Assembly (NCBI RefSeq): GCF_026343955.1
Contig: NZ_JAPKNI010000008.1
Location: 1-64,000 of the forward strand
Reading direction: 5' to 3'
Source of the DNA: Kaistia defluvii
GTDB taxonomy: Bacteria > Pseudomonadota > Alphaproteobacteria > Rhizobiales > Kaistiaceae
Length of the DNA stretch: 64,000 nt
Each line of letters starts with the position of its first letter. The first letter of the stretch is position 1. The translations under genes and the position numbers were made by a program. Shown in pieces: positions 1 to 64,000 of this stretch. The notes under the pieces are model-generated. The model searched no databases, was not told the origin of the DNA, and was given only the letters and a program-made list of their open reading frames with translations.

Positions 1-1729
1 GCGATTCCCGTGGGACGTAGTCGCCGCTGCCGCCAACCAGGAAGTCGAAATCGACCCCGGAATCGGCCTGCATGACGTGGTCGACATAGAGCCGCTCATA
101 GCCGCGCGCATAGGGCGACGCGAAGGGCTTGAGTTGGGCGCGACGACGCGCCAGTTCGGCGTCGTCGACTTCCAGGTGGATTGATCGGCCCGGCACATCG
201 AGCGCGATCATGTCGCCGTCGCGGACCAGGGCGAGGGGGCCGCCGGCGGCGGCTTCCGGCGCCACATGCAGCACGACGGTGCCGAAGGCGGTGCCGCTCA
301 TGCGCGCATCCGAGATGCGCACCATGTCGGTAATGCCCTCGCGCAGCAGCTTGGACGGGATCGGCATGTTGCCGATCTCCGCCATGCCGGGATAGCCGCG
401 CGGGCCGCAGTTCTGCAGCACCAGCATGCTGTCCTTGTCGACCGGCAGGTCGGGATCGTCGATGCGCGCCTTCAGATCGTCGGCCGAGGTGAACACGACG
501 GCGCGGCCGCGATGGACGAGCAGTTCCGGCGTCGCGGCCGATGGCTTGATCACCGCGCCGGAGGGGGCGAGGTTGCCGCGCAGCACGGCGATGCCGGCCT
601 TGGGGCGGAATGGCTTGTCGAGCGGCAGGATGACCCGTTCGTCATGGCGCACCGCGGCGGCATTGTTTTCCGATTGCGTTCGGCCGGTGACGGTGAGCGC
701 GTCTCCGTTCAGCAGCGACGCGATCTCGTTCAGCACGGCCGGCACGCCACCGGCGCGGAAGAAGTCCTCCATCAGATATTCGCCCGATGGCATCAGGTTG
801 AGCAGGCAGGGCACGTCGCTGCCGAGCCTGTCCCAGTCTTCCAGCGTAAACGGGACGCCGAGCCGCCCGGCGATCGCCAGCAGATGCACCACGGCATTGG
901 TGGAGCCGCCGAGCGCCGCGTTGAGGACGACGGCGTTTTCGAAGGCTTCGCGTGTCAGGATCCTGGAGAGGCGCAGGCCTTCACGTGTCATGGCGACGAT
1001 GCGCTGGCCGGCCTCGAAGGAAATGGCGTGGCGACGCGCATCGACGGCTGGAATGGCGCCATTGCCGGGGAGGGCGACGCCCAGCCCTTCACAGAGGCTC
1101 GCCATGGTCGAGGCGGTGCCCATGGTCATGCAGGAGCCGGTGCTGGGCGACATCGCGGTTTCCGCCGCCATGAAGTCCTGCAGCGACATGGTGCCGGCGC
1201 GCACCGCTTCCTTGAAGCGGATGACGTCGGTGCCCGAGCCGATGCGGCGTCCTTCCCAGGAGCCCGAAAGCATCGGCCCGCCGGAGACGACGATCGTCGG
1301 GACGTCGACGCTGGCCGCACCCATCAGCGCGGCCGGGGTGGTCTTGTCGCAGCCGACCAGCAGCACGACGCCATCGATCGGGTTGGCGCGGATCGAGGCC
1401 TCGACATCCATGCTGGCGAGATTGCGGAACAGCATGGCGGTCGGGCGCATCAGCGCTTCGCCGAGCGACGTGACGGGAAACTCCAGCGGGAAGCCGCCGG
1501 CGGCATAGACGCCGCGCTTCACATGCTCGGCCAGTTCCCGCAGATGGCCGTTGCAGGGGTTGAGGTCCGACCAGCTGTTGCAGATGCCGATGACCGGGCG
1601 GCCGTCGAACATCTCGGCCGTATGGCCCTGGTTGCGCAGCCAGCTTCGATAGATGAAGCCGTAGGAATCCTGCCGGCCGAACCACTCCCGGCTGCGGAAA
1701 CCCTTCTTGTCCCTGCTGTCGTCTGCCAT
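1..1729 (-). CDS. IlvD/Edd-family sugar-acid dehydratase (L-arabinonate/D-xylonate type), partial
   Basis: Predicted [2Fe-2S], Mg-dependent dehydratase that turns an aldonate such as L-arabinonate, D-xylonate or D-fuconate into its 2-keto-3-deoxy acid. The N-terminus is complete (ATG at 1729) and the C-terminus runs off the left edge; 576 codons are visible. Three likely cluster cysteines lie in CNSWSDLNPCN (Cys59), VGCDKTTPA (Cys127) and STGSCMTMGT (Cys200). As I recall, the Rhizobium L-arabinonate dehydratase uses the same positions. GNLAPSGAVIKPSAA near residue 380 is also typical of the sugar-acid branch rather than of IlvD of branched-chain amino acid synthesis. It lies 48 nt after the amidohydrolase gene and is probably co-transcribed with it under the LacI regulator at 2853. 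The family is secure; the exact substrate is inferred. Confidence 0.88.
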   Translation of the reverse strand, partial: MADDSRDKKGFRSREWFGRQDSYGFIYRSWLRNQGHTAEMFDGRPVIGICNSWSDLNPCNGHLRELAEHVKRGVYAAGGFPLEFPVTSLGEALMRPTAMLFRNLASMDVEASIRANPIDGVVLLVGCDKTTPAALMGAASVDVPTIVVSGGPMLSGSWEGRRIGSGTDVIRFKEAVRAGTMSLQDFMAAETAMSPSTGSCMTMGTASTMASLCEGLGVALPGNGAIPAVDARRHAISFEAGQRIVAMTREGLRLSRILTREAFENAVVLNAALGGSTNAVVHLLAIAGRLGVPFTLEDWDRLGSDVPCLLNLMPSGEYLMEDFFRAGGVPAVLNEIASLLNGDALTVTGRTQSENNAAAVRHDERVILPLDKPFRPKAGIAVLRGNLAPSGAVIKPSAATPELLVHRGRAVVFTSADDLKARIDDPDLPVDKDSMLVLQNCGPRGYPGMAEIGNMPIPSKLLREGITDMVRISDARMSGTAFGTVVLHVAPEAAAGGPLALVRDGDMIALDVPGRSIHLEVDDAELARRRAQLKPFASPYARGYERLYVDHVMQADSGVDFDFLVGGSGDYVPRES

Positions 1730-1777
1730 TTCGAATCCATCGGCCGCTGGAGGTCAGTTCAGGCGAGGGATGCTCGC

Positions 1778-2638
1778 TCAGACGGCGAGGCCGCCATGCC
1801 ACCAATGTTCGAACGGATTGGAATTCAGGATGTAGTCGATCGTCGTGTCGGCGACGCGCGGCAACGGCGTGCCCTCGACCTGGCTGTTGATGTTCTTCAG
1901 TCCTTCGACCGATTCCGCGACGCGGGCAAACGGAAAGTCCGTGCCCCAGAAGATCTTGTTGCGATCGGTGATGGTGTATTCCTGGGCGCATACCAGGATG
2001 TTGTAGAACTGCCACGGGCGGTAGTGCAGCGCCGATACCTCGCAATAGACGTTCGGCTGCTTGCGCGCGACGATGATGCACTCTTCGTACCAGGGGTGGC
2101 CCATATGGGCCATGATCATCTTCAGGTCCGGATAGCGCAGCGCGATCGTATCGACGTCGAGCGGGCGGCCATAGTTGACCGGCGCGTTGCGGCCATAGGT
2201 CGTGCCCATATGCATGGTAAGCGGCAGGTTGTTCTTCTGCAGATACTCGTAGACCGGCTCCAGCCGCGGATCGAGCAGCGAGACGCCATTGTAGATCGGG
2301 CCGAACTTGACGCCCTTGAGCTTCAGATCCTCCACGGCGTGGACCAGGAGATCCATGCAGTTGGGCATGCGGGGATCCACGGCGGCGAAACCGACGAACT
2401 TGTCGGGATATTTGGCAACCGCGGCGGCGGTGACCTCGTCATTGCCGTCGACGCCGATCGAATCCTTGTAGCGCAACGAGAAGATGATGGCCTTGTCGAC
2501 ATCGGCCATTTCGCGGGCCAGCGTATCCGCATCCGCCTTGGGGGCGAGGCCTGCCGCGCGGGCCAGGCCTGCCTGCTGGCCATAGAGCGGAGTAACCTGG
2601 TCATCGTTGTAGATATTGACGTGGCAGTCCACCAGCAT
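1778..2638 (-). CDS. TIM-barrel amidohydrolase (COG2159 type)
   Basis: A 286-residue metal-dependent hydrolase of the amidohydrolase-2 family, probably a lactonase, decarboxylase or hydrolase acting beside the downstream sugar-acid dehydratase. Motifs in order are DCHVNIY at residues 4-10, MHMGTTYG in the middle, MAHMGHPWYEE, and WGTDFPFA near the C-terminus, supplying the later metal His residues and the catalytic Asp. The first metal motif is H-V-N rather than the usual H-x-H, so the metal centre may be atypical. There is no signal peptide, so the enzyme is cytoplasmic. It is the first gene of a minus-strand operon whose promoter region holds the TTTAACGTTAAA palindrome 40 nt upstream. The substrate is unknown; a sugar lactone is a reasonable guess from context. 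Confidence 0.85.
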   Translation of the reverse strand: MLVDCHVNIYNDDQVTPLYGQQAGLARAAGLAPKADADTLAREMADVDKAIIFSLRYKDSIGVDGNDEVTAAAVAKYPDKFVGFAAVDPRMPNCMDLLVHAVEDLKLKGVKFGPIYNGVSLLDPRLEPVYEYLQKNNLPLTMHMGTTYGRNAPVNYGRPLDVDTIALRYPDLKMIMAHMGHPWYEECIIVARKQPNVYCEVSALHYRPWQFYNILVCAQEYTITDRNKIFWGTDFPFARVAESVEGLKNINSQVEGTPLPRVADTTIDYILNSNPFEHWWHGGLAV

Positions 2639-2677
2639 GATCGGCCCCTCGTTTTTCCAGGATCTGCGTCTGTGTTG

Positions 2678-2689
2678 TTTAACGTTAAA
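2678..2689. promoter_or_regulatory. Palindromic operator, probable LacI-family site
   Basis: TTTAACGTTAAA is a perfect 12-bp palindrome with a central CG, the usual architecture of LacI-family operators. It lies between the divergent amidohydrolase gene (start 2638) and LacI regulator gene (start 2853). A second short inverted repeat, CTTGAC-cct-GTCAAG, follows at 2700-2714. I infer that the regulator at 2853 binds the first site to repress the amidohydrolase-dehydratase operon. Confidence 0.65.
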
Positions 2690-2852
2690 TTACACCCCAC
2701 TTGACCCTGTCAAGAGGCGGATCGTGAAATGGGGGATTGCTTCCGGCGGCAAAAGCCGCTGAATGATCCGTTAATTCGAAAGTTGAAGCGTTGAATCGCG
2801 GGCCGGGGTGGACAAACGAAGCCCAAGGGCCAAAAGAGGATGAACGAGTTCC

Positions 2853-3902
2853 ATGTCGGACAATGATTCCGGCCGCGCCCCGCGAAAGCGTGTCACGATA
2901 AAGGATGTCGCCAAGGCGGCCGACGTTTCGCCGATGACCGTTTCCAACGTGGTCAACGGCAAGCATCAATTCGTCAGCGAGCGGACCCGCAAGGCCGTCG
3001 AGCGCGAGATCGCCCGCCTCAACTACCGCGTCCAGCACAGCGCCCGGAGCCTTCGCGTTTCGCGCCGCCGCTCTGTCGGCATGATCTTCGTCGATGAGTC
3101 GCCGTCCTTCCTGGTCGATCATTTCAACGCCCATGTCGTTGCCGGCCTCTGCAACGTGCTGAGCACCGCCGACCACACCGTTACCGTCCAGGGCATCCGC
3201 GCCGGCCAGTTCAACCAGTCGTCGATCATCCGCAATTTTGCGGTCGACGGCTTTTGCGTCGTGCTGTCCGGCCCGCCGGACGAGCGCAACGCTATCCTGA
3301 ACAGCCTGATCAACCTGGATCAGCCTCTGGTCCTGATGCAGGAGCCAATCGCCTCGCCCAATCAGGAAACCTGCATTGTCCGCCAGGATGATGCCGGCGG
3401 CGGCAGGCTGCTTGCCGACCACCTGGCCGCCCGTCGCGTCGGGACCGTGCTGGTGGTCGTGCCGAGCCAGAACTGGCCGGCGATCGATCAGCGCGTTGCC
3501 GGCTTGCGCGAGGGGTTCCTGGCGGCGGGGGGCGATGTCCGCATCGATGTGGTGCACGCGGAAACCGAGGAGTTCGACAGCGCCCGGGCCGCCGTCATCG
3601 GCTATCTCGACCGCCACCCCCTGCCGAACGCGATCGTCGGCGGCAATGATCGCTTCGCCATCGCGGCAATGTCGATCCTGCTCGATCGGGGCATCGCCGT
3701 GCCGGAGCGGGTGAAGATAACCGGCTTCAACGGCTTCGAGCAGCGCCGCTACGCCAGGCCGCTCGTGACGACGGTCATTTCCTCGGCATATGAGCTCGGC
3801 GAGCGGGCAGGGCAGATGCTGCTCACCCGTTTCGAGGAGGGACGTTTCCCGACCCGCGAACTGGTGCTGCCCGTCTATTTCGAGCTGGGTGAAACGACCT
3901 GA
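2853..3902 (+). CDS. LacI-family transcriptional regulator
   Basis: A 349-residue cytoplasmic repressor. The N-terminal helix-turn-helix spans about residues 13-60: VTIKDVAKAADVSPMTVSNV followed by the hinge segment LNYRVQHSARSLR. A periplasmic-binding-protein-like effector domain fills the rest, ending in the family's usual ITGFNGFEQRRYARPLVTTV region. It is divergent from the amidohydrolase and sugar-acid dehydratase genes, with a CG-centred palindrome between them, so it most likely controls that operon in response to a sugar or sugar acid. The ATG at 2853 follows an AAGAGGA element at a rather long spacing of about 12 nt. The effector cannot be read from the sequence. Confidence 0.93.
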   Translation: MSDNDSGRAPRKRVTIKDVAKAADVSPMTVSNVVNGKHQFVSERTRKAVEREIARLNYRVQHSARSLRVSRRRSVGMIFVDESPSFLVDHFNAHVVAGLCNVLSTADHTVTVQGIRAGQFNQSSIIRNFAVDGFCVVLSGPPDERNAILNSLINLDQPLVLMQEPIASPNQETCIVRQDDAGGGRLLADHLAARRVGTVLVVVPSQNWPAIDQRVAGLREGFLAAGGDVRIDVVHAETEEFDSARAAVIGYLDRHPLPNAIVGGNDRFAIAAMSILLDRGIAVPERVKITGFNGFEQRRYARPLVTTVISSAYELGERAGQMLLTRFEEGRFPTRELVLPVYFELGETT

Positions 3903-3975
3903 GATCGCGGCGGCCGTCCGGAATGCCGTGGAAGGTTGGCTTGAGGGGGCAAGTCAGCGTATGAGGCCTTGTTGA

Positions 3976-4006
3976 GTTCCACCGGGCGTGTTCCGCCGGG
4001 TGGAAC
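3976..4006. promoter_or_regulatory. 13-bp inverted repeat before the GntR gene
   Basis: Arms GTTCCACCGGGCG and CGCCGGGTGGAAC pair over 13 bp with one mismatch around a 5-nt loop, 24 nt before the regulator start at 4030. No T-run follows, so it is a weak terminator for the LacI gene upstream. It could instead be an autoregulatory operator or 5'-leader hairpin of the GntR gene. Confidence 0.45.
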
Positions 4007-4029
4007 CGGATGAGGGAAGCGACGCCGCG

Positions 4030-4728
4030 ATGGACATCAATCCGAACAAGGTCAGCCGACAGGGGCTTCCATCCCAGGTCGCCGCCTTTGTGCGCTTCGA
4101 GATCCTGCGCGGAACCCTGAAGCCCGGAGACCGGCTGCCGACCGAGCAGGAATTCTCGGCCCAGCATGGCGTCAGCCGCGCCGTGATCCGCGAGGCGATC
4201 GCCAAGCTCCGGCATGAGGGGCTGGTCGTCTCGCGCCAGGGCATCGGCGCCTTCGTGGCCTCGCCCGAGGCAGCCAATTCCCTCACGCTGGAGCCAAACA
4301 GCCTCGCGGTTCCGGAAGACTACCGCCACCTCTACGAATTGCGGCTGATGCTGGAGACCGGCGCGGCCGAACTGGCCGCGATCCAGCGCACCGACGAAGA
4401 TCTTGCGGAAATGGCCCGCTGCATCGACAATCTGGCCGAGGTCAAGGACCTGCACAGCGCCTATGTCGAGACGGACATCGCGTTCCACCGCGCCGTGGCC
4501 GGCGCGACGAAGAACCCGTTCGTCTCGTTGTTCATCGCCTTTGTCGACGTGAAGCTGAAGGAGAGCATTCTCATGGCGCTGCGCTCGCTCGACTTCACCA
4601 GGACGCAGGCGATCGCGCACGGTGAGCACCAGCGGATTTTCGAGGCGATCCAGGCGCGCGATCCCGCCGCCGCGGCCGCCGCGATGCGCTCGCACCTGAC
4701 CAACTCGTCTCGCCGGCTGGGCCTGTAG
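4030..4728 (+). CDS. GntR-family regulator, FadR/FCD type
   Basis: A 232-residue repressor. The winged helix-turn-helix occupies about residues 10-75 (motifs LRGTLKPGDRLPTEQEF, VSRAVIREAIAKLRHEGLV and QGIGAFVA). An all-helical FCD ligand domain follows from about residue 90, with the Asp-His pattern (ETDIAFHRAV) typical of metal-assisted carboxylate binding. I chose the ATG at 4030 because homologues begin close to the helix-turn-helix and a GAGGGAAG element lies upstream; an in-frame start at 3988 would fall inside the inverted repeat. It is convergent with the sugar importer operon ending at 4805 and may regulate it or the operon in region A. Its effector is probably a sugar acid, judging from the family. 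Confidence 0.9.
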   Translation: MDINPNKVSRQGLPSQVAAFVRFEILRGTLKPGDRLPTEQEFSAQHGVSRAVIREAIAKLRHEGLVVSRQGIGAFVASPEAANSLTLEPNSLAVPEDYRHLYELRLMLETGAAELAAIQRTDEDLAEMARCIDNLAEVKDLHSAYVETDIAFHRAVAGATKNPFVSLFIAFVDVKLKESILMALRSLDFTRTQAIAHGEHQRIFEAIQARDPAAAAAAMRSHLTNSSRRLGL

Positions 4729-4750
4729 AGCCAGCCTTGAAACGCCAACC

Positions 4751-4774
4751 GCCCCACCGGTTTCCCGGCAGGGC
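4751..4774. terminator. Possible hairpin between convergent genes
   Basis: GCCC-CA-CCGG-TTTC-CCGG-CA-GGGC can fold with a small symmetric internal loop in the 76-nt gap between the convergent GntR and oxidoreductase genes. There is no T-run, so a role as terminator is only a suggestion. Confidence 0.3.
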
Positions 4775-4804
4775 GATGGGGATCGTGGGGTGAACGAGCG
4801 AGGC

Positions 4805-5869
4805 TTATGCGACGTCGGCCATCGTTCGTGTCTCGCCCGATTTCAGCATGGCCTCGACCACCTGCACCGAGCGCAGGCCGACCTGTGCGTTGCCGCAGTT
4901 TTCGGTCGGGATGCCGAGGCAAATGTCGACGAAGGCCTCCACCGGCGTGACGCAGGTATAGGCGCCCGCGCCGGGCTCGATCGCCATCGCCTCGTCCTGG
5001 CCGTCGAGCCGGCGCAGCCAGAGCCGCTCTCGCTCGACGTCGAGCAGCAGCATACCCTCCGTACCGAACAGGCGGATGTCGACCTGGAACGGCGATCCGG
5101 GCGGCACCGAGGCGGAGCCCGACAGCGAACCGGTGGCGCCGCCGGCAAAGGTCATGGCAAGCGCATTGTGGATGTCGGTGTCGATCGCCGACTTGCCGAG
5201 CAGCGCGAACACGCTCTCCGGCTCCAGATCCGTCACATAGAACAGGCCGCCCAGCATGTGGACCAATTGGCCCCAGCCATAACCGCCAGTGCCGGGATGG
5301 GCCCAGGTGGCGCGTTCGGGCCGGAACATCTCGTTCTCGGTGCCCTGCAGCTCGCCGCCCGAGACGAGGTCCTCGATCGGCGTCGCCATTTGTGCCGAGA
5401 CATGGCGGATGCGGCCGATGCGGCCCGAGGCGACCAGTTCGTGCGCCTTCTTGAAATAGGGCTGGAAGCTCCAGCCATAGGGCACGAGGATCTCGCGGCC
5501 GGCGGCTTCGGCGGCCGCGATCAGCTTGCGCGCGTCGTCCGAATTGGTCGCCATTGGCTTCTCGACCATGACGTGGCTGCCCTTGGCCAGCGCCGCCATG
5601 GCCTGTTCGGCGTGCAGATGGTGCGGCGACGCGATGATGACGCCGTCCATCTCGACATTGGCGAGCAGTTCCTCATAGGTCTCGTAGGCGTGCGCAAAAC
5701 CGAACGCCTCCTTGACCTTGGCCAGTTCCGCGGCGCCGGGCCGCGCGACGCCGACCAGCTCGACGCCCGGATGGCGCTTCAGGATCGGCAGGTGGTTGGC
5801 GACGGCCCAGGAGCCGGCGCCGATGATGCCGATGCGCGCCTTGCGCCCGGCCTGGGCTGTCTCAGCCAT
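4805..5869 (-). CDS. Gfo/Idh/MocA-family NAD(P)-dependent oxidoreductase
   Basis: A 354-residue cytoplasmic dehydrogenase for a sugar, inositol or sugar derivative. The Rossmann domain starts with IGIIGAGSWAVANHLP (glycine-rich NAD site) and includes ASPHHLHAEQA and the EKPMA motif whose lysine is the usual catalytic residue. The C-terminal mixed sheet domain follows (GGYGWGQLVHMLGGLFYV). The ATG at 5869 follows a clean AAGGAG 5 nt upstream; a longer reading frame extends further but lacks this signal. It is the last gene of the minus-strand importer operon, 20 nt after the RbsD-like gene, so its substrate is probably the imported sugar or a product of it. The exact reaction is not readable. 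Confidence 0.9.
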   Translation of the reverse strand: MAETAQAGRKARIGIIGAGSWAVANHLPILKRHPGVELVGVARPGAAELAKVKEAFGFAHAYETYEELLANVEMDGVIIASPHHLHAEQAMAALAKGSHVMVEKPMATNSDDARKLIAAAEAAGREILVPYGWSFQPYFKKAHELVASGRIGRIRHVSAQMATPIEDLVSGGELQGTENEMFRPERATWAHPGTGGYGWGQLVHMLGGLFYVTDLEPESVFALLGKSAIDTDIHNALAMTFAGGATGSLSGSASVPPGSPFQVDIRLFGTEGMLLLDVERERLWLRRLDGQDEAMAIEPGAGAYTCVTPVEAFVDICLGIPTENCGNAQVGLRSVQVVEAMLKSGETRTMADVA

Positions 5870-5889
5870 GTGTGCTCCTTCCGGTCGGA

Positions 5890-6381
5890 CTAGCGGCGCT
5901 TGGCGCCGGGGACGAAGGGCTCGCGGTCGAGCCACTTGCGGTACATGTCCGGCACGGCGCATTCCGGGTCGTTGAAATAGGCCTTGTAATCGACGCCGCC
6001 GACGAGCGCGATGTTGCCCCAGGGGTCGAGCGCGCCGGAGCGGACGATGACCTTGGCCTTCTGCGCCAGCGGACCGACGGTATCCTCATAGGTGACGGGC
6101 TCGAAGTCGCGCTCGTCGAACCAGGTGGTGAGCGAGCGATAGAGCGGCTTGTTGTGCTCGGCGACCTGGGACGCGAACATCACCTTCTCGACGATCAGTT
6201 CCGGTGCGATCACCGAATAGAGCTGGTCGAGCGTCGGGAGGTCGGCGCTGATGGCGAGGTCGATGCGCCAGGCGTCGCTGGGGATCGGGAAGCCCGCATC
6301 GACGATCATCATGATGTCGCCATGGCCCATCGTGGCAATGGCTTCGGCGAGTTCGGCGTTGAGAATACCGGAGCGCTTCAT
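5890..6381 (-). CDS. RbsD/FucU-family sugar mutarotase or pyranase
   Basis: A 163-residue protein of the RbsD/FucU fold, which interconverts pyranose and furanose or anomeric forms of sugars. The active-site segment MGHGDIMMIVDAGFPIP (residues 18-34) carries the family His and Asp, and VRSGALDPWGNIALVGGV matches the C-terminal signature. It is about 20-30 residues longer than ordinary RbsD or FucU, with an extra tail (PDMYRKWLDREPFVPGAKRR). It sits between the importer ATPase (ends 6397) and the oxidoreductase (starts 5869), which suggests it prepares the sugar form taken in by the importer. Which sugar is not known. Confidence 0.85.
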   Translation of the reverse strand: MKRSGILNAELAEAIATMGHGDIMMIVDAGFPIPSDAWRIDLAISADLPTLDQLYSVIAPELIVEKVMFASQVAEHNKPLYRSLTTWFDERDFEPVTYEDTVGPLAQKAKVIVRSGALDPWGNIALVGGVDYKAYFNDPECAVPDMYRKWLDREPFVPGAKRR

Positions 6382-6396
6382 GGGTTTCTTCCTCTG

Positions 6397-7872
6397 TTAA
6401 GCCGCGCTGATCGCACGGTCGAGTTCGGCATGGGTAACGTCCCGCACGATCTCGTCGACGATCTTGCCGCCGCGGAAAAGCAGGATGCGGTCGGACAGGC
6501 GCGCGAGTTCCAGCGAGTCCGACGAGGTGAAGACGACGGCGGCGCCGGAATCGGCGATGCCGCGCAGGATATGATAGATCTCCGACTTGGCGCCGATATC
6601 GACGCCCCGCGTCGGGTCATCGAGCATCAGCACCTTCGGATCCATCACCAGCCAGCGGGCGATCAGCGTCTTTTGCTGGTTGCCGCCCGAGAGCGAGGTG
6701 ATGCGGTTCAGGATCGACGACGTTCGGACCGAGAGGCGTTTGATAGCGGCCAGCGCCTTGCCCCGGCGCGTCGACCCGTCGCTCGCGTGCATGGCTTCAT
6801 CGGTCGCCTCGGCGTTCCGCAAGACGCTCATCAGCGGCAGGATGCCCTCGCGCAGCCGGTCGGCCGGCAGATAGGCGATACCGCTGCGGATGGCGGCGCG
6901 GGGCGTGGAGCGACCGATGGGCCGCCCCGAAATCGAGATCGTGCCCGAGGTGGCGTGGTCCATGCCGAAGATGTGGCGCAGCAGCGAGGAGGGGCCGGAA
7001 TCCGGCAGGCCGGCCAGGGCGACGATCTCGCCGGCGCGCACCTTCAGCGAGGCACCAGCCAGTTCGCGGCCATGCACGTCGGCGACGTCGAGCAGAACTT
7101 CCTTGGTCGGACGCGGCTTGACCTGGACCGGGAAGATCTCGGCCGGCTGGCGGCCCAGCATCGCGTCGACCACTTTCTCATGGTCGAACTCGGCAACCGG
7201 ACGGGTGGTGATCAACGTGCCGTCGCGAATGACCGAAATGCGGTCGGCGATCGAGAAGATCTCGCCGAGCTTGTGCGAGACATAGATCACGGTGACGCCG
7301 ACCGAGCGCAGGTGGCGGATGCGCTCCAGCAGGCGGGCGGCTTCGGCCGCGTTCAGCGCCGAGGTCGGCTCGTCGAAGATGATTACCTTCGCGTCCCAGG
7401 TCAGCACCTTGGCGACGGCAACCAGCTGCTTGTCGGACGAGGAAATGTCGCCGACTCGCATCGAGGGAAGGATTTTCTGTTCCTGGAGTTCGTCGAGCGC
7501 CTTGCGCGCCCGCGCCGCCATCTTGTCCTTGGACGGCTTGACGAAGCCGCTGTCGTCGATGCCGAGCGCGATGTTCTCGGCCACCGTCAGATTGTCGAAC
7601 AGGTCGAGTTCCTGGTGCACGACGCCGATGCCGCAGGAGAGCGCATCGCGCGGCGTCTTCATCTTCAGTTCGGTGCCGAGGGGGCCGATGATGGCCCCCT
7701 CGCTTGGCTGGTAGACGCCGGCGATCAGCTTGATCAGCGTCGACTTGCCCGCGCCGTTCTCTCCGACGAGTGCATGAACCTCGCCCTGCTTGAACTCAAT
7801 GCTGACATTGCGCAGCGCCCAGAAGCTCCCGAAGGATTTTCCCAGGTCGCGAAGCTGAAGCATCGAAGTCAT
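6397..7872 (-). CDS. Sugar ABC importer ATPase, two-domain RbsA/MglA type
   Basis: A 491-residue tandem ATPase of the CUT2 class. The first domain has Walker [14 protein letters not shown] and Walker B VIIFDEPTSAL, but an unusual signature, ISSSDKQL, in place of LSGGQ. The second has a degenerate Walker A (GLPDSGPSSLLRH), a good signature LSGGNQQK and Walker B VLMLDDPTRGVDIGAK. Such asymmetry is normal in CUT2 proteins. I chose ATG 7872 (MTSMLQLRDLGKSFG), the point where family similarity begins. It lies between a binding-protein gene (7925-8890) and the RbsD-like gene, and works with the permease at 8938. Confidence 0.93.
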   Translation of the reverse strand: MTSMLQLRDLGKSFGSFWALRNVSIEFKQGEVHALVGENGAGKSTLIKLIAGVYQPSEGAIIGPLGTELKMKTPRDALSCGIGVVHQELDLFDNLTVAENIALGIDDSGFVKPSKDKMAARARKALDELQEQKILPSMRVGDISSSDKQLVAVAKVLTWDAKVIIFDEPTSALNAAEAARLLERIRHLRSVGVTVIYVSHKLGEIFSIADRISVIRDGTLITTRPVAEFDHEKVVDAMLGRQPAEIFPVQVKPRPTKEVLLDVADVHGRELAGASLKVRAGEIVALAGLPDSGPSSLLRHIFGMDHATSGTISISGRPIGRSTPRAAIRSGIAYLPADRLREGILPLMSVLRNAEATDEAMHASDGSTRRGKALAAIKRLSVRTSSILNRITSLSGGNQQKTLIARWLVMDPKVLMLDDPTRGVDIGAKSEIYHILRGIADSGAAVVFTSSDSLELARLSDRILLFRGGKIVDEIVRDVTHAELDRAISAA

Positions 7873-7924
7873 CGGCGAATACTCTCGTTCTGGATCAATT
7901 GGCAGGGCAGAAAGGCAGCGGGCC

Positions 7925-8890
7925 TTACTCGGCCTGGTGCTTTTCGACGTTGGACTTGTCGATGACTTCGACGCCAGTGTCGGTGTGGCTCGGAGGCATC
8001 TTGCCTTCGGCATAGATCTGGTTGAGCACGAGCACGGCGTCGTGGCCCTGGCGCTGCGGGTTCTGCGTGATGGTCGAGGTCAGCGCGCCCGAAATGATCA
8101 GTTCACGCGTCTGCGGCAGCAGGTCGGAACCGACGACCGGGATCTTGCCGGCCATGCCGTTGCGCTCGAGATACTGGCCGATCGCGGGGAACGAGCAGCA
8201 ATCGAGCGAGATGATGCCGGTGATATCCGGATTGGCCAGAACGGCGTTCTCGATCGCGGCGTAGATCTGCTGCGGCTCGTTGGTCGTGTTCACCAGGCTG
8301 GCGATGGTGATGCCGGGGTGCTTGGCGAGCGCCTGGCGGGCGCCGTTCTCGCGATCCTTCGACCACTGGGCAGCGGCGTCGACCGTGAAGATCAGGATCT
8401 TGCCCTTTTCGCCCATTTCCTTGACCAGCGTCTCGCCCATGACGACGCCGGAATAAACGAGGTCCTGGCCGACGAAGGTCAGGCGCTGCGAAGCCGGATT
8501 GTCGGTGTTGAAGGTGACGACCGGGATGCCGGCGGCGAGCGCCTTGTTGATCACCGGCGCGAGCGCGTCGGTCGAGGAGGACGAGACGGCGAGGCCGTCG
8601 ACGCCCTTGGTGATCCAGTTCTCGAGCTCGGCAACCTGCTTCTCGGCGCCGCCGCCAACCGGGCCGGTGAACAGCGCGTTGACGTTGAATTCCTTGCCGG
8701 CAGCCTCGACACCGTTGCGCATCGGCACGGCGACCGAGAGCGCGGGGTCATGATAGGAGACGACGAAGGTCGGCTGTTCCTTGGCGGCCGCGCGGGCTTT
8801 GATCGCCGGCGACAGCGTGAAGTCGGCGGCCGCGGCCGGCACGAGCAGCGCGAGGGTCGCGAGGCCCGCAAAGAGTGTTGCGCGTAGCAT
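7925..8890 (-). CDS. Periplasmic sugar-binding protein (first of two)
   Basis: A 321-residue substrate-binding protein of the RbsB/peripla_BP_4 family with a cleavable signal peptide (MLRATLFAGLATLALLVP, cut near AAA-DF). The mature part has the sugar-binding fold, with QVAELENWITKGVDGLAVSS and PVVTFNTDNPASQR typical of the family, and a CC pair in ISLDCCSFPAIG. It lies between the permease and the ATPase. A second binding-protein gene (10123-11100) is in the same operon although only one permease is present, so the two may serve related ligands. Ligand unknown. Confidence 0.9.
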   Translation of the reverse strand: MLRATLFAGLATLALLVPAAAADFTLSPAIKARAAAKEQPTFVVSYHDPALSVAVPMRNGVEAAGKEFNVNALFTGPVGGGAEKQVAELENWITKGVDGLAVSSSSTDALAPVINKALAAGIPVVTFNTDNPASQRLTFVGQDLVYSGVVMGETLVKEMGEKGKILIFTVDAAAQWSKDRENGARQALAKHPGITIASLVNTTNEPQQIYAAIENAVLANPDITGIISLDCCSFPAIGQYLERNGMAGKIPVVGSDLLPQTRELIISGALTSTITQNPQRQGHDAVLVLNQIYAEGKMPPSHTDTGVEVIDKSNVEKHQAE

Positions 8891-8937
8891 GGTGGTATCC
8901 TCCCAGATGAAGTTCGTTCAGTTGATGGGTCGAATGG

Positions 8938-9939
8938 CTATTTCTTCGACGTCAGTCCGCCGATCAGCGCCGCGGTCAGCACGACCGCTCCGATCAGCGT
9001 GGTTTGCCAGAAGGGCGTCACACCCAGCAGGATAAGGCCGTTGCGTACGACGCCGATCAGCAGCACACCGAGCAGGGTTCCGGGGATGGAACCCTCGCCG
9101 CCTCCAAGCCGCGTGCCACCGATGATGACCGCGGCGATGACATCCAGCTCCAGGCCGATGCCCGTGACGGGCTGGACGTTTTCGAGAAATCCGAAATTGA
9201 TGATGCCGGCGAAGGATGCGAGCAGGCCGGCGATCGCGAAGGCGATGATCTTGGTGCGCGAAACCGGCACGCCGACGATGCGGGCGGCGCGGTCATTGCC
9301 ACCGACGGCGAAGATGTGGAAGCCGAAGGTCGTCTTGTGCAGCAGGAAGAAGCCGAGCACGGCGACGACGATCAGGACCAGCACCTGGTTCGACAGGTTG
9401 CCAAACAGGCTTCCCTGAGCCAGCCCGGTGAGGATCGGGGCGGCGCCCTGGCCGTGCGGCAGGGAAACCGGCATGCCGTTGCTCATCACCAGCGTGGCGC
9501 CGCGGATCAGATAGAGCGTGCCAAGCGTGGTGATGAAGGAGGGGATGCGTCCCGCGACCGTGATGGCGCCGTTCATCGCGCCGATCGCGAGGCCCAGCGT
9601 CAGCGTGATCAGGATCGCGGCGACTTCCGGCACGCCACTGACGATCAGCAGGCCGCCGACCATGCCGGCGAAGCCATAGAGCGAGCCGACCGAGAGATCG
9701 ACCTCGGAGATGATCAGGACATAGGTGGCGCCGATCGCCAGCACGCCGAGCAGTGAGATCTGGCGCAGCAGGTTGAGGATATTCTGGCCCGTCAGGAACA
9801 CGGGACTCGCGATGGCGAAGACGATGCAGAGCGCCAGCAATGCCCCGAAGACACCGGCCTCCCGGGTCAGCAGCAGCCCTCGCGCCGATTGTACCAGTCC
9901 ACCCTGCGCGGGGCTGCCCGTTGCGACGTTCGTCATCAT
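8938..9939 (-). CDS. Sugar ABC importer permease, RbsC type
   Basis: A 333-residue inner-membrane permease of the CUT2 class with about nine to ten hydrophobic segments. Family motifs include IGATYVLIISEVDLSVGS near residues 70-90, VGGNDRAARIVGVPVSRTK and the C-terminal IIGGTRLGGGEGSIPGT. The start is an ATGATG pair at 9939/9936 behind GAGGGAGATAGG. It presumably forms a homodimer served by the ATPase at 6397-7872 and fed by the binding proteins at 7925 and 10123. It is the only permease of the operon. The 183-nt gap before it contains a strong hairpin. Confidence 0.92.
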   Translation of the reverse strand: MMTNVATGSPAQGGLVQSARGLLLTREAGVFGALLALCIVFAIASPVFLTGQNILNLLRQISLLGVLAIGATYVLIISEVDLSVGSLYGFAGMVGGLLIVSGVPEVAAILITLTLGLAIGAMNGAITVAGRIPSFITTLGTLYLIRGATLVMSNGMPVSLPHGQGAAPILTGLAQGSLFGNLSNQVLVLIVVAVLGFFLLHKTTFGFHIFAVGGNDRAARIVGVPVSRTKIIAFAIAGLLASFAGIINFGFLENVQPVTGIGLELDVIAAVIIGGTRLGGGEGSIPGTLLGVLLIGVVRNGLILLGVTPFWQTTLIGAVVLTAALIGGLTSKK

Positions 9940-10094
9940 CCTATCTCCCTCGCATCGTCGCAGCTCAGCGTGCGGACGATTCCGTATCCGTTGGTCCACG
10001 AGGCGGCGCGCAACGATGCGGCCCGGCTCGCAGGGTGTTGATTTCATGAAATGGCTTGGCCCATTGCCGTATCGGGCAGGGCGGACGGACGGGC

Positions 10095-10113
10095 CGGCGG
10101 CGCAAGGCCGCCG
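10095..10113 (-). other. Hairpin after binding-protein gene
   Basis: CGGCGGC-gcaag-GCCGCCG forms a perfect 7-bp stem 10 nt after the stop codon of the upstream binding-protein gene. No U-run follows. It probably protects the 3' end of the binding-protein message or partly attenuates the permease gene, as in the maltose-type operons of enterobacteria. Confidence 0.5.
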
Positions 10114-10122
10114 ACCGGCCGA

Positions 10123-11100
10123 TTACTTCAGTTCGCCGGCGAAAACCGTCAGCTTGATATCCGGCAGAATGGTCGCGAGGTTGTCCTTGCTGACCGTCAG
10201 GATCGGAAGCACGACTTCCTTCTCCGTCTTGCCGCCTTCGAGCTTGGCGATGACGCTTTCGCCCGCCGTCTTGCCCATCAGGTAGGGCTGCTGCATGCCG
10301 CTGGCGACGATCGAGCCGCCTTCGATCATGGGCAGGAATTCCGGCACGCCGTCGAAGGCGGCGATCAGGGTCTCGCCACCGCGACGCATCGCGTCGACGG
10401 CGCGCTTGGCGCCCAGCGTCGGGGAATCCGTCTGGACGAAGATGCCGCGCATTTCGGGATGCGCCGTCAGCATGTCTTGCACGAAACGATAGGTTTCGTC
10501 GGCCGTGTAGGTCTGCATCTCGTTGCGGGCTACGATCTTGTGGCCGGCTTCTTCCATCGCCTTGACGAAGCCGTTGGTCCGCTTGACGCCGTTCTGGCGG
10601 GCCTGGGAGATGGTGACCATGCCGACTTCGGCATTCTTCCAGCCCTTGGCTTCAAACGCCTTGGCAAGCGCCTTGCCGACGTCATAGGCGCCCGCCTCGT
10701 CATTCGACGTGACGAAGGTGACGTATTCGCCCGAAGTCGTGCCGATGCCGGCGAAGCTTACCGGGATGTTCGCCTTCTGGGCGAGACCGAGAACGGCCGG
10801 TGCGGTCGAGGAGTCGGTGGGCGACAGGACGATGCCGGTCGCGCCCTTGACGATCGCATCCTGCGTATTCTGCAGCTGCGTCTGGGTATTGTTGCGGGAA
10901 TCGAGCGCGACGAAGTCGTAGCCGTGCTCCTTCGCCGCCGCCTCGACGCCCTTCGACACATAACGCCAGAAAGGCGCGTCGAGCCCGGCCGAAAGATAGA
11001 CGATCTGCTTGCCTGCGGCCTGCGCCGCCGGCATCGCGACAGAAGCCAGCAGGCCGAACGCGCCTGCCAGAGCGATGAACTGACGCTTGGTATAGGTCAT
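10123..11100 (-). CDS. Periplasmic sugar-binding protein (second of two)
   Basis: A 325-residue RbsB-family binding protein. The signal peptide is MTYTKRQFIALAGAFGLLAS ending near AQAAG, and the mature protein begins KQIVYLSAGLDAPFWRYVSK. Typical motifs are IVKGATGIVLSPTDSS and IAAFDGVPEFLPMIEGG. The start at 11100 follows GGAGG. It shares an operon with one permease, one ATPase and another binding protein that differs clearly from it, so it is not a recent duplicate. Together with the CoA-transferase gene upstream and the RbsD-like gene downstream it defines an unusual sugar-type importer operon. Ligand unknown. Confidence 0.9.
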   Translation of the reverse strand: MTYTKRQFIALAGAFGLLASVAMPAAQAAGKQIVYLSAGLDAPFWRYVSKGVEAAAKEHGYDFVALDSRNNTQTQLQNTQDAIVKGATGIVLSPTDSSTAPAVLGLAQKANIPVSFAGIGTTSGEYVTFVTSNDEAGAYDVGKALAKAFEAKGWKNAEVGMVTISQARQNGVKRTNGFVKAMEEAGHKIVARNEMQTYTADETYRFVQDMLTAHPEMRGIFVQTDSPTLGAKRAVDAMRRGGETLIAAFDGVPEFLPMIEGGSIVASGMQQPYLMGKTAGESVIAKLEGGKTEKEVVLPILTVSKDNLATILPDIKLTVFAGELK

Positions 11101-11148
11101 GGTATCCTCCCTCATCGACGGCGGCATTCGCCGCCCTTCCTCGCGCGC

Positions 11149-12357
11149 CTAGGGCGCGCCGATAACGCCTTCCGAGATCAGACGGTCGATCTCCTCAGCC
11201 TCGAAACCCGCGGCACCAAGGACCTCGCGACTATGCTCGCCGACCAGCGGCGCGCCTCTCTCCACCGTCGACGGGGTCTTGCTGAAGCGGATGGGAAAAC
11301 CGGGGGTCTTCAGATGGCCCTCGGAGTGATGTTCGTATTCGACGAAGCTACCATTGAACTTCACCTGCGGATCCTCGACCGTCTTGGCGAAATCGTTGAC
11401 CGGGCCGGCCCAGAGGCCAAGCGCCAGCATCGCCTCGATCAAGTCGGCCTGCTTCCACTTCGCGCTGTGCTTGGCCACCAGCTGGTGGATCAGGTCGCGC
11501 TGCTCGAACGGATCGACGTCGTCATTCATCGCCAGGAAGGCGGGCTCGTCGAACAGTTCGCCGAGCTTGGCGAGTTGCGGGAAGGCGAGGGCGACATAGC
11601 CGTCCTGTGTCGCGAACACGCCATAGGGCGCTCGGATATAAACGTGGCCGTGCGGCTCCTGCGTGCGCTTCTGCGGCTTGCCGTCGATGGTGAAGACGGA
11701 AAGCTCCTGCATCTGGAAGGAGATGGCCGCGTCGAGCATGTTGACCTCGACGAGCTGGCCCTCGCCGGTGCGCTCGCGGTGCAGCAGCGCGGCCAGCGCG
11801 CCTTCGAAGGCGGCATAGGCGGTGGTCGCGTCGACGACATACTGGCCGATCGGCTGGGGCGGTCCGTCCGCCTGGCCGGTCGAATACATCGCGCCGGAGA
11901 GCGCCTGCAGCAACAGGTCCTGGCCGGGCCGGGCAGAATAGGGGCCCTCGGCGCCATAGCCGGAGATCGAGACATAGATCAGGCGCGGGTTGATCGCCTT
12001 CAGCGTGTCGTAGTCGACGCCCAGCTTCTTCGCCACATGCGGGCGATAGTTCTGCATGAAGACGTCGGCGTCCTTGACCAGCTTGTGCAGGGCGGCCTGG
12101 CCTTCCGGAGCCTTCAGATTGATCGCCAGGCTGCGCTTGTTGCGGTTCAGCGACAGGAACGAGGCGTTGATCTTGCGATTTCCGCCGCCCGCCGGCATGC
12201 GCCGCTGCCACTCGCCCTCGACCGGCTCGATCTTGATCACGTCAGCGCCGATGTCGCCCATGCGCTGGGCCGCGAACGGACCCGACATCGCAACCGTGCA
12301 GTCCAGCACGCGGTAGCCCGAAAGGATCTGGGCCTTGTTCCGCTTTTCCTGGCTCAT
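11149..12357 (-). CDS. Class III CoA transferase (CaiB/BaiF family)
   Basis: A 402-residue family III CoA transferase, moving CoA from one organic acid to another in the cytoplasm. LSGYRVLDCTVAMSGPFAAQ at the N-terminus and IGADVIKIEPVEG are signature segments. The catalytic Asp is expected near the ISGYG...PGQDLL segment, where ARPGQDLLLQALSG is visible. Start ATG 12357 follows GGGAGAGG. It is the first gene of the minus-strand importer operon and faces the LacI gene at 12469 across two operators. A CoA transferase heading a sugar-importer operon is unusual. It may work with the MaoC-type hydratase at 14463, which shares the operator motif, in breaking down a carboxylic product of the imported compound. 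Confidence 0.92.
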   Translation of the reverse strand: MSQEKRNKAQILSGYRVLDCTVAMSGPFAAQRMGDIGADVIKIEPVEGEWQRRMPAGGGNRKINASFLSLNRNKRSLAINLKAPEGQAALHKLVKDADVFMQNYRPHVAKKLGVDYDTLKAINPRLIYVSISGYGAEGPYSARPGQDLLLQALSGAMYSTGQADGPPQPIGQYVVDATTAYAAFEGALAALLHRERTGEGQLVEVNMLDAAISFQMQELSVFTIDGKPQKRTQEPHGHVYIRAPYGVFATQDGYVALAFPQLAKLGELFDEPAFLAMNDDVDPFEQRDLIHQLVAKHSAKWKQADLIEAMLALGLWAGPVNDFAKTVEDPQVKFNGSFVEYEHHSEGHLKTPGFPIRFSKTPSTVERGAPLVGEHSREVLGAAGFEAEEIDRLISEGVIGAP

Positions 12358-12415
12358 TGCCTCTCCCGCTCGAATTTTTTCGCCAATTGAAATATGGCGG
12401 CTGTGTTGATCGTTG

Positions 12416-12429
12416 TGATAGCGCTAACA
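12416..12429. promoter_or_regulatory. LacI-type operator O1
   Basis: TGATAGCGCTAACA is a near-palindrome around a central CG. A second copy lies 26 bp away (centre to centre) and a third at 14985. It lies between the divergent CoA-transferase operon and the LacI gene at 12469, so it probably controls both. Confidence 0.75.
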
Positions 12430-12441
12430 AGTCGGTATATT

Positions 12442-12455
12442 TGTTAGCGCCAACA
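12442..12455. promoter_or_regulatory. LacI-type operator O2
   Basis: TGTTAGCGCCAACA is a quasi-palindrome with one mismatched pair, matching O1 at 12416 and the site at 14985. It ends 13 nt before the LacI start codon and overlaps the region just upstream of its GGAGG ribosome site, which fits autorepression. Confidence 0.75.
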
Positions 12456-12468
12456 TGGGAGGCTGTCA

Positions 12469-13500
12469 ATGCGTCGGAGACGATTTGGAAATGCTCCAGC
12501 CGGGGCGGGTGTCGTCACGATGTCGGACGTCGCCAGCCGGGCCGGAGTCTCGGCCCAGACCGTTTCCCGCGTCATCGGCCGGCCGGAGATGGTGACGGAG
12601 GAAACCCGCAAGCGCGTGCACGACGCGATTCGCGAGCTGAACTACATTCCCAACGAGGCGGCGCGGAACCTGGCCTCCAACAGCAGCCGCGTCGTGGCCG
12701 TCATCATCCCGACCCTGTCGAGTTCGGCCTTCTCGGCCCAGGTCAAGGCGACGATCGACACGCTGGAGATGCGCGGCATCTCGGTGGTCATCGGCAATAG
12801 CGAGTATTCGGCCGTGCGCGAGGAGCAGATCATCCAGACTCTGCTGGAACGGCGGCCGATGGGCTTCATCCTGACCGGCCTGCATCACACGCCGCGCGCC
12901 ATGGACCTGATGCGCCAGAGCGGTGTGCCGGTGGTCGAGACCTGGGATACCGACACCGCGCCGCTCGATTGCGCTGCCGGCTTCTCCAACATCGCGGCCG
13001 GCCATGACGTCGGCTCGCTGCTGGCGGCCCGCGGCTCGCGCCGCATCGCTTTTGTCGGCGGTGCCGCGCACCAGGATTCGCGCGCGAACGGCCGTTTCAT
13101 CGGCCTCTCGAAAGCGCTGGAGGAGGCGGACCTGCCGCCGCCGCTCCGGATCGAACTGGTGCTGCCGATGAGCACCCAGGACGGCATCAGCGGCCTCGAC
13201 CAGGTGCTGCAGAAGGCGCCGATGACGGATGCGATTTTCTTCTCGGCCGATAGCCTGGCGCTCGCGGCGCTGCTCGAATGCAACCGGCGCGGCCTGCGGG
13301 TACCGGAGCAACTGGCGATCTGCGGCTTCGGCGATTTCGACCTCGCCTCGCTGGTGACGCCGGCGCTCACCACGGTGAAGATCCAGCCCGACGTGATGGG
13401 GCGCGCCTCGGCCGAACTGCTGCTGGCGCGACTTGATGGCGACGACAAACCCGCCAGCGTCGTGCTCCAGCACCAGTTGATCCGTCGCGGCAGCGCCTGA
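12469..13500 (+). CDS. LacI-family regulator (GntR-gluconate-like branch)
   Basis: A 343-residue repressor. After a basic 17-residue N-terminal tail comes the helix-turn-helix MSDVASRAGVSAQTVSRVIG and hinge LNYIPNEAARNLASNS; the rest is the effector-binding domain (GFGDFDLASLVTPALTTVKI near the C-terminus). The ATG at 12469 has GGAGG at a good distance, so I prefer it over the internal ATG at 12520. It is divergent from the CoA-transferase/importer operon, with two operators between them, and a third copy precedes the MaoC operon at 14906. I infer that this protein controls all three units. Confidence 0.93.
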   Translation: MRRRRFGNAPAGAGVVTMSDVASRAGVSAQTVSRVIGRPEMVTEETRKRVHDAIRELNYIPNEAARNLASNSSRVVAVIIPTLSSSAFSAQVKATIDTLEMRGISVVIGNSEYSAVREEQIIQTLLERRPMGFILTGLHHTPRAMDLMRQSGVPVVETWDTDTAPLDCAAGFSNIAAGHDVGSLLAARGSRRIAFVGGAAHQDSRANGRFIGLSKALEEADLPPPLRIELVLPMSTQDGISGLDQVLQKAPMTDAIFFSADSLALAALLECNRRGLRVPEQLAICGFGDFDLASLVTPALTTVKIQPDVMGRASAELLLARLDGDDKPASVVLQHQLIRRGSA

Positions 13501-13526
13501 CGCCGCCGCGACCTTTTCATTTATCT

Positions 13527-13558
13527 CCAAGGGATAGCGGCGATCCACTATTCCTTGG
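13527..13558. terminator. Inverted repeat between convergent genes
   Basis: CCAAGGGATAG and CTATTCCTTGG pair over 11 bp with one G-U around a 10-nt loop, in the 65-nt gap between the convergent LacI gene and amidohydrolase gene. No clear T-run follows on either strand, so a shared terminator or barrier hairpin is likely but unproven. Confidence 0.45.
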
Positions 13559-13565
13559 ACATGCG

Positions 13566-14444
13566 CTAGATCCGGTACCAGCCTTCGGCCGTGGTGCGGA
13601 AAAGCTGGCGCTGCTCGTCGGCCGAATAGCCGGATACGATCTCGCGATAGGCGTTGACCACCGTCGGGTAGTCGCTGAACAGGCCATCCAGCGGCCAGTT
13701 GGTGCCGAACATGCAGCGCGACGGGCCGAAGGCCTCGATGCAGACCTCGATCCAGGGGCGGATCGTCTCCACCGTCCACTCATGATCGACCATGGCAAGC
13801 CCGGACAGCTTGCAGGCGACGTTGGGCGCCTTGGCGAGATGCTGGATGCCTTTGCGCCACTCGTTGAAATAGGGAACCGTGCGCTGCTTCGGAAATCCGC
13901 AATGGCCGAGGATGATGGTCGAGCGCGGAAAATCGCGGGCTAGATCAAACGCCTTGCCCATCTGCGGCCAGCCGGCATCCATGTCGTAGATCAGGTCGCG
14001 CTTCTGCAATTCGTTGAAGCCGCGACGGAAAGCCGGGTCATCGAGGAAATCGAGGCCGATGAAGGAGAGCATGCGCACGCCGCGGAAATTGGCGTATTGA
14101 CGGTGCCGGTCCAATTCCGAGGCCGCATTGTCGGCGGCGAGATCGACCCGCGCGATGATGCCGTTCGGCATGCCGTGTTCGTCGGCGACCTTCTGCAGCC
14201 ACTCGGTCTCGCGGACCGTATCGACCTCTCCATCGGCGGTTTCGATATGCACGGACTTGATCAGGTTGACCGGCGCGCCTTCGCGCTGCAGGTCGGTGAC
14301 CAGATAGTCCTTCATGATGGCGGAATAGTCGCCCGAGGGGTGGCCGACGAAGGGCTTGTCGGTCAGCCAGCCGTAGCGGATCCCGCTCTTCAGGTCCCAC
14401 AAATGGTGGTGGGCGTCGACGAATTCGAATGGCTCGTTGGTCAT
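13566..14444 (-). CDS. Amidohydrolase / lactonase (COG3618 type)
   Basis: A 292-residue TIM-barrel hydrolase of the amidohydrolase-2 family that includes sugar lactonases and 4-sulfomuconolactone hydrolase. FVDAHHHLWDLKSGIRYGWL carries the metal H-x-H (His12, His14), TIILGHCGFPKQ is the mid-barrel metal motif, and MFGTNWPLDGLF stands where the catalytic Asp motif usually reads GTDWP or GSNWP. It is cytoplasmic, with no signal peptide. It follows the MaoC-family gene by 18 nt and shares its promoter, so it belongs to the regulon marked by TGTTAGCGCTAACA sites. A homologue in another operon lies at 16050-16931. Probable substrate: a lactone. Confidence 0.88.
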   Translation of the reverse strand: MTNEPFEFVDAHHHLWDLKSGIRYGWLTDKPFVGHPSGDYSAIMKDYLVTDLQREGAPVNLIKSVHIETADGEVDTVRETEWLQKVADEHGMPNGIIARVDLAADNAASELDRHRQYANFRGVRMLSFIGLDFLDDPAFRRGFNELQKRDLIYDMDAGWPQMGKAFDLARDFPRSTIILGHCGFPKQRTVPYFNEWRKGIQHLAKAPNVACKLSGLAMVDHEWTVETIRPWIEVCIEAFGPSRCMFGTNWPLDGLFSDYPTVVNAYREIVSGYSADEQRQLFRTTAEGWYRI

Positions 14445-14462
14445 TGTTTCCTCCCGTCAGTG

Positions 14463-14906
14463 TCAGGCCGGCCGCGCCAGGACCATGGTGGTGAACGCGC
14501 CCAGCTGCACGATTTCGTCATTCTGATTGTAGACGGCGATATCGCGCACGATGACGCCGCGATCGCCCTTGCTGGTCCGGCGCGTGCTGCCGACGGTCAG
14601 CTTCAGGCGGATCGTGTCGCCGAAGAATACCGGCTTCTTGAACTGCCAGTTGACGCCAAGCAAGGCCACGGCGGTGCCGTCGAGCCCACCATCCCGGTCG
14701 GCGAGGCCGGCCGAGACGATCAGCGCCAGCAATCCATGCGCGATCGGCTTGCCGAACGGTCCCTTGGACGCGAACTGGTAGTCGGTATGGGCGGGGTTGT
14801 AGTCGCCCGAGAGTCCGGCAAAGGCCATGACGTCGGATTCGGTGATGGTCCGGCCGGGCGACCAGAGCTCATCCCCCTCGTGAAAATCTTCGAAATAGCG
14901 GGCCAT
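14463..14906 (-). CDS. MaoC-family enoyl-CoA hydratase/dehydratase
   Basis: A 147-residue hot-dog-fold hydratase. The family's catalytic motif is present: SGDYNPAHTDYQFA (Asp and His) followed by GPFGKPIAHGLL. It probably hydrates or dehydrates a CoA thioester, for example a mesaconyl- or hydroxyacyl-CoA. It is the first gene of a two-gene operon with the amidohydrolase, preceded by a LacI-type operator 79 nt upstream that matches the two in front of the CoA-transferase gene. This pairing suggests that the CoA transferase makes the thioester that this protein acts on. The start at 14906 leads directly into RYFEDFHEGDE, the usual N-terminus. Confidence 0.9.
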   Translation of the reverse strand: MARYFEDFHEGDELWSPGRTITESDVMAFAGLSGDYNPAHTDYQFASKGPFGKPIAHGLLALIVSAGLADRDGGLDGTAVALLGVNWQFKKPVFFGDTIRLKLTVGSTRRTSKGDRGVIVRDIAVYNQNDEIVQLGAFTTMVLARPA

Positions 14907-14984
14907 TGTCGTCCTCTAACAGCGCTTCTTGTTAGCCTCTTGTTAACCGGCGAGGCCATTTTCGCCGATTGGGGCCGATGTCAG

Positions 14985-14998
14985 GTTAGCGCTATCAT
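14985..14998. promoter_or_regulatory. LacI-type operator O3
   Basis: GGTTAGCGCTATCA matches the two operators at 12416 and 12442 (12 of 14 positions against TGTTAGCGCTAACA) and lies in the 283-nt gap between the divergent MaoC operon and universal stress gene. The rest of that gap holds nothing else that I can support, apart from weak half-sites around 14915-14946. Confidence 0.65.
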
Positions 14999-15189
14999 TA
15001 ATGCACTACAAGCGGTGACCGCCGGGCACCGCGCGGGGCCTTTATGGCCTCGTAAACACGCCGGGCGAGGCTCCCCCTGCGGCATTCGGGTGGCGCTGCG
15101 CCTTTCGGCCTGTCCCTTGATCTGGCGCAAGGTCGCCCATCGACCGGCGTGACAGGACTGGCTGGGCTGGAGCAATGGATGGAGTGACG

Positions 15190-16017
15190 ATGTCTATCGG
15201 GACATTGATGGTTCATATCGATGATACGAGGTCGGCTGCCGCAAGGGTGGACGCTGCCTGCAATCTTGCCGAGCGTTTCGATGCGACGCTGATCGGCATC
15301 GCGGCCTGCGCCTCCGAGGCGTCGTTGCTCGACCCGCTCACGGTCGGCGCCATGGTCGGTGAATACTCGCTGTTGCAGCGCGACACGGCGGAGACGGGGC
15401 TGAGGAGCGCCGAGAGGCTGTTCCGCAATGCTGCCGATCGCAGCGCCGCGCGGATGGAATGGTGTTCGGCCATGACCTATCCGGCCGGCTTCATCGCCGA
15501 GCAGTCGCGTCGGGCCGATCTCATCGTGTTGGGGCGGCGCGGGGCGAGCGCGCCCAATAATTCGGTCGAGCCGGGCGATGTGCTCATTCGCGCCGGGCGG
15601 CCGATCCTGCTGCTCCCGCCGGATACGCAGGCTCCGACTGGCAAGAACATCGTCGTCGCCTGGAAGGACACGCGGGAATCGCGCCGCAGCGTCACCGACG
15701 CGCTGCCCTTCCTGCGGCGGGCGAGCCGTGTCTCGATCCTGACCATGCCGTCGCCGGAAAGCGAGTCGCGATGGCGGCGGGGCGCGGAGGACGTCGTCGC
15801 CTTCCTGGGGCGGCACGGCATCGCCGCCACCTCTGTTGCGCTCGGGGAGAACTCGGAGCCTTCCGCCACCCGGATCTGCAACTTTGCCGGGGAGCAGGAC
15901 GCCGATCTCGTCGTCATGGGCGGCTATGGCCGGGCCCGCGCGCGGGAATGGGTATTTGGCGGAACGACGCGCGGCATGCTGGAAACCGCCACCGTGGCCT
16001 GCCTGATGAGCCACTGA
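15190..16017 (+). CDS. Tandem universal stress protein (UspA family)
   Basis: A 275-residue cytoplasmic protein made of two Usp domains. The first ends with ADLIVLGRRGASAPNNSVEP and GRPILLLPP; the second with DADLVVMGGYGRARAREWV and GTTRGMLETATVACLMSH. The G-2x-G-9x-G(S/T) nucleotide-binding pattern is clear only in the second domain (MGGYGRARAREWVFGGTT). I chose ATG 15190, 5 nt after GGAG, over the ATG at 15175 that lacks a ribosome site. It stands alone on the plus strand between two minus-strand operons and has no evident link to their pathways. Role: stress survival, details unknown. Confidence 0.88.
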   Translation: MSIGTLMVHIDDTRSAAARVDAACNLAERFDATLIGIAACASEASLLDPLTVGAMVGEYSLLQRDTAETGLRSAERLFRNAADRSAARMEWCSAMTYPAGFIAEQSRRADLIVLGRRGASAPNNSVEPGDVLIRAGRPILLLPPDTQAPTGKNIVVAWKDTRESRRSVTDALPFLRRASRVSILTMPSPESESRWRRGAEDVVAFLGRHGIAATSVALGENSEPSATRICNFAGEQDADLVVMGGYGRARAREWVFGGTTRGMLETATVACLMSH

Positions 16018-16049
16018 GCTCCAGCCGGGCGCAATCCGGCAAGGAAGGC

Positions 16050-16931
16050 CTACAGGCCCAACCGATAGAAGGCGTTGGCGTTGTCGCGATAGATTTTTCG
16101 CGTGTCGGCTTCCGAAAGGCCGAGATCGGCAAAGGCTCGGTCCAGCACCTCGACCCAGCGGGGCAGGGTGGTTGCCTGCAGGCAGACGGGATAGTCGCCG
16201 GCATAGATCACCCGGTCGAGGCCGAAGGTCTCGATCGTCGCCGCGATGAAGGGACGGAGATCCGCCTCGGTCCAGCTTCGGTGGTCGGCTTCGACCGGCA
16301 GGTCGGAGAGCTTGATCCAGAGATTGGGGTGGCGTGCCAGTTCGGCGATGTCGGCGCGGTACTGTTCGATCGCGCCGGCCCGGATGCCGGGCTTGCCGCA
16401 GTGATCGAGGATCAGCGGCACATCCGGGACATGCCTCACGAAGTCGCGGACGATGTCCATCTGGGTGTAGTTGACGTTGATCTCGAAATGCATGCCGAAC
16501 CGGTCGAGCAAATTCACGCCGGTGATGAAGTCCGGGCTCAAGGTCAGCGCACGGGGATCGGCGTCGAACTCGACGATCCGGCGGATGCCCTTCACCATCG
16601 GATGCGTCTCGGCCATCTCGGCCAGGATCGGCTCTACCCCCGCGCCGCGTTCGAGCGGCGCCATCGGCACGATCGCCGTCAGGCGCGGATCGCGCCTTGC
16701 CTCGTCCTCGACGAAGCGGACTTCCTCCAGATATTGCCCGCGCTCGGCGTCGAAATCGGCGAAGCATTCGAGGAACACCATCGCCTCGACCGCGACCGAT
16801 CCCAGATCGCGGGCGTAGTCCTCGACGTGATAGGGCCGGTCGAACAGCGGGTTGCCCTGGATCCAGGCGTAGTCGAGGCGGGCCGGATCCCAGAGATGCA
16901 GATGGGTGTCGACGATCGGAAAGGCGGGCAT
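16050..16931 (-). CDS. Sugar lactonase-like amidohydrolase (COG3618, L-fuconolactonase type)
   Basis: A 293-residue amidohydrolase-2 family enzyme. FPIVDTHLHLWDPARLDYAW at the N-terminus has the metal H-x-H, VPLILDHCGKPGIRA is the mid-barrel motif and VIYAGDYPVCLQ carries the catalytic Asp. The family includes L-fucono-1,5-lactonase and L-rhamnono-lactonase. ATG 16931 is the point where homology starts; an in-frame ATG at 16994 would overlap the preceding gene. It is the last gene of a ten-gene operon with a mutarotase, an aldose dehydrogenase, a sugar-acid dehydratase and an aldolase-like enzyme, where hydrolysis of the lactone made by the dehydrogenase is just the step needed. Confidence 0.88.
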   Translation of the reverse strand: MPAFPIVDTHLHLWDPARLDYAWIQGNPLFDRPYHVEDYARDLGSVAVEAMVFLECFADFDAERGQYLEEVRFVEDEARRDPRLTAIVPMAPLERGAGVEPILAEMAETHPMVKGIRRIVEFDADPRALTLSPDFITGVNLLDRFGMHFEINVNYTQMDIVRDFVRHVPDVPLILDHCGKPGIRAGAIEQYRADIAELARHPNLWIKLSDLPVEADHRSWTEADLRPFIAATIETFGLDRVIYAGDYPVCLQATTLPRWVEVLDRAFADLGLSEADTRKIYRDNANAFYRLGL

Positions 16932-16956
16932 CGGCGGCTCTCTTTTTCGGTTTGCC

Positions 16957-17985
16957 TCAGGGCGTCGGCGCATCGGCTCGCAGCAGGCCCTCATGCTTCA
17001 ACTCGGCCCAGAGCGCGTCGGGGATGGGGTGCTGCATCGAGGCGATGTTGCGGGTGACGTGATCCGGGCGGAAGCCGCCGGGGATCACCGACGCGACGAG
17101 GGGATGGTGCAGCGGAAACTGCAGCGCGGCGGCGGCGAGCGGCACGCTGTGGCGGGAGCAGACGGCCTCGATTCCGCGCACATGCGCGGCCTCGGCCGGC
17201 GTCGGCGGGTGGTAATTGTAGGTCGCGCCGGGAACGACGCCGGTCGCCAGGATGCCGGAGGCGAAGACGCCGCCGATGACGATGCCGACGCCGCGCTCTT
17301 CGCAGAGCGGGAATTCGTGGTCGAGCACCGGCTGCTCGGCGAGCGTATAGGGCAGGGCGACCAGTAAGAAGTCGAGGTCGAGCAATTCCAGGAAGCGCGG
17401 AATCGTGCCGAGCCGGTTGATGCCGGCGCCGATGGCGCCGATGCGGCCGGCCGCCTTCAACTCCTGCAAGGCCCGCATGCCGCCGGTCGCAAGCTGCGTC
17501 AGATGGGCGGATACCAGCGCCTCGGAACCGAGATTGGCGAGGTCGAGATCGTGGATCAGCAGCGCATCGACGCGGTCGAGCCCGAGCCGCTGCAGGCTGT
17601 CCTCATAAGCGCGCAGGACGCCGTCATAGCTGTAGTCGTGGCGGTGCTCGAAATGCAGCCCGTTCGGCCAGTCGCGCTTACTGGCAGCGAAAGCGTCGGG
17701 GTCGGCGGGGGCGGTAAAGACACGGCCGACCTTGGTGGTAAGCCAGAATTCCCCACGCGCCTGCCGGCGCAGGAAGCGGCCGATGCGGTGCTCGGAGAGC
17801 CCCCGTCCGTACCAGGGCGAGGTATCGAAATAGCGCAAGCCCGCGTCCCAGCCGGCCTGCAGCGTCGCCTCGGCCTCGTCGTCGCTGACGATGGTGAAGA
17901 GGTTGCCGAACGGCGCGCCGCCGAAGCCGAGTTGCGGCAGGCGGAGGGGAGTGCGCCCGAGCGTGCGCCGTGCAAACGGATCCAT
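16957..17985 (-). CDS. Aldo/keto reductase (aldose 1-dehydrogenase type)
   Basis: A 342-residue TIM-barrel NAD(P)-dependent oxidoreductase, close to the L-fucose/D-threo-aldose dehydrogenase and pyridoxal dehydrogenase branch of the AKR family. AGLRYFDTSPWYGRGLSEHRIG holds Asp54 and Tyr59, LTTKVGRVF holds Lys85, and HFEHRHDYSYDG supplies the expected His. GGLRPD-type cofactor residues appear near the C-terminus as IPGGFRPDHV. In its operon it would oxidise the imported aldose to a lactone for the lactonase at 16050. It begins 3 nt after the preceding lyase gene ends, so the two are translationally tight. Confidence 0.88.
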   Translation of the reverse strand: MDPFARRTLGRTPLRLPQLGFGGAPFGNLFTIVSDDEAEATLQAGWDAGLRYFDTSPWYGRGLSEHRIGRFLRRQARGEFWLTTKVGRVFTAPADPDAFAASKRDWPNGLHFEHRHDYSYDGVLRAYEDSLQRLGLDRVDALLIHDLDLANLGSEALVSAHLTQLATGGMRALQELKAAGRIGAIGAGINRLGTIPRFLELLDLDFLLVALPYTLAEQPVLDHEFPLCEERGVGIVIGGVFASGILATGVVPGATYNYHPPTPAEAAHVRGIEAVCSRHSVPLAAAALQFPLHHPLVASVIPGGFRPDHVTRNIASMQHPIPDALWAELKHEGLLRADAPTP

Positions 17986-17988
17986 GAT

Positions 17989-18906
17989 TCAGGCCGCGAG
18001 CCGGCCGAAGGGCATGGCGGTCGGCACGATCTGTGCGATCAACTCCTCGATCTCGCGCGCCGTGATCGGGTCGATGGTCGTCGTCGGGCTACGGACGAAG
18101 GCGGTGCGGATGACGCCGCGGCGGACCAGGATCTGCTTGTGAATGAAATAGAAGATGTCGCCGCCCTGTATGGCGAGGCGGTTGATCGCCATGATCGTCG
18201 CGTCGAAGTGCTGGCGTGCCCTGGCCTCGTCGCCCTGGCGGAACGCGTCCCAGACGGCGACGAAATCCGCCGGCTGGCTGCAGAACGGCATGGTTCCCAA
18301 GGCCCCGCGCCGCAGTTCCTCGATGAAATAGCTGCCGCCGGCGCCGCCGAAGATGGTCAGGTGGTCGCCGGCCTGCTGCGACATGGCGGCGACCTTGCTG
18401 GTGACCGGCAGGGTCTCGACCTTGATGTAGCGCACGTTCGGGCATTCGGCCGCGATCTTCAGCGCCAGGCCGGGCGATATCGGCGCCTGCGGCACGTCCT
18501 GCAGGATAACAGGGATGCCGACGGCGGCATCGATCGCCTTGTAGTAGTCGAAGATCTCCTCGGCGCTGATCGGCATGAAGGAGGGCGGAATCACCATCAG
18601 CATGTCGGCCCCCGCGGCCTCCGCCGCCTTCGAATAGAACACGGCGAGATCCGTGCCGGAGGCGCCGGAATTGATGACGATCGGCACGCGCTTGGCTGCT
18701 GCGTCGATCACCACGCGCGTCACCCGGGCGCGCTCGGCCTCGTTGAACTTGAACACCTCGCTGCCCAGCGCGACGCCGAGCCCATGCACACCGGCTGCGA
18801 TGTTGAACTCGACCAGGTTGGCGAGGCTTTCCTCGTCGATCCGGCCGTCGTCATGGAACGGCGTAACCAGGATCGGCACGACGCCGTGCAGCGCGGGGAG
18901 GGACAT
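17989..18906 (-). CDS. DHDPS/NAL-family lyase (2-keto-3-deoxy sugar-acid step)
   Basis: A 305-residue class I Schiff-base lyase. VVPILVTPFHDDGRIDEES is the usual N-terminus and NVRYIKVETLP carries Lys162, the Schiff-base lysine. The barrel Tyr that normally relays protons (in VIYNVP-type motifs) is replaced by Gln: VILQDVPQAP around residue 135. It is cytoplasmic. Given the dehydratase, dehydrogenase and lactonase in the same operon, it most likely cleaves or dehydrates the 2-keto-3-deoxy acid at the end of the pathway. The lost Tyr means the chemistry may differ from a simple KDG aldolase. Confidence 0.87.
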   Translation of the reverse strand: MSLPALHGVVPILVTPFHDDGRIDEESLANLVEFNIAAGVHGLGVALGSEVFKFNEAERARVTRVVIDAAAKRVPIVINSGASGTDLAVFYSKAAEAAGADMLMVIPPSFMPISAEEIFDYYKAIDAAVGIPVILQDVPQAPISPGLALKIAAECPNVRYIKVETLPVTSKVAAMSQQAGDHLTIFGGAGGSYFIEELRRGALGTMPFCSQPADFVAVWDAFRQGDEARARQHFDATIMAINRLAIQGGDIFYFIHKQILVRRGVIRTAFVRSPTTTIDPITAREIEELIAQIVPTAMPFGRLAA

Positions 18907-18993
18907 GATGTTCTTCTCGGCTCTTCGGAATGAATGCTTGTCTGGGTCTGGGGCGCGTCTTCGTGCGAAGCGGTATCGGTTCGCGGGAACGCC

Positions 18994-19296
18994 CTAGGAT
19001 TTGTGGAACATTTCTTCGAGGGGCGCCTGCCAGGGCGTGCCGTCGTCATTGTATTCCATGTAGGGCTCCATCATCTTCCACCAGCGCAGCGTGACCGGGT
19101 CGTGCGGCGCGCCGGGTGGCGGCTCGTGATCGCGTTCGAGATAGGCGAAGAGCAGCAGCCCGTAGCGATAGATCGAGAAGTTGCGGATGCCGTCGCGCTC
19201 CATGTTGGCCAGCATTTCCGGCCAGATCTCGTCGTGCTTCTGCTTGTAGATCGCCTCATGGCCTGGCTTCAGCTTCATCACCCATGCGACCCGCAT
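18994..19296 (-). CDS. L-rhamnose/L-fucose mutarotase-like protein (RhaM family)
   Basis: A 100-residue protein of the DUF718/RhaM family, which interconverts alpha and beta anomers of 6-deoxy-L-hexoses. MRVAWVMKLKPGHEAIYKQK is typical, with the catalytic His at position 21 (HDEIWPEML), the Tyr in YRYGLLLFAYLE and the Trp pair in LRWWKMMEPYME. It is cytoplasmic. It lies between the IclR gene (9 nt upstream) and the lyase gene (87 nt downstream) and points to a 6-deoxy-L-sugar such as L-fucose or L-rhamnose, or a related sugar such as L-lyxose, as the operon's substrate. Confidence 0.9.
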   Translation of the reverse strand: MRVAWVMKLKPGHEAIYKQKHDEIWPEMLANMERDGIRNFSIYRYGLLLFAYLERDHEPPPGAPHDPVTLRWWKMMEPYMEYNDDGTPWQAPLEEMFHKS

Positions 19297-19305
19297 GTCC
19301 GCCCC

Positions 19306-20079
19306 TCACTGTTTCGCTTCGCCGGCGGCGGCCGGCCAGGTGCCGCGAAAGCCCAGGCGGCGGCTGACATGGCCGCAGGCCTCGTTCAGCATCGCGACCA
19401 GCGGCAGGATTTCGGGGCCGGGCTTCTTGGGCGACGGTCCGGTGATGCTCATGGCCCCGACCGGTCGCGCCATGGCGTCGAAGATCGGCACCGAAACGCA
19501 GTAGACGCCGAGCACCACTTCCTGGTCGTCGATCGAATAGCCGCGATGGCGGATGCGCTTCAGTTCCGCCTCCAGCACACCGGCATCGGTGATCGTCTTC
19601 GCGGTATAGGCGGGAAGGGCACCGTCGAGCACCTCGCGCTGTTCGGCCTCGCTCATGAAGGCGAGCATCGCCTTGCCGGCGCCGCCGCAATGAAGCGAGC
19701 CGCGCGCGCCGATCCGCATGTCGAGCTGCATGCCGTCATTGCCGCGCACCTTGTCGATGCACACACCATGCTTGCCGCTCAATGCGTTGATGTTGACCGT
19801 CTCGCCCGTCGTTTCGGCGATCTTCTCGGCAAACGGACGGGAGAGCGCCGGCAGGGCGATCCGCTCCAACTGCAGGCCGCAGATTTCCAGCAGGCGGAAC
19901 GACAGCTCCCATTCGCCGCCGGGCGTGCGCTCGGCGATGCCCTCCTGCTCGAGATCGAGCAGGAGGCGATGCACCGATCCGAGCGGCAGGCTGAGCTGGG
20001 TGGCGACGGCGCGCACGCCGAGCGGGCTCTTGCGCGCCAGCAGTTCCATCACCTGCACGGATCGGCGGATGCTCGACAT
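19306..20079 (-). CDS. IclR-family transcriptional regulator
   Basis: A 257-residue regulator with an N-terminal winged helix-turn-helix (SSIRRSVQVMELLARKSPLG, then LSLPLGSVHRLLLDLEQEG) and a GAF-like effector domain (about residues 85-250). ATG 20079 starts MSSIRRSVQ; longer in-frame starts would overlap the end of the dehydratase gene. The gene lies inside the sugar operon it probably controls, between dehydratase and mutarotase. The likely target is the 20-bp TTCCA..TGGAA-type palindrome at 25269-25288 in front of the first gene, a layout that fits IclR-family sites. The effector is probably a sugar acid. Confidence 0.9.
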   Translation of the reverse strand: MSSIRRSVQVMELLARKSPLGVRAVATQLSLPLGSVHRLLLDLEQEGIAERTPGGEWELSFRLLEICGLQLERIALPALSRPFAEKIAETTGETVNINALSGKHGVCIDKVRGNDGMQLDMRIGARGSLHCGGAGKAMLAFMSEAEQREVLDGALPAYTAKTITDAGVLEAELKRIRHRGYSIDDQEVVLGVYCVSVPIFDAMARPVGAMSITGPSPKKPGPEILPLVAMLNEACGHVSRRLGFRGTWPAAAGEAKQ

Positions 20080-20084
20080 CGCGG

Positions 20085-21275
20085 CTACCAGAACTTCTTT
20101 TCGAGCGCCAACGGGTCGATCAGATTGTCGTCGATGTAATCCCACTCGATCTCGTAGCCCATGCCGGGACCCTTGGGCATGTGGACATAGCCCTCGCTGT
20201 CGATCCGGTCGCAGGTATTTTTCAGGTACGGATGCGGCGCGTCATAGTCGACGCCGGGGGCCAGCAGGCCCTTCTCGTAATATTCGGAGGTGTCTTCCGA
20301 GGTAGCGCCGAGTACCTGGAGGTTGCCCCAGCCGGCCATGTGCATCTCGCAGCGCAGGCCATAGGCCTCGGCGACGATGGCCGTCTTGCGGGCGCCGGTG
20401 ATGCCGCCGCGCACGACGTCGATGCGGCTCATGTCGCCGGCGCCGCGCAGGATCCATTCGGCGCGGCTGAACACGCCGCCGGCGACGATCTCCGGCGACA
20501 GGATCGGGATCGACAGCTCGCGCGACAGGCGGACATAGCTTTCGACCCGGTATTCCGGCATCGGGTGCTCGTACCAGTAGAAGTTCAGCTTCTCCAGCTC
20601 GCGGCCGACCTGGATCGCCTCCTCCATGGTCATGTAGGTGCCCCAGGGGTCGAACATCAGCACATAGTCCGGGCCGACCGCCTCGCGAACGAGATGGCAG
20701 GTCTCGATATCCGCCTTGATGTTGGAGGGGCGTCCGGGCGTCGGCTGGCCGGTCTCCGGGTTCCAGAAATAATGCGGGTGGATCTTGTAGGCCTGGTAGC
20801 CTTCCTCCTTGCAGGCGAGCGCGTGCTCGGCATAGACGCGCGGCACGCCGATATTCGGATAGGTCGAGGCATAGGCCTTGACCTTCTCGCGGCCTGCGCC
20901 GCCCATCAGCTTGTAGACCGGCGTGTTGAAGGCGCGGCCCGCGAGATCCCACAGCGCATTGTCGATGACGCTCGCGACGTTTTCCGGGATGTTGGCGACC
21001 CAGAGCCATTTCCACACCATCTCGCGGTCGAGCGGATCCTGGCCGCGCAGCAGCGGCAGGATGCGGCCGCGGATCATCTGCTGGTCGACGACGTTCAGCC
21101 CCTCGGCATCTCCATGCGAGCCGCCGCCGAAATAATAGCCGGTGACGCCCTCGTCGGTGTCGATCGCCAGCACGGTCTGCATCAGGTCGGCCTTGGGGAC
21201 GGGCAGAGCGTGGCCCACGTCCCAGCGGTCGGCCCAGGTCTTGAACGTCTTGATCTTGATATCGGTGATTTTCAC
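20085..21275 (-). CDS. Enolase-superfamily sugar-acid dehydratase (mandelate racemase subgroup)
   Basis: A 396-residue Mg-dependent dehydratase. Metal ligands are readable as Asp209 (MFDPWG), Glu236 (YWYEHPMPE) and Glu262 (LSPEIVAGG). The general-base dyad is Asp286 (RIDVVRGG) and His312 (CEMHMAGWG). The second strand reads YKIHPHYF (Lys164, His166) in place of the common K-x-K. The capping-domain loop is YYFGGGSHGDAEG. Substrates in this group include L-fuconate, L-rhamnonate, L-lyxonate and D-galactonate. The operon context (RhaM-type mutarotase, AKR dehydrogenase, lactonase, lyase) favours L-fuconate or a relative. Cytoplasmic. Confidence 0.88.
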   Translation of the reverse strand: MKITDIKIKTFKTWADRWDVGHALPVPKADLMQTVLAIDTDEGVTGYYFGGGSHGDAEGLNVVDQQMIRGRILPLLRGQDPLDREMVWKWLWVANIPENVASVIDNALWDLAGRAFNTPVYKLMGGAGREKVKAYASTYPNIGVPRVYAEHALACKEEGYQAYKIHPHYFWNPETGQPTPGRPSNIKADIETCHLVREAVGPDYVLMFDPWGTYMTMEEAIQVGRELEKLNFYWYEHPMPEYRVESYVRLSRELSIPILSPEIVAGGVFSRAEWILRGAGDMSRIDVVRGGITGARKTAIVAEAYGLRCEMHMAGWGNLQVLGATSEDTSEYYEKGLLAPGVDYDAPHPYLKNTCDRIDSEGYVHMPKGPGMGYEIEWDYIDDNLIDPLALEKKFW

Positions 21276-21323
21276 GGATGCAGTCCTCTGGCAGGCGAAA
21301 GGGCGCGAGATGAAGGCGAGGGT

Positions 21324-22331
21324 CTATTCATAGGCGTCGCCCCCGCGCATCCGGTCGAGCAGCACGGCCGCGAGCAGCAGCAGGCCGACGATGATGTTGA
21401 CGTAGTAGGGGCTGACCGCCTTGAGATCGAGAATGTTGGAGACGCCGGCAACGGCGAGCAGGCCGAGCGCGCCGCCGATCGGGTTGCCCACGCCACCGCG
21501 CAGGATCGAGTAGCCGCCGATCATCAGCGCGGCATAGACCTGGAATTCGAGGCCGAAGCCGGTGGCGCGGGCGGCGCTGCCGAGCTGCGCCGTGAAGACG
21601 ATGCCGCCAAGCCCGGCGCCGAACGCCGAGAGCAGCAGCGCCGCGACGCGGATCCGCTTGACCGGAATGCCGGCGCGCGCGGCGGCCTTGTCGTCGCCGC
21701 CGACCGCCTGCACATGCCGGCCGAAGCGCGTCCTGGCGACGACGATGGCGGCGATCACGGTGAAGCCGATCGCGACCAGGAAGAACAGCGGCAGGCCGAA
21801 CAGGGTCTGGTTGACCAGGTCGGAAAGGCCGGGATGGAACGAAAAGATCGCGCCCTGCGGTCCGAGCAGCACCCAGGTGATGCCGCGCAGCGCCACCAGC
21901 ATGCCCAGCGTCGCGGCGATCGCCTCGGCGCCGAAGCCGACGATGGCGATGGCGTTGATGGCGCCGAAGCCGAGGCAGGCGGCGAGCGTCACGGCCGCGG
22001 CCGCCCACGGGTTCCAGGCGAGCGTCAGCAACAGCGCGAACAGCGCCGAGGAAAAGCCGACCATCGAGCCGATCGAGAGATCGACGACGCCGGAGAGCAG
22101 GGCGAAGCCGGCGCAGGCACCGACCACCAGCGGCACGATGAGGAAGGCGCCCATGATGCCGACATTGCCGAAGGCGAGGAAGCGCGGTCCGATCCATATC
22201 AGGCCGACCGCGACCACGACGATCACCGTGAAGGCGATGCTGGCCACCGGGCCAGTCAGCAGGTCGCGCCACGGACGGTGCGGCACGATATACGGTGCCG
22301 GCGCGTTGCGCGGGGCGGTGGCGTCGGTCAT
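21324..22331 (-). CDS. Sugar ABC importer permease 2, RbsC type
   Basis: A 335-residue CUT2 permease with about nine to ten hydrophobic segments after a hydrophilic N-terminus of about 30 residues. GFALLSGVVDLSIGSMVGFS and VGGDDKAAARAGIPVKRIRV are the family's loop motifs, and MIGGYSILRGGVGNPIGG the C-terminal one. Its ATG at 22331 overlaps the stop of the first permease by 4 nt (ATGA), so the two are translationally coupled and probably form a heterodimer. Homodimers are commoner in this class. It is followed by the dehydratase gene. Confidence 0.92.
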   Translation of the reverse strand: MTDATAPRNAPAPYIVPHRPWRDLLTGPVASIAFTVIVVVAVGLIWIGPRFLAFGNVGIMGAFLIVPLVVGACAGFALLSGVVDLSIGSMVGFSSALFALLLTLAWNPWAAAAVTLAACLGFGAINAIAIVGFGAEAIAATLGMLVALRGITWVLLGPQGAIFSFHPGLSDLVNQTLFGLPLFFLVAIGFTVIAAIVVARTRFGRHVQAVGGDDKAAARAGIPVKRIRVAALLLSAFGAGLGGIVFTAQLGSAARATGFGLEFQVYAALMIGGYSILRGGVGNPIGGALGLLAVAGVSNILDLKAVSPYYVNIIVGLLLLAAVLLDRMRGGDAYE

Positions 22332-23317
22332 GGAGTTCCCCTCCGCGCGCGGTAGCCATCGAAGGCGACCGCCGAGATCAGGATCAGGCCCTGGAAGATC
22401 GATTGGGTGTCGGAGCTCAGACCGAAGAAGACGAGCGCCGTCGGGATGGTCGAGAGGAAGCCGACGCTCAAAAGCAGCAGCCAGAAATTGCCGCGTCCGC
22501 CGGAAAGCGAGATGCCGGCCAGGATGACGCCGGCGATGACGTTCAATTGCAGCGCATTGGCCGAGCTCGGATTGAACGGGCCGCTGGTGGCGCAGAACAG
22601 TACGCCGGCAAAGCCGACGAAGCCGCCCGCCGCCGTGAAGATGGCGAAGCGGGTCGCCTTCAGCGAGATGCCGCGGGCGCGCGCCGCCATCCGGTTGCCG
22701 CCGACCGCGATGGCGCGGCGGCCATAGCGGGTGCGCGGGATCAGGAAGCCGACGACCAGCACGAGCGCCAGCATCGGCCACCAGATCGCGGGCAGGCCGA
22801 AGAGCTTGGCCCGGCCAAACTGGTGGATCGCCGAGCCGAGCGGCACTTCGGCCAGCTGGAAGGCGAAATAGAGCGCGGCGAGGCCGATGAAGTTGGTGGC
22901 GAGCGTGACGATGACGGGATTGAGCTTGGCGCCGACGATGATGACGGCGTTGGCGAAGCCCCAGGCCATGCCGGTCAGCACCGCACCAAGGATGACGACG
23001 GCGAAGGGAAGGCCGGCCTCCGACAGGCGGACGGCCACGAGGCTGGACGCGATCAGCGCTGCCGGCTGGCTCAGGTCGAGGAAGCCGCCCGAGATCGCGA
23101 CCAGACCCTGGCCGATCGCCATCACGCCGACGATCGACATGGTGAAGCTGACGGCCAGCACGGTCTGGTGCGACAGGAAATCGGGCCGGTAGAGGCCGGT
23201 GGCTGCGATCAGCAGCAGCCACACGGCCAGAAGCGTGAGGCCGGTGCCCCAGCCCTGCAAACGCATCCCGGGCGATCGTATCCGGGCCGGGCTTTCGAGG
23301 CGTTGATCGAGGGACAT
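22328..23317 (-). CDS. Sugar ABC importer permease 1, RbsC type
   Basis: A 329-residue CUT2 permease with about nine hydrophobic segments. GVMAIGQGLVAISGGFLDLS, VGGNRMAARARGISLKATR and AGVILAGISLSGGRGNFW are the family landmarks. It starts 14 nt after the binding-protein gene ends and overlaps the second permease by 4 nt. With the ATPase (24445-25251) and the binding protein (23332-24384) it completes an importer of the FrcABC type, except that it has two different permeases. Confidence 0.92.
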   Translation of the reverse strand: MSLDQRLESPARIRSPGMRLQGWGTGLTLLAVWLLLIAATGLYRPDFLSHQTVLAVSFTMSIVGVMAIGQGLVAISGGFLDLSQPAALIASSLVAVRLSEAGLPFAVVILGAVLTGMAWGFANAVIIVGAKLNPVIVTLATNFIGLAALYFAFQLAEVPLGSAIHQFGRAKLFGLPAIWWPMLALVLVVGFLIPRTRYGRRAIAVGGNRMAARARGISLKATRFAIFTAAGGFVGFAGVLFCATSGPFNPSSANALQLNVIAGVILAGISLSGGRGNFWLLLLSVGFLSTIPTALVFFGLSSDTQSIFQGLILISAVAFDGYRARRGTP

Positions 23318-23331
23318 CGGCGAACCCGGTT

Positions 23332-24384
23332 CTACTTGTTCGGGCAGAAGAGCGAGTAGGCGGTCGTGCCTGCCGGCGCTTCCAGCAGCTTGGCGACCCG
23401 CTCGGCCATGGCCGGCACCGCCTTGGCCTGCTCGGCGCTGACCGGGCAGGGCTCGACGCGCGATGCAGGATTGTCGGCGGCGGCCTTCAACGGCGGGATG
23501 TTGCCGGCGGCGATCGGCGCGATCACGTCGCGGATGGCGTAAACGGCGTAGCCTTCCAGGAAGTAGAACACCGAGCCGGCGAGATGCGGATTGACGTTGT
23601 CGCCGGTGATGAACGCGCCGTCCTGGCCCCAGCCGATGACCTCGTCGGCGCGGCCGAGCTGTTCGGCGGCGTTGATCAGCGACAGCACGCCGCCGTCATT
23701 GAGGCCGACGACCGCCATCTTCTTGGCGTCGGGATGGGCGGCGAGCAGGTCGCGCGCGGCCGGCAGGCCGACGGCCGCGTCGCCCTGGCTCTCGAAGCTG
23801 ACCCATTTCTCGGCCGGAATGTCCGGGCAGATCTTTTTCAGGCCGGTCCGCATGCCGCCCGTGCGCCACTCGTTGACGATGCCGGCGGCGGCGCCCTCGG
23901 CCGAGACCACGAGATCGGGGTTGCAGGCCCATTTTTCCTTGATGACCTTGCCGAGCTGCTCGCCACCCGCGACGCCGGCTGCGAGATTGTCGATGCCGAC
24001 GAAATACATGCCGGGATCGGCGATGTCATAGGTGACGACCGGGATCTTGGCGGCGTTCATCGCCTGGCTGATCGCCGGGTTGGAAGCCGGCTGGCCGTTG
24101 AACTGGATCATCGCGTTGACGCCCTCCTGCGCGAAGATCCTGGCGTTCTTCAGCGCGATGGCGGGGTCGTTGTTGTTGGAGAGCTCGATGTAGTCCCAGC
24201 CGTTCTTTTCGGCGAGGGCGCGGGCGACATCGCCCTGGGCCTTCATCCAGTCGCAGCAGGTATTTCCGCCGACGGCCATGCCGAGCTTGAACTTCTCGGC
24301 GGCGTTGGCGGACCAGGCGACGCCGAAGGCGAGCGGGACCGTGAGCGCCATCGTTGCGATGACGCGTTTCGAAATGCGCAACAT
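23332..24384 (-). CDS. Periplasmic sugar-binding protein
   Basis: A 350-residue RbsB-family protein exported by a signal peptide (MLRISKRVIATMALTVPLAF, cut near ANA-AE). The mature sequence starts KFKLGMAVGGNTCCDWMKAQ with a Cys pair, and has VNAMIQFNGQPASNPAISQA and VGLNDGGVLSLINAAEQLG as family motifs; a Cys near the C-terminus may pair with another. It is the second gene of the IclR-linked sugar operon, between the ATPase and the first permease. The ligand is expected to be the sugar processed by the downstream mutarotase and dehydrogenase. Confidence 0.9.
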   Translation of the reverse strand: MLRISKRVIATMALTVPLAFGVAWSANAAEKFKLGMAVGGNTCCDWMKAQGDVARALAEKNGWDYIELSNNNDPAIALKNARIFAQEGVNAMIQFNGQPASNPAISQAMNAAKIPVVTYDIADPGMYFVGIDNLAAGVAGGEQLGKVIKEKWACNPDLVVSAEGAAAGIVNEWRTGGMRTGLKKICPDIPAEKWVSFESQGDAAVGLPAARDLLAAHPDAKKMAVVGLNDGGVLSLINAAEQLGRADEVIGWGQDGAFITGDNVNPHLAGSVFYFLEGYAVYAIRDVIAPIAAGNIPPLKAAADNPASRVEPCPVSAEQAKAVPAMAERVAKLLEAPAGTTAYSLFCPNK

Positions 24385-24444
24385 GCTTCCTCCCTAAGGA
24401 AATGGTCAGTCTGGATGGTCCGCCACGGGCCGGTTGATCCGGTC

Positions 24445-25251
24445 TCAGGCGGGGATGGCGAGCTTGGCAGCCTCCGCTTCGGCATCGCCGGGGATCGCCC
24501 CGGTGATGAGGCCGACGATTTCCGATACCTGCGTGTCGCGCACGCTGCGCGTGGCGATCGAACGGCCGAGGCGCATCACGGTGATGCGGTCGGCGACGCT
24601 CATCAGCTGCTGCATGTTGTGGCTGACGACGATCACACTGACGTCGTGATTGCGCAGGTCGCGGATGACATCGAGTACCTGACCGGTCTCGCGCACGCCA
24701 AGTGCGGCGGTCGGCTCGTCCAGGATGACGATGCGCCGGCCCCACAGCAGGGCGCGTGCAATGGCGAGGCATTGGCGCTGCCCGCCGGACATGCCCTTCA
24801 CGCTGACGTCGATCGAGGGGATCTTGACCGCCAGTTTGTCGAGGACCTCGCGCGCCCGGCTGCGCATCTTGCGGTCGTCGACAAGATTGAACAGCCGCGC
24901 CAGCGGATTGGACGAGAGTTCCTCGCGTCCGAGATAGACGTTCTGGAAGGCGCTCATCGTGTCGACCAGCGCCAGGTCCTGGTAGACGGTCTCGATGCCG
25001 GCATCCATGGCGTCCTGCGCCCGCTTCAACTGGACGAGCTTGCCATCGGCGAAGATCTCGCCGCTCGATGCGCTGATCACGCCGGACAGGATCTTAAGGA
25101 AGGTCGACTTGCCGGCGCCATTGTCGCCGACCAGCCCCAGGACTTCGCCGCGCCCGAGCGTCAGCGACGCGTCGGCCAGGGCGACGACGGCGCCGAAATG
25201 GCGCGTGATGTGCCGCGCCTCAAGTACAGGCGTGGTGGTTGTTTCTCGCAT
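24445..25251 (-). CDS. Sugar ABC importer ATPase, single-domain FrcA type
   Basis: A 268-residue ATPase with one nucleotide-binding domain: Walker A VGDNGAGKSTFLKIL, signature MSGGQRQCLAIARA and Walker B IVILDEPTAAL. Most CUT2 importers use a fused double ATPase; single-domain ones are typical of the fructose importer FrcA of rhizobia. It is the first gene of the ten-gene operon that runs down to 16050, and its start lies 18 nt from the 20-bp palindrome at 25269. It would power uptake through the permease pair at 21324-23317. Confidence 0.92.
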   Translation of the reverse strand: MRETTTTPVLEARHITRHFGAVVALADASLTLGRGEVLGLVGDNGAGKSTFLKILSGVISASSGEIFADGKLVQLKRAQDAMDAGIETVYQDLALVDTMSAFQNVYLGREELSSNPLARLFNLVDDRKMRSRAREVLDKLAVKIPSIDVSVKGMSGGQRQCLAIARALLWGRRIVILDEPTAALGVRETGQVLDVIRDLRNHDVSVIVVSHNMQQLMSVADRITVMRLGRSIATRSVRDTQVSEIVGLITGAIPGDAEAEAAKLAIPA

Positions 25252-25268
25252 TCAAGTACGCCTCCATT

Positions 25269-25288
25269 CTGTTCCAATATTGGAACAG
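25269..25288. promoter_or_regulatory. 20-bp perfect palindrome, probable IclR-type operator
   Basis: CTGTTCCAATATTGGAACAG is a perfect inverted repeat 18 nt before the start of the ten-gene sugar operon. A second, gapped repeat (CGTACC..GGTACG, 25290-25312) follows. The TTCCA..TGGAA layout suits an IclR-family dimer, and the operon encodes one at 19306, so I infer that pair. The rest of the 296-nt gap to 25548 shows no other feature. Confidence 0.65.
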
Positions 25289-25547
25289 CCGTACCATATA
25301 ATGAACGGTACGAAGCGGAGGAGAGCTTGTCAACGAGGGGAATGCGAGAAAGCGGATCTTGTCGCTCTTTGCGTCATGGTCGCTTTTGATGTCGCGGCGC
25401 GGCGATTTCTCATGCTGCGTTGCAAGACTATCCGCGTGGCTGGCGCCGTCGGATCGGCCCGCGTCAACTGGCGGGACGTTCCGGGCGAGCGCAACGATGC
25501 GGCCCACGGCGCATTGATAAGCTACCGAGAAACGTCAGGAGTGCCGC

Positions 25548-25715
25548 ATGTCGGACGACAAAAAATCTGCCAGCAAGGATACGCCGAAAAAGCCGGCTCC
25601 GATGCCGCCCGAGGGGCCGCATGCGCGACCGGATCTGACCGACAAGGAGAAGACGCCCGGCACCGGCTCCTTGCCCGACCCCGACACAAAGGGCGTCGAT
25701 ATCGGGCCCGGCTGA
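25548..25715 (+). CDS. Small hydrophilic protein, 55 residues, unknown function
   Basis: A 55-residue reading frame starting MSDDKKSASKDTPKKPAPMP and ending DTKGVDIGPG. It has CAGGAG at a proper distance before the ATG and a strong terminator 27 nt after the stop, so it looks like a real single-gene unit. The protein is rich in Lys, Asp, Pro and Ser, has no hydrophobic segment and no Cys, and is probably disordered and cytoplasmic. Short charged Pro-rich proteins of this kind are common in Hyphomicrobiales without a known role. It is divergent from the sugar operon at 25251 and convergent with the kinase-like gene at 25794. Confidence 0.65.
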   Translation: MSDDKKSASKDTPKKPAPMPPEGPHARPDLTDKEKTPGTGSLPDPDTKGVDIGPG

Positions 25716-25741
25716 ACGGCGCTCGCTTCGCTCCTCATGGA

Positions 25742-25776
25742 AAGGCGGCGCCACGAGCGCCGCCTTCTTCGTTCTT
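25742..25776 (+). terminator. Rho-independent terminator (bidirectional)
   Basis: AAGGCGGCGC-cacga-GCGCCGCCTT forms a perfect 10-bp stem with a 5-nt loop, followed by CTTCGTTCTT. It ends the small gene at 25548-25715 and, read on the other strand, lies just after the kinase-like gene ending at 25794. Confidence 0.85.
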
Positions 25777-25793
25777 ACGTCTCAGGTGGACGA

Positions 25794-26357
25794 TCAAACG
25801 CCCGGTTCGGCGCCGGCGACGTTTTCGATCGCCTTCAGGCAGAGATCCAGCACTGTCTTCTCGTCCAAGCTGGTATCGACCACGACATGCGGCAGGTCGA
25901 TCGGCTCGAACTCGGCCCGGATCCGCGCGGCCTTCTCGGGATCCCGCTGGGCACGCACATTGCGCTCGTCGGCGAGCCCTCGCCGCAGCCGGCCCTCGAT
26001 GACGGCATCCGGTGCCACGCAATGCAGGATCAGCAGGCGCGCGCCGCTTGCCTCGACCAGATTGGCCACCGTCTCGATTTCGGCCTTGCGCGAGAACGGC
26101 TTGCCATCGACGAGGATGAAGCCGGGCTTGGGCCGGAACAGAAGATAGTCGAGCACGCCGAGCAGCGCGTCCGTGCCGACCTGGTTCTGCTCGCTGCTGT
26201 AGTCGAGCAGGGCCTCCGGGAAGATCGCATCACGGATGTCGTCGCGGCTGAGCGTCACCGCGCCGATCGCCGGGGCGAGCCGGCGAGCGAGCGTGGTCTT
26301 GCCCGCACCGGGCAGCCCGACCAGAAGAAGGACCAGGGGAGGCGCACCGGGTTTCAC
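25794..26357 (-). CDS. P-loop kinase-like ATPase (AAA_33 type)
   Basis: A protein of about 187 residues with Walker A GLPGAGKTTLARRLA at the very N-terminus, followed by VTLSRDDIRDAIFPE and LLFRPKPGFILVDGKPFSRK, the layout of small P-loop kinases such as shikimate/gluconate kinases and the AAA_33 family. I chose GTG 26357, which lies 1 nt after the stop of the aldolase-like gene, because the fold begins there; an ATG at 26438 would add 27 low-complexity residues inside that gene. It is the last gene of the sugar operon. It may phosphorylate a sugar or small metabolite made by the ROK and aldolase proteins; the substrate is unknown. Confidence 0.8.
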   Translation of the reverse strand: MKPGAPPLVLLLVGLPGAGKTTLARRLAPAIGAVTLSRDDIRDAIFPEALLDYSSEQNQVGTDALLGVLDYLLFRPKPGFILVDGKPFSRKAEIETVANLVEASGARLLILHCVAPDAVIEGRLRRGLADERNVRAQRDPEKAARIRAEFEPIDLPHVVVDTSLDEKTVLDLCLKAIENVAGAEPGV

Positions 26358-26358
26358 G

Positions 26359-27204
26359 TCAATCAGCCCGGTTCTCGGCGCCGAACCACCGGATCCGCTC
26401 GGCGACGGCTTCCACGGCCAGGCTGCGGGCCTCGCCAAACGGTACGCGGGTATCGACGATCGGATCGTCGACGCCGTAATGGCGCTGGAAGGTGGAGCGG
26501 AACGCGCCCTTCACGGCGGCGTCGATGTTGATCTTGGCGATGCCGGCGGCAATCAGCTGGGCCACGGTCGCCTGCGGCACGCTGGTGCCGCCATGCAGCA
26601 CGAGCGGCATGTTGACGGCGGCCGAGATCGCCTTGACCAGCGGCACGTCGATCGGCGCGTTGTCGGCAAGCTGGCCCGGCGTGTTGCCGATCGAGATGGC
26701 GAGATAGTCGATGCCGGTATCCCTCACGAACTGCACGGCCTCCTCGACGGTCGTCTTGCGCTCGATGACCTCGCCGCCTTCCTCGGCCAGTGTCTCGCCG
26801 ATCTGCGCCTCGACGCCGACGCCGTGGCGACGGGCGAGCGACACGACGCGGCGGACGAGATCGACATTCTCGTCATAGGACGCGCTCGATGCGTCGATCA
26901 TGACGGAATCGAAGCCGGATTCAATGCATTCGCGCACGATCTCATAGTGGGCGCCATGGTCGAGATGCAGGATCAGCGGGGCGGCCGAACGCTTGCGTGC
27001 GACGGCGGCCATGGCGACGAAATAGTCGAGGCCGACATGCTGGATGCCGCCCATCGTCGTGGAAAGCATGACCGGCGCCCGGTTGCGGTCGGCCGCCGTG
27101 GCGATCGCCTGCGTCGCCTCGAGATGGTGCGCGTTGAACATGCCGACGGCCCAGCCTTCGCGGTAGGCCCGGCCGATCCAATGCGTTGCGCTTTCCCTGA
27201 TCAT
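26359..27204 (-). CDS. Class II fructose-bisphosphate/tagatose-bisphosphate aldolase homologue with altered zinc site
   Basis: A 281-residue TIM-barrel protein of the FbaA/GatY/KbaY family. LILHLDHGAHYE supplies the catalytic Asp82 and zinc ligand His83, MIDASSASYDEN and VEAQIGETLAEEGGE are family motifs, and VLHGGTSVP holds zinc ligand His204. The third ligand, normally the His of a GT(V/A)HG motif, is absent: the sequence reads SIGNTPGQ, with Pro176 in its place. The protein may bind metal weakly or have another role. It overlaps the ROK gene by 4 nt and is followed by the P-loop kinase. Expected role in context: cleavage of a phosphorylated ketose or deoxyketose. Confidence 0.85.
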   Translation of the reverse strand: MIRESATHWIGRAYREGWAVGMFNAHHLEATQAIATAADRNRAPVMLSTTMGGIQHVGLDYFVAMAAVARKRSAAPLILHLDHGAHYEIVRECIESGFDSVMIDASSASYDENVDLVRRVVSLARRHGVGVEAQIGETLAEEGGEVIERKTTVEEAVQFVRDTGIDYLAISIGNTPGQLADNAPIDVPLVKAISAAVNMPLVLHGGTSVPQATVAQLIAAGIAKINIDAAVKGAFRSTFQRHYGVDDPIVDTRVPFGEARSLAVEAVAERIRWFGAENRAD

Positions 27205-28007
27205 GCGATTTCCTTCAAGAGCAGTGCGGCGCCCCGGAGATTGGGGTCGGGGACGTCGCTGATGACGAGTGCGGGTTGGACGATGCCGGGATAGGTGAGT
27301 TCCGGCAGAAGGCGGCGGAGGCGGTCGAGATCGAACCAGGGCTGGCTGAGCGCGCCGCCCGTCAGGATGACGATCTCGGGCTCGAGCAGGGTCAGCGCCG
27401 CGGCGATCGCCTGGGCGAGATCGGCGAGCGCGCCCGGTGGCGGCTGGTCGGCAGACTGGGCCAGGCCCGAGGCGGTGGCGCAGAGGCAGCCGCGGTGGCC
27501 GCAATAGCAGGGGATTCCTTCCGGCCGCAGCACCATGTGGCCGAGCGCATTGGCGCCGCCGACGGCCCCACGCCAGACCTGGCCGTTGAGGATGAAGGCA
27601 TGGCCGACGCCGGTGCCGACCGATATGTAGAGCGCCGATCCGGCCGCGCGGGCATGGCCGCTGGTCGCTTCGAAATGCGCGCCGCAATAGACGTCGGTCT
27701 CGACGACGACGGGGCGATCGAACGCCGCGCCGAGCCGCCGGCCGAGCGGCGCATTCCACCAGCGCAGGTTTTCCGCCCGCACGATGTGGCCGCCGGCGCC
27801 GACCACGGCGGCGACCGAGACGCCGATGCCCTCGACCTCGCCGCGATCGACACCCCATTCCGCGAGCACGTCGCCGACCGCCGCGACGAAGGCTTCCGGC
27901 GTCATGCCGTCCGGCCGGCGCGATCGGTGGCCATGCCGCCAGGGGCCGCTGCCGTCGCCGAGCGCCAGGCGCAGATGCGTTCCGCCGAGATCGATTGCGA
28001 GCCTCAT
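27201..28007 (-). CDS. ROK-family sugar kinase homologue
   Basis: A 268-residue protein of the ROK family. The N-terminal phosphate motif is AIDLGGTHLRLALG, and the zinc motif is CYCGHRGCLCATASG. The catalytic Asp is probably the one in VVETDVYCGAHFE. The usual E-x-G-H motif before the zinc site reads A-L-G-H here (GGANALGHMVL), so a conserved Glu is lost. No helix-turn-helix is present, so it is a kinase-type member, not a repressor. It overlaps both neighbours by 4 nt (permease upstream, aldolase homologue downstream). Likely role: phosphorylating the imported sugar. Confidence 0.85.
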   Translation of the reverse strand: MRLAIDLGGTHLRLALGDGSGPWRHGHRSRRPDGMTPEAFVAAVGDVLAEWGVDRGEVEGIGVSVAAVVGAGGHIVRAENLRWWNAPLGRRLGAAFDRPVVVETDVYCGAHFEATSGHARAAGSALYISVGTGVGHAFILNGQVWRGAVGGANALGHMVLRPEGIPCYCGHRGCLCATASGLAQSADQPPPGALADLAQAIAAALTLLEPEIVILTGGALSQPWFDLDRLRRLLPELTYPGIVQPALVISDVPDPNLRGAALLLKEIA

Positions 28008-28822
28008 TTGACCCCCGCGGCGGAAACGCCTTCGATGAAATGGCGCTGGAAAGCGATGAAGAAGAGCGTCGTCGGAACGGCGCCGAAGATGGAGACGGCC
28101 ATGACCTGGCCGTACTGCGTGTTGAAGGCACTCTGGAACGCGGCCATGCCGAGTGGCAAGGTGCGCAGGCCATCGTCGCTGGCGACGATCAGCGGCCAGA
28201 GATAGCTGTTCCAGCTCAAATTGAAGGTCAGGATCGCGACGACGACGGCGCTGGGCGCCACCATTGGCAGGATCACCGAGAACAGGATGCGCGGCTCGCT
28301 GGCCCCGTCGATCCGCGCCGCCTCGATATAGGCGTCGGGAATCGCCACCATCGCCTGGCGGAAGACGAAGATGCCGACGACGTTGAAGGCGGTCGGTAGC
28401 AGCAGCGCCGCGTAGGTATTGGTCCAGCCGAAAGCATGCACCTCGAGGAACAGCGGGATCACGATCGCCTCGAGCGGGATCATGATCGAGGCCAGCACGA
28501 TCAGCGCGACGGCGCCGGAGAAGCGGTACTGGAACTTGGCGAGGCTGTAGCCGGCGAGTGCGCCGAACACGACCGTGACGATGACCGAGACCAGCGCGGC
28601 CAGCACGGAGTTGAACAGATAGAGGAAGAACGGGCGCTGGCTCAGCGACGAGGTGAAGTTGCTGAGGCCGGCGCTGCCCAGCTCGAAGAGGCTGCCGGAG
28701 AACAGCTCCGAATTGGTCTTCAGCGACGCCGCCAGCATCCAGACGATCGGATAGAGCGTCAGGACCGTCGCGAAGACGACGATGGCAATGGCGAGCAGGC
28801 GCTCGGCGAGGGACCTATGCAT
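28004..28822 (-). CDS. Sugar ABC importer permease, MalG type (CUT1)
   Basis: A 272-residue inner-membrane permease with six hydrophobic segments. The EAA loop reads YIEAARIDGASEPRILFSVI (around residues 165-185), where the transporter ATPase docks. The N-terminal helix is IAIVVFATVLTLYPIVWML. It pairs with the MalF-type permease at 28815-29699 (8-nt overlap) and the binding protein at 29774. No ATPase gene is present in the operon, so a shared MsmX/UgpC-type ATPase encoded elsewhere must drive it. Confidence 0.92.
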   Translation of the reverse strand: MHRSLAERLLAIAIVVFATVLTLYPIVWMLAASLKTNSELFSGSLFELGSAGLSNFTSSLSQRPFFLYLFNSVLAALVSVIVTVVFGALAGYSLAKFQYRFSGAVALIVLASIMIPLEAIVIPLFLEVHAFGWTNTYAALLLPTAFNVVGIFVFRQAMVAIPDAYIEAARIDGASEPRILFSVILPMVAPSAVVVAILTFNLSWNSYLWPLIVASDDGLRTLPLGMAAFQSAFNTQYGQVMAVSIFGAVPTTLFFIAFQRHFIEGVSAAGVK

Positions 28823-29699
28823 GGCGGTGACGGTCCCTCAGAAGCCAGATCTGCAGCAGGCTGATGACCAGGATGCCGGTGAACAGCACGACCGAATAGG
28901 TGCTGGCCTTGCCCATCTGCAGGAAGCTGAACGAGGTCTTGTAGATCAGCAGCGTTAGGATCTGGGTCGAGCCGGCCGGGCCGCCATCGGTCATGATCTG
29001 CTGGAAAGCGAAGGTCTTGAGGCCGTTGACGGTCGACAGCACCACGACGAGCGCGATGGTCGGCTTCATCGAGGGCAGGGTGATGTGGCGCAGCACCGAC
29101 CAGCCGCGCGCGCCGTCCAGCGCCGCCGCCTCGTAGTGGTCGCGCGGGATCGCGAGAAATCCGGCGAGGAAGATGATCGTGTAGTAGCTGGTTGCGTGCC
29201 ACCAGCTGACGAGGATCAGCGCCCAGGGCGCCATGGCGCTGCTGGTCAGCCAGGAAACCGGCGCCATGCCGAGGAAGCCGAGGCCGTCATTGACCGGACC
29301 CTGGACGTTGAGCAGCAGCTTCCATGTCAGCGCCACGGAGACGAGCGGCATCACCGAAGGCAGGAAGATCAGCGTGCGCCAGACGCCCCGGCTGCGGCCG
29401 AGCTTGGTCAGCGACCATCCAAGCCAGAACGCGATGCCGAGCACCGGCACGACCGTGTAGACGACATAGGTGATGGTGATCCCGAGCGAGCGCAGGAACG
29501 CCTTGTCGCTGGCGAGCCCCAGGTAATACTTGAAGCCGACATAGCGCGGCGGCGAAAGCAAATCGTATTCGTGCAGGCTGATGAAATACGAGAACAGCAC
29601 CGGGTAGAGCTGGAAGATGGCGATGAAGAGAAGAGCGGGCAGGCAGAAGAGGAAACCCCAACGGCCATAGCGGCTCGGTCCCGAGGCGGTTCGCGTCAT
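28815..29699 (-). CDS. Sugar ABC importer permease, MalF type (CUT1)
   Basis: A 294-residue permease with six hydrophobic segments and the EAA loop YEAAALDGARGWSVLRHITL. I chose ATG 29699 with AGGA 9 nt upstream; a TTG at 29708 lies too close to that element. The N-terminal segment (GFLFCLPALLFIAIFQLYPV) is typical of MalF/UgpA-type subunits without the long enteric MalF loop. It is separated from the binding-protein gene by a 74-nt gap that holds a strong hairpin. It works with the MalG-type partner and an ATPase from elsewhere. Confidence 0.92.
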   Translation of the reverse strand: MTRTASGPSRYGRWGFLFCLPALLFIAIFQLYPVLFSYFISLHEYDLLSPPRYVGFKYYLGLASDKAFLRSLGITITYVVYTVVPVLGIAFWLGWSLTKLGRSRGVWRTLIFLPSVMPLVSVALTWKLLLNVQGPVNDGLGFLGMAPVSWLTSSAMAPWALILVSWWHATSYYTIIFLAGFLAIPRDHYEAAALDGARGWSVLRHITLPSMKPTIALVVVLSTVNGLKTFAFQQIMTDGGPAGSTQILTLLIYKTSFSFLQMGKASTYSVVLFTGILVISLLQIWLLRDRHRHA

Positions 29700-29717
29700 G
29701 GAGAGCAATCCTGTTGG

Positions 29718-29750
29718 GGACCGGCGCGGCCGGGAGCGCCGCGCCGGTCC
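29718..29750 (-). other. 13-bp perfect hairpin between binding-protein and permease genes
   Basis: GGACCGGCGCGGC and GCCGCGCCGGTCC form a perfect 13-bp stem with a 7-nt loop, 23 nt after the binding-protein stop on the minus strand. No U-run follows, so it more likely stabilises the upstream message or limits read-through than fully terminates. Confidence 0.7.
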
Positions 29751-29773
29751 TGAGGTCCGGAGGAGGACCTTCG

Positions 29774-31051
29774 TCAGTTGGCGCGGATCTGGTCGATCTC
29801 GGCCGCGGCCTGATCGAGCGCCTCCTGGACCGGAACGCCCTGGGCGAACTGCTCGATGGCGTTCTTGATCGCCGTGCCTTCCTGCGCCCAGGTCGGCGAG
29901 CGCCAGACGAAGCTGCCGTGCTTCTGGCCTTCGGCGAAGACGGCGCTGCCGCGCGTCTGCTTGGCGACGTCGGTATCGGCCCAGCCCTTCAGGCCGGTCA
30001 CGTAGCCGGTGGCGGCGAGATAGCCGTCGCTGTCAGAGGTCAGGAAGCGCAGGAACTCGAAGGCTTCCTTCTGGTTCTTCGAACCGGAGGTGACGGCGAG
30101 CGCGTAGGAGTTCAGCAGCGTCGCGGGCTTGGCCACGTCGCGCTGGGGCAGGGCGGCGACGACGTAGTCGGCCTTGACCTCATCGGAATAAAGCGGCGGC
30201 GCCCAGATGCCCGCGATCGCCATCGACTGGCGTCCCTCGCTGAAATCCTGCAGCGCGTTGACCGGGTTGACGGTGGCGAGTTCCGGGCCGCCGGTGCCGT
30301 CGGTGATCATGCGCTGCCAGGTCTCGGTGAACGCCTGGACGCAGGCCGGAGAGTTGATGGCGGCCTTGCCATCCGCGCCGATCACATCGCAGCCATACTG
30401 GACGAGGATCGGCCAATATTGCTGGGCGTACCAGTAGGGATCGAGGTTCCAGACCCAGTTGAAGCCGAGCCGGGTCGTCTTGCCGGACTCGTCCTTCTTC
30501 TGCAGCTTCTTCGACAGCTCGAATACGTCGTTCCACGTCTTCGGCCAGTTGGCCGGATCGTTGGCGTCGAGACCGATATCGGCGAAATGCTTCTTGTTGA
30601 GGAAGAGCGCCAGCGTGTTGAACTCTTCCGGCACGCCATAGGTCTTGCCGTCGATGGTAAGGCCCGAAAGCGCCGACGGCTGGTAGAGGGCTTCGAGATC
30701 GGCCTGCGACTTCTGGCCGAAGGCGGCCGGATCGACCGGCGCGAGAATGCCCTTGGAGGCATATTGCGGGAACAAATAGTCGAGAACGTTGATGATATCG
30801 GGCGGATTTCCGGCGGCGATGGCGGCGGTCAGCTTGACCTCGTAGTCGCCATGCGGATCCTCATGCAGCTTGATGGTCACGTCGGGGTGCTGGGCCGTAT
30901 ACTCCGCCGCCTTCTTGGCGATGAAGTCGGTGGCCGGCGGATAGGTGTGGTGCCAGAACGTCAGTTCCGCCGCGGTCGCCGAACCGGCGAGTGCCAGGGT
31001 AGAGGCCCCCGCCAGAGCCCAGCTCAGCAGAGCAGATTGGAATTTGCGCAT
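29774..31051 (-). CDS. Extracellular sugar-binding protein (CUT1, UgpB/MalE type)
   Basis: A 425-residue binding protein with a signal peptide (MRKFQSALLSWALAGASTLA, cut near ATA-AE). The mature part begins LTFWHHTYPPATDFIAKKAA, and has PPDIINVLDYLFPQYASKGI and AGIWAPPLYSDEV as SBP_bac_1 family motifs. Start 31051 follows GGAGGA. It is the first gene of the minus-strand operon with two permeases, the ROK protein, the aldolase homologue and the P-loop kinase, under the RpiR regulator on the other strand. Likely ligand: an oligosaccharide, polyol or glycoside; not readable. Confidence 0.92.
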   Translation of the reverse strand: MRKFQSALLSWALAGASTLALAGSATAAELTFWHHTYPPATDFIAKKAAEYTAQHPDVTIKLHEDPHGDYEVKLTAAIAAGNPPDIINVLDYLFPQYASKGILAPVDPAAFGQKSQADLEALYQPSALSGLTIDGKTYGVPEEFNTLALFLNKKHFADIGLDANDPANWPKTWNDVFELSKKLQKKDESGKTTRLGFNWVWNLDPYWYAQQYWPILVQYGCDVIGADGKAAINSPACVQAFTETWQRMITDGTGGPELATVNPVNALQDFSEGRQSMAIAGIWAPPLYSDEVKADYVVAALPQRDVAKPATLLNSYALAVTSGSKNQKEAFEFLRFLTSDSDGYLAATGYVTGLKGWADTDVAKQTRGSAVFAEGQKHGSFVWRSPTWAQEGTAIKNAIEQFAQGVPVQEALDQAAAEIDQIRAN

Positions 31052-31199
31052 GCGTCATCCTCCCTCGATCCCGCGCACTGCCGCGCCGCGATCGAACCGT
31101 CTCGTTGATCTCAGTCATGGGATGGAACCGGCGGGTGCCAGACCGGGCTACGCCTCTCCTCGACGTGCCCTTCGTTCCGATCCTGAGCGGACGCTAGCA

Positions 31200-31216
31200 C
31201 GACACATTATGTGTCG
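31200..31216. promoter_or_regulatory. Palindromic operator in RpiR divergent promoter
   Basis: CGACACAT-T-ATGTGTCG is a perfect 17-bp palindrome in the 241-nt gap between the sugar operon (start 31051) and the RpiR gene (start 31293). I infer it as the RpiR binding site. Confidence 0.65.
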
Positions 31217-31292
31217 CAATATGCTGATCAGGTGAATATTTGATGCATAACGTTTCTATATTGAAATTCGCGCTGCAGCATGAGGTGTCACC

Positions 31293-32177
31293 ATGAGCGA
31301 GGCCGCCCCGGGTGAAGTCGCTTCCCTTCTGTCCCGCGTTTCCAGCATGCCCTTCTCGGCGGCGGAGAAGCGGGTTGCCGAATATCTGCTGAGCATCGCC
31401 GAATATGACCTCGCCGGGCTGACCTCCTCCGAACTGGCGGAGCGCACGAACACCAGCCGCTCGACCATCGACCGCCTGTCGAAGCGGCTGGGCTTTGCCG
31501 GCATCAAGGAGATGCGCAAGGCGCTGCTGCAGGAAAGCCGGGCGATGCAGACGCCGATCCGCGCCGCCTCGACGCTGGAGCCGGCGATCATCGCATCCGA
31601 CGGTTTGGGCGAAATCGCCTTCAAGGTGTTCCAGAGCGCCTCGATCCGGGCGTTGAAATTTGCCGAGATCCTGTCCAACTCGCCGGAACTGGGCGAACTG
31701 GTCGAGGCGATCCGCACGGCGCGCAGCGTGCAGGTCTTTGGTGCCGGCGCCTCGGCGGTGGTGGCGCTCGACATGCACCAGCGGCTGCTCCGCCTCGGCA
31801 TCCCGATCAATTTCTCGGAGGACCAGCACAACCAGATCGCCTGCGCAGGACTGATGAAGCCGGGCGACCTGGCGATCGCCATTTCCTATTCCGGGCGCAC
31901 CAAGTCGACGCTGCAGGCGGCGGAAGTGGCCCGCTCCCAGGGGGCGCGGATCGCGGCGGTGCTCGGCGGCAACCGTTCGCCGCTGGCGACGCTGGCGGAT
32001 ATCCGCATCGTCACGCCGCCCGGCGTCAGCCTGTTCGGCGCCGACGCGGTGATGACCCGCGTGCTCGAACTGATGTTCAACGAGGCGCTGTTCCATTGCC
32101 TCGCCATCCAGAACCCGGAAATGCTGGAGAACGTCCGACGGATCGAGCGCATTCTCGGTGACGAGCGGGTCAAGTGA
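31293..32177 (+). CDS. RpiR-family regulator with SIS domain
   Basis: A 294-residue regulator. The N-terminal helix-turn-helix domain includes LTSSELAERTNTSRSTIDRLSKRLGF, and the SIS phosphosugar domain follows (VQVFGAGASAVVALDMHQRL, then DLAIAISYSGRTKSTLQAAE and GARIAAVLGG). SIS domains bind phosphorylated sugars, so the effector is probably the phosphate made by the ROK or P-loop kinase of the divergent operon. The ATG at 31293 follows GAGGTG. It is convergent with the small AtzH/HpxZ-like gene ending at 32205. Confidence 0.94.
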   Translation: MSEAAPGEVASLLSRVSSMPFSAAEKRVAEYLLSIAEYDLAGLTSSELAERTNTSRSTIDRLSKRLGFAGIKEMRKALLQESRAMQTPIRAASTLEPAIIASDGLGEIAFKVFQSASIRALKFAEILSNSPELGELVEAIRTARSVQVFGAGASAVVALDMHQRLLRLGIPINFSEDQHNQIACAGLMKPGDLAIAISYSGRTKSTLQAAEVARSQGARIAAVLGGNRSPLATLADIRIVTPPGVSLFGADAVMTRVLELMFNEALFHCLAIQNPEMLENVRRIERILGDERVK

Positions 32178-32204
32178 CGTGCCCGATGTCGCGGCGCCTG
32201 CCGG

Positions 32205-32588
32205 TCAATCCATCATGCTGACATGCGCCGCTGCGACCTTCCAGCCGTCCTCGGTGCGGATCCAGGTCTGCATCTGGCGGCCGACCTGGCCCGGAAAGTC
32301 GGGGCGATGGAACAGCGTCGAGGCAATCGCGACGTTCTGGCCATACGTCGTGATGACGGTCTGAGACAGCGTGCGCTCGAACGGCTTCTGCACCGAGCGG
32401 AACTGCCGGACCTCGTCTATGCCGTGCTGCACTTCCGCGACGCCGTAGCGGATGGTCTGGCGCGAATGCAGGAACATCGCGTCGAGCGTCGCGCCGTCAT
32501 TTTCCAGCAGCGCCTTCTCATAGGCTTCGAAGATCGCCGTCACCTCGGCGACCAGATCCGGGTCGTCGACAACAAGGGGCTCAGCCAT
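32205..32588 (-). CDS. AtzH/HpxZ-like NTF2-fold protein (DUF3225)
   Basis: A 127-residue protein of the SnoaL/NTF2-like fold, most like the DUF3225 proteins AtzH and HpxZ that sit beside allophanate- or oxalurate-type amidase genes. Key stretches are [37 protein letters not shown] and [20 protein letters not shown]. The ATG at 32588 lies 7 nt inside the preceding hydrolase gene. It is the last gene of the operon. AtzH-type proteins have been linked to decarboxylation or handling of unstable carboxylated urea intermediates; I state this as recall, not as shown here. In this operon it could act on carboxybiuret or a similar compound. Confidence 0.8.
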
Positions 32589-33264
32589 CGGCCATGGCTC
32601 CTGCGAAGGCCGTCTCCAGCGCGGCGAGCGGCGCGGACCAGCCGACAATGCCACCCTGCGCCACGATCATCTCGATCGCGGCCGCCTTGAACTCCGGGAA
32701 GTAGCTCTCGGTCGCATCCTCGATCAGCAGGCATTCATAGCCGCGGTCATTGGCCTCACGCATCGAGGTCTGGACGCAGACTTCCGTCGTCACGCCGGCG
32801 AATACCAGTTGGCTTATGCCGCGTTCCAGCAGGGTCTGGTGCAGGCCGGTCGCCCAGAACATGCCCTTGCCGGGCTTGTCGATGACGATCTCGCCGGCGA
32901 TGGGCGCCAGTTCGGCCAGGATCTGGTTGCCGGGCTCGCCGGCGATCAGGATCCGGCCCATCGCGCCTTCATCGCCGATCCGCAGGCCCGGCTTGCCGCG
33001 AAGGAGCTTGGCCGGCGGGCAATCGGAGAGGTCGGGCTTGTGCGCCTCGCGGGTGTGCACGACGAGCATGCCTTGCTCGCGGAAGAAACCGATCAGCGCC
33101 GCGACGGTCGGCACGATCGCCGTCAGCCGCGATACGTCATTGCCGAGCACGGCGCCGAAACCGCCGGGTTCGATGAAGTCGCGCTGCATGTCGATGACGA
33201 CGAGCGCCGTCCTGGCCGGGTCGAGCGCGAAGTCATAGGGGCGGGCGGATACCGAAAGCGCCAT
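32581..33264 (-). CDS. Isochorismatase-fold cysteine hydrolase, candidate triuret hydrolase
   Basis: A 227-residue cysteine hydrolase related to BiuH. The triad is readable as Asp25 (VVIDMQRDF), Lys130 ([11 protein letters not shown]) and Cys163 ([11 protein letters not shown]); Lys and Cys are 33 residues apart, as in BiuH. It also keeps [11 protein letters not shown] and GEPGNQIL, but differs from the biuH product at 34811 in the substrate loops ([14 protein letters not shown] instead of [14 protein letters not shown]). Triuret hydrolase (TrtA) is known to be a close paralogue of BiuH, and a pair of such genes with atzF fits triuret -> biuret -> allophanate. An alternative is a ureidoacrylate- or carbamate-type amidase. 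It follows the importer ATPase by 2 nt. Confidence 0.82.
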
Positions 33265-33266
33265 GC

Positions 33267-34814
33267 TCAGTGCCCCGCCATGTGCTGGCCGATCGTGTTG
33301 CGGTCCGTGTCCTCGATCGCCGCGACATAGCCGATTGCCCCGCCCGACATCACCGCGACCCGGTCGGCGAGTTCGAGGATCTCGTCGAGATCCTCGCTGA
33401 CCAACAGCACCGCCGCGCCGCGGTTGCGCTGCTCCATGATCTGGCTGCGGATTTCCGAGACGGAGGCGAAGTCGAGGCCGAAGCAGGGGTTGGCGACGAT
33501 CAGCACGTCGACATCGCCGGAAAGCTCGCGCGCCAGCACCGCCCGCTGGACGTTGCCGCCGGAGAGCGTCTCGATCGGCGCGTCGGCCGAGGTCGTCTTG
33601 ACCCGGTAGCGGTCGATCAGTTCCTCGGCGCGCTTGCGCATCGGGCCGGGCGACAGCCACCAGCCGAGGCTCGCCATCGGCGCCTTGTCGAAGGCGCGGA
33701 AGGCCATGTTCTCGGCAACGCTCATGCGCGGCACGGTGGCGTTCTTCAGCGGCTCCTCCGGCAGGCCGAACACCTTGAAGCGGTCGAAGTCGCCGCGCTT
33801 CGGTTCGAACGGCTTACCGTGGATGAAGATGGCGCCATCCTTCAGCGGTCGCTGCCCGGCCAGCGCCTCGACCAGCGCGCTCTGCCCGTTGCCGGAGACG
33901 CCGGCGATGCCGACGATTTCGCCGGCCTTCACCTTGAGATTGATCGCATTGAGCACGGGCCGGCCTTCGCCATCCTCGGCGACGAGGCCGGCGAGTTCGA
34001 GCACGGCCGGGCGATCGTTGTGCTTCCGCCGTTCGGCGCGCTCGCGGATCTCGGTGTCGCCGATCATCATCCGGCTCATCTCGGCGACGGTCGCCGTCTG
34101 GGCATCGCCCGCGCCGGTCAGCCGACCCCGGCGCAGCACGGTGAAACTGTCGCAAAAAGCCTTCACTTCGCGGAATTTGTGGCTGATCATCAGCACGGTG
34201 ACCTCGCCGCGCCGCGCCATGTCGCCGAGCAGGCCGAGCACTTCGTCGGCCTCGCCGGGGGTCAGCACCGAGGTCGGTTCGTCGAGGATGACGAAGCGCT
34301 GCTCCAGATAGAGCAGCTTGAGGATTTCGAGCTTCTGCTTCTCGCCGGCCGAGAGCGAGGAGACCTGCTCGTTCAGCGGCACGCGGAAGGGCATCCGTTC
34401 CATGAAGGCTTCCAGCCGCTGCTTCTCCGCCTTCCAGTCGATGATGGCCGGTGCGTCGGCGCGCGAGATGACGAGGTTCTCCGCCGCCGTCAGGCAGGGA
34501 ACCAGCGTGAACTGCTGGTAGACCATGCCGATGCCCAGCGCCCGGGCGTCGCGCGGGCTGCGCACCTCGACCTCCTTGCCGTCGAGCAGCACGGAGCCAT
34601 GCTCGGGCGTGTAGAAGCCCATGATGCATTTGACGAGGGTCGACTTGCCCGCGCCGTTCTCGCCGAGCAGGGCGTGGAACGAACCCGGCTTGACGTCGAT
34701 CGACACGTCGTCGAGCGCGGTGAAAGCGCCGAAGGTCTTGGTCATGCCGATGGTCTGCAGCGACGGGGCGCGCAGCGGCAGGCTGTCGGGGGCCGGGCGG
34801 GCGGCGATGTTCAT
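33267..34814 (-). CDS. BMP-type ABC importer ATPase (two domains)
   Basis: A 515-residue tandem ATPase of the class serving BmpA/nucleoside-type importers. Domain 1 has Walker [15 protein letters not shown], signature [12 protein letters not shown] and Walker [12 protein letters not shown]. Domain 2 has [28 protein letters not shown] and a Walker B ending [12 protein letters not shown], where Asn-Pro replaces Asp-Glu-Pro. Start ATG 34814 overlaps the biuH stop by 4 nt. It works with the permeases at 35558 and 36475 and the binding protein at 37708. In context it would power uptake of biuret, triuret or a similar urea oligomer. Confidence 0.92.
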
Positions 34815-35533
34815 GGCAGCGCCTCCAGGAATTCGGCCGATGTCGCGACCGCGCCGAAGACGCCGCCCTGCATCTTGATCATGTCGATGGCGGCGAGGTG
34901 GTTTTCCACCTTGGTGGCCGCGCAGCAATCCGACAGCAGCAGGCACTCATAGCCGCGATCATTGGCGTCGCGCATGGTGGTGTGGACGCAGACATCGGTG
35001 GTGACGCCGGTCAGGATGATGTTGCGGATGCGCTTGTTCTGCAGCACCAGTTCGAGATCGGTGGCGATGAACGATCCCTTGCCCGGTTTGTCGATGATCG
35101 CCTCGCCGGGCTCGGGCTGCAGTTCCGGGATGATTTCCCAGCCCGGCTCGCCGCGCACCAGGATGCGGCCGCAGGGCCCCTGGTCGCCGATGCCGGCGCC
35201 GATGCGCTGCGAGCGCCAGCGCTTGTTGGCGGGCAGGTCCGAAAGGTCGGGCTTGTGGCCCTCGCGGGTATGGAGGATCGGGTAGCCCTTGGCGCGCATG
35301 GCCGCCAGCACCGTCTGGATCGGGCCGATCGGCGCGCGGGTCAGCGAGATATCGTAGCCCATCGAGTCGACATAGCCGCCGGGCGCGCAGAAATCGGTCT
35401 GCATGTCGATGACGACGAGGCAGGTGTTGTGCGGCCCGAGATCGCCGTCGAACGGCCAGGGATAGGGGTCGGCGGCGACCGTGACGGCACCGGGCTTGAG
35501 GGCGGCGTCTATGCGTTCATCGACGAGTGTCAT
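34811..35533 (-). CDS. biuH: Biuret hydrolase (biuret amidohydrolase)
   Basis: A 240-residue cysteine hydrolase that converts biuret to allophanate and ammonia. Asp43 ([11 protein letters not shown]), Lys149 ([11 protein letters not shown]) and Cys182 ([11 protein letters not shown]) have exactly the spacing of the Asp36-Lys142-Cys175 triad of Rhizobium leguminosarum BiuH. Stretches such as [22 protein letters not shown] and [15 protein letters not shown] closely match that enzyme as I recall it. It is cytoplasmic. It lies between the two permease genes and the importer ATPase (4-nt overlap), in an operon that also encodes allophanate hydrolase, which consumes its product. RutB-like amidases are the main alternative, but the residue pattern favours BiuH. 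Confidence 0.9.
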
Positions 35534-35557
35534 GGCAACCTCACGGGAAATTCGGGC

Positions 35558-36478
35558 TCACTTGACGATCGAGAGCTCGCCGGGCGCCTCGCGCGCAGCG
35601 CTCTTGGAACGGGCCGAAGCGATCATGATGAAGAGGGTCAGGATGTAGGGGGCCGCGTTGAAGAAGTAGTAGCCCTGGCTGACGCCGATCGACTGCAGCG
35701 ACGGTCCGAGCGCCCCGGCTGCGCCAAACAGCAGGGCCGCCAGCACGCATCGGATCGGGTCCCAGCGGGCGAAGATCACCAGCGCCACAGCCATCAGGCC
35801 CTGGCCGGACGAGAGGCCCTCGTTCCAACTGCCGGGATAGAACAGTGACAGGAAGGCGCCGCCGACGCCGGCGAGGAAGCCGCCGGCCGCCGTTGCCAGC
35901 AGGCGGACCAGATCGACCGAGACGCCCATGGCGCGGGCCGAGGCGGCGCTGTCGCCGGTCATGCGCAGGATCAGGCCCCAGCGCGTATTGGCGAAGGCCC
36001 AGCGCAGGAACAGCGCCAGCGCGATGCCGAGGAAGAACAGCGGGTTGACCTGCAGCGCCTGCGCGACCAGCGGATCGGACGACCAGCCGCCGAGCGGGAT
36101 CGCCTCCAGCCGCGGCGCGGTCGGCTGGATGTAGGGCTTGCCGAAGAAGAAGGCGAGGCCGATGCCGAAGCTCATGAAGGCGATGCCGACGGCGATGTCG
36201 TTCACCTTGGGCAGCTTGCAGATGTAGCCATGCATGGCGCCGAGCACGAGGCCGGAACAGCCCGCCATCAGCACGCCGAGCCAGGGACTGCCGGTGGTGT
36301 AGGAGCCGGCATAGGCGACCATGGCGCCGAGCACGAGATTGCCCTCGAGGCCGAGATTGATGCGGCCGGATTTCTCGGTCAGGCATTCGCCGAGCGCCAC
36401 GAACATGAACGGGGTGGAGACGCGGATGGCGCCGCCGATCAGGGCGATGAAGACGATGAAGAGGTCGCCCTGGCTCAT
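35558..36478 (-). CDS. BMP-type ABC importer permease 2
   Basis: A 306-residue inner-membrane permease of the BPD_transp_2 family, the second of the pair. Eight to ten hydrophobic segments are visible. LGECLTEKSGRINLGLEGNL near residues 30-50 is the signature of BMP-type importer permeases, with GDSAASARAMGVSVDLVR as the cytoplasmic coupling loop. The ATG at 36478 overlaps the first permease by 4 nt. It ends 24 nt before the biuH start. Together with its partner it forms a heterodimeric channel for the substrate carried by the BmpA-type protein. Confidence 0.92.
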   Translation of the reverse strand: MSQGDLFIVFIALIGGAIRVSTPFMFVALGECLTEKSGRINLGLEGNLVLGAMVAYAGSYTTGSPWLGVLMAGCSGLVLGAMHGYICKLPKVNDIAVGIAFMSFGIGLAFFFGKPYIQPTAPRLEAIPLGGWSSDPLVAQALQVNPLFFLGIALALFLRWAFANTRWGLILRMTGDSAASARAMGVSVDLVRLLATAAGGFLAGVGGAFLSLFYPGSWNEGLSSGQGLMAVALVIFARWDPIRCVLAALLFGAAGALGPSLQSIGVSQGYYFFNAAPYILTLFIMIASARSKSAAREAPGELSIVK

Positions 36479-37584
36479 GACCGGTCTCCCGCGCGCTTCG
36501 GCTGCAGGAAGGGAATGCGGCCATAGAAAGTCTCGCTGACCAGCAGCACCACGAAGATCATGCCCTGCAGCACCAGCACGGTCGCGTCCGGCATCGCCAT
36601 GCGCCGCTGCACCAGCCCGCCGGCCGCGGCGAGCGCGCCGAACAGGATGGCCACCGGCACGACGGCCAGCGGGTTCTGCCGGGCGAGGAACGCGACGAGG
36701 ATGCCGGTGAAGCCATAGCCCGCGACCAGCGAGGCGTTGGCCTGGCCGTGGATGGCGGCGACCTCGAAGAAGCCGGCGAGGCCCGCGCAGGCGCCGGCAA
36801 TGGCGCAGCAGGCGACGACGAGGAAGCCGACGGGCAGGCCCTGCGCCTGCGCGGCGCGGACATTGCCGCCGGTCATGCGCGCGGCGAAGCCGAAGGTGGT
36901 GCGCGACATCAGCAGCCAGAGGATCACCGCCAGGACGACGCCCGCGGCCAGCCCCCAATGCACCGACGTGCCCGGCATCGGGCCGATGCGATAGGCGTCG
37001 CCTATCGGCATGGTCGACGGCTTGTTGGCGGAAGCGGGATCGCGCAGCGCGCCCTCGACGAAGAAGTTCATGATCGCGATGGCGATGTAGGAGAGCAGCA
37101 GCGACGAGATCGTCTCGTTGACGCCGCGATAGTGACGAAGCCAGCCGGCAAGCCCGATCCAGAAGGCGCCCACCAGCATGGCGGCGATCGCCATGATCGG
37201 CAGGCCGATCCAGGGCGTCCAGCCGCCGCGCACCAGCGGAATGGCGATGGCTGCGGCCGAGAAGCCGCCGAGCACCAAGGCGCCCTCCGCCCCGATCAGC
37301 GTCAGGCCGATGCGGGCGGGAATGGCGAAGGCGAGGCCGGTCAGGATCAGCGGCGCGGCGCGCTGCAGCGTGTTCTGGATCGAGAAGGCCGAGCCGAACC
37401 CGCCGGTCCAGATCAGGTTGAAGAAGGTGACCGGCGACTTGCCGAGAAAGAGCAGGAAGACCGAGAACAGCGCCGCCGAGGCCACCAGCGCGCCGAGCGG
37501 GATGATCACCGCCTCGATCATGCGGATGGCGCGCGGGCTGAGGCCGCCGCGTTCGATCGAGGAGGAGGCGAGGACGGCGGTCAT
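36475..37584 (-). CDS. BMP-type ABC importer permease 1
   Basis: A 369-residue permease of the BPD_transp_2 family with about nine hydrophobic segments; it is longer than its partner, with an N-terminal extension of about 25 residues before the first helix. LAFAIPARIGLTLIGAEGAL is the family motif near residue 85, and GGNVRAAQAQGLPVGFLV is the coupling loop. It is translationally coupled to the second permease. A 123-nt gap with a hairpin separates it from the binding-protein gene upstream. Confidence 0.92.
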   Translation of the reverse strand: MTAVLASSSIERGGLSPRAIRMIEAVIIPLGALVASAALFSVFLLFLGKSPVTFFNLIWTGGFGSAFSIQNTLQRAAPLILTGLAFAIPARIGLTLIGAEGALVLGGFSAAAIAIPLVRGGWTPWIGLPIMAIAAMLVGAFWIGLAGWLRHYRGVNETISSLLLSYIAIAIMNFFVEGALRDPASANKPSTMPIGDAYRIGPMPGTSVHWGLAAGVVLAVILWLLMSRTTFGFAARMTGGNVRAAQAQGLPVGFLVVACCAIAGACAGLAGFFEVAAIHGQANASLVAGYGFTGILVAFLARQNPLAVVPVAILFGALAAAGGLVQRRMAMPDATVLVLQGMIFVVLLVSETFYGRIPFLQPKRAGDRS

Positions 37585-37674
37585 GGCCTGCCTCCCTTGT
37601 CCGGCAGTCTCGCGGCTCTGGCGTGCATCGTCCGGTTCCTTTTGCCTACGCGGTCGCGCGTTTGCGCTGCGGTT

Positions 37675-37697
37675 GGCGGCGGCATGGCGCCGCCGCC
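37675..37697 (-). other. Hairpin after binding-protein gene
   Basis: GGCGGCGGC-atggc-GCCGCCGCC forms a perfect 9-bp stem 10 nt after the stop codon of the BmpA-type gene. No U-run follows. It is the same arrangement as at 10095, 29718, 48414 and 57798. Confidence 0.6.
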
Positions 37698-37707
37698 GGG
37701 AGGAAGG

Positions 37708-38811
37708 TCAGGTGGTGGAGCCCTGGACGCCTTCCAGCAGGTAGCCCATGCCGTCGAGGACCGGGTCGTAATTGTCCATCGTGCCTTCGATGACGATCTT
37801 GCCGGTGTTGTCCTTGAGCGGGCCGACATAGATCGGCTTCTTGGCCTTGAGCCCTGCGATCGCGGCATCGGCCGCCTGGATCGCCTCGGGCGTCGCGCCG
37901 GCGCCATAGGGCGTGTTGCGCAGCATGTCGTTGTGGTAGCCGCCGGCGATGAAGTTCGGCAGTTCGCTCCCCGTGGCGAGCGCATCGGCGTAGATCTTGT
38001 AGATCGTCTCCCACTTGTACTCGGCGCCGGTGATGAAGCCCTTTGGCGCCAGCGGCGCCTGGCTGGCATTGTGGCCGCAGCTCTTCACGCCGCGCGCCTC
38101 GGCCGTCTCGATGACCACCTTCGGGCCATCGACATGGCAGGTGATGACATCGCAGCCGGCGTCGATCAGCGCGTTGGAAGCCTCGGCCTCGCGCACCGGC
38201 AGCGACCACTCGCCGGTGAAGATCACCTGCACGGTGGCGTTCGGGTTGACGCTACGGGCGCCGAGCAGCACCGAGTTGACGTTGGAAAGCACCGAGGGGA
38301 TCGGCTTGGCGGCGACGAAGCCGATCTTCCCTGCCTTCGACGACAGGCCGGCGGCGACGCCGTTCACGAAATGCGCCTGGTTCAGGTAGCCGAAATAGCT
38401 GCCGGCGTTCTTCGGATCGCCTTCCTTCCAGAGCGGCGCGGCGTGGCGGAACTGGACGTTCGGATACTTCTTGGCCGCCTCGACGACGAACGGGGTGTAG
38501 TAGCCGAACGAGGTGGCGAGGATCAGGTTGGCCTGGTCGAGGTTGATCATCGATTCCATCGACTGGGTGACGGCATCCGTCTCCGCCACCTTCTCCTCTT
38601 CGATGACGGTCACGCCCGGCACCTGCTTCAGGATGTCCATGGCGGTGGCATGGGCCTGGTTCCAGCCGAAATCATCGCGTGGGCCGACATAGACGGCGCC
38701 AATCACGATCGGGTTGGCGGCGCGGGCCGCGCCGAAGGGCAGGGCCGCCAGAGCGGCACCGGCGGCGCCGGCCTTGAGAAGCGAACGTCTCGTCAGGGAC
38801 GATGTGAACAT
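37708..38811 (-). CDS. BmpA-family substrate-binding protein with Tat signal
   Basis: A 367-residue periplasmic binding protein of the BMP/PnrA family, usual ligands of which are nucleosides and purine-like compounds. The signal TRRSLLKAGAAGAALAALPF has a twin-arginine motif, so it probably leaves the cell folded through Tat. The mature part starts ANPIVIGAVYVGPRDDFGWN and has SFGYYTPFVVEAAKKYPNV and GITFNTDMLRNTP-like regions (seen as GGYHNDMLRNTPYG). It is the second gene of the atzF-biuH operon, so biuret, triuret or a related ureide is the likely ligand; this would be an unusual ligand for the family. Confidence 0.9.
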   Translation of the reverse strand: MFTSSLTRRSLLKAGAAGAALAALPFGAARAANPIVIGAVYVGPRDDFGWNQAHATAMDILKQVPGVTVIEEEKVAETDAVTQSMESMINLDQANLILATSFGYYTPFVVEAAKKYPNVQFRHAAPLWKEGDPKNAGSYFGYLNQAHFVNGVAAGLSSKAGKIGFVAAKPIPSVLSNVNSVLLGARSVNPNATVQVIFTGEWSLPVREAEASNALIDAGCDVITCHVDGPKVVIETAEARGVKSCGHNASQAPLAPKGFITGAEYKWETIYKIYADALATGSELPNFIAGGYHNDMLRNTPYGAGATPEAIQAADAAIAGLKAKKPIYVGPLKDNTGKIVIEGTMDNYDPVLDGMGYLLEGVQGSTT

Positions 38812-39052
38812 GCGAGGCTCCGTGGCTAAGGTTGCGTGTCCGGCGCGCCCCAGCGGCAGCCGGTCTGTCTTCCGGGGTAGAGGCAAGGCACATGCCATTC
38901 CCGTGTCGGGCGAAGGCTTGCTGGTAACGTCCTGTTAACCCTGAGATCTCGCTGCTGCCGGCATGAGAAGGCCTCCTGCCTTCCCAAGCGGCATGCCTCG
39001 AAAACGGGCATCCGGCTCGGGGCGTGGAGAAGGAGAAAGCGCGCCAGATGCG

Positions 39053-40867
39053 TCATGCGACGACCTCCGGCGATGCCTTGGCCGCGCCGGCGGCGAGCCA
39101 GGCGCGCCAGCCCCCGAAGCGGGTGATGTCGGCGGCGCCCGCAAGTCCCTGCGTCTCGCACAGGAAGCCCTTCACCGTGCTGCCATCGGCGAGCTTCACC
39201 GTGCCAAGGCCGAGCGGGGCGGGGATACCGGCCAGGAAGTCGCCGACCGTGCTCCTCGGCAGCGCCCAGACCTCGAGCGCGATCGATTGACCGCTTGCCG
39301 CGTGTCGGACCATGCCGGGGCGTGCCGGCGGTCCGCCGGCGAGCGCATAGAGGCCGTATTCCGGCGCGGTCAGCGTGGCGCGCAGGAAGCGGCCGCCCAG
39401 CGAGGTCAGCTGGTGGTTGAGCGGCAGACCGGACATATGCGCGCCACAGACGGCAATCGCGATCTCGTGGGTGGCGGGCAGGACAGCCTCGGGCAGGGTG
39501 ATGGCCGGGCGAGGCCAGCCGGTCGCGCCCATCGGTCCCGCTTCGAGGCCGGCCGCAATGCCGGCGCAGAGCGCATCGCGGCCCTGGGTGGCGAGCAGCG
39601 TCACGCTTCCCGGCCGGCCATCGGCACGGAGTCCCGTCGGCACGGCGATGCCGCAGAGATCGAGCAGATTGGCGAAATTGGTATAGGTTCCGAGGCGCGA
39701 ATTCGGGCCGAGCGGATCGGCGGCGACCTCGTCGAGCGTGACGAAGGTGGGAATGGACGGCACGCAGAGCGCATCGATGCCGGCGAGCAGCTTGCGGCAG
39801 GCGGCCTCGCGCTCCTTGAGCTGGTACAGGCCGCGAAACGCATCGACGGCGGTCAGCTTGAGACCGGGTTCGAGGATGGCGCGCGTGGTCGGATGCAGCG
39901 TTTCCGGCTTTTCGGTCAACCGGTCGCCCACGGCGGCAACCCGCTCGGCCAGCCACGCGCCCTCATAAAGCATGCGGGCCACGGCGAAGAAGGGTTCGAG
40001 GTCGATCTCGACCAGGCTCGCGCCCTGGTCAGCCAGTTTCGCGACGGTGGCGCGGAAGTCCTCGGCCTGAAGGGCGTCGCCGAAGGTGACGAGGCTCGCC
40101 GCGTCCGGCACGCCGATGCGGAGCGAGGCTGGCGGCGCGGTCAGGGCGGGAACCGCGACCGGGCGCGAATAGGCGTCCGCCTCGTCCGGCGCGGCGGCGG
40201 CCTGGAACACCGTCCACGCGTCGGCGACCGTGGTGGCGAAGATCGAGACGGTGTCCAGCGTGCGGCAGGCCGGCACGACGCCCGTGGCGGAAAGCGCGCC
40301 CAGCGTCGGCTTCAGCCCGACGATCGCATTCAGCGCCGCCGGCACGCGGCCGGAGCCGGCCGTGTCGGTGCCGAGCGCGAAGCCGACAACGCCATGCGCG
40401 ACAGCGACGGCGGAGCCGGACGACGATCCGCCGGGCACGATCGCCGGGTTGATGGCGTTCTTCGGCACGGGATAGGGCGTGCGCACGCCGACCAGGCCGG
40501 TGGCGAACTGGTCGAGATTGGTCTTGCCGAGGCAGATCGCGCCGGCGGCGCGCAACCGCGCGACGACGAAGGCATCCGCCTCCGGCTGATAGGCGAAGTC
40601 GGGACAGGCGGCGGTGGTCGGCATGCCGGCGACGTCGATATTGTCCTTCACCGCGAAGGGGATGCCCCAGAGCGGGCGTCCGTCCGGCTCGCCCAGCGAC
40701 CGGGCCTCGGCCAGCGCCGATCCGCGCGCGGCGTGGATGAAAATACCCGCATCGCCGACGGCGCCGAGCCGGCGGAAGGCTTCGGCGACAACCGCTTCGG
40801 GCCGCAAGCCGGCCCGGTAGGCGGCTTGCAGGGCTTCGACGGTGAAGGGCAGTTTCGAAAGGGTCAT
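39053..40867 (-). CDS. atzF: Allophanate hydrolase
   Basis: A 604-residue amidase-signature enzyme that converts allophanate to ammonia and CO2, last step of biuret, urea and cyanuric acid breakdown. The Ser-Ser-Lys triad is Lys74 (PFAVKDNIDVAG), Ser148 (PGGSSSGSAVAVA) and Ser172 (GTDTAGSGR). Their spacing is the same as Lys91-Ser165-Ser189 of AtzF, and the length (AtzF is about 605) matches too. The amidase domain covers roughly residues 1-430 and the AtzF-type C-terminal domain the rest (QLTSLGGRFLRATLTAPEYG, ending near FLCETQGLAGAADITRFGGW). It is the first gene of the operon and divergent from the LysR gene. It ends 240 nt before the BmpA-type gene, a gap where I find no gene. Confidence 0.93.
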   Translation of the reverse strand: MTLSKLPFTVEALQAAYRAGLRPEAVVAEAFRRLGAVGDAGIFIHAARGSALAEARSLGEPDGRPLWGIPFAVKDNIDVAGMPTTAACPDFAYQPEADAFVVARLRAAGAICLGKTNLDQFATGLVGVRTPYPVPKNAINPAIVPGGSSSGSAVAVAHGVVGFALGTDTAGSGRVPAALNAIVGLKPTLGALSATGVVPACRTLDTVSIFATTVADAWTVFQAAAAPDEADAYSRPVAVPALTAPPASLRIGVPDAASLVTFGDALQAEDFRATVAKLADQGASLVEIDLEPFFAVARMLYEGAWLAERVAAVGDRLTEKPETLHPTTRAILEPGLKLTAVDAFRGLYQLKEREAACRKLLAGIDALCVPSIPTFVTLDEVAADPLGPNSRLGTYTNFANLLDLCGIAVPTGLRADGRPGSVTLLATQGRDALCAGIAAGLEAGPMGATGWPRPAITLPEAVLPATHEIAIAVCGAHMSGLPLNHQLTSLGGRFLRATLTAPEYGLYALAGGPPARPGMVRHAASGQSIALEVWALPRSTVGDFLAGIPAPLGLGTVKLADGSTVKGFLCETQGLAGAADITRFGGWRAWLAAGAAKASPEVVA

Positions 40868-40946
40868 GGATCGCTCGGTGGCAGAGTTCGGCCCCGGCAA
40901 GGTGCAGCCTTTTTGTGTTCTCCAAAAATGCTATGAATTCAGCGAT

Positions 40947-40967
40947 GCGGTGCAAAAAATGCACCGC
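40947..40967. promoter_or_regulatory. LysR-type operator candidate
   Basis: GCGGTGCA-AAAAA-TGCACCGC is a perfect inverted repeat with 8-bp arms in the 119-nt gap between the divergent atzF operon and LysR gene. TGCA-N5-TGCA fits the LysR box form (T-N11-A). I infer it as the binding site of the regulator at 40987. Confidence 0.7.
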
Positions 40968-40986
40968 CCTCGACGGGAGCGGCGCG

Positions 40987-41913
40987 ATGCGGCACTTGCA
41001 GACCTTTCTGATGATCGAGGCGGTGGCGCGCGCCGGGTCGATGCGCAAGGCGGCCGAGGACATGAACATCACCGCCTCCGCCCTGGTCCGCCGCATCAAC
41101 CGCTTCGAGGACGAGTTCGGGGCCGAGCTGTTCGAGCGCTTGCCCAGCGGGGTGCGGCTCAATTCGGCCGGAGAACTTCTGCTGCATCACTATCGCGCGA
41201 CGCGGTCGGATCTCCTGCGCGTGCAGGGGCAGGTGGCGGATCTATCGGGCGAGCGGCGCGGCCATGTCTCGATCGCCTGCTCGCAGGCTCTGCTGCCCTA
41301 TTTCCTGCCGCAGGAGATCGCCCGCTATCGCGCCGATCATCCCGGCGTCACCTTTTCCGTGCATGTGCGCGACCGCGCCCAGGCCGAGCAGGATCTGGCC
41401 AGCTATTCGAGCGACCTCGCCCTGGTGTTCGAGCCGGTCTATCTCGTCGATTTCGAGGTGCTGCACGTCATCCCGCAACCCGTTCACGTCGTCATGCGCG
41501 CCGATCATCCGCTGGCCGCGAGGCTCGAGATCCGCCTGCGGGATTGCCTGGATGTCCCGCATATCGCGCCGAGCGCGAAGTTCGGTGTGCGCCATCTGCT
41601 CGACTTCGCCGCGAGGCGGGGCTCGCGGCGCGTCTCGCCGGTGGTCGAGACGGAGAGCTTCGACATGATCCGCCACTATGTCCGGCACGAGAATGTCATC
41701 GGCTTTCAGATCGGCATCGGCCTGCGCGATCCCGGCGACGGTTCGCTGGTATTCCGGCCGATCGCCGAACGCGACCTGCCGGCCGGCAACCTGATCCTCG
41801 GCCAGATGCGCGGCCGGGCCCTGCCGGTCGCGTCCGCCCGCTTCGCCGTGCAGCTTGCCGCGAGCCTGAAGGACTATGCCGCCGGCGACGTCGTCGAGCG
41901 GTCGGGCGCCTAG
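40987..41913 (+). CDS. LysR-family regulator
   Basis: A 308-residue regulator with the N-terminal helix-turn-helix MRHLQTFLMIEAVARAGSMR and AAEDMNITASALVRRINRFEDE, and a C-terminal periplasmic-binding-like ligand domain from about residue 90. ATG 40987 is preferred because homologues start at MRHLQTF and a GGGAGCGG element precedes it; in-frame ATGs further upstream (40915) would place the inverted repeat inside the gene. It is divergent from the atzF-biuH operon and is probably its activator, sensing biuret, triuret or a nitrogen signal. Its stop overlaps the decayed gene on the other strand. Confidence 0.92.
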   Translation: MRHLQTFLMIEAVARAGSMRKAAEDMNITASALVRRINRFEDEFGAELFERLPSGVRLNSAGELLLHHYRATRSDLLRVQGQVADLSGERRGHVSIACSQALLPYFLPQEIARYRADHPGVTFSVHVRDRAQAEQDLASYSSDLALVFEPVYLVDFEVLHVIPQPVHVVMRADHPLAARLEIRLRDCLDVPHIAPSAKFGVRHLLDFAARRGSRRVSPVVETESFDMIRHYVRHENVIGFQIGIGLRDPGDGSLVFRPIAERDLPAGNLILGQMRGRALPVASARFAVQLAASLKDYAAGDVVERSGA

Positions 41914-42260
41914 CCGGAGAGCGGCGCCACCACGCGCGAACAGATCCAGTGGATCTGCGCCGCTCCTCGCCGGAGGAGACGCAGGCGCGCGCCATGCTGC
42001 TGTCGAAATAGAAGCTGTCGCCGGGGGGCGAGCACGGTCGGGGCATCATGCTCGGTGTGCAGCATCACCTGGCCCCACATCACGTGGAGGAACGCCTCGC
42101 CGGAATGGCGCACCAGGCTCGGAAATGCCTCGATCGAGCCGGCTTCGATCGTTGTCAGGGTCGAGGATGCGAGGCCGCAACGGTCAGCCAGTTGCTGCAG
42201 CGTCAGGTCGGCTACCCGGCGCAGGGTCGCGGCGATCGAGTCGCCATGGTGCGGCGTCCG
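41910..42260 (-). pseudogene. Decayed XRE-cupin regulator (truncated and frameshifted)
   Basis: The minus strand holds the remains of an XRE-family regulator with a C-terminal cupin domain. The helix-turn-helix SIAATLRRVADLTLQQLADR and SSTLTTIEAGS (about 42239-42141) is joined almost directly to a cupin piece (EAFLHVMWGQVMLHTEHDAP), so about 80-100 residues between them are missing. A run of six C on the coding strand (42023-42028 on the plus strand as G) shifts the frame: the expected APGDSFYFDSSMARA continues in another frame, then the last part (IHWICSRVV) returns to the first frame near 41960. The N-terminus is not clear. Not functional as it stands. It ends overlapping the LysR stop and lies downstream of the GntR gene. 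Confidence 0.75.
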
Positions 42261-42315
42261 CCCGATCCGCCGTTGATCCGCGAGAAGGGCGGCCCGGACC
42301 ACCGGGCCGCCGTCG

Positions 42316-43038
42316 TCAGATCGCGATGCGGGCGTTGGTGCGGCCGTCGGCGGTGATCGAGGCCTGGATATGGCGGACGATCTGGTCGGCATGGGCGCTC
42401 GCCAGCGCATCGGCGCGCTCCACGTCGCGGGCGACGATCGCCGCGATCATGTCCTCGTGCTCGTTGACATATTCGCGCGGCAGCATGTCGTGGAACGACG
42501 AATAGTAGAGCCGCAGGATGCGCCGGCCCTCGTCCAGGAGCTGGGTGAAGAGGTCGGTGTAGTAACGGTTGCGGCCGGCGCGGGCGATCTCGATGTGGAA
42601 ATCGCGGTTGGCCGCGATCATCGCCAGCGCGTCGCGCGCCTCGACCGCCCGGGTGAAGGCCGCCTGCCATTCGCCGATGCGGCGGATGTCGTCCTCGCGG
42701 TGATGCACGGCGGCGAGGCGGGTCGTCACCCGGTACATAAGCGTCAGCGCATCGAAGAACTGCGGCAGGCCGAGGAAGTCGATGTTCGCCACGATGGTGG
42801 CGCGGTTCGGCAGCGTCGTGATCAGGCCCTCGGCGGCGAGGCGGACGAGCGCCTCGCGGATCGGCGTGCGGGACAGCGAAAAACGCTGCGCCAGCTGAAC
42901 TTCGTCGATCGGGCTGCCGGGCGGCAGCTCCAGCTCGATGATGTCGTTCCTGAGCGCCTCGTAGACATGGCCGACGCCGGATCCACGCCGGTGGGCGGTC
43001 GAGGTTTCGACGGTCTGCGCGTCGTTCTGCTTGCTCAT
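42316..43038 (-). CDS. GntR-family regulator, FCD type
   Basis: A 240-residue regulator. The winged helix-turn-helix is at about residues 20-90 (GHVYEALRNDIIELELPPGS, FSLSRTPIREALVRLAAEGL), followed by an FCD ligand domain with EARDALAMIAANRDFHIEIA. It is divergent from the hydroxyproline-type operon starting at 43190; the palindrome TTGTCGACAA at 43124 lies between them and an extended copy at 55097 lies before the DHDPS-family gene at 55201. I infer that this protein controls both promoters. Effector unknown; hydroxyproline or an intermediate is plausible. Confidence 0.92.
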   Translation of the reverse strand: MSKQNDAQTVETSTAHRRGSGVGHVYEALRNDIIELELPPGSPIDEVQLAQRFSLSRTPIREALVRLAAEGLITTLPNRATIVANIDFLGLPQFFDALTLMYRVTTRLAAVHHREDDIRRIGEWQAAFTRAVEARDALAMIAANRDFHIEIARAGRNRYYTDLFTQLLDEGRRILRLYYSSFHDMLPREYVNEHEDMIAAIVARDVERADALASAHADQIVRHIQASITADGRTNARIAI

Positions 43039-43123
43039 GGTGGCGTCCGCCCCTCGCGTTCCGGTGCGGCCTTCTTAGCCAACAATCCGGTTGTGTGAAA
43101 AGTGTCGATGCCGTTTATTTTGT

Positions 43124-43133
43124 TTGTCGACAA
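43124..43133. promoter_or_regulatory. GntR-type operator, copy 1
   Basis: TTGTCGACAA, a perfect 10-bp palindrome within GTTTGTCGACAACA, lies between the divergent GntR gene (start 43038) and the oxidoreductase gene (start 43190). It matches the centre of the 16-bp palindrome at 55097-55112. Confidence 0.75.
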
Positions 43134-43189
43134 CAGGAATGCAGCTCGTTACACATGGTGCATTCAACCAATACAGGATCGTGCGCTTC

Positions 43190-44437
43190 ATGAAGATCGG
43201 CGTGATCGGGGCGGGTATCGTGGGGGTTTCGTCGGCGCTGGCGCTGGCGGAACGCGGCCACGACGTTACCATCCTCGAGCGGGCCGAGGTCGCGGCGGGC
43301 GCCTCACGCGGCAATGCCGGCGCCTTCGCTTTCGCCGATGTGATCCCGCTGGCAACGCCCGGCATAATGCGTCGCGCCCCGAAATGGCTGTTCGATCCCG
43401 ACGGCCCGCTGTCGATCCCGCCCGCCTATCTCCCGAAGATCGTGCCCTGGCTGCTGTCGTTCTGGCGCGCCAGCCTGCCGGATCGCTACCGCGCCGCCGT
43501 GGCCGCGCAGGCAGCGATGATGGCGCATTCGCAGGCCGCGCTGGAACGCCTCGTCGCCGGCCATGCGCTGGAAGGATTGCTGCGCCGCGAGGGCCAGTTG
43601 CAGCTCTATGAAGGCGAGCGCGATTTCCGCAGCAGCCTCGGATCCTGGGAGGCGCGCCGCGACGCCGGCGTCCGCTTCGAGTTCCTGGAGGGCACGGCGG
43701 CGATCGCCGAGATCCAGCCGGGCCTCGCGCCGCGCTTTACCCATGCCGGCTTCACGCCGGACTGGATCAACGTCGTCGATCCGGTGGTATGGACGCGCCG
43801 CCTCGCCGACCTCTTCGAGGCCCGCGGCGGCCGGATCGAGCGCTGCGACATCGGCGCGATCGCGCCCTCCGAGGGCGGCGTCCGCCTGGTTGCGTCGGGG
43901 CAGGAACGGTCGTTCGACCGCGTCGTCCTGGCGGCCGGCGCCTTCTCCGGACGGCTGCTCCGTCCGCTCGGCATCCGCCTGCCGCTGGAGACGGAGCGCG
44001 GCTACAACACCACGCTGCCGGCCGGTCGCTTCGACTTGCGCACGCAGGTGACCTTCGGCGGCCATGGCTTCGTCATCACCCGCATCGGCGATGGCATCCG
44101 CGTCGGCGGCGGCGTCGAACTCGGCGGGCTCGACCTGCCGCCGCGCATGGCGCGGGCCGACGCGCTGCTGCGCAAGGCGGCGACCTTCCTGCCGGGTCTG
44201 GACACGTCGGGCGGCGCGCAGTGGATGGGCTTCCGCCCCTCCATGGCCGACAGCCTTCCGGTGATCGACGCGGCGCCGGGCCATCCCGCCCTGGTGCTCG
44301 CCTTCGGCCACGGCCATCTCGGCCTCACCCAATCGGCCGGCACGGCGGAACTCGTCGCCGATCTGGTCGAGCGCAAGCCTTCCGCCATCGACATCGCGCC
44401 CTACAGGGCTTCCCGCTTTTCGAGCGTTTCAGCATGA
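43190..44437 (+). CDS. FAD-dependent D-amino acid (D-hydroxyproline) dehydrogenase
   Basis: A 415-residue flavoprotein of the DadA/DAO family. The FAD-binding motif is MKIGVIGAGIVGVSSALALA with ILERAEVAAGASRGNAG after it, and the C-terminal part has MGFRPSMADSLPVIDAAPGH and AFGHGHLGLTQSAGTAELVA, which are typical. Next to a 4-hydroxyproline epimerase (4-nt overlap), the best reading is cis-4-hydroxy-D-proline dehydrogenase (HypO/LhpB type), which makes 1-pyrroline-4-hydroxy-2-carboxylate and passes electrons to the respiratory chain. The ATG at 43190 follows AGGA. It is the first gene of the plus-strand operon. Confidence 0.9.
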   Translation: MKIGVIGAGIVGVSSALALAERGHDVTILERAEVAAGASRGNAGAFAFADVIPLATPGIMRRAPKWLFDPDGPLSIPPAYLPKIVPWLLSFWRASLPDRYRAAVAAQAAMMAHSQAALERLVAGHALEGLLRREGQLQLYEGERDFRSSLGSWEARRDAGVRFEFLEGTAAIAEIQPGLAPRFTHAGFTPDWINVVDPVVWTRRLADLFEARGGRIERCDIGAIAPSEGGVRLVASGQERSFDRVVLAAGAFSGRLLRPLGIRLPLETERGYNTTLPAGRFDLRTQVTFGGHGFVITRIGDGIRVGGGVELGGLDLPPRMARADALLRKAATFLPGLDTSGGAQWMGFRPSMADSLPVIDAAPGHPALVLAFGHGHLGLTQSAGTAELVADLVERKPSAIDIAPYRASRFSSVSA

Positions 44438-45435
44438 CCAATCACACCTTCTCCTGCATCGACGGCCATACCTGCGGCAATCCCGTGCGCCTCGTCGCCG
44501 GCGGCGGTCCGCGCCTGGAAGGCGCGAACATGATCGAGAAGCGGGCGCATTTCCTCGCCGAATATGACTGGATCCGCACCGGCTTGATGTTCGAGCCGCG
44601 CGGCCACGACATGATGTCGGGCTCGATCCTCTATCCGCCGACGCGGTCCGATTGCGACGTGGCGGTGCTGTTCATCGAGACCTCGGGCTGCCTGCCCATG
44701 TGCGGCCACGGCACCATCGGCACGGTGACCATGGCGATCGAGAACGGCCTCGTCACGCCGAAGGAGCCGGGCAAGCTTCGCCTCGACACGCCGGCGGGCC
44801 TGGTCACTGTCGAGTACCGTCAGGAGGGCCGCTTCGTCGAGGAGGTCCGCCTCACCAACGTGCCGGCCTTCCTCTATGCCGAGGGGCTGACGGCCGAGGT
44901 CGAGGGTCTCGGCGAGGTGACGGTCGACGTCGCTTATGGCGGCAATTTCTACGCGATCGTCGAGCCGCAGGCGAACTTCCGCGACATGGCCGATTTTTCG
45001 GCCGGCGAACTGGTCGGCTTCAGCCCGAAGCTGCGCGCGGCGTTGAACGCCAAGTACGAGTTCGTGCATCCGGAGAACCCGGCGATCCGCGGCCTGAGCC
45101 ACATCCTGTGGACCGGCGCGCCGCTGCATCCCGAGGCGACGGCGCGCAACGCCGTCTTCTATGGCGAGAAGGCGATCGACCGCTCGCCTTGCGGTACCGG
45201 CACCTCGGCGCGCATGGCGCACTGGGCCGCCAAGGGGCGCCTCAAGGTCGGCGACGACTTCATCCACGAGAGCATCATCGGCAGCCTGTTCAAGGGCCGT
45301 GTCGAGGCGGCGGTGAAGGTCGGCGATCGCGACGCCATCATCCCCTCGATCGGCGGCTGGGCGCGCCAGACCGGCTTCAGCACGATCTTCATCGACGATC
45401 GCGACCCCTATGCGCACGGCTTCACGGTGATCTGA
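44434..45435 (+). CDS. 4-hydroxyproline 2-epimerase (proline racemase family)
   Basis: A 333-residue cofactor-free epimerase that inverts trans-4-hydroxy-L-proline to cis-4-hydroxy-D-proline. Both catalytic cysteines are visible: Cys90 in SGCLPMCGHGTIG and Cys253 in DRSPCGTGTSAR, which separates it from the Ser/Thr dehydratase branch. FSCIDGHTCGNPVRLVAGGG is the usual N-terminus. Its ATG overlaps the dehydrogenase gene by 4 nt, so the two pathway steps are made together. The length agrees with known 4HypE enzymes (around 330). Cytoplasmic. Confidence 0.93.
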   Translation: MTNHTFSCIDGHTCGNPVRLVAGGGPRLEGANMIEKRAHFLAEYDWIRTGLMFEPRGHDMMSGSILYPPTRSDCDVAVLFIETSGCLPMCGHGTIGTVTMAIENGLVTPKEPGKLRLDTPAGLVTVEYRQEGRFVEEVRLTNVPAFLYAEGLTAEVEGLGEVTVDVAYGGNFYAIVEPQANFRDMADFSAGELVGFSPKLRAALNAKYEFVHPENPAIRGLSHILWTGAPLHPEATARNAVFYGEKAIDRSPCGTGTSARMAHWAAKGRLKVGDDFIHESIIGSLFKGRVEAAVKVGDRDAIIPSIGGWARQTGFSTIFIDDRDPYAHGFTVI

Positions 45436-45488
45436 CAAGGCGGGATCGAACCCGCCGCATCCGGCGCGCACCCTTCACGAGGACTTCC

Positions 45489-46724
45489 ATGACTGACATC
45501 GCACTGATCAATGCCCGGCTTCCCGATCTCGACGCGGAGAGCCTCGGCGCGCCGACGACCGTGGTCGTCCGCAACGGCCGCGTCGCCGAGATCGGCGGCG
45601 CCGCGCCCGAGGGCATGCCGCGCTACGACCTCGCCGGCCGCACGCTGATGCCGGGCCTGATCGACTGCCATTTCCACGTCGTCGCCCATTCGCTCGATCT
45701 CTGGTCCAACGTCACCGCGCCGGATTCGCTGGCGGCATTGCGCGCCGCGAAGATCATGCAGGGCCTGCTCGACGCCGGCTTCACCACGGTGCGCGACCTC
45801 GGCGGCGCCGACATCGGCCTGGTGCGCGGCGTCGAGGAGGGGCTGATCGACGGCCCCGATCTCGTCATCTGCGGCAAGGGCTTGTCCATGACGGGCGGCC
45901 ACTGCGACCTGCGCGCCCGCACCGACATCCGTCCGGACGCGATGGGCTGGCGGCTCGCCAATATGGGCGTTCTGGTCGACGGCGTCGACGACGTCCGCCG
46001 CGCCTGCCGCAAGATGCTGAAGGAAGGCGCCCGCTTCATCAAGGTGATGGCGAATGGCGGCGTCGCCTCGCCGAACGACCCGATCGACTCGCTGCAATAT
46101 TCGGACGACGAGATCCGCGTCATGGTCGAGGAGGCCGGAAATGCCGGCACCTATGTCTCGGCGCACACCTATAGCGACGCCTCGATCCGCCGCTGCGTGA
46201 AGCTTGGCGTCAAGTCGCTCGAGCATTGCAACCTGATCGGGGCGGAGACGGCGGCGATGGCCGCCGAGGCCGGCTGCACCGCCGTTCCGACGCTCGCCGC
46301 CTATGAGGGCCTGAAATTCGAGGGCGCCGCGCTCGGCCTCGGTCCGGCCGAACAGGCCAAGGTCGACATCGTTCGCGACAAGGGGCTGGAGTCGCTGCAG
46401 ATCATGCGCGACGCCGGCCTGCCCATGGCCTTCGGCACGGACCTGCTCGGGCAGCTTCGCAAGTATGGCGGGCTCGAATTCGACCTGCTCGCCAAGGTGC
46501 TGAGCCCGGCCGCGATCCTGCGCTCGGTCACCGAGATCGGCGCCAGGCTCTGCCGCCTGGAAGGCGAGGTCGGCGTGGTGGCCAAGGGCGCGCGCGCCAA
46601 CTTCGTCGTCGTGGACGGCGATCCGCTGGCCGACGTGACGCTGCTCGGCCGCCCGGCCGAGACGCTGCGCGCCGTGCTCAAGGACGGCCGCATCGTGCGC
46701 GGCGCCCTGGCGGAGGCGGCATGA
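45489..46724 (+). CDS. Imidazolonepropionase/prolidase-like amidohydrolase (COG1228)
   Basis: A 411-residue binuclear-zinc amidohydrolase. Metal and catalytic residues are in order: His61 and His63 (LIDCHFHVVAHS), probable carboxylated Lys185 (FIKVMANGGVASP), His226 (VSAHTYSD), His246 (SLEHCNLI) and Asp318 (MAFGTDLLG). This is the pattern of Xaa-Pro and related dipeptidases of the COG1228 group. Next to hydroxyproline catabolism, release of hydroxyproline from a dipeptide or an N-acyl or cyclic derivative is a natural role. The ATG follows GAGGA. The next gene overlaps it by 4 nt. Confidence 0.87.
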   Translation: MTDIALINARLPDLDAESLGAPTTVVVRNGRVAEIGGAAPEGMPRYDLAGRTLMPGLIDCHFHVVAHSLDLWSNVTAPDSLAALRAAKIMQGLLDAGFTTVRDLGGADIGLVRGVEEGLIDGPDLVICGKGLSMTGGHCDLRARTDIRPDAMGWRLANMGVLVDGVDDVRRACRKMLKEGARFIKVMANGGVASPNDPIDSLQYSDDEIRVMVEEAGNAGTYVSAHTYSDASIRRCVKLGVKSLEHCNLIGAETAAMAAEAGCTAVPTLAAYEGLKFEGAALGLGPAEQAKVDIVRDKGLESLQIMRDAGLPMAFGTDLLGQLRKYGGLEFDLLAKVLSPAAILRSVTEIGARLCRLEGEVGVVAKGARANFVVVDGDPLADVTLLGRPAETLRAVLKDGRIVRGALAEAA

Positions 46725-47290
46725 TGGCCGTGCCGTTCGACATCGCGGAAGTCGCCGGGATCGTCGCGGGGCCGAACGCTGCCGCGAACCTGTTCGCCTA
46801 TCTGCATGCCGGCATCAATCGCGACGTCGGCTGCGGCCTGTTGACCGCCTCGGTCTACGACATCCCGAACCTGCGCTCGCGCCGTGTCTTCTCGGAGGAT
46901 CTCGCCGCCTATCCACTCGGCAACTTCAAGCGGCTCGACAAGAACCACTATTTCGAGACCGTGCTGGCCGGCAAGCAGGTCTTCTCGTCGACGACGATCG
47001 AGGAGATCGCCGAGGTCTTCTTCGACTGGGAGAAGATCCGGGCGCTGGGCTTCGAGTCCAACATGAACCTGCCCGCGATCGCCGACGACACGGTGATCGG
47101 GACGATCAACCTTCTCGAGAAGCGGGGGCACTACACCGCCGAGCGCGTCGCCAAGGCGCTCGCCTGGCAGCCGATCGTGACGCTCGCCTTCCTGCTTCTG
47201 CTGCGGGATGGCAATCACGAGGCGACCTTCCAGCCCGGCGTTTCCCTCGCCGGCCATAGCGCCATGGAAGAGGCCGCCGCGACCGCCTGA
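46721..47290 (+). CDS. GAF-domain protein, free-standing
   Basis: A 189-residue protein with a single GAF-like domain: GCGLLTASVYDIPNLRSRRV, FSSTTIEEIAEVFFDWEKIR and ADDTVIGTINLLEKRGHYT. It has no output domain, no signal peptide and no membrane segment. It begins ATGATG overlapping the amidohydrolase stop, so it is made together with it. Stand-alone GAF proteins of this kind are often found in hydantoinase or amidohydrolase operons, but I know of no proven role. It might sense the substrate or act as a small accessory subunit; both are guesses. Confidence 0.8.
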   Translation: MMAVPFDIAEVAGIVAGPNAAANLFAYLHAGINRDVGCGLLTASVYDIPNLRSRRVFSEDLAAYPLGNFKRLDKNHYFETVLAGKQVFSSTTIEEIAEVFFDWEKIRALGFESNMNLPAIADDTVIGTINLLEKRGHYTAERVAKALAWQPIVTLAFLLLLRDGNHEATFQPGVSLAGHSAMEEAAATA

Positions 47291-47335
47291 GCCTACCTCT
47301 CGACACAACAAGAACGAGCCGAAAAAGGCCGGGAA

Positions 47336-47358
47336 CGACGGTTCCGTAGGGACCGTCG
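47336..47358 (+). other. Leader hairpin before binding-protein gene
   Basis: CGACGGTTCC-GTA-GGGACCGTCG makes a 10-bp stem with one G-U pair in the 99-nt gap before the importer binding-protein gene (start 47390). No U-run follows. It may shield the 5' end of a processed binding-protein message. Confidence 0.45.
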
Positions 47359-47389
47359 CTGAGATCAAACACCTGACGGAGACATAGAA

Positions 47390-48394
47390 ATGAACATGAA
47401 ATTCTTGACGGCCGCCGCCTTCTCGGCGCTCACGGTGATGACGCCCCTGATGGCGAGCGCCGAGGACGCGCCCGTTCGCGTCGCCTTCCTGGCGGCATCG
47501 AGCCAGAACGGCTTCAACCAGGCGATCTATGCCGGTATCGAGAAGGCCGCCAAGGCGTTCGGCGGCAGCGTCACCACCGAGATTTTCGACGGCGAATTCT
47601 CGGCGACCAAGCAGTACAGCCAGGTCGAGGACCTGGTCGCTGGCGGCCGCTTCGACGCGCTGATCATCACCCCCAACGACACGGTCGGCATCGCCACCGC
47701 GCTCGAGGACGCGACGGCAGCCGGCCTCAAGGTCGCGACCACCTTGTTCCCGGTCGGGCCCGAACTGTCGAACATGCAGCCGCAGGTGAAGGGCCTGACG
47801 ACCACCGTCGCCACGGATCCATCGATCGGCGCGCGCGCCCAGGCGGAAAAGGTCGTCGAGTTCTGCGCCGACAAGAACCCCTGCAAGGTGGCCGTGATCA
47901 TCGGCCAGCTGATCTACCCGTTCGATAATCTGCGCAACGAGACCTACAAGAAGGTGCTGGGCGAGCACAGCAACATCCAGATCGTCGCCACCGGCGAAGG
48001 CAATTACGATCCCAATGCCTCGCTGAAGGCGACGCAGGACATTCTTCAGGCCCATCCGGACATCAATGCCATCCTGTCCAATGCCGACCAGCACCTGATG
48101 GGCGCCGAGATCGCGCTGACCGATGCCGACATCGACCTTTCGAAGGTCTACACGATCGGCGGCGGCCTCAACCAGATCGCGGTCGACGCGATCCGCGCCG
48201 GCAAGTGGAACGCCACGCTGACGCAGGTTCCGGCGTCGATGGGCGCGGCCGCGCTGACGGCCATCGTCAAGAGCAAGCGCGGCGAGACGGTCCCGACCTG
48301 GATCGACGAATCCAAGCTGCGCGACATTCCCCAGATCGTCGACAAGGCCTGGCTCGACGCGCATCCCGACTTCGTCGCCGAGTGGCAGGGCTGA
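47390..48394 (+). CDS. Periplasmic binding protein, sugar ABC type
   Basis: A 334-residue RbsB-family binding protein with a signal peptide (MNMKFLTAAAFSALTVMTPL, cut near ASA-ED). The mature part runs VRVAFLAASSQNGFNQAIYA and FDALIITPNDTVGIATALED, with two Cys in CADKNPCK. It forms an importer with the ATPase at 48469 and permease at 50001. It sits inside the hydroxyproline-type block, where importers are usually of amino-acid or peptide type, so its ligand may be a ring-shaped or sugar-like precursor. Unknown ligand. Confidence 0.9.
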   Translation: MNMKFLTAAAFSALTVMTPLMASAEDAPVRVAFLAASSQNGFNQAIYAGIEKAAKAFGGSVTTEIFDGEFSATKQYSQVEDLVAGGRFDALIITPNDTVGIATALEDATAAGLKVATTLFPVGPELSNMQPQVKGLTTTVATDPSIGARAQAEKVVEFCADKNPCKVAVIIGQLIYPFDNLRNETYKKVLGEHSNIQIVATGEGNYDPNASLKATQDILQAHPDINAILSNADQHLMGAEIALTDADIDLSKVYTIGGGLNQIAVDAIRAGKWNATLTQVPASMGAAALTAIVKSKRGETVPTWIDESKLRDIPQIVDKAWLDAHPDFVAEWQG

Positions 48395-48413
48395 CGCCAA
48401 CGCGTCTTGCATG

Positions 48414-48437
48414 GCGGTGCGGCTCGGGCCGCGCCGC
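48414..48437 (+). other. Hairpin after binding-protein gene
   Basis: GCGGTGCGGC-tcgg-GCCGCGCCGC pairs over 10 bp with one G-U pair, 20 nt after the binding-protein stop and before the ATPase gene. No U-run follows. Confidence 0.6.
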
Positions 48438-48468
48438 TTCCGCCCCGGACCACGAAGAAAGGAAAACC

Positions 48469-50004
48469 ATGTCTGCGGAAGGCAATGCCGTCAGCATTCG
48501 TGGTGTCGTCAAGAGCTTCGGCGGGACAAGGGTCCTTGACGACATCAACATCGATTTCAGAGCCGGCGAGGTCCACGCCCTTGTCGGCGAGAATGGCGCG
48601 GGGAAGTCCAGCGTCGGCAAGATCGTCGGCGGCTACTATTCCGCCGATGACGGCGAGATCACCGTCTTCGGCGAGCGGATCGGCCGGTTCTCCCCGCGCG
48701 AGGCGCTCCTGCGCGGCATCGCGATGATCCACCAGGAACTGCAGCTCGTTCCCGAGCTCACCGTGGCCCAGAACGTCTTCCTGGGTCTCGAGAGCCACCG
48801 CGCCGGCCTGCTGGTGGGCGGCGACCTCGAACGCTTCGCCGTCATCGAGGCGACCTGTGATTTCGGCCTCGATCCCAGGGCCAAGGTGGCAAACCTTCGC
48901 ATCGCCGAGCGCCAGAAGGTCGAGATCATGCGGGCGATCGCCCGCAATGCCCGCGTCATCATCATGGACGAGCCTACCTCGTCGCTGACCGAGGACGAGG
49001 CGGAGCGGCTGCACCAGTTGATCCGGCGGCTGAAGTCGAACGGCGTCACCGTCATCTATGTGAGCCATTTCCTCGATCACATCCTGGCGAATTGCGACCG
49101 CATCACCGTCATGCGCGATGGCCGCGTGGTGCGGACCGCCTCGGTCGAGGGCGAGACCAAGCAGAGCCTCGTCGACAGCATGCTCGGCCAGGCTTCGAAC
49201 ATCATCTGGCCGAGCCTTCCCCCGGCGCCGGCCGAGACGGTGAAGCCGATCGCCGAGATGCGCAAAATCTCGACCGATACCGGCCTGCGCGACATCTCGC
49301 TGCTCGTCCGGCCGGGTGAGATCGTCGGTCTGATCGGGCTGGTCGGCTCCGGTCGCACCGAGATCGGCCGCGCCATGTTCGGCGCCGATCCGATCGAGGC
49401 GGGCAGCTACGAGATCGATGGCGTGCCGCAGCGGCGGCTCAACGTCACCCGCGCCGTCGCCCAGGGCGTGGCGCTGGTTCCGGAGGACCGGCGCAAGCAG
49501 GGCCTCGTGCTGACGCAGACGACGCGGCCGAACATCAGCCTCGCGACCCTGGGCGGTCTCAGCCGCTTCGGCCTCCTCAACCGCAACGAGGAAATGGACC
49601 GTGTCCGCGCGATGATCCGGCATTTCGGCATCGTGCCCGGCAAGGTCGATGGCGAGGTCGCGTTCTACTCGGGCGGCAACCAGCAGAAGGTGCTGCTGTC
49701 GAAATGGGCCGTCGCCAAGCCGCGCCTGCTCATCCTCGACGAGCCGAGCCGGGGCGTCGATATCGGCGCCCGCCAGCGCATCCATGAATTCATCGTCGAG
49801 ATGGCCGCTGCGGGAACCGGCGTCCTGCTCATTTCCTCCGAGCTGGAAGAGGTCATCAACCTCTCCCATCGCGGCTACCTCATGAGCGAAGGCCGGATCT
49901 TCGACGAGGTGTCCTGCCGCGATCTCACCGTGGACGCTGCGCTCAATCGCATCTTCCGGGAGCAGAGCCGCAACCACGACATCCAGGAGACAACCCTGCA
50001 ATGA
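48469..50004 (+). CDS. ABC importer ATPase, two-domain RbsA type
   Basis: A 511-residue tandem ATPase. Domain 1: Walker [16 protein letters not shown], signature LRIAERQKVEIMRA (degenerate) and Walker B VIIMDEPTSSL. Domain 2: GLVGSGRTEIGRAMFG, YSGGNQQKVLLSKW and LLILDEPSRGVDIGARQ. The ATG at 48469 follows AGAAAGGAAAA; the earlier in-frame stretch overlapping the binding-protein gene has no ribosome site. Overlaps the permease by 4 nt. It belongs to the importer at 47390-50975 in the hydroxyproline/hydantoinase block. Confidence 0.93.
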   Translation: MSAEGNAVSIRGVVKSFGGTRVLDDINIDFRAGEVHALVGENGAGKSSVGKIVGGYYSADDGEITVFGERIGRFSPREALLRGIAMIHQELQLVPELTVAQNVFLGLESHRAGLLVGGDLERFAVIEATCDFGLDPRAKVANLRIAERQKVEIMRAIARNARVIIMDEPTSSLTEDEAERLHQLIRRLKSNGVTVIYVSHFLDHILANCDRITVMRDGRVVRTASVEGETKQSLVDSMLGQASNIIWPSLPPAPAETVKPIAEMRKISTDTGLRDISLLVRPGEIVGLIGLVGSGRTEIGRAMFGADPIEAGSYEIDGVPQRRLNVTRAVAQGVALVPEDRRKQGLVLTQTTRPNISLATLGGLSRFGLLNRNEEMDRVRAMIRHFGIVPGKVDGEVAFYSGGNQQKVLLSKWAVAKPRLLILDEPSRGVDIGARQRIHEFIVEMAAAGTGVLLISSELEEVINLSHRGYLMSEGRIFDEVSCRDLTVDAALNRIFREQSRNHDIQETTLQ

Positions 50005-50975
50005 CCGATACGCGTGCAATCCTGGCAGGCGGACGGCAGGCCCCCCGGTTCTCGGTCGCGTCCTTCGCGCGCGAATATGGCGTCCTCGTCATCATCGCCG
50101 CGCTGCTGATCGGCCTGACCCTTGCCTCCGACAGCTTCCTGACGCCCCGCAACCTGCTCAACATCGTCAACCAGAGCGCCCCGCTGGCGATCATCGCCTG
50201 CGCGCTGACCCTGGTGATCATCGCCGGCGGATTCGACCTTTCGACCGGCGCCATCTTCGGCGTCGCCTCGGTGTCGGCCGGCTGGATCGCCGTCAACGTC
50301 GATCCGGTGACGGCGATGATCGCCGGACCGCTGATCGGCGTGGCCCTCGGCCTCGTCAACGGCGTGATCATCACCGCCTTCAACGTGCATTCCTTCCTGG
50401 TGACGCTTGCCACCAGCCTCGTCTATCGCGGCATCGCCATCCTGATCACGGGCGGCGCGCTGATCCCCGTGCGCATTCCGGAGTTCGCCTGGCTCGGCCG
50501 CGAGAAGGTCGGGATGGTCAACATCGCCGTGATCGTCTTCGTCGTGTTCATGCTGGTCATGATGCTGCTCCTGAACCGCACGACCTTCGGGCGGCGCGTG
50601 TTCGCGGTCGGCGGCAACGAGGAGGCGGCGATCCTCTCCGGTATCCGCACCAAGCTGATCAAGATCGCCACCTTCGCGATCAGCGGCGGCGCGGCCGGCC
50701 TGGCCGGCGTCATCACCGTGTCGCGCCTCTCCATGGCCTCGCCCCAGGCGGGCGCGGGCATGGAACTCGAGGCGATCGCGGCGGTCATCCTCGGCGGCAC
50801 GTCGATCATGGGCGGCGCCGGCGCGATCTGGCGTTCCGTCTCGGGCGTGCTGCTGATGGCGCTGATCGGCAACGGCTTCAACATCCTGAACGTGAACCCG
50901 TTCTTCAAGGATCTGACCACCGGCGTGATCATCGTCGTCGCGGTGGCGCTCGCGGCGTCGAAACCGCGCCGCTGA
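50001..50975 (+). CDS. ABC importer permease, RbsC type
   Basis: A 324-residue CUT2-class permease with nine to ten hydrophobic segments. Family motifs are IACALTLVIIAGGFDLSTGA, VGGNEEAAILSGIRTKLIK and AVILGGTSIMGGAGAIWRSV. It starts ATGA over the ATPase stop and probably forms a homodimer. It is followed by a GC-rich hairpin and the hydantoinase A-type gene at 51078, so importer and enzyme genes are probably on one message. Confidence 0.93.
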   Translation: MTDTRAILAGGRQAPRFSVASFAREYGVLVIIAALLIGLTLASDSFLTPRNLLNIVNQSAPLAIIACALTLVIIAGGFDLSTGAIFGVASVSAGWIAVNVDPVTAMIAGPLIGVALGLVNGVIITAFNVHSFLVTLATSLVYRGIAILITGGALIPVRIPEFAWLGREKVGMVNIAVIVFVVFMLVMMLLLNRTTFGRRVFAVGGNEEAAILSGIRTKLIKIATFAISGGAAGLAGVITVSRLSMASPQAGAGMELEAIAAVILGGTSIMGGAGAIWRSVSGVLLMALIGNGFNILNVNPFFKDLTTGVIIVVAVALAASKPRR

Positions 50976-50983
50976 TCCTTCGC

Positions 50984-51002
50984 GGGCGCGCCCGGCGCGC
51001 CC
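50984..51002 (+). other. GC-rich hairpin after permease gene
   Basis: GGGCGCGCC-c-GGCGCGCCC is a perfect inverted repeat 9 nt after the permease stop. No T-run follows; it may limit read-through into the hydantoinase genes. Confidence 0.4.
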
Positions 51003-51077
51003 CCATTCGCTTCCGGCTCCCGCGACGGCCCGACGGTCGTCGCAGGCATCGGCACTCATTTGCCCGAGAGGTCGTTC

Positions 51078-53147
51078 ATGACTGAGAAGATTACGCGTGT
51101 CTCCACCGACGTTGGCGGCACCTTCACCGATCTCGTCTATTTCGAGATGGACATGGCCACCGGCGTGCAGACCGTGCGGACGGAGAAGTCCGACACCACG
51201 CCGCCGGATTTCGAGAAGGGCGTGCTGAACGTCTTCGACAAGGCCGGCGTCGACGTCGAGGCGGTCGACTTCTTCGCCCACGGCACCACCGTGGTGATCA
51301 ACGCGCTGACCGAGCGCAAGGGCGCCAAGGTCGGCCTGATCGTCACCCAGGGATTTCGCGACTCGCTGGAAATCGGCCGCGGCAACCGCCCCGATTTCTT
51401 CAACCTGAAATATGTGAAGCCGGAACCCTTCGTGGAGCGCTACCTGCGCCGCGAAGTGACGGGCCGCATGGACTATCGCGGCACCGAAGTCACGGCGCTC
51501 GATCTTTCGGAGCTCGACGCGATCGTCGCGGATTTCCGGGCCGATGGCGTCGAGGCGGTGGCGATCTGCCTGCTGCACTCCTACGCCAACCCGGCGCACG
51601 AGAAGGCGATCCTCGAGGGCGTGCGCGCCCGCTGGCCGGGCGTCACCGCCGTCGCTTCGCACCAGATCACCCGCGAATGGCGTGAATATGAGCGCACCAA
51701 CACCACGGTGTTCTCGGCCTATGTGCAGCCCAAGGCGGAGCGCTATCTCGAGAAGCTCGAGAGCGGCCTGAAGGGCAGGGGCTATCGCGGCAATCTGTTC
51801 ATCATGCAGTCGAACTGCGGCGTCGACTCGGTCGAGGCGGTCAAGGCCGTGCCGATCACCATGGTCGAGAGCGGCCCGGCCTCGGGCTTCTGGGGCGCGG
51901 CGGAACTCGGCCGCATCATCGGCGAGCCCAACGTGCTGGCGCTCGATATCGGCGGCACGACGGCGAAATGCTCGCTGATCGAAGGCGGCCAGGTGACGAT
52001 CAAGACGGACTACTGGATCGAACGCAACCGTCGCTCGGCCGGCTATCCGATCATGGTGCCGGTGGTCGATCTGGTCGAGATCGGCAATGGCGGCGGCTCG
52101 ATCGCCTGGGTCGACGACTTCGCCAAGCTGCATGTCGGCCCGCAATCGGCCGGCTCCACCCCAGGACCGGCCGCCTATGGCCGCGGCGGCGCCCGGGCGA
52201 CGACGACCGACGCCAACCTGGCGCTCGGCCGCATCAATCCGGACTATTTCTGCGGCGGCACGGTCCAGGCCGATATCGGCGCGCTGAACGGCGCGCTGGC
52301 GGAACTCGCCGACAAGCTCGGTACGGCGCCGGTCGACGTGGCGCGCGGCATCGTCCGCATCGCCAATTCGAACATGGTCAACGCGCTCAAGCTCGTCTCG
52401 GTCAATCGCGGCTACGACCCGCGCGACTTCACCCTCGTGGTGTTTGGCGGCGGCGGGCCGATGCATGGCGTGGCGCTCGGCCAGGAACTGGGCGTCAAGA
52501 AGGTGGTGGTGCCGCGCGGCGCGCCGGTCTTCTCCGCCTGGGGCATGATGATGTCGGACCTGCGGCGCGACTATTTCGTCACCCGCCTGCTCGACGCCAC
52601 CGACCATGCCGGCCTCGACGACCTGCTCGCCGGCATGATGGAGCTCGCGCGCGAGGAGTTCGCCCGCGAGGGTGTCGAGCGCGAGAAGATCTCGATGCGG
52701 CCGCTGGTGCGATGCCGCTACCAGAACCAGGAATTCGCCGTCGAGGTGCCGATCGAGGCCGGCCGGATCGGCCCGGCCGAGATCCAGGCGATGGTAACGT
52801 CGTTCCACGAGGTCTATGAGCGCGAATACACCTATCGCCTGCAGGCGGGGGTCGAGATCATCGGCCTGCACCTGATCGCGGCGAGCGAGGTCGGCAAGCT
52901 CGAACTGGTGCCGATGCCGGTCACCGGCGCGAGGCTGGAGGACTCCGTCAAGGGCCGCCGCATGGTCGACTACGCCACCGAGGGCGTGCACGAGGCGACG
53001 ATTTATGACGCCACGAAGTTCGAGCCTGGCATGCGCTTCAACGGCCCGGCGATCATCGAGGATCCCGGCACCACCATCGTCGTCCATCCCGGCAACCGCG
53101 TCGAGATCGACACCTTCGGCAACACCCACATCGAGATCCGGGGCTGA
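51078..53147 (+). CDS. Hydantoinase/oxoprolinase-family subunit A (HyuA)
   Basis: A 689-residue ATP-dependent ring-opening or carboxylating enzyme subunit of the N-methylhydantoinase A/5-oxoprolinase/acetone-carboxylase beta family. ASKHA phosphate motifs are readable: VSTDVGGTFTDLVYF at the N-terminus and ALDIGGTTAKCSLIEGG in the middle. FAHGTTVVINALTERKGAKV and GQVT-type C-terminal motifs also fit. ATG 51078 with GAGAGG upstream is preferred over a TTG at 51060. It is followed by subunit B after 2 nt. The likely substrate is a cyclic amide, for example a hydantoin or pyroglutamyl-like ring; none can be named. Confidence 0.92.
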   Translation: MTEKITRVSTDVGGTFTDLVYFEMDMATGVQTVRTEKSDTTPPDFEKGVLNVFDKAGVDVEAVDFFAHGTTVVINALTERKGAKVGLIVTQGFRDSLEIGRGNRPDFFNLKYVKPEPFVERYLRREVTGRMDYRGTEVTALDLSELDAIVADFRADGVEAVAICLLHSYANPAHEKAILEGVRARWPGVTAVASHQITREWREYERTNTTVFSAYVQPKAERYLEKLESGLKGRGYRGNLFIMQSNCGVDSVEAVKAVPITMVESGPASGFWGAAELGRIIGEPNVLALDIGGTTAKCSLIEGGQVTIKTDYWIERNRRSAGYPIMVPVVDLVEIGNGGGSIAWVDDFAKLHVGPQSAGSTPGPAAYGRGGARATTTDANLALGRINPDYFCGGTVQADIGALNGALAELADKLGTAPVDVARGIVRIANSNMVNALKLVSVNRGYDPRDFTLVVFGGGGPMHGVALGQELGVKKVVVPRGAPVFSAWGMMMSDLRRDYFVTRLLDATDHAGLDDLLAGMMELAREEFAREGVEREKISMRPLVRCRYQNQEFAVEVPIEAGRIGPAEIQAMVTSFHEVYEREYTYRLQAGVEIIGLHLIAASEVGKLELVPMPVTGARLEDSVKGRRMVDYATEGVHEATIYDATKFEPGMRFNGPAIIEDPGTTIVVHPGNRVEIDTFGNTHIEIRG

Positions 53148-53149
53148 TC

Positions 53150-54835
53150 ATGAACGACATGACGACCATGAAGGCCACGACGACCAGGGACTTCGATCCC
53201 GTCACCTTCGACATCATCCAGAGCGCGCTGGAGGCCATCGCCGACGAGATGTTCGTCGCGCAGGTGAAGACCTCGATGAGCGCGATCATCTACGAGGTGC
53301 TCGACCTCTCCACCTCGGTGCTCGACCGCCACGGCGAGATCGCGGCGTCGGGCGCCGGCATCCCCGCCTTCATCGGCGTGCTCGACAAGGCGATCAAGGG
53401 CATCTTCAAGAAGTACGCGCTGGACGAGATCAAGCCGGGCGACGTGTTCGCCTCGAACGATCCCTATTTCGGCGGCGTCACCCACCTGAATGACATGGTG
53501 CTGGCGGCTCCCGTCTTCCACGAGGGACGCCTGATCGCCTGGGTCTCCAACATCGCCCACTGGAACGATGTCGGCGGCAACGTGCCGGGCTCGATGTCCA
53601 CCGACGCGACCGAGATCTTCCAGGAAGGCGTCCGCATTCCCGCGGTGAAGCTGTTCGAGGAAGGCCGCGAGAACAAGGCCGTGTTCGACATCCTCTACGT
53701 CAACACGCGCCTGCCGGACTATCTGCGCGGCGACCTCTGGGCCGGCATCGCCGGCCTCCGGATCGGCGAGCGGCGCGTGCTGGAACTGGTCGGGAAATAC
53801 GGCGCCGACACCTTCGAGGCGGCGGTCGACGACTACATGCAGCTCGGCGAGCGCCGGGCCCGCGCCGCGCTCCGCAACATTCCCGAGGGCACCTATACCT
53901 TCGAGGAAGAGCAGGACACCGGCGCCATCCACCGCGTTACGCTGACGATCAATGCCGATGAGTTCGTCGTCGATCTCACCGACAATCCGAAGCAGAAGGG
54001 CTCGTCCAATTCGAGCCGCGAGGGAACGGAGATCGCCGTCCAGCTCGCCTTTAAGGCGTTCACCGATCCGGACGCGCCCGGCAATGGCGGCTTCTTCCGG
54101 CCGTTGAAAGTGGTGACCAGGCCCGGAACGATCTTCCACGTCGAGGCGCCCGGCGCTCTCGGCTACTATTCGGAAGTCGAGATCCGCGTGTTCGACATGA
54201 TCCTGCGCGCGCTCGCCTCGCATTTCCCTGGCGTCGTTCCGGCCGGCAACTTCGCCTCGATCTGCGGCACCACCGTTGGCGGCCCGCATCCCGAGCATGG
54301 TCGCCACTACACCATCGTCGAGCCGCAGATCGGCGGCTGGGGCGCGTGGGAAGGCTCGGATGGTCCGAGCGGCCAGTTCTCCGGCTTCCACGGCGAGACC
54401 TTCAACTGCCCGGCCGAGGTCGCCGAAGCCCGCTACGGCCTCGCGGTCGACCAGGTCGCGCTCAATGCCGAGCCCGGTGGCGAAGGCCAGTGGCGCGGCG
54501 GCAAGGGCATCGACGTCCACTACCGCGTGCGCGCCGACGACAACTTCCTGTCGCTCGGCTACACCCGTTCGCGCATCCCGCCATGGGGCGTCGCGGGCGG
54601 TCTGGACGGCTCGACCAACTACATCGAGCTGCGCCGCACCGACGGCAGCAAGGAGCGTCTCTCCTTCGCCACCAATGTCGTCGTCAACACGGGTGACATC
54701 ATCCGCGTCGTCACCGGCAATGGCGGCGGCTTCGGCGATCCCGCCCGGCGCAGCCCCGAGGCGATCGAGCGCGACATCCTGAACGGCTACCTGACCCCGG
54801 CGCGCGCCGCCGAGATCTATGGCCACGGCGGCTGA
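53150..54835 (+). CDS. Hydantoinase/oxoprolinase-family subunit B (HyuB)
   Basis: A 561-residue HyuB-type subunit, partner of the gene before it. Landmarks are FDPVTFDIIQSALEAIADEM, SNDPYFGGVTHLNDMVLAAP, WVSNIAHWNDVGGNVPGSMS and GNGGGFGDPARRSPEAIERD at the C-terminus. The size agrees with bacterial N-methylhydantoinase B (about 520-590). The two subunits would form a heteromeric cytoplasmic enzyme that uses ATP. It is followed by a 365-nt gap that holds the second GntR-type operator and no gene. Confidence 0.92.
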   Translation: MNDMTTMKATTTRDFDPVTFDIIQSALEAIADEMFVAQVKTSMSAIIYEVLDLSTSVLDRHGEIAASGAGIPAFIGVLDKAIKGIFKKYALDEIKPGDVFASNDPYFGGVTHLNDMVLAAPVFHEGRLIAWVSNIAHWNDVGGNVPGSMSTDATEIFQEGVRIPAVKLFEEGRENKAVFDILYVNTRLPDYLRGDLWAGIAGLRIGERRVLELVGKYGADTFEAAVDDYMQLGERRARAALRNIPEGTYTFEEEQDTGAIHRVTLTINADEFVVDLTDNPKQKGSSNSSREGTEIAVQLAFKAFTDPDAPGNGGFFRPLKVVTRPGTIFHVEAPGALGYYSEVEIRVFDMILRALASHFPGVVPAGNFASICGTTVGGPHPEHGRHYTIVEPQIGGWGAWEGSDGPSGQFSGFHGETFNCPAEVAEARYGLAVDQVALNAEPGGEGQWRGGKGIDVHYRVRADDNFLSLGYTRSRIPPWGVAGGLDGSTNYIELRRTDGSKERLSFATNVVVNTGDIIRVVTGNGGGFGDPARRSPEAIERDILNGYLTPARAAEIYGHGG

Positions 54836-55096
54836 GTTCCGCTCCCCCTTGCGCGGCGAGACGAGCGGTGCCGGATCGCGGCTGGCGATCCGGCCCCCTG
54901 CAATCAGGGCGCGCAGGCTTGCGCGAGCCCATCGTCCGGCGAGGCCGCCGGGCCGTGTCCGTGCCCGACTGTTTCGCCATGCCGAACGCTTTCCGAGGCG
55001 TCTGTTTTCCGCTTTTTCGGACGCTTCCGGCCGCAGAGAAACGCTTGCCGAATGGATGCGGGAAAGAGCAGCCTGAAGTTGCTCCGGCTCGCGCAA

Positions 55097-55112
55097 TTTT
55101 TGTCGACAAAAA
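55097..55112. promoter_or_regulatory. GntR-type operator, copy 2
   Basis: TTTTTGTCGACAAAAA is a perfect 16-bp palindrome 88 nt before the DHDPS-family gene. Its core TTGTCGACAA matches the site at 43124 beside the GntR gene. The surrounding gap (54836-55200) is otherwise free of genes. Confidence 0.75.
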
Positions 55113-55200
55113 AAATACAAATGATATGGTGAGCCAGGATCGATGCAGTTTCGGGCCTTGCGCCGCGAAGCCGAAGAAACAGGCTCTGAAGGAGAACCAC

Positions 55201-56163
55201 ATGAAGTCCGCCATTTTTGCCGGCTGCATTCCGGCGCTGATGACGCCGTGCAAGGCTGACCGCACGCCTGATTTCGACGCGCTGGTGCGCAAGGGCAAGG
55301 AACTGATCGCCCACGGCATGTCGGCCGTCGTCTATTGCGGCTCGATGGGCGATTGGCCGCTGCTGAACGACGCGCAGCGCATGGAAGGCGTGGAGCGCCT
55401 GGTGAAGGCCGGCGTTCCAGTCATCGTCGGCACCGGCGCCGTCAATACCGCCAGCGCCGTGGCGCTTTCCGCCCATGCCCAGAAGGTCGGCGCCCAGGGC
55501 CTGATGGTCATTCCGCGCGTTCTGTCGCGCGGCTCGTCGGTGGCGGCGCAGCGCGAGCACTTCAAGGCGATCCTCGCCGCCGCGCCGGACCTGCCGGCGG
55601 TGATCTACAACAGCCCCCATTACGGCTTCGCCACCCGCGCCGACCTGTTCTTCGCGCTGCGTGCCGAGCATCCGAACCTGATCGGTTTCAAGGAATTCGG
55701 CGGTCCGGCCGACATGACCTACGCGGCCGAGCACATCACCAGCCGCGACGACACCGTCACGCTGATGGTCGGCGTCGATACCGCCGTGTTCCATGGCTTC
55801 ATCTATTGCGGCGCCACAGGCGCGATCACCGGCATCGGCAATGCGCTGCCGAAGGAAGTGCTGCACCTCTTCACGCTCTGCAAGGCGGCGGCGAAGGGGG
55901 ATGTCGAGGCCCGGGCCCGCGCCCTGGAGCTGGAGAGCGCGCTCAAGGTGCTCTCGTCCTTCGACGAGGGCGTCGACCTCGTGCTCTACTACAAGCATCT
56001 GATGGTGCTGAAGGGCGACGCGGAATACACGCTGCACTTCAACGAGAGCGACGTGCTGAGCGACAGCCAGCGCAACTATGCGGGCTCGCAGCTGGCGCTG
56101 TTCGAAACCTGGTACGCCGAATGGAGCAAGCAGTTCGGCGACGCCAAGAAGAATGCGGCCTGA
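55201..56163 (+). CDS. DHDPS-family lyase, probable 1-pyrroline-4-hydroxy-2-carboxylate deaminase
   Basis: A 320-residue class I Schiff-base lyase. Lys164 (LIGFKEFGG) is the Schiff-base residue and Tyr136 (AVIYNSPHYGF) the relay Tyr. FAGCIPALMTPCKADRTPDF is the start and VVYCGSMGDWPLL replaces the usual GTTGE motif, as in the hydroxyproline (HypD/LhpC) branch. It would convert the product of the dehydrogenase at 43190 to alpha-ketoglutarate semialdehyde and ammonia. AAGGAG lies before the ATG. It is its own transcription unit, with an operator upstream and a terminator downstream. The next pathway enzyme (semialdehyde dehydrogenase) is not in this window. Confidence 0.88.
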   Translation: MKSAIFAGCIPALMTPCKADRTPDFDALVRKGKELIAHGMSAVVYCGSMGDWPLLNDAQRMEGVERLVKAGVPVIVGTGAVNTASAVALSAHAQKVGAQGLMVIPRVLSRGSSVAAQREHFKAILAAAPDLPAVIYNSPHYGFATRADLFFALRAEHPNLIGFKEFGGPADMTYAAEHITSRDDTVTLMVGVDTAVFHGFIYCGATGAITGIGNALPKEVLHLFTLCKAAAKGDVEARARALELESALKVLSSFDEGVDLVLYYKHLMVLKGDAEYTLHFNESDVLSDSQRNYAGSQLALFETWYAEWSKQFGDAKKNAA

Positions 56164-56178
56164 TCGGGCGCAGCGACG

Positions 56179-56210
56179 AGGCCCTCCCACCGGGAGGGCC
56201 TTTTTCTTTT
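56179..56210 (+). terminator. Rho-independent terminator
   Basis: AGGCCCTCCC-acc-GGGAGGGCCT forms a perfect 10-bp stem with a 3-nt loop, followed by TTTTCTTTT, 15 nt after the DHDPS-family stop codon. A textbook terminator closing region H. Confidence 0.93.
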
Positions 56211-56524
56211 GCGATTCCGCGCCGCCAAGCGACCCAGGGGCCGATTCCATCCGCTGGAACGCGACATCCCCAGGAATCCGCGCGACGGCCGCGCAAATCG
56301 CACAGGCCGTAGCGGCAGGAGCCGGCGGCCGTGTCCGGCCGGCATCGGCCTGGATGCCGTAGCGTTCGCCGTGGTTTTGATCGGTCTGCACAGGCGGCGC
56401 GCAGAATTCCCCGTCGTCCATCCCGCTTTCGCGCCAGATGCCCAGTTCCTGGGCGATCTGGAAACGCCCGGCATTGTGTGACACGACTAGGACATCACCC
56501 TTTGAAGCCGTCGGGAGAAGCGCA
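56211..56524. other. Intergenic stretch before the region I importer
   Basis: About 310 nt without a gene that I can support. It must contain the promoter of the binding-protein gene at 56525. A short GTGTGACAC repeat (56476-56484) is the only symmetric element seen, and it is too weak to call an operator. Confidence 0.5.
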
Positions 56525-57778
56525 ATGCGATTGAAGGGGCTATGGGCCATGGGAGTGGCCGTCATGCTGGGAACCGCGTCGGCGTCGGCCGGCGAACTCA
56601 GCTTCTGGCACGCCTATGCCGGCCAGCAGGACAAGACCGACTTCATCAACTTCGCGCTCGACGCCTTCGCCAAGGCGCATCCCGACATCAAGCTCGATGT
56701 CGTGCCGGCCGAGCAGTCCGCCTACAAGACCAAGCTCAACACGGCGATGGCCTCCGGCAATCCGCCGGACGTGTTCTACACCCTGCCGGGCGGCTTCCTC
56801 GGCGCCTTCGTCGATGGCGGCCAGATGTATGCCCTGGACCAGGACCTTGCCAAGGACGGCTGGGGCGCCACCTTCCTCGAAAGCGCGCTCGCCCAGACCA
56901 CCAGGAACGGCAAGGCCTATGCCGTGCCGGTCGACGTCGACGCGGCCGTGTTCTGGTACAACAAGGCGCTGTTCGCCGAGCATGGCTGGGAGGTCCCCAG
57001 GACCTATGACGAGCTCGTCGCGCTTGCCGAGAAGATCAAGGGCGAGGGCCTCATCCCCTTCGCGCTGGGCAACAAGGATTCCTGGCCGGCCACCTTCTGG
57101 TTCCAGTATCTCGAGATGCGCCTGAAGGGCTCGGGCGCCGTCGCCGCCTTCGTCAACAACGACGCCGACGCGACGCTGCTTCCCGAGGCCGGCGATGCCT
57201 TCGCCCGTGTCGCCGATCTCGCCCAGAAGGGCTATTTCCCGATCGGCTTCAACGGCATGAGCGACCAGGAAGCCAACATGCTCTTCCTGAACGGCCAGGC
57301 TGCGATGCTCCTGAACGGCACCTGGCAGATCGGCGCTTCGAAGGACGCGCCGGAGGGCTTCGAGCTTGCCTCCTTCGCCTTCCCGGAAGTTGCCGGCGGC
57401 AAGGGCGACCAGACCGACGTGCTCGCCGGCGTGGCGGCGGCGTTCGGCATTTCCGAGAAGGCCGCCAACAAGGCCGACGCGGTGACGCTGCTGCGCTTCC
57501 TGACCTCGCCCGAGGTGATGACCAAGTATGTCGACCTGCGCAAGACGATGGTCACCGTCAAGGACGCGACCACCGAGGCGGCCGCCGGTCCGGTCCTCTA
57601 CGGCATCAGCAACGGCCTGATGAAGTCGGCCGGCCATCTCGACCCGTTCTACGACACGGCGATGCCACCGAAGGCGACCAACGCCTACTACACCAGCCTG
57701 CAGGGCGTGCTCGACGGCTCGGTCAAGCCCGAGGACGCGGCCAGGAAGCTGGAAGACGCGCTCAAGGCCGGCCAGTAA
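56525..57778 (+). CDS. Extracellular sugar-binding protein (CUT1, SBP_bac_1)
   Basis: A 417-residue binding protein with a signal peptide (MRLKGLWAMGVAVMLGTASA, cut near ASA-GE). The mature part begins LSFWHAYAGQQDKTDFINFA, with SGNPPDVFYTLPGGFLGAFV and FLNGQAAMLLNGTWQIGA as family motifs. The ATG follows GGGAGAAG. It is the first gene of a four-gene plus-strand operon with two permeases and a PLP enzyme. No ATPase gene is present. Ligand not readable; an amino sugar or a sulfur-containing glycoside would suit the PLP enzyme but that is speculation. Confidence 0.92.
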   Translation: MRLKGLWAMGVAVMLGTASASAGELSFWHAYAGQQDKTDFINFALDAFAKAHPDIKLDVVPAEQSAYKTKLNTAMASGNPPDVFYTLPGGFLGAFVDGGQMYALDQDLAKDGWGATFLESALAQTTRNGKAYAVPVDVDAAVFWYNKALFAEHGWEVPRTYDELVALAEKIKGEGLIPFALGNKDSWPATFWFQYLEMRLKGSGAVAAFVNNDADATLLPEAGDAFARVADLAQKGYFPIGFNGMSDQEANMLFLNGQAAMLLNGTWQIGASKDAPEGFELASFAFPEVAGGKGDQTDVLAGVAAAFGISEKAANKADAVTLLRFLTSPEVMTKYVDLRKTMVTVKDATTEAAAGPVLYGISNGLMKSAGHLDPFYDTAMPPKATNAYYTSLQGVLDGSVKPEDAARKLEDALKAGQ

Positions 57779-57797
57779 CGACCGCTATCCGATATCG

Positions 57798-57821
57798 CGC
57801 GGCGGGGGCGCCCCCGCCGCG
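57798..57821 (+). other. 24-bp GC palindrome after binding-protein gene
   Basis: CGCGGCGGGGGC-GCCCCCGCCGCG is a perfect palindrome 19 nt after the binding-protein stop, in the 109-nt gap before the first permease. As an RNA it would fold to a very stable hairpin without a U-run. Confidence 0.65.
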
Positions 57822-57887
57822 TGCGTTTGAGGGGAAAGCCTGGGGGACGGCCCGAGGAAGACCCAAGGAAAGTCCCAAGGACAACCC

Positions 57888-58796
57888 ATGACATCGAGCT
57901 CGCGCGACGTCGCGCCGAAGGGGCAGACCCGCGCGGCACTCCTGTTCCTGCTGCCGGCCTTTGTCCTGATCGCGGTCTTCGTCGCCTATCCGATCGTCTA
58001 TGCGGGCTGGCTCTCCTTCTTCCGATGGGACGGCGCCTCGGCGCCGACCTTCGTCGGCCTCGACAATTTCCTGCGCCTCGCCACCGACGCGATCTTCTGG
58101 AAGTCGCTCGGCCGCAACATCCTGATCGCCGCGACCGCGATCGTGCTGCAGGTATTCCTGGCGCTCCTCATCGCCTATTGCCTGGTCCGCATCGTCCCCT
58201 TCGTCAGCCGGCTGTTCCTGTTCTTCTATCTCGTGCCGGTGATGGTCAGCGAGATCTGCATCGGCCTGCTCTGGCGCTTCCTGTACAATCCCTATTTCGG
58301 GCTGGTGAACGCGTCACTGAAAGCGCTCGGCCTCGGCTGGCTGCAGCGCGGGTGGCTGGGCGATTCCGCCACCGCCTTTCCCGCCGTCGTCGTGGTGATG
58401 AGCTTCACCTATCTCGGCCTCTACGTGCTGCTCTTCGTCGCCGCCGTGCGCAATGTGCCCGAGAGCCTGTACGAGACGGCCGAAATCGACGGCGCCGGCC
58501 ATTTCACCAGGTTCTTCTCGATCACCGTGCCGATGGTCTGGGACGCCGTCCGCGCCAACACGCTGCTCGCCATCATCGGCTCGCTGAAGACCTTCTCGCT
58601 CGTCTTCGTGCTCACCAATGGCGGCCCCAACCAAGCCAGCGAGGTCGTCTCGACCTATCTTTACAAGGCCGGCTTCAGCAGCTTCGAGATGGGCTACGCC
58701 GCGACGATCGGCTTTGCCCAGATCGTGCTGACGGCGGCGGGCGCCTTTGTCATCTTCCGCTATCTGAAGCGGGCGCGCGGAGGGAACGAGCGGTGA
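57888..58796 (+). CDS. Sugar ABC importer permease, MalF type (CUT1)
   Basis: A 302-residue permease with six hydrophobic segments (first: AALLFLLPAFVLIAVFVAYP) and the EAA loop YETAEIDGAGHFTRFFSITV. The start lies behind AAGGACAA. It is coupled to the MalG-type permease by a GTGA overlap. Together they form the membrane part of the importer fed by the protein at 56525; the ATPase must be supplied from elsewhere in the genome. Confidence 0.92.
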   Translation: MTSSSRDVAPKGQTRAALLFLLPAFVLIAVFVAYPIVYAGWLSFFRWDGASAPTFVGLDNFLRLATDAIFWKSLGRNILIAATAIVLQVFLALLIAYCLVRIVPFVSRLFLFFYLVPVMVSEICIGLLWRFLYNPYFGLVNASLKALGLGWLQRGWLGDSATAFPAVVVVMSFTYLGLYVLLFVAAVRNVPESLYETAEIDGAGHFTRFFSITVPMVWDAVRANTLLAIIGSLKTFSLVFVLTNGGPNQASEVVSTYLYKAGFSSFEMGYAATIGFAQIVLTAAGAFVIFRYLKRARGGNER

Positions 58797-59659
58797 GAAT
58801 GCGCGCGTCGACCCTCCCTGCCTCCGGCCCCGTCCGCCGCGTCACGCCGACGACCATCATCGTACTGGCGGTGCTGACCGCGCATGTCCTGATGGTGATC
58901 TTCCCGTTCGTCTGGGTGGCCTACAGCACGCTGAAGACCAACAAGGAGTTCATGCGCTCCGTCTGGGCGCTGCCGACCTCCTTCTCGCTCGACGCCTATG
59001 TCGGCGCCTGGAGCGGCGGCGCGCTCGGTACCTATGCGATGAATTCGCTCTGGATCATGGCCGGCGCCACCGTGCTCACCGTGATCGTCGCGACGCTCGC
59101 CGGCTATGCGCTGGCCGTCTACAGGCCACGCTGGATGGCCGGGGTGGAGCTGAGCCTGATGGCGGCGATGGCGATTCCCGCCTATGTCGCGCTGGTGCCG
59201 CTGGTCGTGCTGCTGCGCAATGCCGGCCTGCTCGACACCCATCTCGGCGTCATCCTGCCGACGGCGGCGTTCAACATCCCGGTCTCGATCTTCATCATGC
59301 GGGCCTTCTTCGTGACGCTGCCGCGCGAGCTCTTCGACGCGGCGCGGCTGGACGGCACGGGCGAGTTCGGGATCTTCCGCCATATCGCCATGCCGATCGC
59401 CTGGCCGGCCATGTTCACGGTCGCGGTCGTCAACATGATCTGGGTCTGGAACGACTTCCTGTTCCCGGTCGTGTTCATCAACAGTCCGGCGCGCAAGACG
59501 CTGCCGGTCGGCCTGACCGACTTCGTCGGCGAGCACATCACCAACTATCCGGTGATGCTGGCCGCGATCCTGATCGCCGCCATCGCCCCCTTGGTCCTCT
59601 TCGTCTTCTTCGAACGCCAGATCACGTCCGCCCTCTTGGGTGGCGCCGTGAAGGAATAA
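58793..59659 (+). CDS. Sugar ABC importer permease, MalG type (CUT1)
   Basis: A 288-residue permease with six hydrophobic segments and the EAA loop LFDAARLDGTGEFGIFRHIA. I chose GTG 58793 (GGAGGG 8 nt upstream), which overlaps the stop of the first permease; ATG 58799 is the alternative, only two codons shorter. MVIFPFVWVAYSTLKTNKEF is the typical first helix and loop. It is followed after 14 nt by the PLP enzyme gene, which suggests one message. Confidence 0.9.
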   Translation: MRMRASTLPASGPVRRVTPTTIIVLAVLTAHVLMVIFPFVWVAYSTLKTNKEFMRSVWALPTSFSLDAYVGAWSGGALGTYAMNSLWIMAGATVLTVIVATLAGYALAVYRPRWMAGVELSLMAAMAIPAYVALVPLVVLLRNAGLLDTHLGVILPTAAFNIPVSIFIMRAFFVTLPRELFDAARLDGTGEFGIFRHIAMPIAWPAMFTVAVVNMIWVWNDFLFPVVFINSPARKTLPVGLTDFVGEHITNYPVMLAAILIAAIAPLVLFVFFERQITSALLGGAVKE

Positions 59660-59673
59660 CCAGGAGCTTCCCC

Positions 59674-60888
59674 ATGTCGTCCAAGCCCCCGCTCTCGGAC
59701 CTGAACTTCGCCAGCCAGGCCGTCTTCTACGATCCCGAAGAGCATTCGCAGTCGATCAGCTACCCGATCTACATGTCGGCCAACTTCCAGTATGGCGGCG
59801 ACATCTACGACCAGATCGTGGCGGGCGCGCGCAAGGAAGTGAACATCTACTCGCGCTGCGGCAACCCGACCGAGTACAAGCTCGAGGAGCACGTCGCCAA
59901 GCTGACGGGCGGCACCGCCTGCCTCGCCACCGCGTCCGGCATGGCGGCGATCTCGCATGCGCTGTTCGGCATCCTGAAGGCGGGCGACCATGTCGTCGCC
60001 GACCTCACCACCTATTCCAGCACGCACGAGTTCTTCGATCACCGCGCGCAGGATTTCGGCCTTTCGGTCAATCTGGTCGATTGCGCCGATGTGAAGGCCG
60101 TCGAGGCGGCGTTCACCGACAAGACCAAGGTGCTCTACGTCGAGTCGATCGCCAACCCGACCATGAAGGTGCCGCCGTTGAAGGCGCTCGTCGAACTGGC
60201 GCATGCGCGCGGCATCGTCGTGATCTGCGACAACACCTTCGCCTCGCCCGCCGTCTGCCGTCCGCATGATTTCGGCGTCGACGTCGTCGTCGAGAGCGCG
60301 ACCAAGTTCATCGGCGGTCACAATGACGCGGTCGGCGGCGTCATCACGCTGAAGTCCGACATCCTGCCGGCCGACTGGCTCGAGGATGTCCGCTGGAACA
60401 CGCTGAACAAGCTCGGCGCGCCGCTGTCGCCATTCAACGCCTGGCTGCTGCTGCGCGGCGCGCAGACGCTGGCGCTGCGCCTGGAGAAGCAGTGCGCCAA
60501 CGCCCGCAAGCTGGCCGAATACCTGGAGAAGCACCCGCAGGTGAAGCGCGTGTTCTATCCGGGCCTCGAATCGCACCCGAACTACGCCTCCGCCAAGGAG
60601 CAGTTGAAGGATGGTGGCGCCATGCTGTCCTTCTGCGTCGTCGACGAGGCGTCGGGCGTGCGACTGCTGAAGCGGCTCAAGCTCTGCTGCTTCGCGGCGA
60701 GCCTCGGCGGCCTGCGCACGACGACCCAGATGCCCGCCACCATGGCCTTCCTCGACATCCCGAGCCAGGAGCGCGAGGCGATGGGCGTGGTCGACGGCCT
60801 GGTGCGCTTCTCGGTCGGCATCGAGCACATCGACGACATCATCGCCGACGTCGACCAGGCGATCGCGCAGATGCATATCGACGTCTGA
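59674..60888 (+). CDS. Cys/Met-metabolism PLP enzyme (cystathionine gamma-synthase/lyase family)
   Basis: A 404-residue fold-type I PLP enzyme. Tyr59 in IYSRCGNPTEYKLEEHVAKL is the partner-subunit phosphate ligand, ATASGMAAISHAL holds the cofactor-stacking region, CDNTFASPAVCRPHD the PLP-nitrogen Asp, and ESATKFIGGHND the Schiff-base Lys211. The family covers cystathionine gamma-synthase, methionine gamma-lyase and O-acylhomoserine sulfhydrylases; the residues seen do not separate these. It starts 14 nt after the importer permease gene, so it is probably in the importer operon. That company is unusual and suggests a sulfur- or amino-containing imported compound. Confidence 0.9.
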   Translation: MSSKPPLSDLNFASQAVFYDPEEHSQSISYPIYMSANFQYGGDIYDQIVAGARKEVNIYSRCGNPTEYKLEEHVAKLTGGTACLATASGMAAISHALFGILKAGDHVVADLTTYSSTHEFFDHRAQDFGLSVNLVDCADVKAVEAAFTDKTKVLYVESIANPTMKVPPLKALVELAHARGIVVICDNTFASPAVCRPHDFGVDVVVESATKFIGGHNDAVGGVITLKSDILPADWLEDVRWNTLNKLGAPLSPFNAWLLLRGAQTLALRLEKQCANARKLAEYLEKHPQVKRVFYPGLESHPNYASAKEQLKDGGAMLSFCVVDEASGVRLLKRLKLCCFAASLGGLRTTTQMPATMAFLDIPSQEREAMGVVDGLVRFSVGIEHIDDIIADVDQAIAQMHIDV

Positions 60889-60932
60889 GCGACGCCGCCG
60901 CGCCCTCCGGCGCGTGTGCCCTGGCACGGAAC

Positions 60933-60970
60933 AAAAAGCGGGCGGCCCGAGGTCATGGGCCGCCCGTTTT
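60933..60970. terminator. Bidirectional rho-independent terminator
   Basis: CGGGCGGCCC-gaggtcat-GGGCCGCCCG forms a perfect 10-bp stem, flanked by AAAA on the left and TTTT on the right, between the convergent PLP enzyme and tonB genes. It can end both transcripts. Confidence 0.9.
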
Positions 60971-61021
60971 GGATTGCCCGGTTCAGGCGAGCTGGGGTTG
61001 GCTCGCCGGCCGGGCTCGCGA

Positions 61022-61954
61022 TCAGGGCTTGAACCGGACCGGGGCGATGATGGTCTTGTTGGCGCCCGGCGGCGGTGCCGGGACCGGGGAAGCGCGGCGG
61101 GCGAGCGCCAGGACCTCCTGGTCGAGCTCCGGGAAGCCGGACGAACCGACCAAGACGGCGGAGAGCACATTGCCGCCATCGTCGACGCGGAAGCGGATGG
61201 TCGCCGTCCCGGTTTCCCTGCGCGCCTTGGCCCCGGCAGGGTAGCGCTTGCGGCGTTCGAGATGCGCCATCACCCGCGATTGCCACCGGGCCGGCGTCAT
61301 CGACGAAGCGAACAGGCCGTTCATCGACTGCCGGGCGGCGGTGCGGTCCGCCTGTCTGACCTGGGCGGCTGCCTGGACGCTCGCCTTCGAGGAAGCCGAG
61401 GGTGCCGGGCGTGGCGGCTTCTTGGCCGGGTCCCTGGGCGGCTTCGGCCGGGTTCCCTGGACCACCTTGCGCATGGGTGGTCTCGGCCTTGGCGCGGGCA
61501 GAGGAACGGCGATATTTTCAAGCTCGGTCACGGCCTTGTCCTCAACAGGCTCGATCTCGTCGACCACCGGCTCGGCTTCGGCGATCTCCTGTGACGGTGC
61601 GGACGTCTTCTCGACGAATTCCTCCGGCTGCATCGCCTCGGCGACCTCCTGCACCGGCTGCATTGCGTCGGGCGTCGGTGCCTCGATCGGCTCGGCCATG
61701 TTGGGCGCGATCTCGGCCGCGTCCGCTGTCTCGGGCGAAATCTCTGTCTTCTCGGTGACCTCGGCTTCCGGTTCGGGCGCCAGTTCGATCACGATCGCCG
61801 GCGGCGGCGAGTCGGCCGCCGTGATCGGCGGCTCCTGCATCAGCCAGGCAGCCGCGCCGACATGGGCGGTCAGCACGACGAGAGCAGCGGAAGTCCAGAG
61901 CAGCGTTTCGCCGATCCGCGCGCCACGGCCGATCGAGCGGCTCCAGTCGGTCAT
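61022..61954 (-). CDS. tonB: TonB-family energy transducer
   Basis: A 310-residue inner-membrane protein that passes proton-motive energy to outer-membrane receptors. One N-terminal membrane anchor (LLWTSAALVVLTAHVGAAAW, about residues 18-37) is followed by a long Glu/Pro/Ala-rich periplasmic stretch to about residue 170, and a TonB C-terminal domain (RVMAHLERRKRYPAGAKARR, TATIRFRVDDGGNVLSAVLV, FPELDQEVLALARRASPVPA). It overlaps exbD by 4 nt. With exbB and the heme oxygenase gene it forms a heme/iron uptake locus; a receptor gene is not in view. Confidence 0.92.
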   Translation of the reverse strand: MTDWSRSIGRGARIGETLLWTSAALVVLTAHVGAAAWLMQEPPITAADSPPPAIVIELAPEPEAEVTEKTEISPETADAAEIAPNMAEPIEAPTPDAMQPVQEVAEAMQPEEFVEKTSAPSQEIAEAEPVVDEIEPVEDKAVTELENIAVPLPAPRPRPPMRKVVQGTRPKPPRDPAKKPPRPAPSASSKASVQAAAQVRQADRTAARQSMNGLFASSMTPARWQSRVMAHLERRKRYPAGAKARRETGTATIRFRVDDGGNVLSAVLVGSSGFPELDQEVLALARRASPVPAPPPGANKTIIAPVRFKP

Positions 61955-62415
61955 GGCTCGACCGGGCCCGCCGTGGGCGCAGGCGCCTTGGCATCGGGCA
62001 GGACTTCCAGGCCGACCAGCGCGATCTTGAGATAGCCGGCCTTGCGCAGCAGGTTCATCACGTCCATCAGCGCGCGATAGGCGACCGCCTCGTCGGCGCG
62101 CAGGAAGATGCGGGCTTCCTTGTCGCCGGAGGTGAAGCGGTCGAGCGTGGCCGCGAGGGCTTCGCGCCGCACGGGATCATTGCCGACATGCAGCGCCAGG
62201 TCCGACTTCAGCGTCAGGTAGAGCGGCTCGTCGGGACGCGCCTTCGGCTGTGCGGTCGAGGCCGGCAGGTCGATGTCGATGTCGACGGTGGCGAGCGGCG
62301 CCGCCACCATGAAGATGATCAGCAGCACCAGCATCACGTCGATGAACGGCGTCACGTTGATCTCGTGGTTTTCTTCCAGCTCGCCATTGTCGCGCTGACG
62401 GATGCCCCCGGCCAT
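61951..62415 (-). CDS. exbD: ExbD biopolymer transport protein
   Basis: A 154-residue protein with a short cytoplasmic tail (AGGIRQRDNGELEENHEINV), one membrane helix (VTPFIDVMLVLLIIFMVAAP) that holds the conserved Asp used for proton movement, and a periplasmic domain (FLRADEAVAYRALMDVMNLL). It sits between exbB (5 nt upstream) and tonB (4-nt overlap). It forms the proton channel with ExbB and drives TonB. Confidence 0.94.
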   Translation of the reverse strand: MAGGIRQRDNGELEENHEINVTPFIDVMLVLLIIFMVAAPLATVDIDIDLPASTAQPKARPDEPLYLTLKSDLALHVGNDPVRREALAATLDRFTSGDKEARIFLRADEAVAYRALMDVMNLLRKAGYLKIALVGLEVLPDAKAPAPTAGPVEP

Positions 62416-62420
62416 GGCGA

Positions 62421-63419
<999 letters not shown>

Positions 63420-63623
63420 GATCGGCATCTCTCGGCTCGGAGGGCTGCAGGCTGCGGACGGCGTTCGACCCGGCCGCAAGGCCTGGATCGTCGCGATCCC
63501 GCAGGACAGGAGTCTGGGTGCCGACGGGCGATTGCCCTGGGTGCCTGAGGGGAGCGGCGGCAGGCCGGTTCGCCCGCCGCCCGCATGCTAGTCGTGTGGG
63601 CCAGCGTGTCGCTGGGGCGGATG

Positions 63624-64000
63624 TCAGGCGAAGACGTCCGTCACCAGGCCATGCACGCGGCGGAACGCGGCCCTGGCGCCTTCGATCATGCGAGCCTCTT
63701 CGGCCTCGTCGAGTTCGAGCGCGTCGAGAGCGGCGGTAAATGTCTTCCAGTGCAGGCCGCGGCCTTCCGGCGCGCCGGCGAGATGGCGGGCGCCGAAATC
63801 TTCCGACAGGCCGAGCTTGGCGGCTTCCTTGATCAGGAAGGCGGCGCCGAGATTGGAGCCCTCCGCGACATAGAGCCAGCCGAGCGCGGTCGGGATGTCG
63901 GCCTCGCCGCTGAAAACAGGCGCCGTCGCCGGGGCAGGGGTCGCGACTTCGAGATCGCCAAGGTCCTGCTCGACGTCGCCGAAGCGCCGGCGGCCGGCGA
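63624..64000 (-). CDS. Biliverdin-producing heme oxygenase, partial
   Basis: The last 124 residues or so of a protein whose N-terminus lies beyond the right edge. PTALGWLYVAEGSNLGAAFL followed by IKEAAKLGLSEDFGARHLAG is the signature of the HmuO/BphO-type heme oxygenase family, and the end reads RAAFRRVHGLVTDVFA. The enzyme would open heme to biliverdin, iron and CO. It lies 204 nt upstream of exbB on the same strand and fits either iron release from imported heme or chromophore supply for a bacteriophytochrome. The TonB system next to it favours iron supply. Confidence 0.8.
   Translation of the reverse strand, partial: AGRRRFGDVEQDLGDLEVATPAPATAPVFSGEADIPTALGWLYVAEGSNLGAAFLIKEAAKLGLSEDFGARHLAGAPEGRGLHWKTFTAALDALELDEAEEARMIEGARAAFRRVHGLVTDVFA

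Follow-up and report, generated by a model that had tools for sequence, protein, structure and literature searches.

The window, 64,000 nucleotides of Kaistia defluvii (contig NZ_JAPKNI010000008.1), harbors an operon of eight minus-strand genes running from 40867 to 32205, in the order AtzF, a BMP-family periplasmic binding protein (SBP), permease 1, permease 2, BiuH, an ABC ATPase, TrtA and a DUF3225 protein. A LysR-type regulator is encoded divergently on the plus strand at 40987 to 41913.

39053–40867, minus strand: atzF, assigned as allophanate hydrolase from NCBIfam and Pfam domains and a Lys-Ser-Ser triad, 604 aa
37708–38811, minus strand: BMP-family periplasmic binding protein (SBP), 367 aa; Pfam Bmp, borderline Tat signal
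36475–37584, minus strand: ABC permease 1, 369 aa
35558–36478, minus strand: ABC permease 2, 306 aa; overlaps permease 1 by 4 bp
34811–35533, minus strand: biuH, assigned as biuret hydrolase from NCBIfam, triad and tree, 240 aa
33267–34814, minus strand: double ABC ATPase (two ATP-binding domains), 515 aa; overlaps biuH by 4 bp
32581–33264, minus strand: trtA, assigned as triuret hydrolase from identity, tree and specificity residues, 227 aa
32205–32588, minus strand: DUF3225 (AtzH-like) protein lacking Arg66, 127 aa; candidate carboxybiuret decarboxylase (role of TrtB)
40987–41913, plus strand: LysR-type regulator, divergent, 308 aa
40947–40967, no strand: proposed LysR operator GCGGTGCA-N5-TGCACCGC, a palindrome

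A sequence-only reading of this stretch had described a biuret uptake and degradation operon; all genes that it named are present where it placed them, with stronger support than it stated. The start of the DUF3225 gene is most likely 32588, the mechanical open reading frame beginning at 32654. Two further genomes of the genus carry the same operon, one copy (L154) beginning inside AtzF at a contig end. Our census of related loci covers the best 80 of 590 confirmed BiuH loci and leans to close relatives. SBP, permease 1, permease 2, BiuH and ATPase follow one another in this order and on one strand in 66 of the 71 loci of at least 14 kb among these best 80, a count that permits other genes between the five. 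This conserved order and the two additional genomes of the genus indicate that the layout is more than chance. A sigma-70 promoter scan of the window returned no promoter, and five terminator-like sites were found versus a shuffle mean of 4.0. The inverted repeat that had been ascribed to the LysR regulator is a perfect palindrome (8/8 arm pairs matching) between its gene and atzF with a conserved TGCA-N5-TGCA core, to which the regulator may bind, possibly in response to a compound of the pathway.

Hydrolases of the operon

AtzF scores above two NCBIfam cut-offs for allophanate hydrolase (802 bits versus 487 and 757 versus 511) and contains both an amidase and an allophanate hydrolase C-terminal domain. 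Its triad is Lys74-Ser148-Ser172, as previously claimed, where the Lys and first Ser of the strain ADP enzyme used for comparison are those that we take to be its triad residues. The 34811 product harbors the claimed Asp43-Lys149-Cys182 triad, with steps of 106 and 33 residues equal to those of Rhizobium leguminosarum BiuH (Asp36-Lys142-Cys175; PMC5806882), scores 411.6 bits against the NCBIfam NF050097 cut-off of 370, and groups with BiuH in a tree of TrtA and BiuH rows only. RutB, which the sequence-only reading had named as the competing assignment for this product, was rejected, with the BiuH score above its cut-off and the RutB score (NCBIfam TIGR03614, 115.9 bits versus 377.95) below; TrtA also falls below the latter cut-off at 96.7 bits.

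The second paralogous cysteine hydrolase noted earlier (33264–32581) can now be named as the triuret hydrolase TrtA. It carries Asp25-Lys130-Cys163, with steps of 105 and 33 (TrtA reference spacing, 24-129-162), is 69% identical over 216 columns to crystallized TrtA (6xix), and shares with it all ten catalytic and specificity residues, D24, F35, N41, E72, K129, K132, E160, C162, Q202 and I205. F35, N41, E160 and I205 surround Q202 and are all present in the window enzyme; the roles of the specificity residues of TrtA and BiuH are described in PMC7948467. The same ten residues are found in 68/68 trtA copies with 57% identity or more (L001–L080, the best 80 of 590 BiuH loci), in an alignment in which rows L028, L030, L033 and L060 ran past their stop and are shown as X. 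BiuH instead harbors Y, Y, D and V at positions 35, 41, 160 and 205 in 79 of the 80 copies from the best 80 of 590 loci, the exception having I at 205, and a branch with support of 100 splits the two families. The chemistry of TrtA, BiuH and AtzF is established in homologues (PMC7948467), and these features, judged from sequence, identify all three enzymes, TrtA and BiuH down to their specificity residues.

Identity, tree and specificity residues all mark the second hydrolase as TrtA, so that triuret is better supported as a substrate than the earlier "probably" allowed. We consider it very improbable that the operon serves biuret only, with the TrtA-like enzyme acting on carboxybiuret or another ureide. 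This would agree with biuret as the common denominator of the loci and with BiuH and transporter loci that lack TrtA beside the ATPase (none found in L016 and L056, on the other strand in L040 and L059); against it stand the complete set of ten residues, the 69% identity and the extreme specificity for triuret described for Herbaspirillum TrtA (PMC7948467).

BMP-family importer

The complete BmpA-type importer of the earlier reading was found, with SBP, two permeases and a double ATPase. The SBP scores 116.8 bits against 24.1 for Pfam PF02608 (Bmp), with a Tat signal exactly at the cut-off; its best fold match is 3s99 (TM 0.82/0.91), and a riboflavin binder is also among the matches. Genomes were sampled evenly from larger groups, giving 297 for the order and 398 for the phylum. 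In the order sample, the SBP (E ≤ 1e-70) lies within 7 kb and on the same strand in 59 of the 64 genomes with BiuH (at least 69% identity, among the matches listed), and of the 233 genomes without such a BiuH, 3 carry the SBP; Fisher tests on these counts, and on the Arg66/AtzE counts given below, treat related sequences as independent. The BiuH gene comes after the permease genes and before the ATPase gene in 66 of the 71 long loci, and a transporter of this kind is absent from four (best 80 of 590). The four-gene transporter, at 70 to 80% identity, also occurs on two plasmids (Roseinatronobacter L083 and Roseicitreum L085) beside a 5-FCL-like gene; BiuH was not found in these records, which cover the plasmids only. 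Their two SBPs form the weakly supported sister group of the window SBP (support 80). Thirteen SBPs of the same class are orphans, with Leu or Ile at position 165 (AtzT numbering) and neither permease 1 nor permease 2 matched within 15 to 16 kb; for three of them (L133, L134 and L137), the stretch does contain AtzF or TrtA matches.

AtzT from Pseudomonas sp. ADP (PMC6834077; PDB 6pi5, 6pi6, 6pii) is about 30% identical to the window SBP, shares its BMP fold and pocket frame, and likewise lies beside an s-triazine/allophanate pathway. In the window SBP, W50, S101, F102, S173, W202, H226 and D228 correspond to AtzT positions 45, 97, 98, 165, 194, 218 and 220, such that Glu165, Asn218 and Asn220 of AtzT are replaced by Ser, His and Asp. 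Glu165 contacts guanine, the ligand bound best among the compounds tested with AtzT (PMC6834077); this mark of an AtzT-type purine binder is missing from the window SBP, which has Ser173, and from 99/99 distinct operon SBPs (rows differing in residues 41–340 of the extracted sequence). Position 165 is occupied by 25 S, 22 T, 1 V and 1 I in class A (n = 49) and by Q throughout class B (n = 50), and all 99 retain W194, S97, H218 and D220. For 97 of these 99, BiuH belongs to the locus or lies no more than 7 kb away; for the two others (L084; G282 = L103/L140), nothing but AtzF together with formamidase or AtzD appears up to the end of the record or contig. Only three proteins in the comparison carry Glu165, namely AtzT, 3s99 and a second SBP of the window genome (L089), which has its own permeases and ATPase and clusters with a molybdopterin oxidase, urate oxidase and OHCU decarboxylase.

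The description of this family as known for nucleosides was too narrow, given that AtzT binds guanine and 2-hydroxyatrazine, that 3s99 is modelled with adenine (PMC6834077), and that a riboflavin binder shares the fold. The closest solved relatives, which bind adenine, guanine and 2-hydroxyatrazine, the retained aromatic sandwich W50/W202, and the occurrence of AtzD (21 loci) and formamidase (32 loci) among the best 80 of 590 would fit an importer for a purine- or pyrimidine-derived ring (nucleobase, urate or triazine) whose breakdown products the hydrolases, as assigned here, process. We judge this distinctly unlikely, as the guanine-contacting Glu165 is absent in 99/99 operon SBPs, a separate E165 transporter lies in a purine cluster of the same genome, and the window operon contains no ring-opening enzyme. 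No AtzD match was obtained in the window genome, whereas the same query finds AtzD in two genus relatives (G278 and G130) and in G282; cyanuric acid was therefore rejected and appears unlikely as the feed. A dedicated importer for urea oligomers is plausible, and co-occurrence and pocket residues now strengthen the case that the BMP system may transport biuret or triuret. Among the literature hits listed, titles and opening parts of abstracts report no biuret or triuret importer beyond the nucleoside transporter of PMC12625717.

DUF3225 protein and residue 66

The AtzH/HpxZ-like character of the small protein is borne out by Pfam (AtzH-like) and by NCBIfam HpxZ, whose cut-off it passes (155 versus 135 bits). 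Tyr22 and Arg46 are present and eight of nine AtzH pocket residues are kept, with Arg66 replaced by Gln. Arg66 is found in 15 of 17 DUF3225 copies with AtzE in the locus (L134 counted among these) versus 1 of 11 without, the latter including the window and plasmid loci L082 and L086; AtzH and PDB 2owp and 2rcd were left out, and the exceptions are L014, L019 and L012. Outside the class, Arg66 occurs in 2/2 copies with AtzE and 0/3 without. Within the genus, all seven copies with AtzE within 1.5 kb have Arg66 (three of which, L006, L009 and L011, also entered the first count), and all three window-type copies, window included, have Gln; at E ≤ 1e-60, AtzE is matched in none of these three genomes but in two relatives with the other operon. 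L176 was counted as AtzE-less despite an amidase match of 31% identity at a distance of 15 kb, and three later copies, L147 and L150 (Arg, no AtzE or TrtA within 1.5 kb) and L155, were uncounted. Cupin and DUF3225 occur in 37 and 23 of the 71 long loci, respectively, and together in none (best 80 of 590); outside the class, in a sample of seven stretches of which two lack the operon, all five full transporter operon stretches have DUF3225 and none has cupin.

The passed HpxZ cut-off and the eight pocket residues, including Tyr22 and Arg46, would suit a true AtzH/HpxZ acting in a dicarboxyurea or oxalurate route, which we regard as unlikely. No AtzE partner was found in the window operon, and the best match elsewhere in the genome is 39% identical, as compared with 58 to 59% in genus relatives G278 and G130; Arg66 is Gln, as it is lacking from 10 of 11 AtzE-less copies; and a second copy with Arg66 lies elsewhere in the same genome (L155). 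AtzH activity in vitro apparently does not depend on Arg66, since the weakened variants reported in the available text of PMC6219798 are those at Tyr22, Arg46 and Arg63Lys, and Arg66 variants are not among them.

The earlier reading had given the DUF3225 protein no step; its position and the absence of AtzE point to it as a candidate carboxybiuret decarboxylase. TrtB is a name reportedly found in Aukema et al. (2020). We attach it to neither DUF3225 nor cupin, as the available passages of PMC12625717 and PMC9118981 name no family. Carboxybiuret also decarboxylates spontaneously, with a half-life of about 20 min (PMC7948467).

Proposed pathway and known relatives

The system is not new as such: the route from triuret through biuret to allophanate has been established since 2020 with the trtA-biuH-atzF operons of Herbaspirillum sp. 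BH-1 and R. leguminosarum 3841, whose enzymes and catalytic and specificity residues are those of the window (PMC7948467), and collocation of atzF, biuH, trtA and trtB with bmpA-nupABC, the same gene set, importer included, was reported in 2025 in nitrifier MAGs (PMC12625717). In these sources, the transporter is undiscussed or, in PMC12625717, called a nucleoside transporter, the available passages giving no ligand argument. The 3841 plasmid locus (L081) has SBP, permease, permease, BiuH, ATPase and TrtA in the window order, but is annotated with GntR in place of LysR and cupin in place of DUF3225, harbors formamidase and AtzD inside the operon, and contains no AtzF in the 15 kb read; its SBP, about 50% identical to that of the window, belongs to class B with Gln165. 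The AtzDGEHF cyanuric acid pathway has AtzF and a DUF3225 protein in common with the window operon, which has BiuH and TrtA instead of AtzD or AtzE, and a DUF3225 protein without Arg66.

Biuret and triuret are impurities of urea fertilizer. We propose that the operon is an inducible nitrogen-scavenging system in which the BMP binding protein would capture triuret and/or biuret in the periplasm for import through the two permeases, powered by the double ATPase. TrtA would remove one ammonia from triuret to give 1-carboxybiuret, the decarboxylation of which to biuret would be sped by the DUF3225 protein; BiuH would then deaminate biuret to allophanate, to be split by AtzF into ammonia and CO2. 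Of the import and stepwise conversion predicted earlier, the conversion is upheld by the enzyme identities, and the dedicated importer is plausible. We have good confidence in this proposal as a whole, a LysR-controlled nitrogen-scavenging operon with BMP import and a TrtA-DUF3225-BiuH-AtzF chain, and the operon very probably enables a soil-type bacterium to import triuret and biuret and degrade them for nitrogen.

We lean slightly toward a wider two-part proposal: that BiuH-linked BMP transporters are importers of urea oligomers (triuret or biuret), derived from purine binders by loss of Glu165 and with Ser/Thr and Gln pockets, and that DUF3225 proteins of trtA loci are of two functional types, one with Arg66 and AtzE for dicarboxyurea and a non-Arg type without AtzE for carboxybiuret. 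New here are the tracking of BiuH by the importer, the place of BiuH between permease and ATPase genes, the absence of Glu165 from operon SBPs and the two DUF3225 subtypes. The linkage and pocket data allow a concrete and inexpensive test of whether a widespread family of binding proteins has a new ligand, and would give a better name to many "nucleoside" importers beside BiuH, and the one-residue rule at position 66 may correct HpxZ annotations.

A conserved triuret and biuret operon

The window carries a sound, conserved triuret/biuret operon, of a kind that is already published, even as to its gene set.

40867-32205, minus strand: genes for AtzF, a BMP-family periplasmic binding protein (SBP), permease 1, permease 2, BiuH, the ATPase, TrtA and an AtzH/HpxZ-like DUF3225 protein
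40987-41913, plus strand: divergent LysR gene

By gene coordinates, permease 1 and permease 2 overlap by 4 bases, as do the BiuH and ATPase genes, and the TrtA and DUF3225 genes overlap by 8; spacing is wider ahead of the SBP (241 bases) and permease 1 (123 bases). This operon type is found in three of the 14 genomes of the genus (that of the window, G299 and G302) at 83–99% identity, with the G302 copy truncated within AtzF. The stretch 51060-54835, downstream of the LysR side, holds genes of the hydantoinase A and B types.

AtzF and BiuH both exceed curated cut-offs. Compared with the crystallised enzymes, BiuH shares 75% identity with BiuH and the second hydrolase shares 69% with TrtA; the crosswise values are lower (48% and 45%). 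At the ten positions discussed in the TrtA paper as catalytic, substrate-binding or second-shell (PMC7948467), the second hydrolase is TrtA-kind and the window BiuH is BiuH-kind throughout, and the same positions agree in 68 of 68 trtA and 79 of 80 biuH copies of related loci (best 80 of 590). The operon would therefore convert triuret via carboxybiuret, biuret and allophanate to ammonia and CO2. Homologues of TrtA, BiuH and AtzF have been shown to work in this way (PMC7948467, PMC5806882), and we infer the same here from sequence.

The palindrome GCGGTGCA-N5-TGCACCGC upstream of the LysR start in the window is a candidate operator. Its core, TGCA-N5-TGCA, is exact in five loci (L153, L042, L044, L076 and L087), 32–39 bases before the LysR start, where the LysR proteins are 56–97% identical; the core was not found in L133 (LysR 61%), L037 (44%) or at either LysR match of L052 (39–41%).

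Residue 66 of the DUF3225 protein

The window DUF3225 protein keeps Tyr22 and Arg46 of AtzH and replaces Arg66 by Gln. Across loci, Arg66 is present in 15 of 17 DUF3225 copies with an AtzE gene and missing in 10 of 11 without one, window included; five of five further copies from outside the class fit this rule. Within the genus, AtzE-type operons have Arg66 (7/7, three of them already in the first count) and window-type operons have Gln (3/3, window included). No AtzD matches were found in the window's genome or G299, and no AtzE matches at E ≤ 1e-60 in these two or G302; the same searches give both in G278 and G130. We read the non-Arg66 type as acting on carboxybiuret, with one carboxylate, and the Arg66 type on dicarboxyurea, with two, a reading weakened because the AtzH mutants named as impaired in the available text of the AtzH study (PMC6219798) include no Arg66 variants.

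A cupin often replaces the DUF3225 protein in the 71 related loci that span 14 kb or more, among the best 80 of 590 BiuH loci (cupin 37, DUF3225 23, both 0), and the two may be alternative carboxybiuret decarboxylases. The NCBIfam HpxZ model names the product of 32205-32588 an oxalurate catabolism protein, probably wrongly.

Linkage of the importer to BiuH

We compared 297 genomes from the order: 64 encode BiuH (identity of 69% or more) and 62 the SBP (E ≤ 1e-70), and each of the 59 with both has one SBP no more than 7 kb from BiuH and on its strand. The 76 SBP copies comprise 59 linked and 17 unlinked. Thirteen of the latter are orphans, each in a genome that also has a linked copy, with no permease 1 or 2 matches within 15–16 kb. 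The others are the G282 copy, which sits at the end of a contig that also carries AtzF and AtzD; the second SBP of G120; and those of G004 and G090, alone in genomes without BiuH of at least 69% identity. BiuH separates the permease genes from the ATPase gene in 66 of the 71 long loci (best 80 of 590), and in 62 TrtA is next among these genes.

A formamidase match occurs in 32 of the best 80 of 590 BiuH loci, usually between permease 2 and BiuH; none was seen in the window operon. SBPs approximately 54% identical to that of the window occur on Klebsiella, Enterobacter and Citrobacter plasmids, and in one of these (L084) the SBP has AtzF, two permeases and a formamidase match as neighbours.

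Binding pocket and predicted ligand

The AlphaFold model of the window SBP (mean pLDDT 89) best matches the folds of 3s99, modelled with adenine, and the guanine-binding AtzT; its aromatic sandwich, Ser97, His218 and Asp220 (AtzT numbering) are the same as in 3s99. Glu165 of AtzT hydrogen-bonds guanine (PMC6834077). This Glu is kept in AtzT, 3s99 and L089, the SBP paralogue of the window's own genome; among operon SBPs, class A has Ser/Thr at this position in 47 of 49 (the remaining two have Val and Ile), and all 50 of class B have Gln. L089 is accompanied by its own permease and ATPase matches, in a cluster that includes a molybdopterin oxidase, urate oxidase and OHCU decarboxylase, a context that marks it as a purine importer within the same genome.

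The 13 orphan SBPs (L125–L137) form a clade, belong to the same class and have Leu/Ile at position 165; 11 of the 13 stretches contain a GntR-like match. 5-FCL-like matches occur in 15 of the best 80 of 590 BiuH loci.

Against a urea-oligomer ligand stand two plasmids (L083 and L085) that carry the four-gene transporter at 70–80% identity, with the same pocket and adjoining a 5-FCL-like gene, on replicons without BiuH. The best reading is that the window transporter has shifted from purines to urea oligomers, its predicted ligands.
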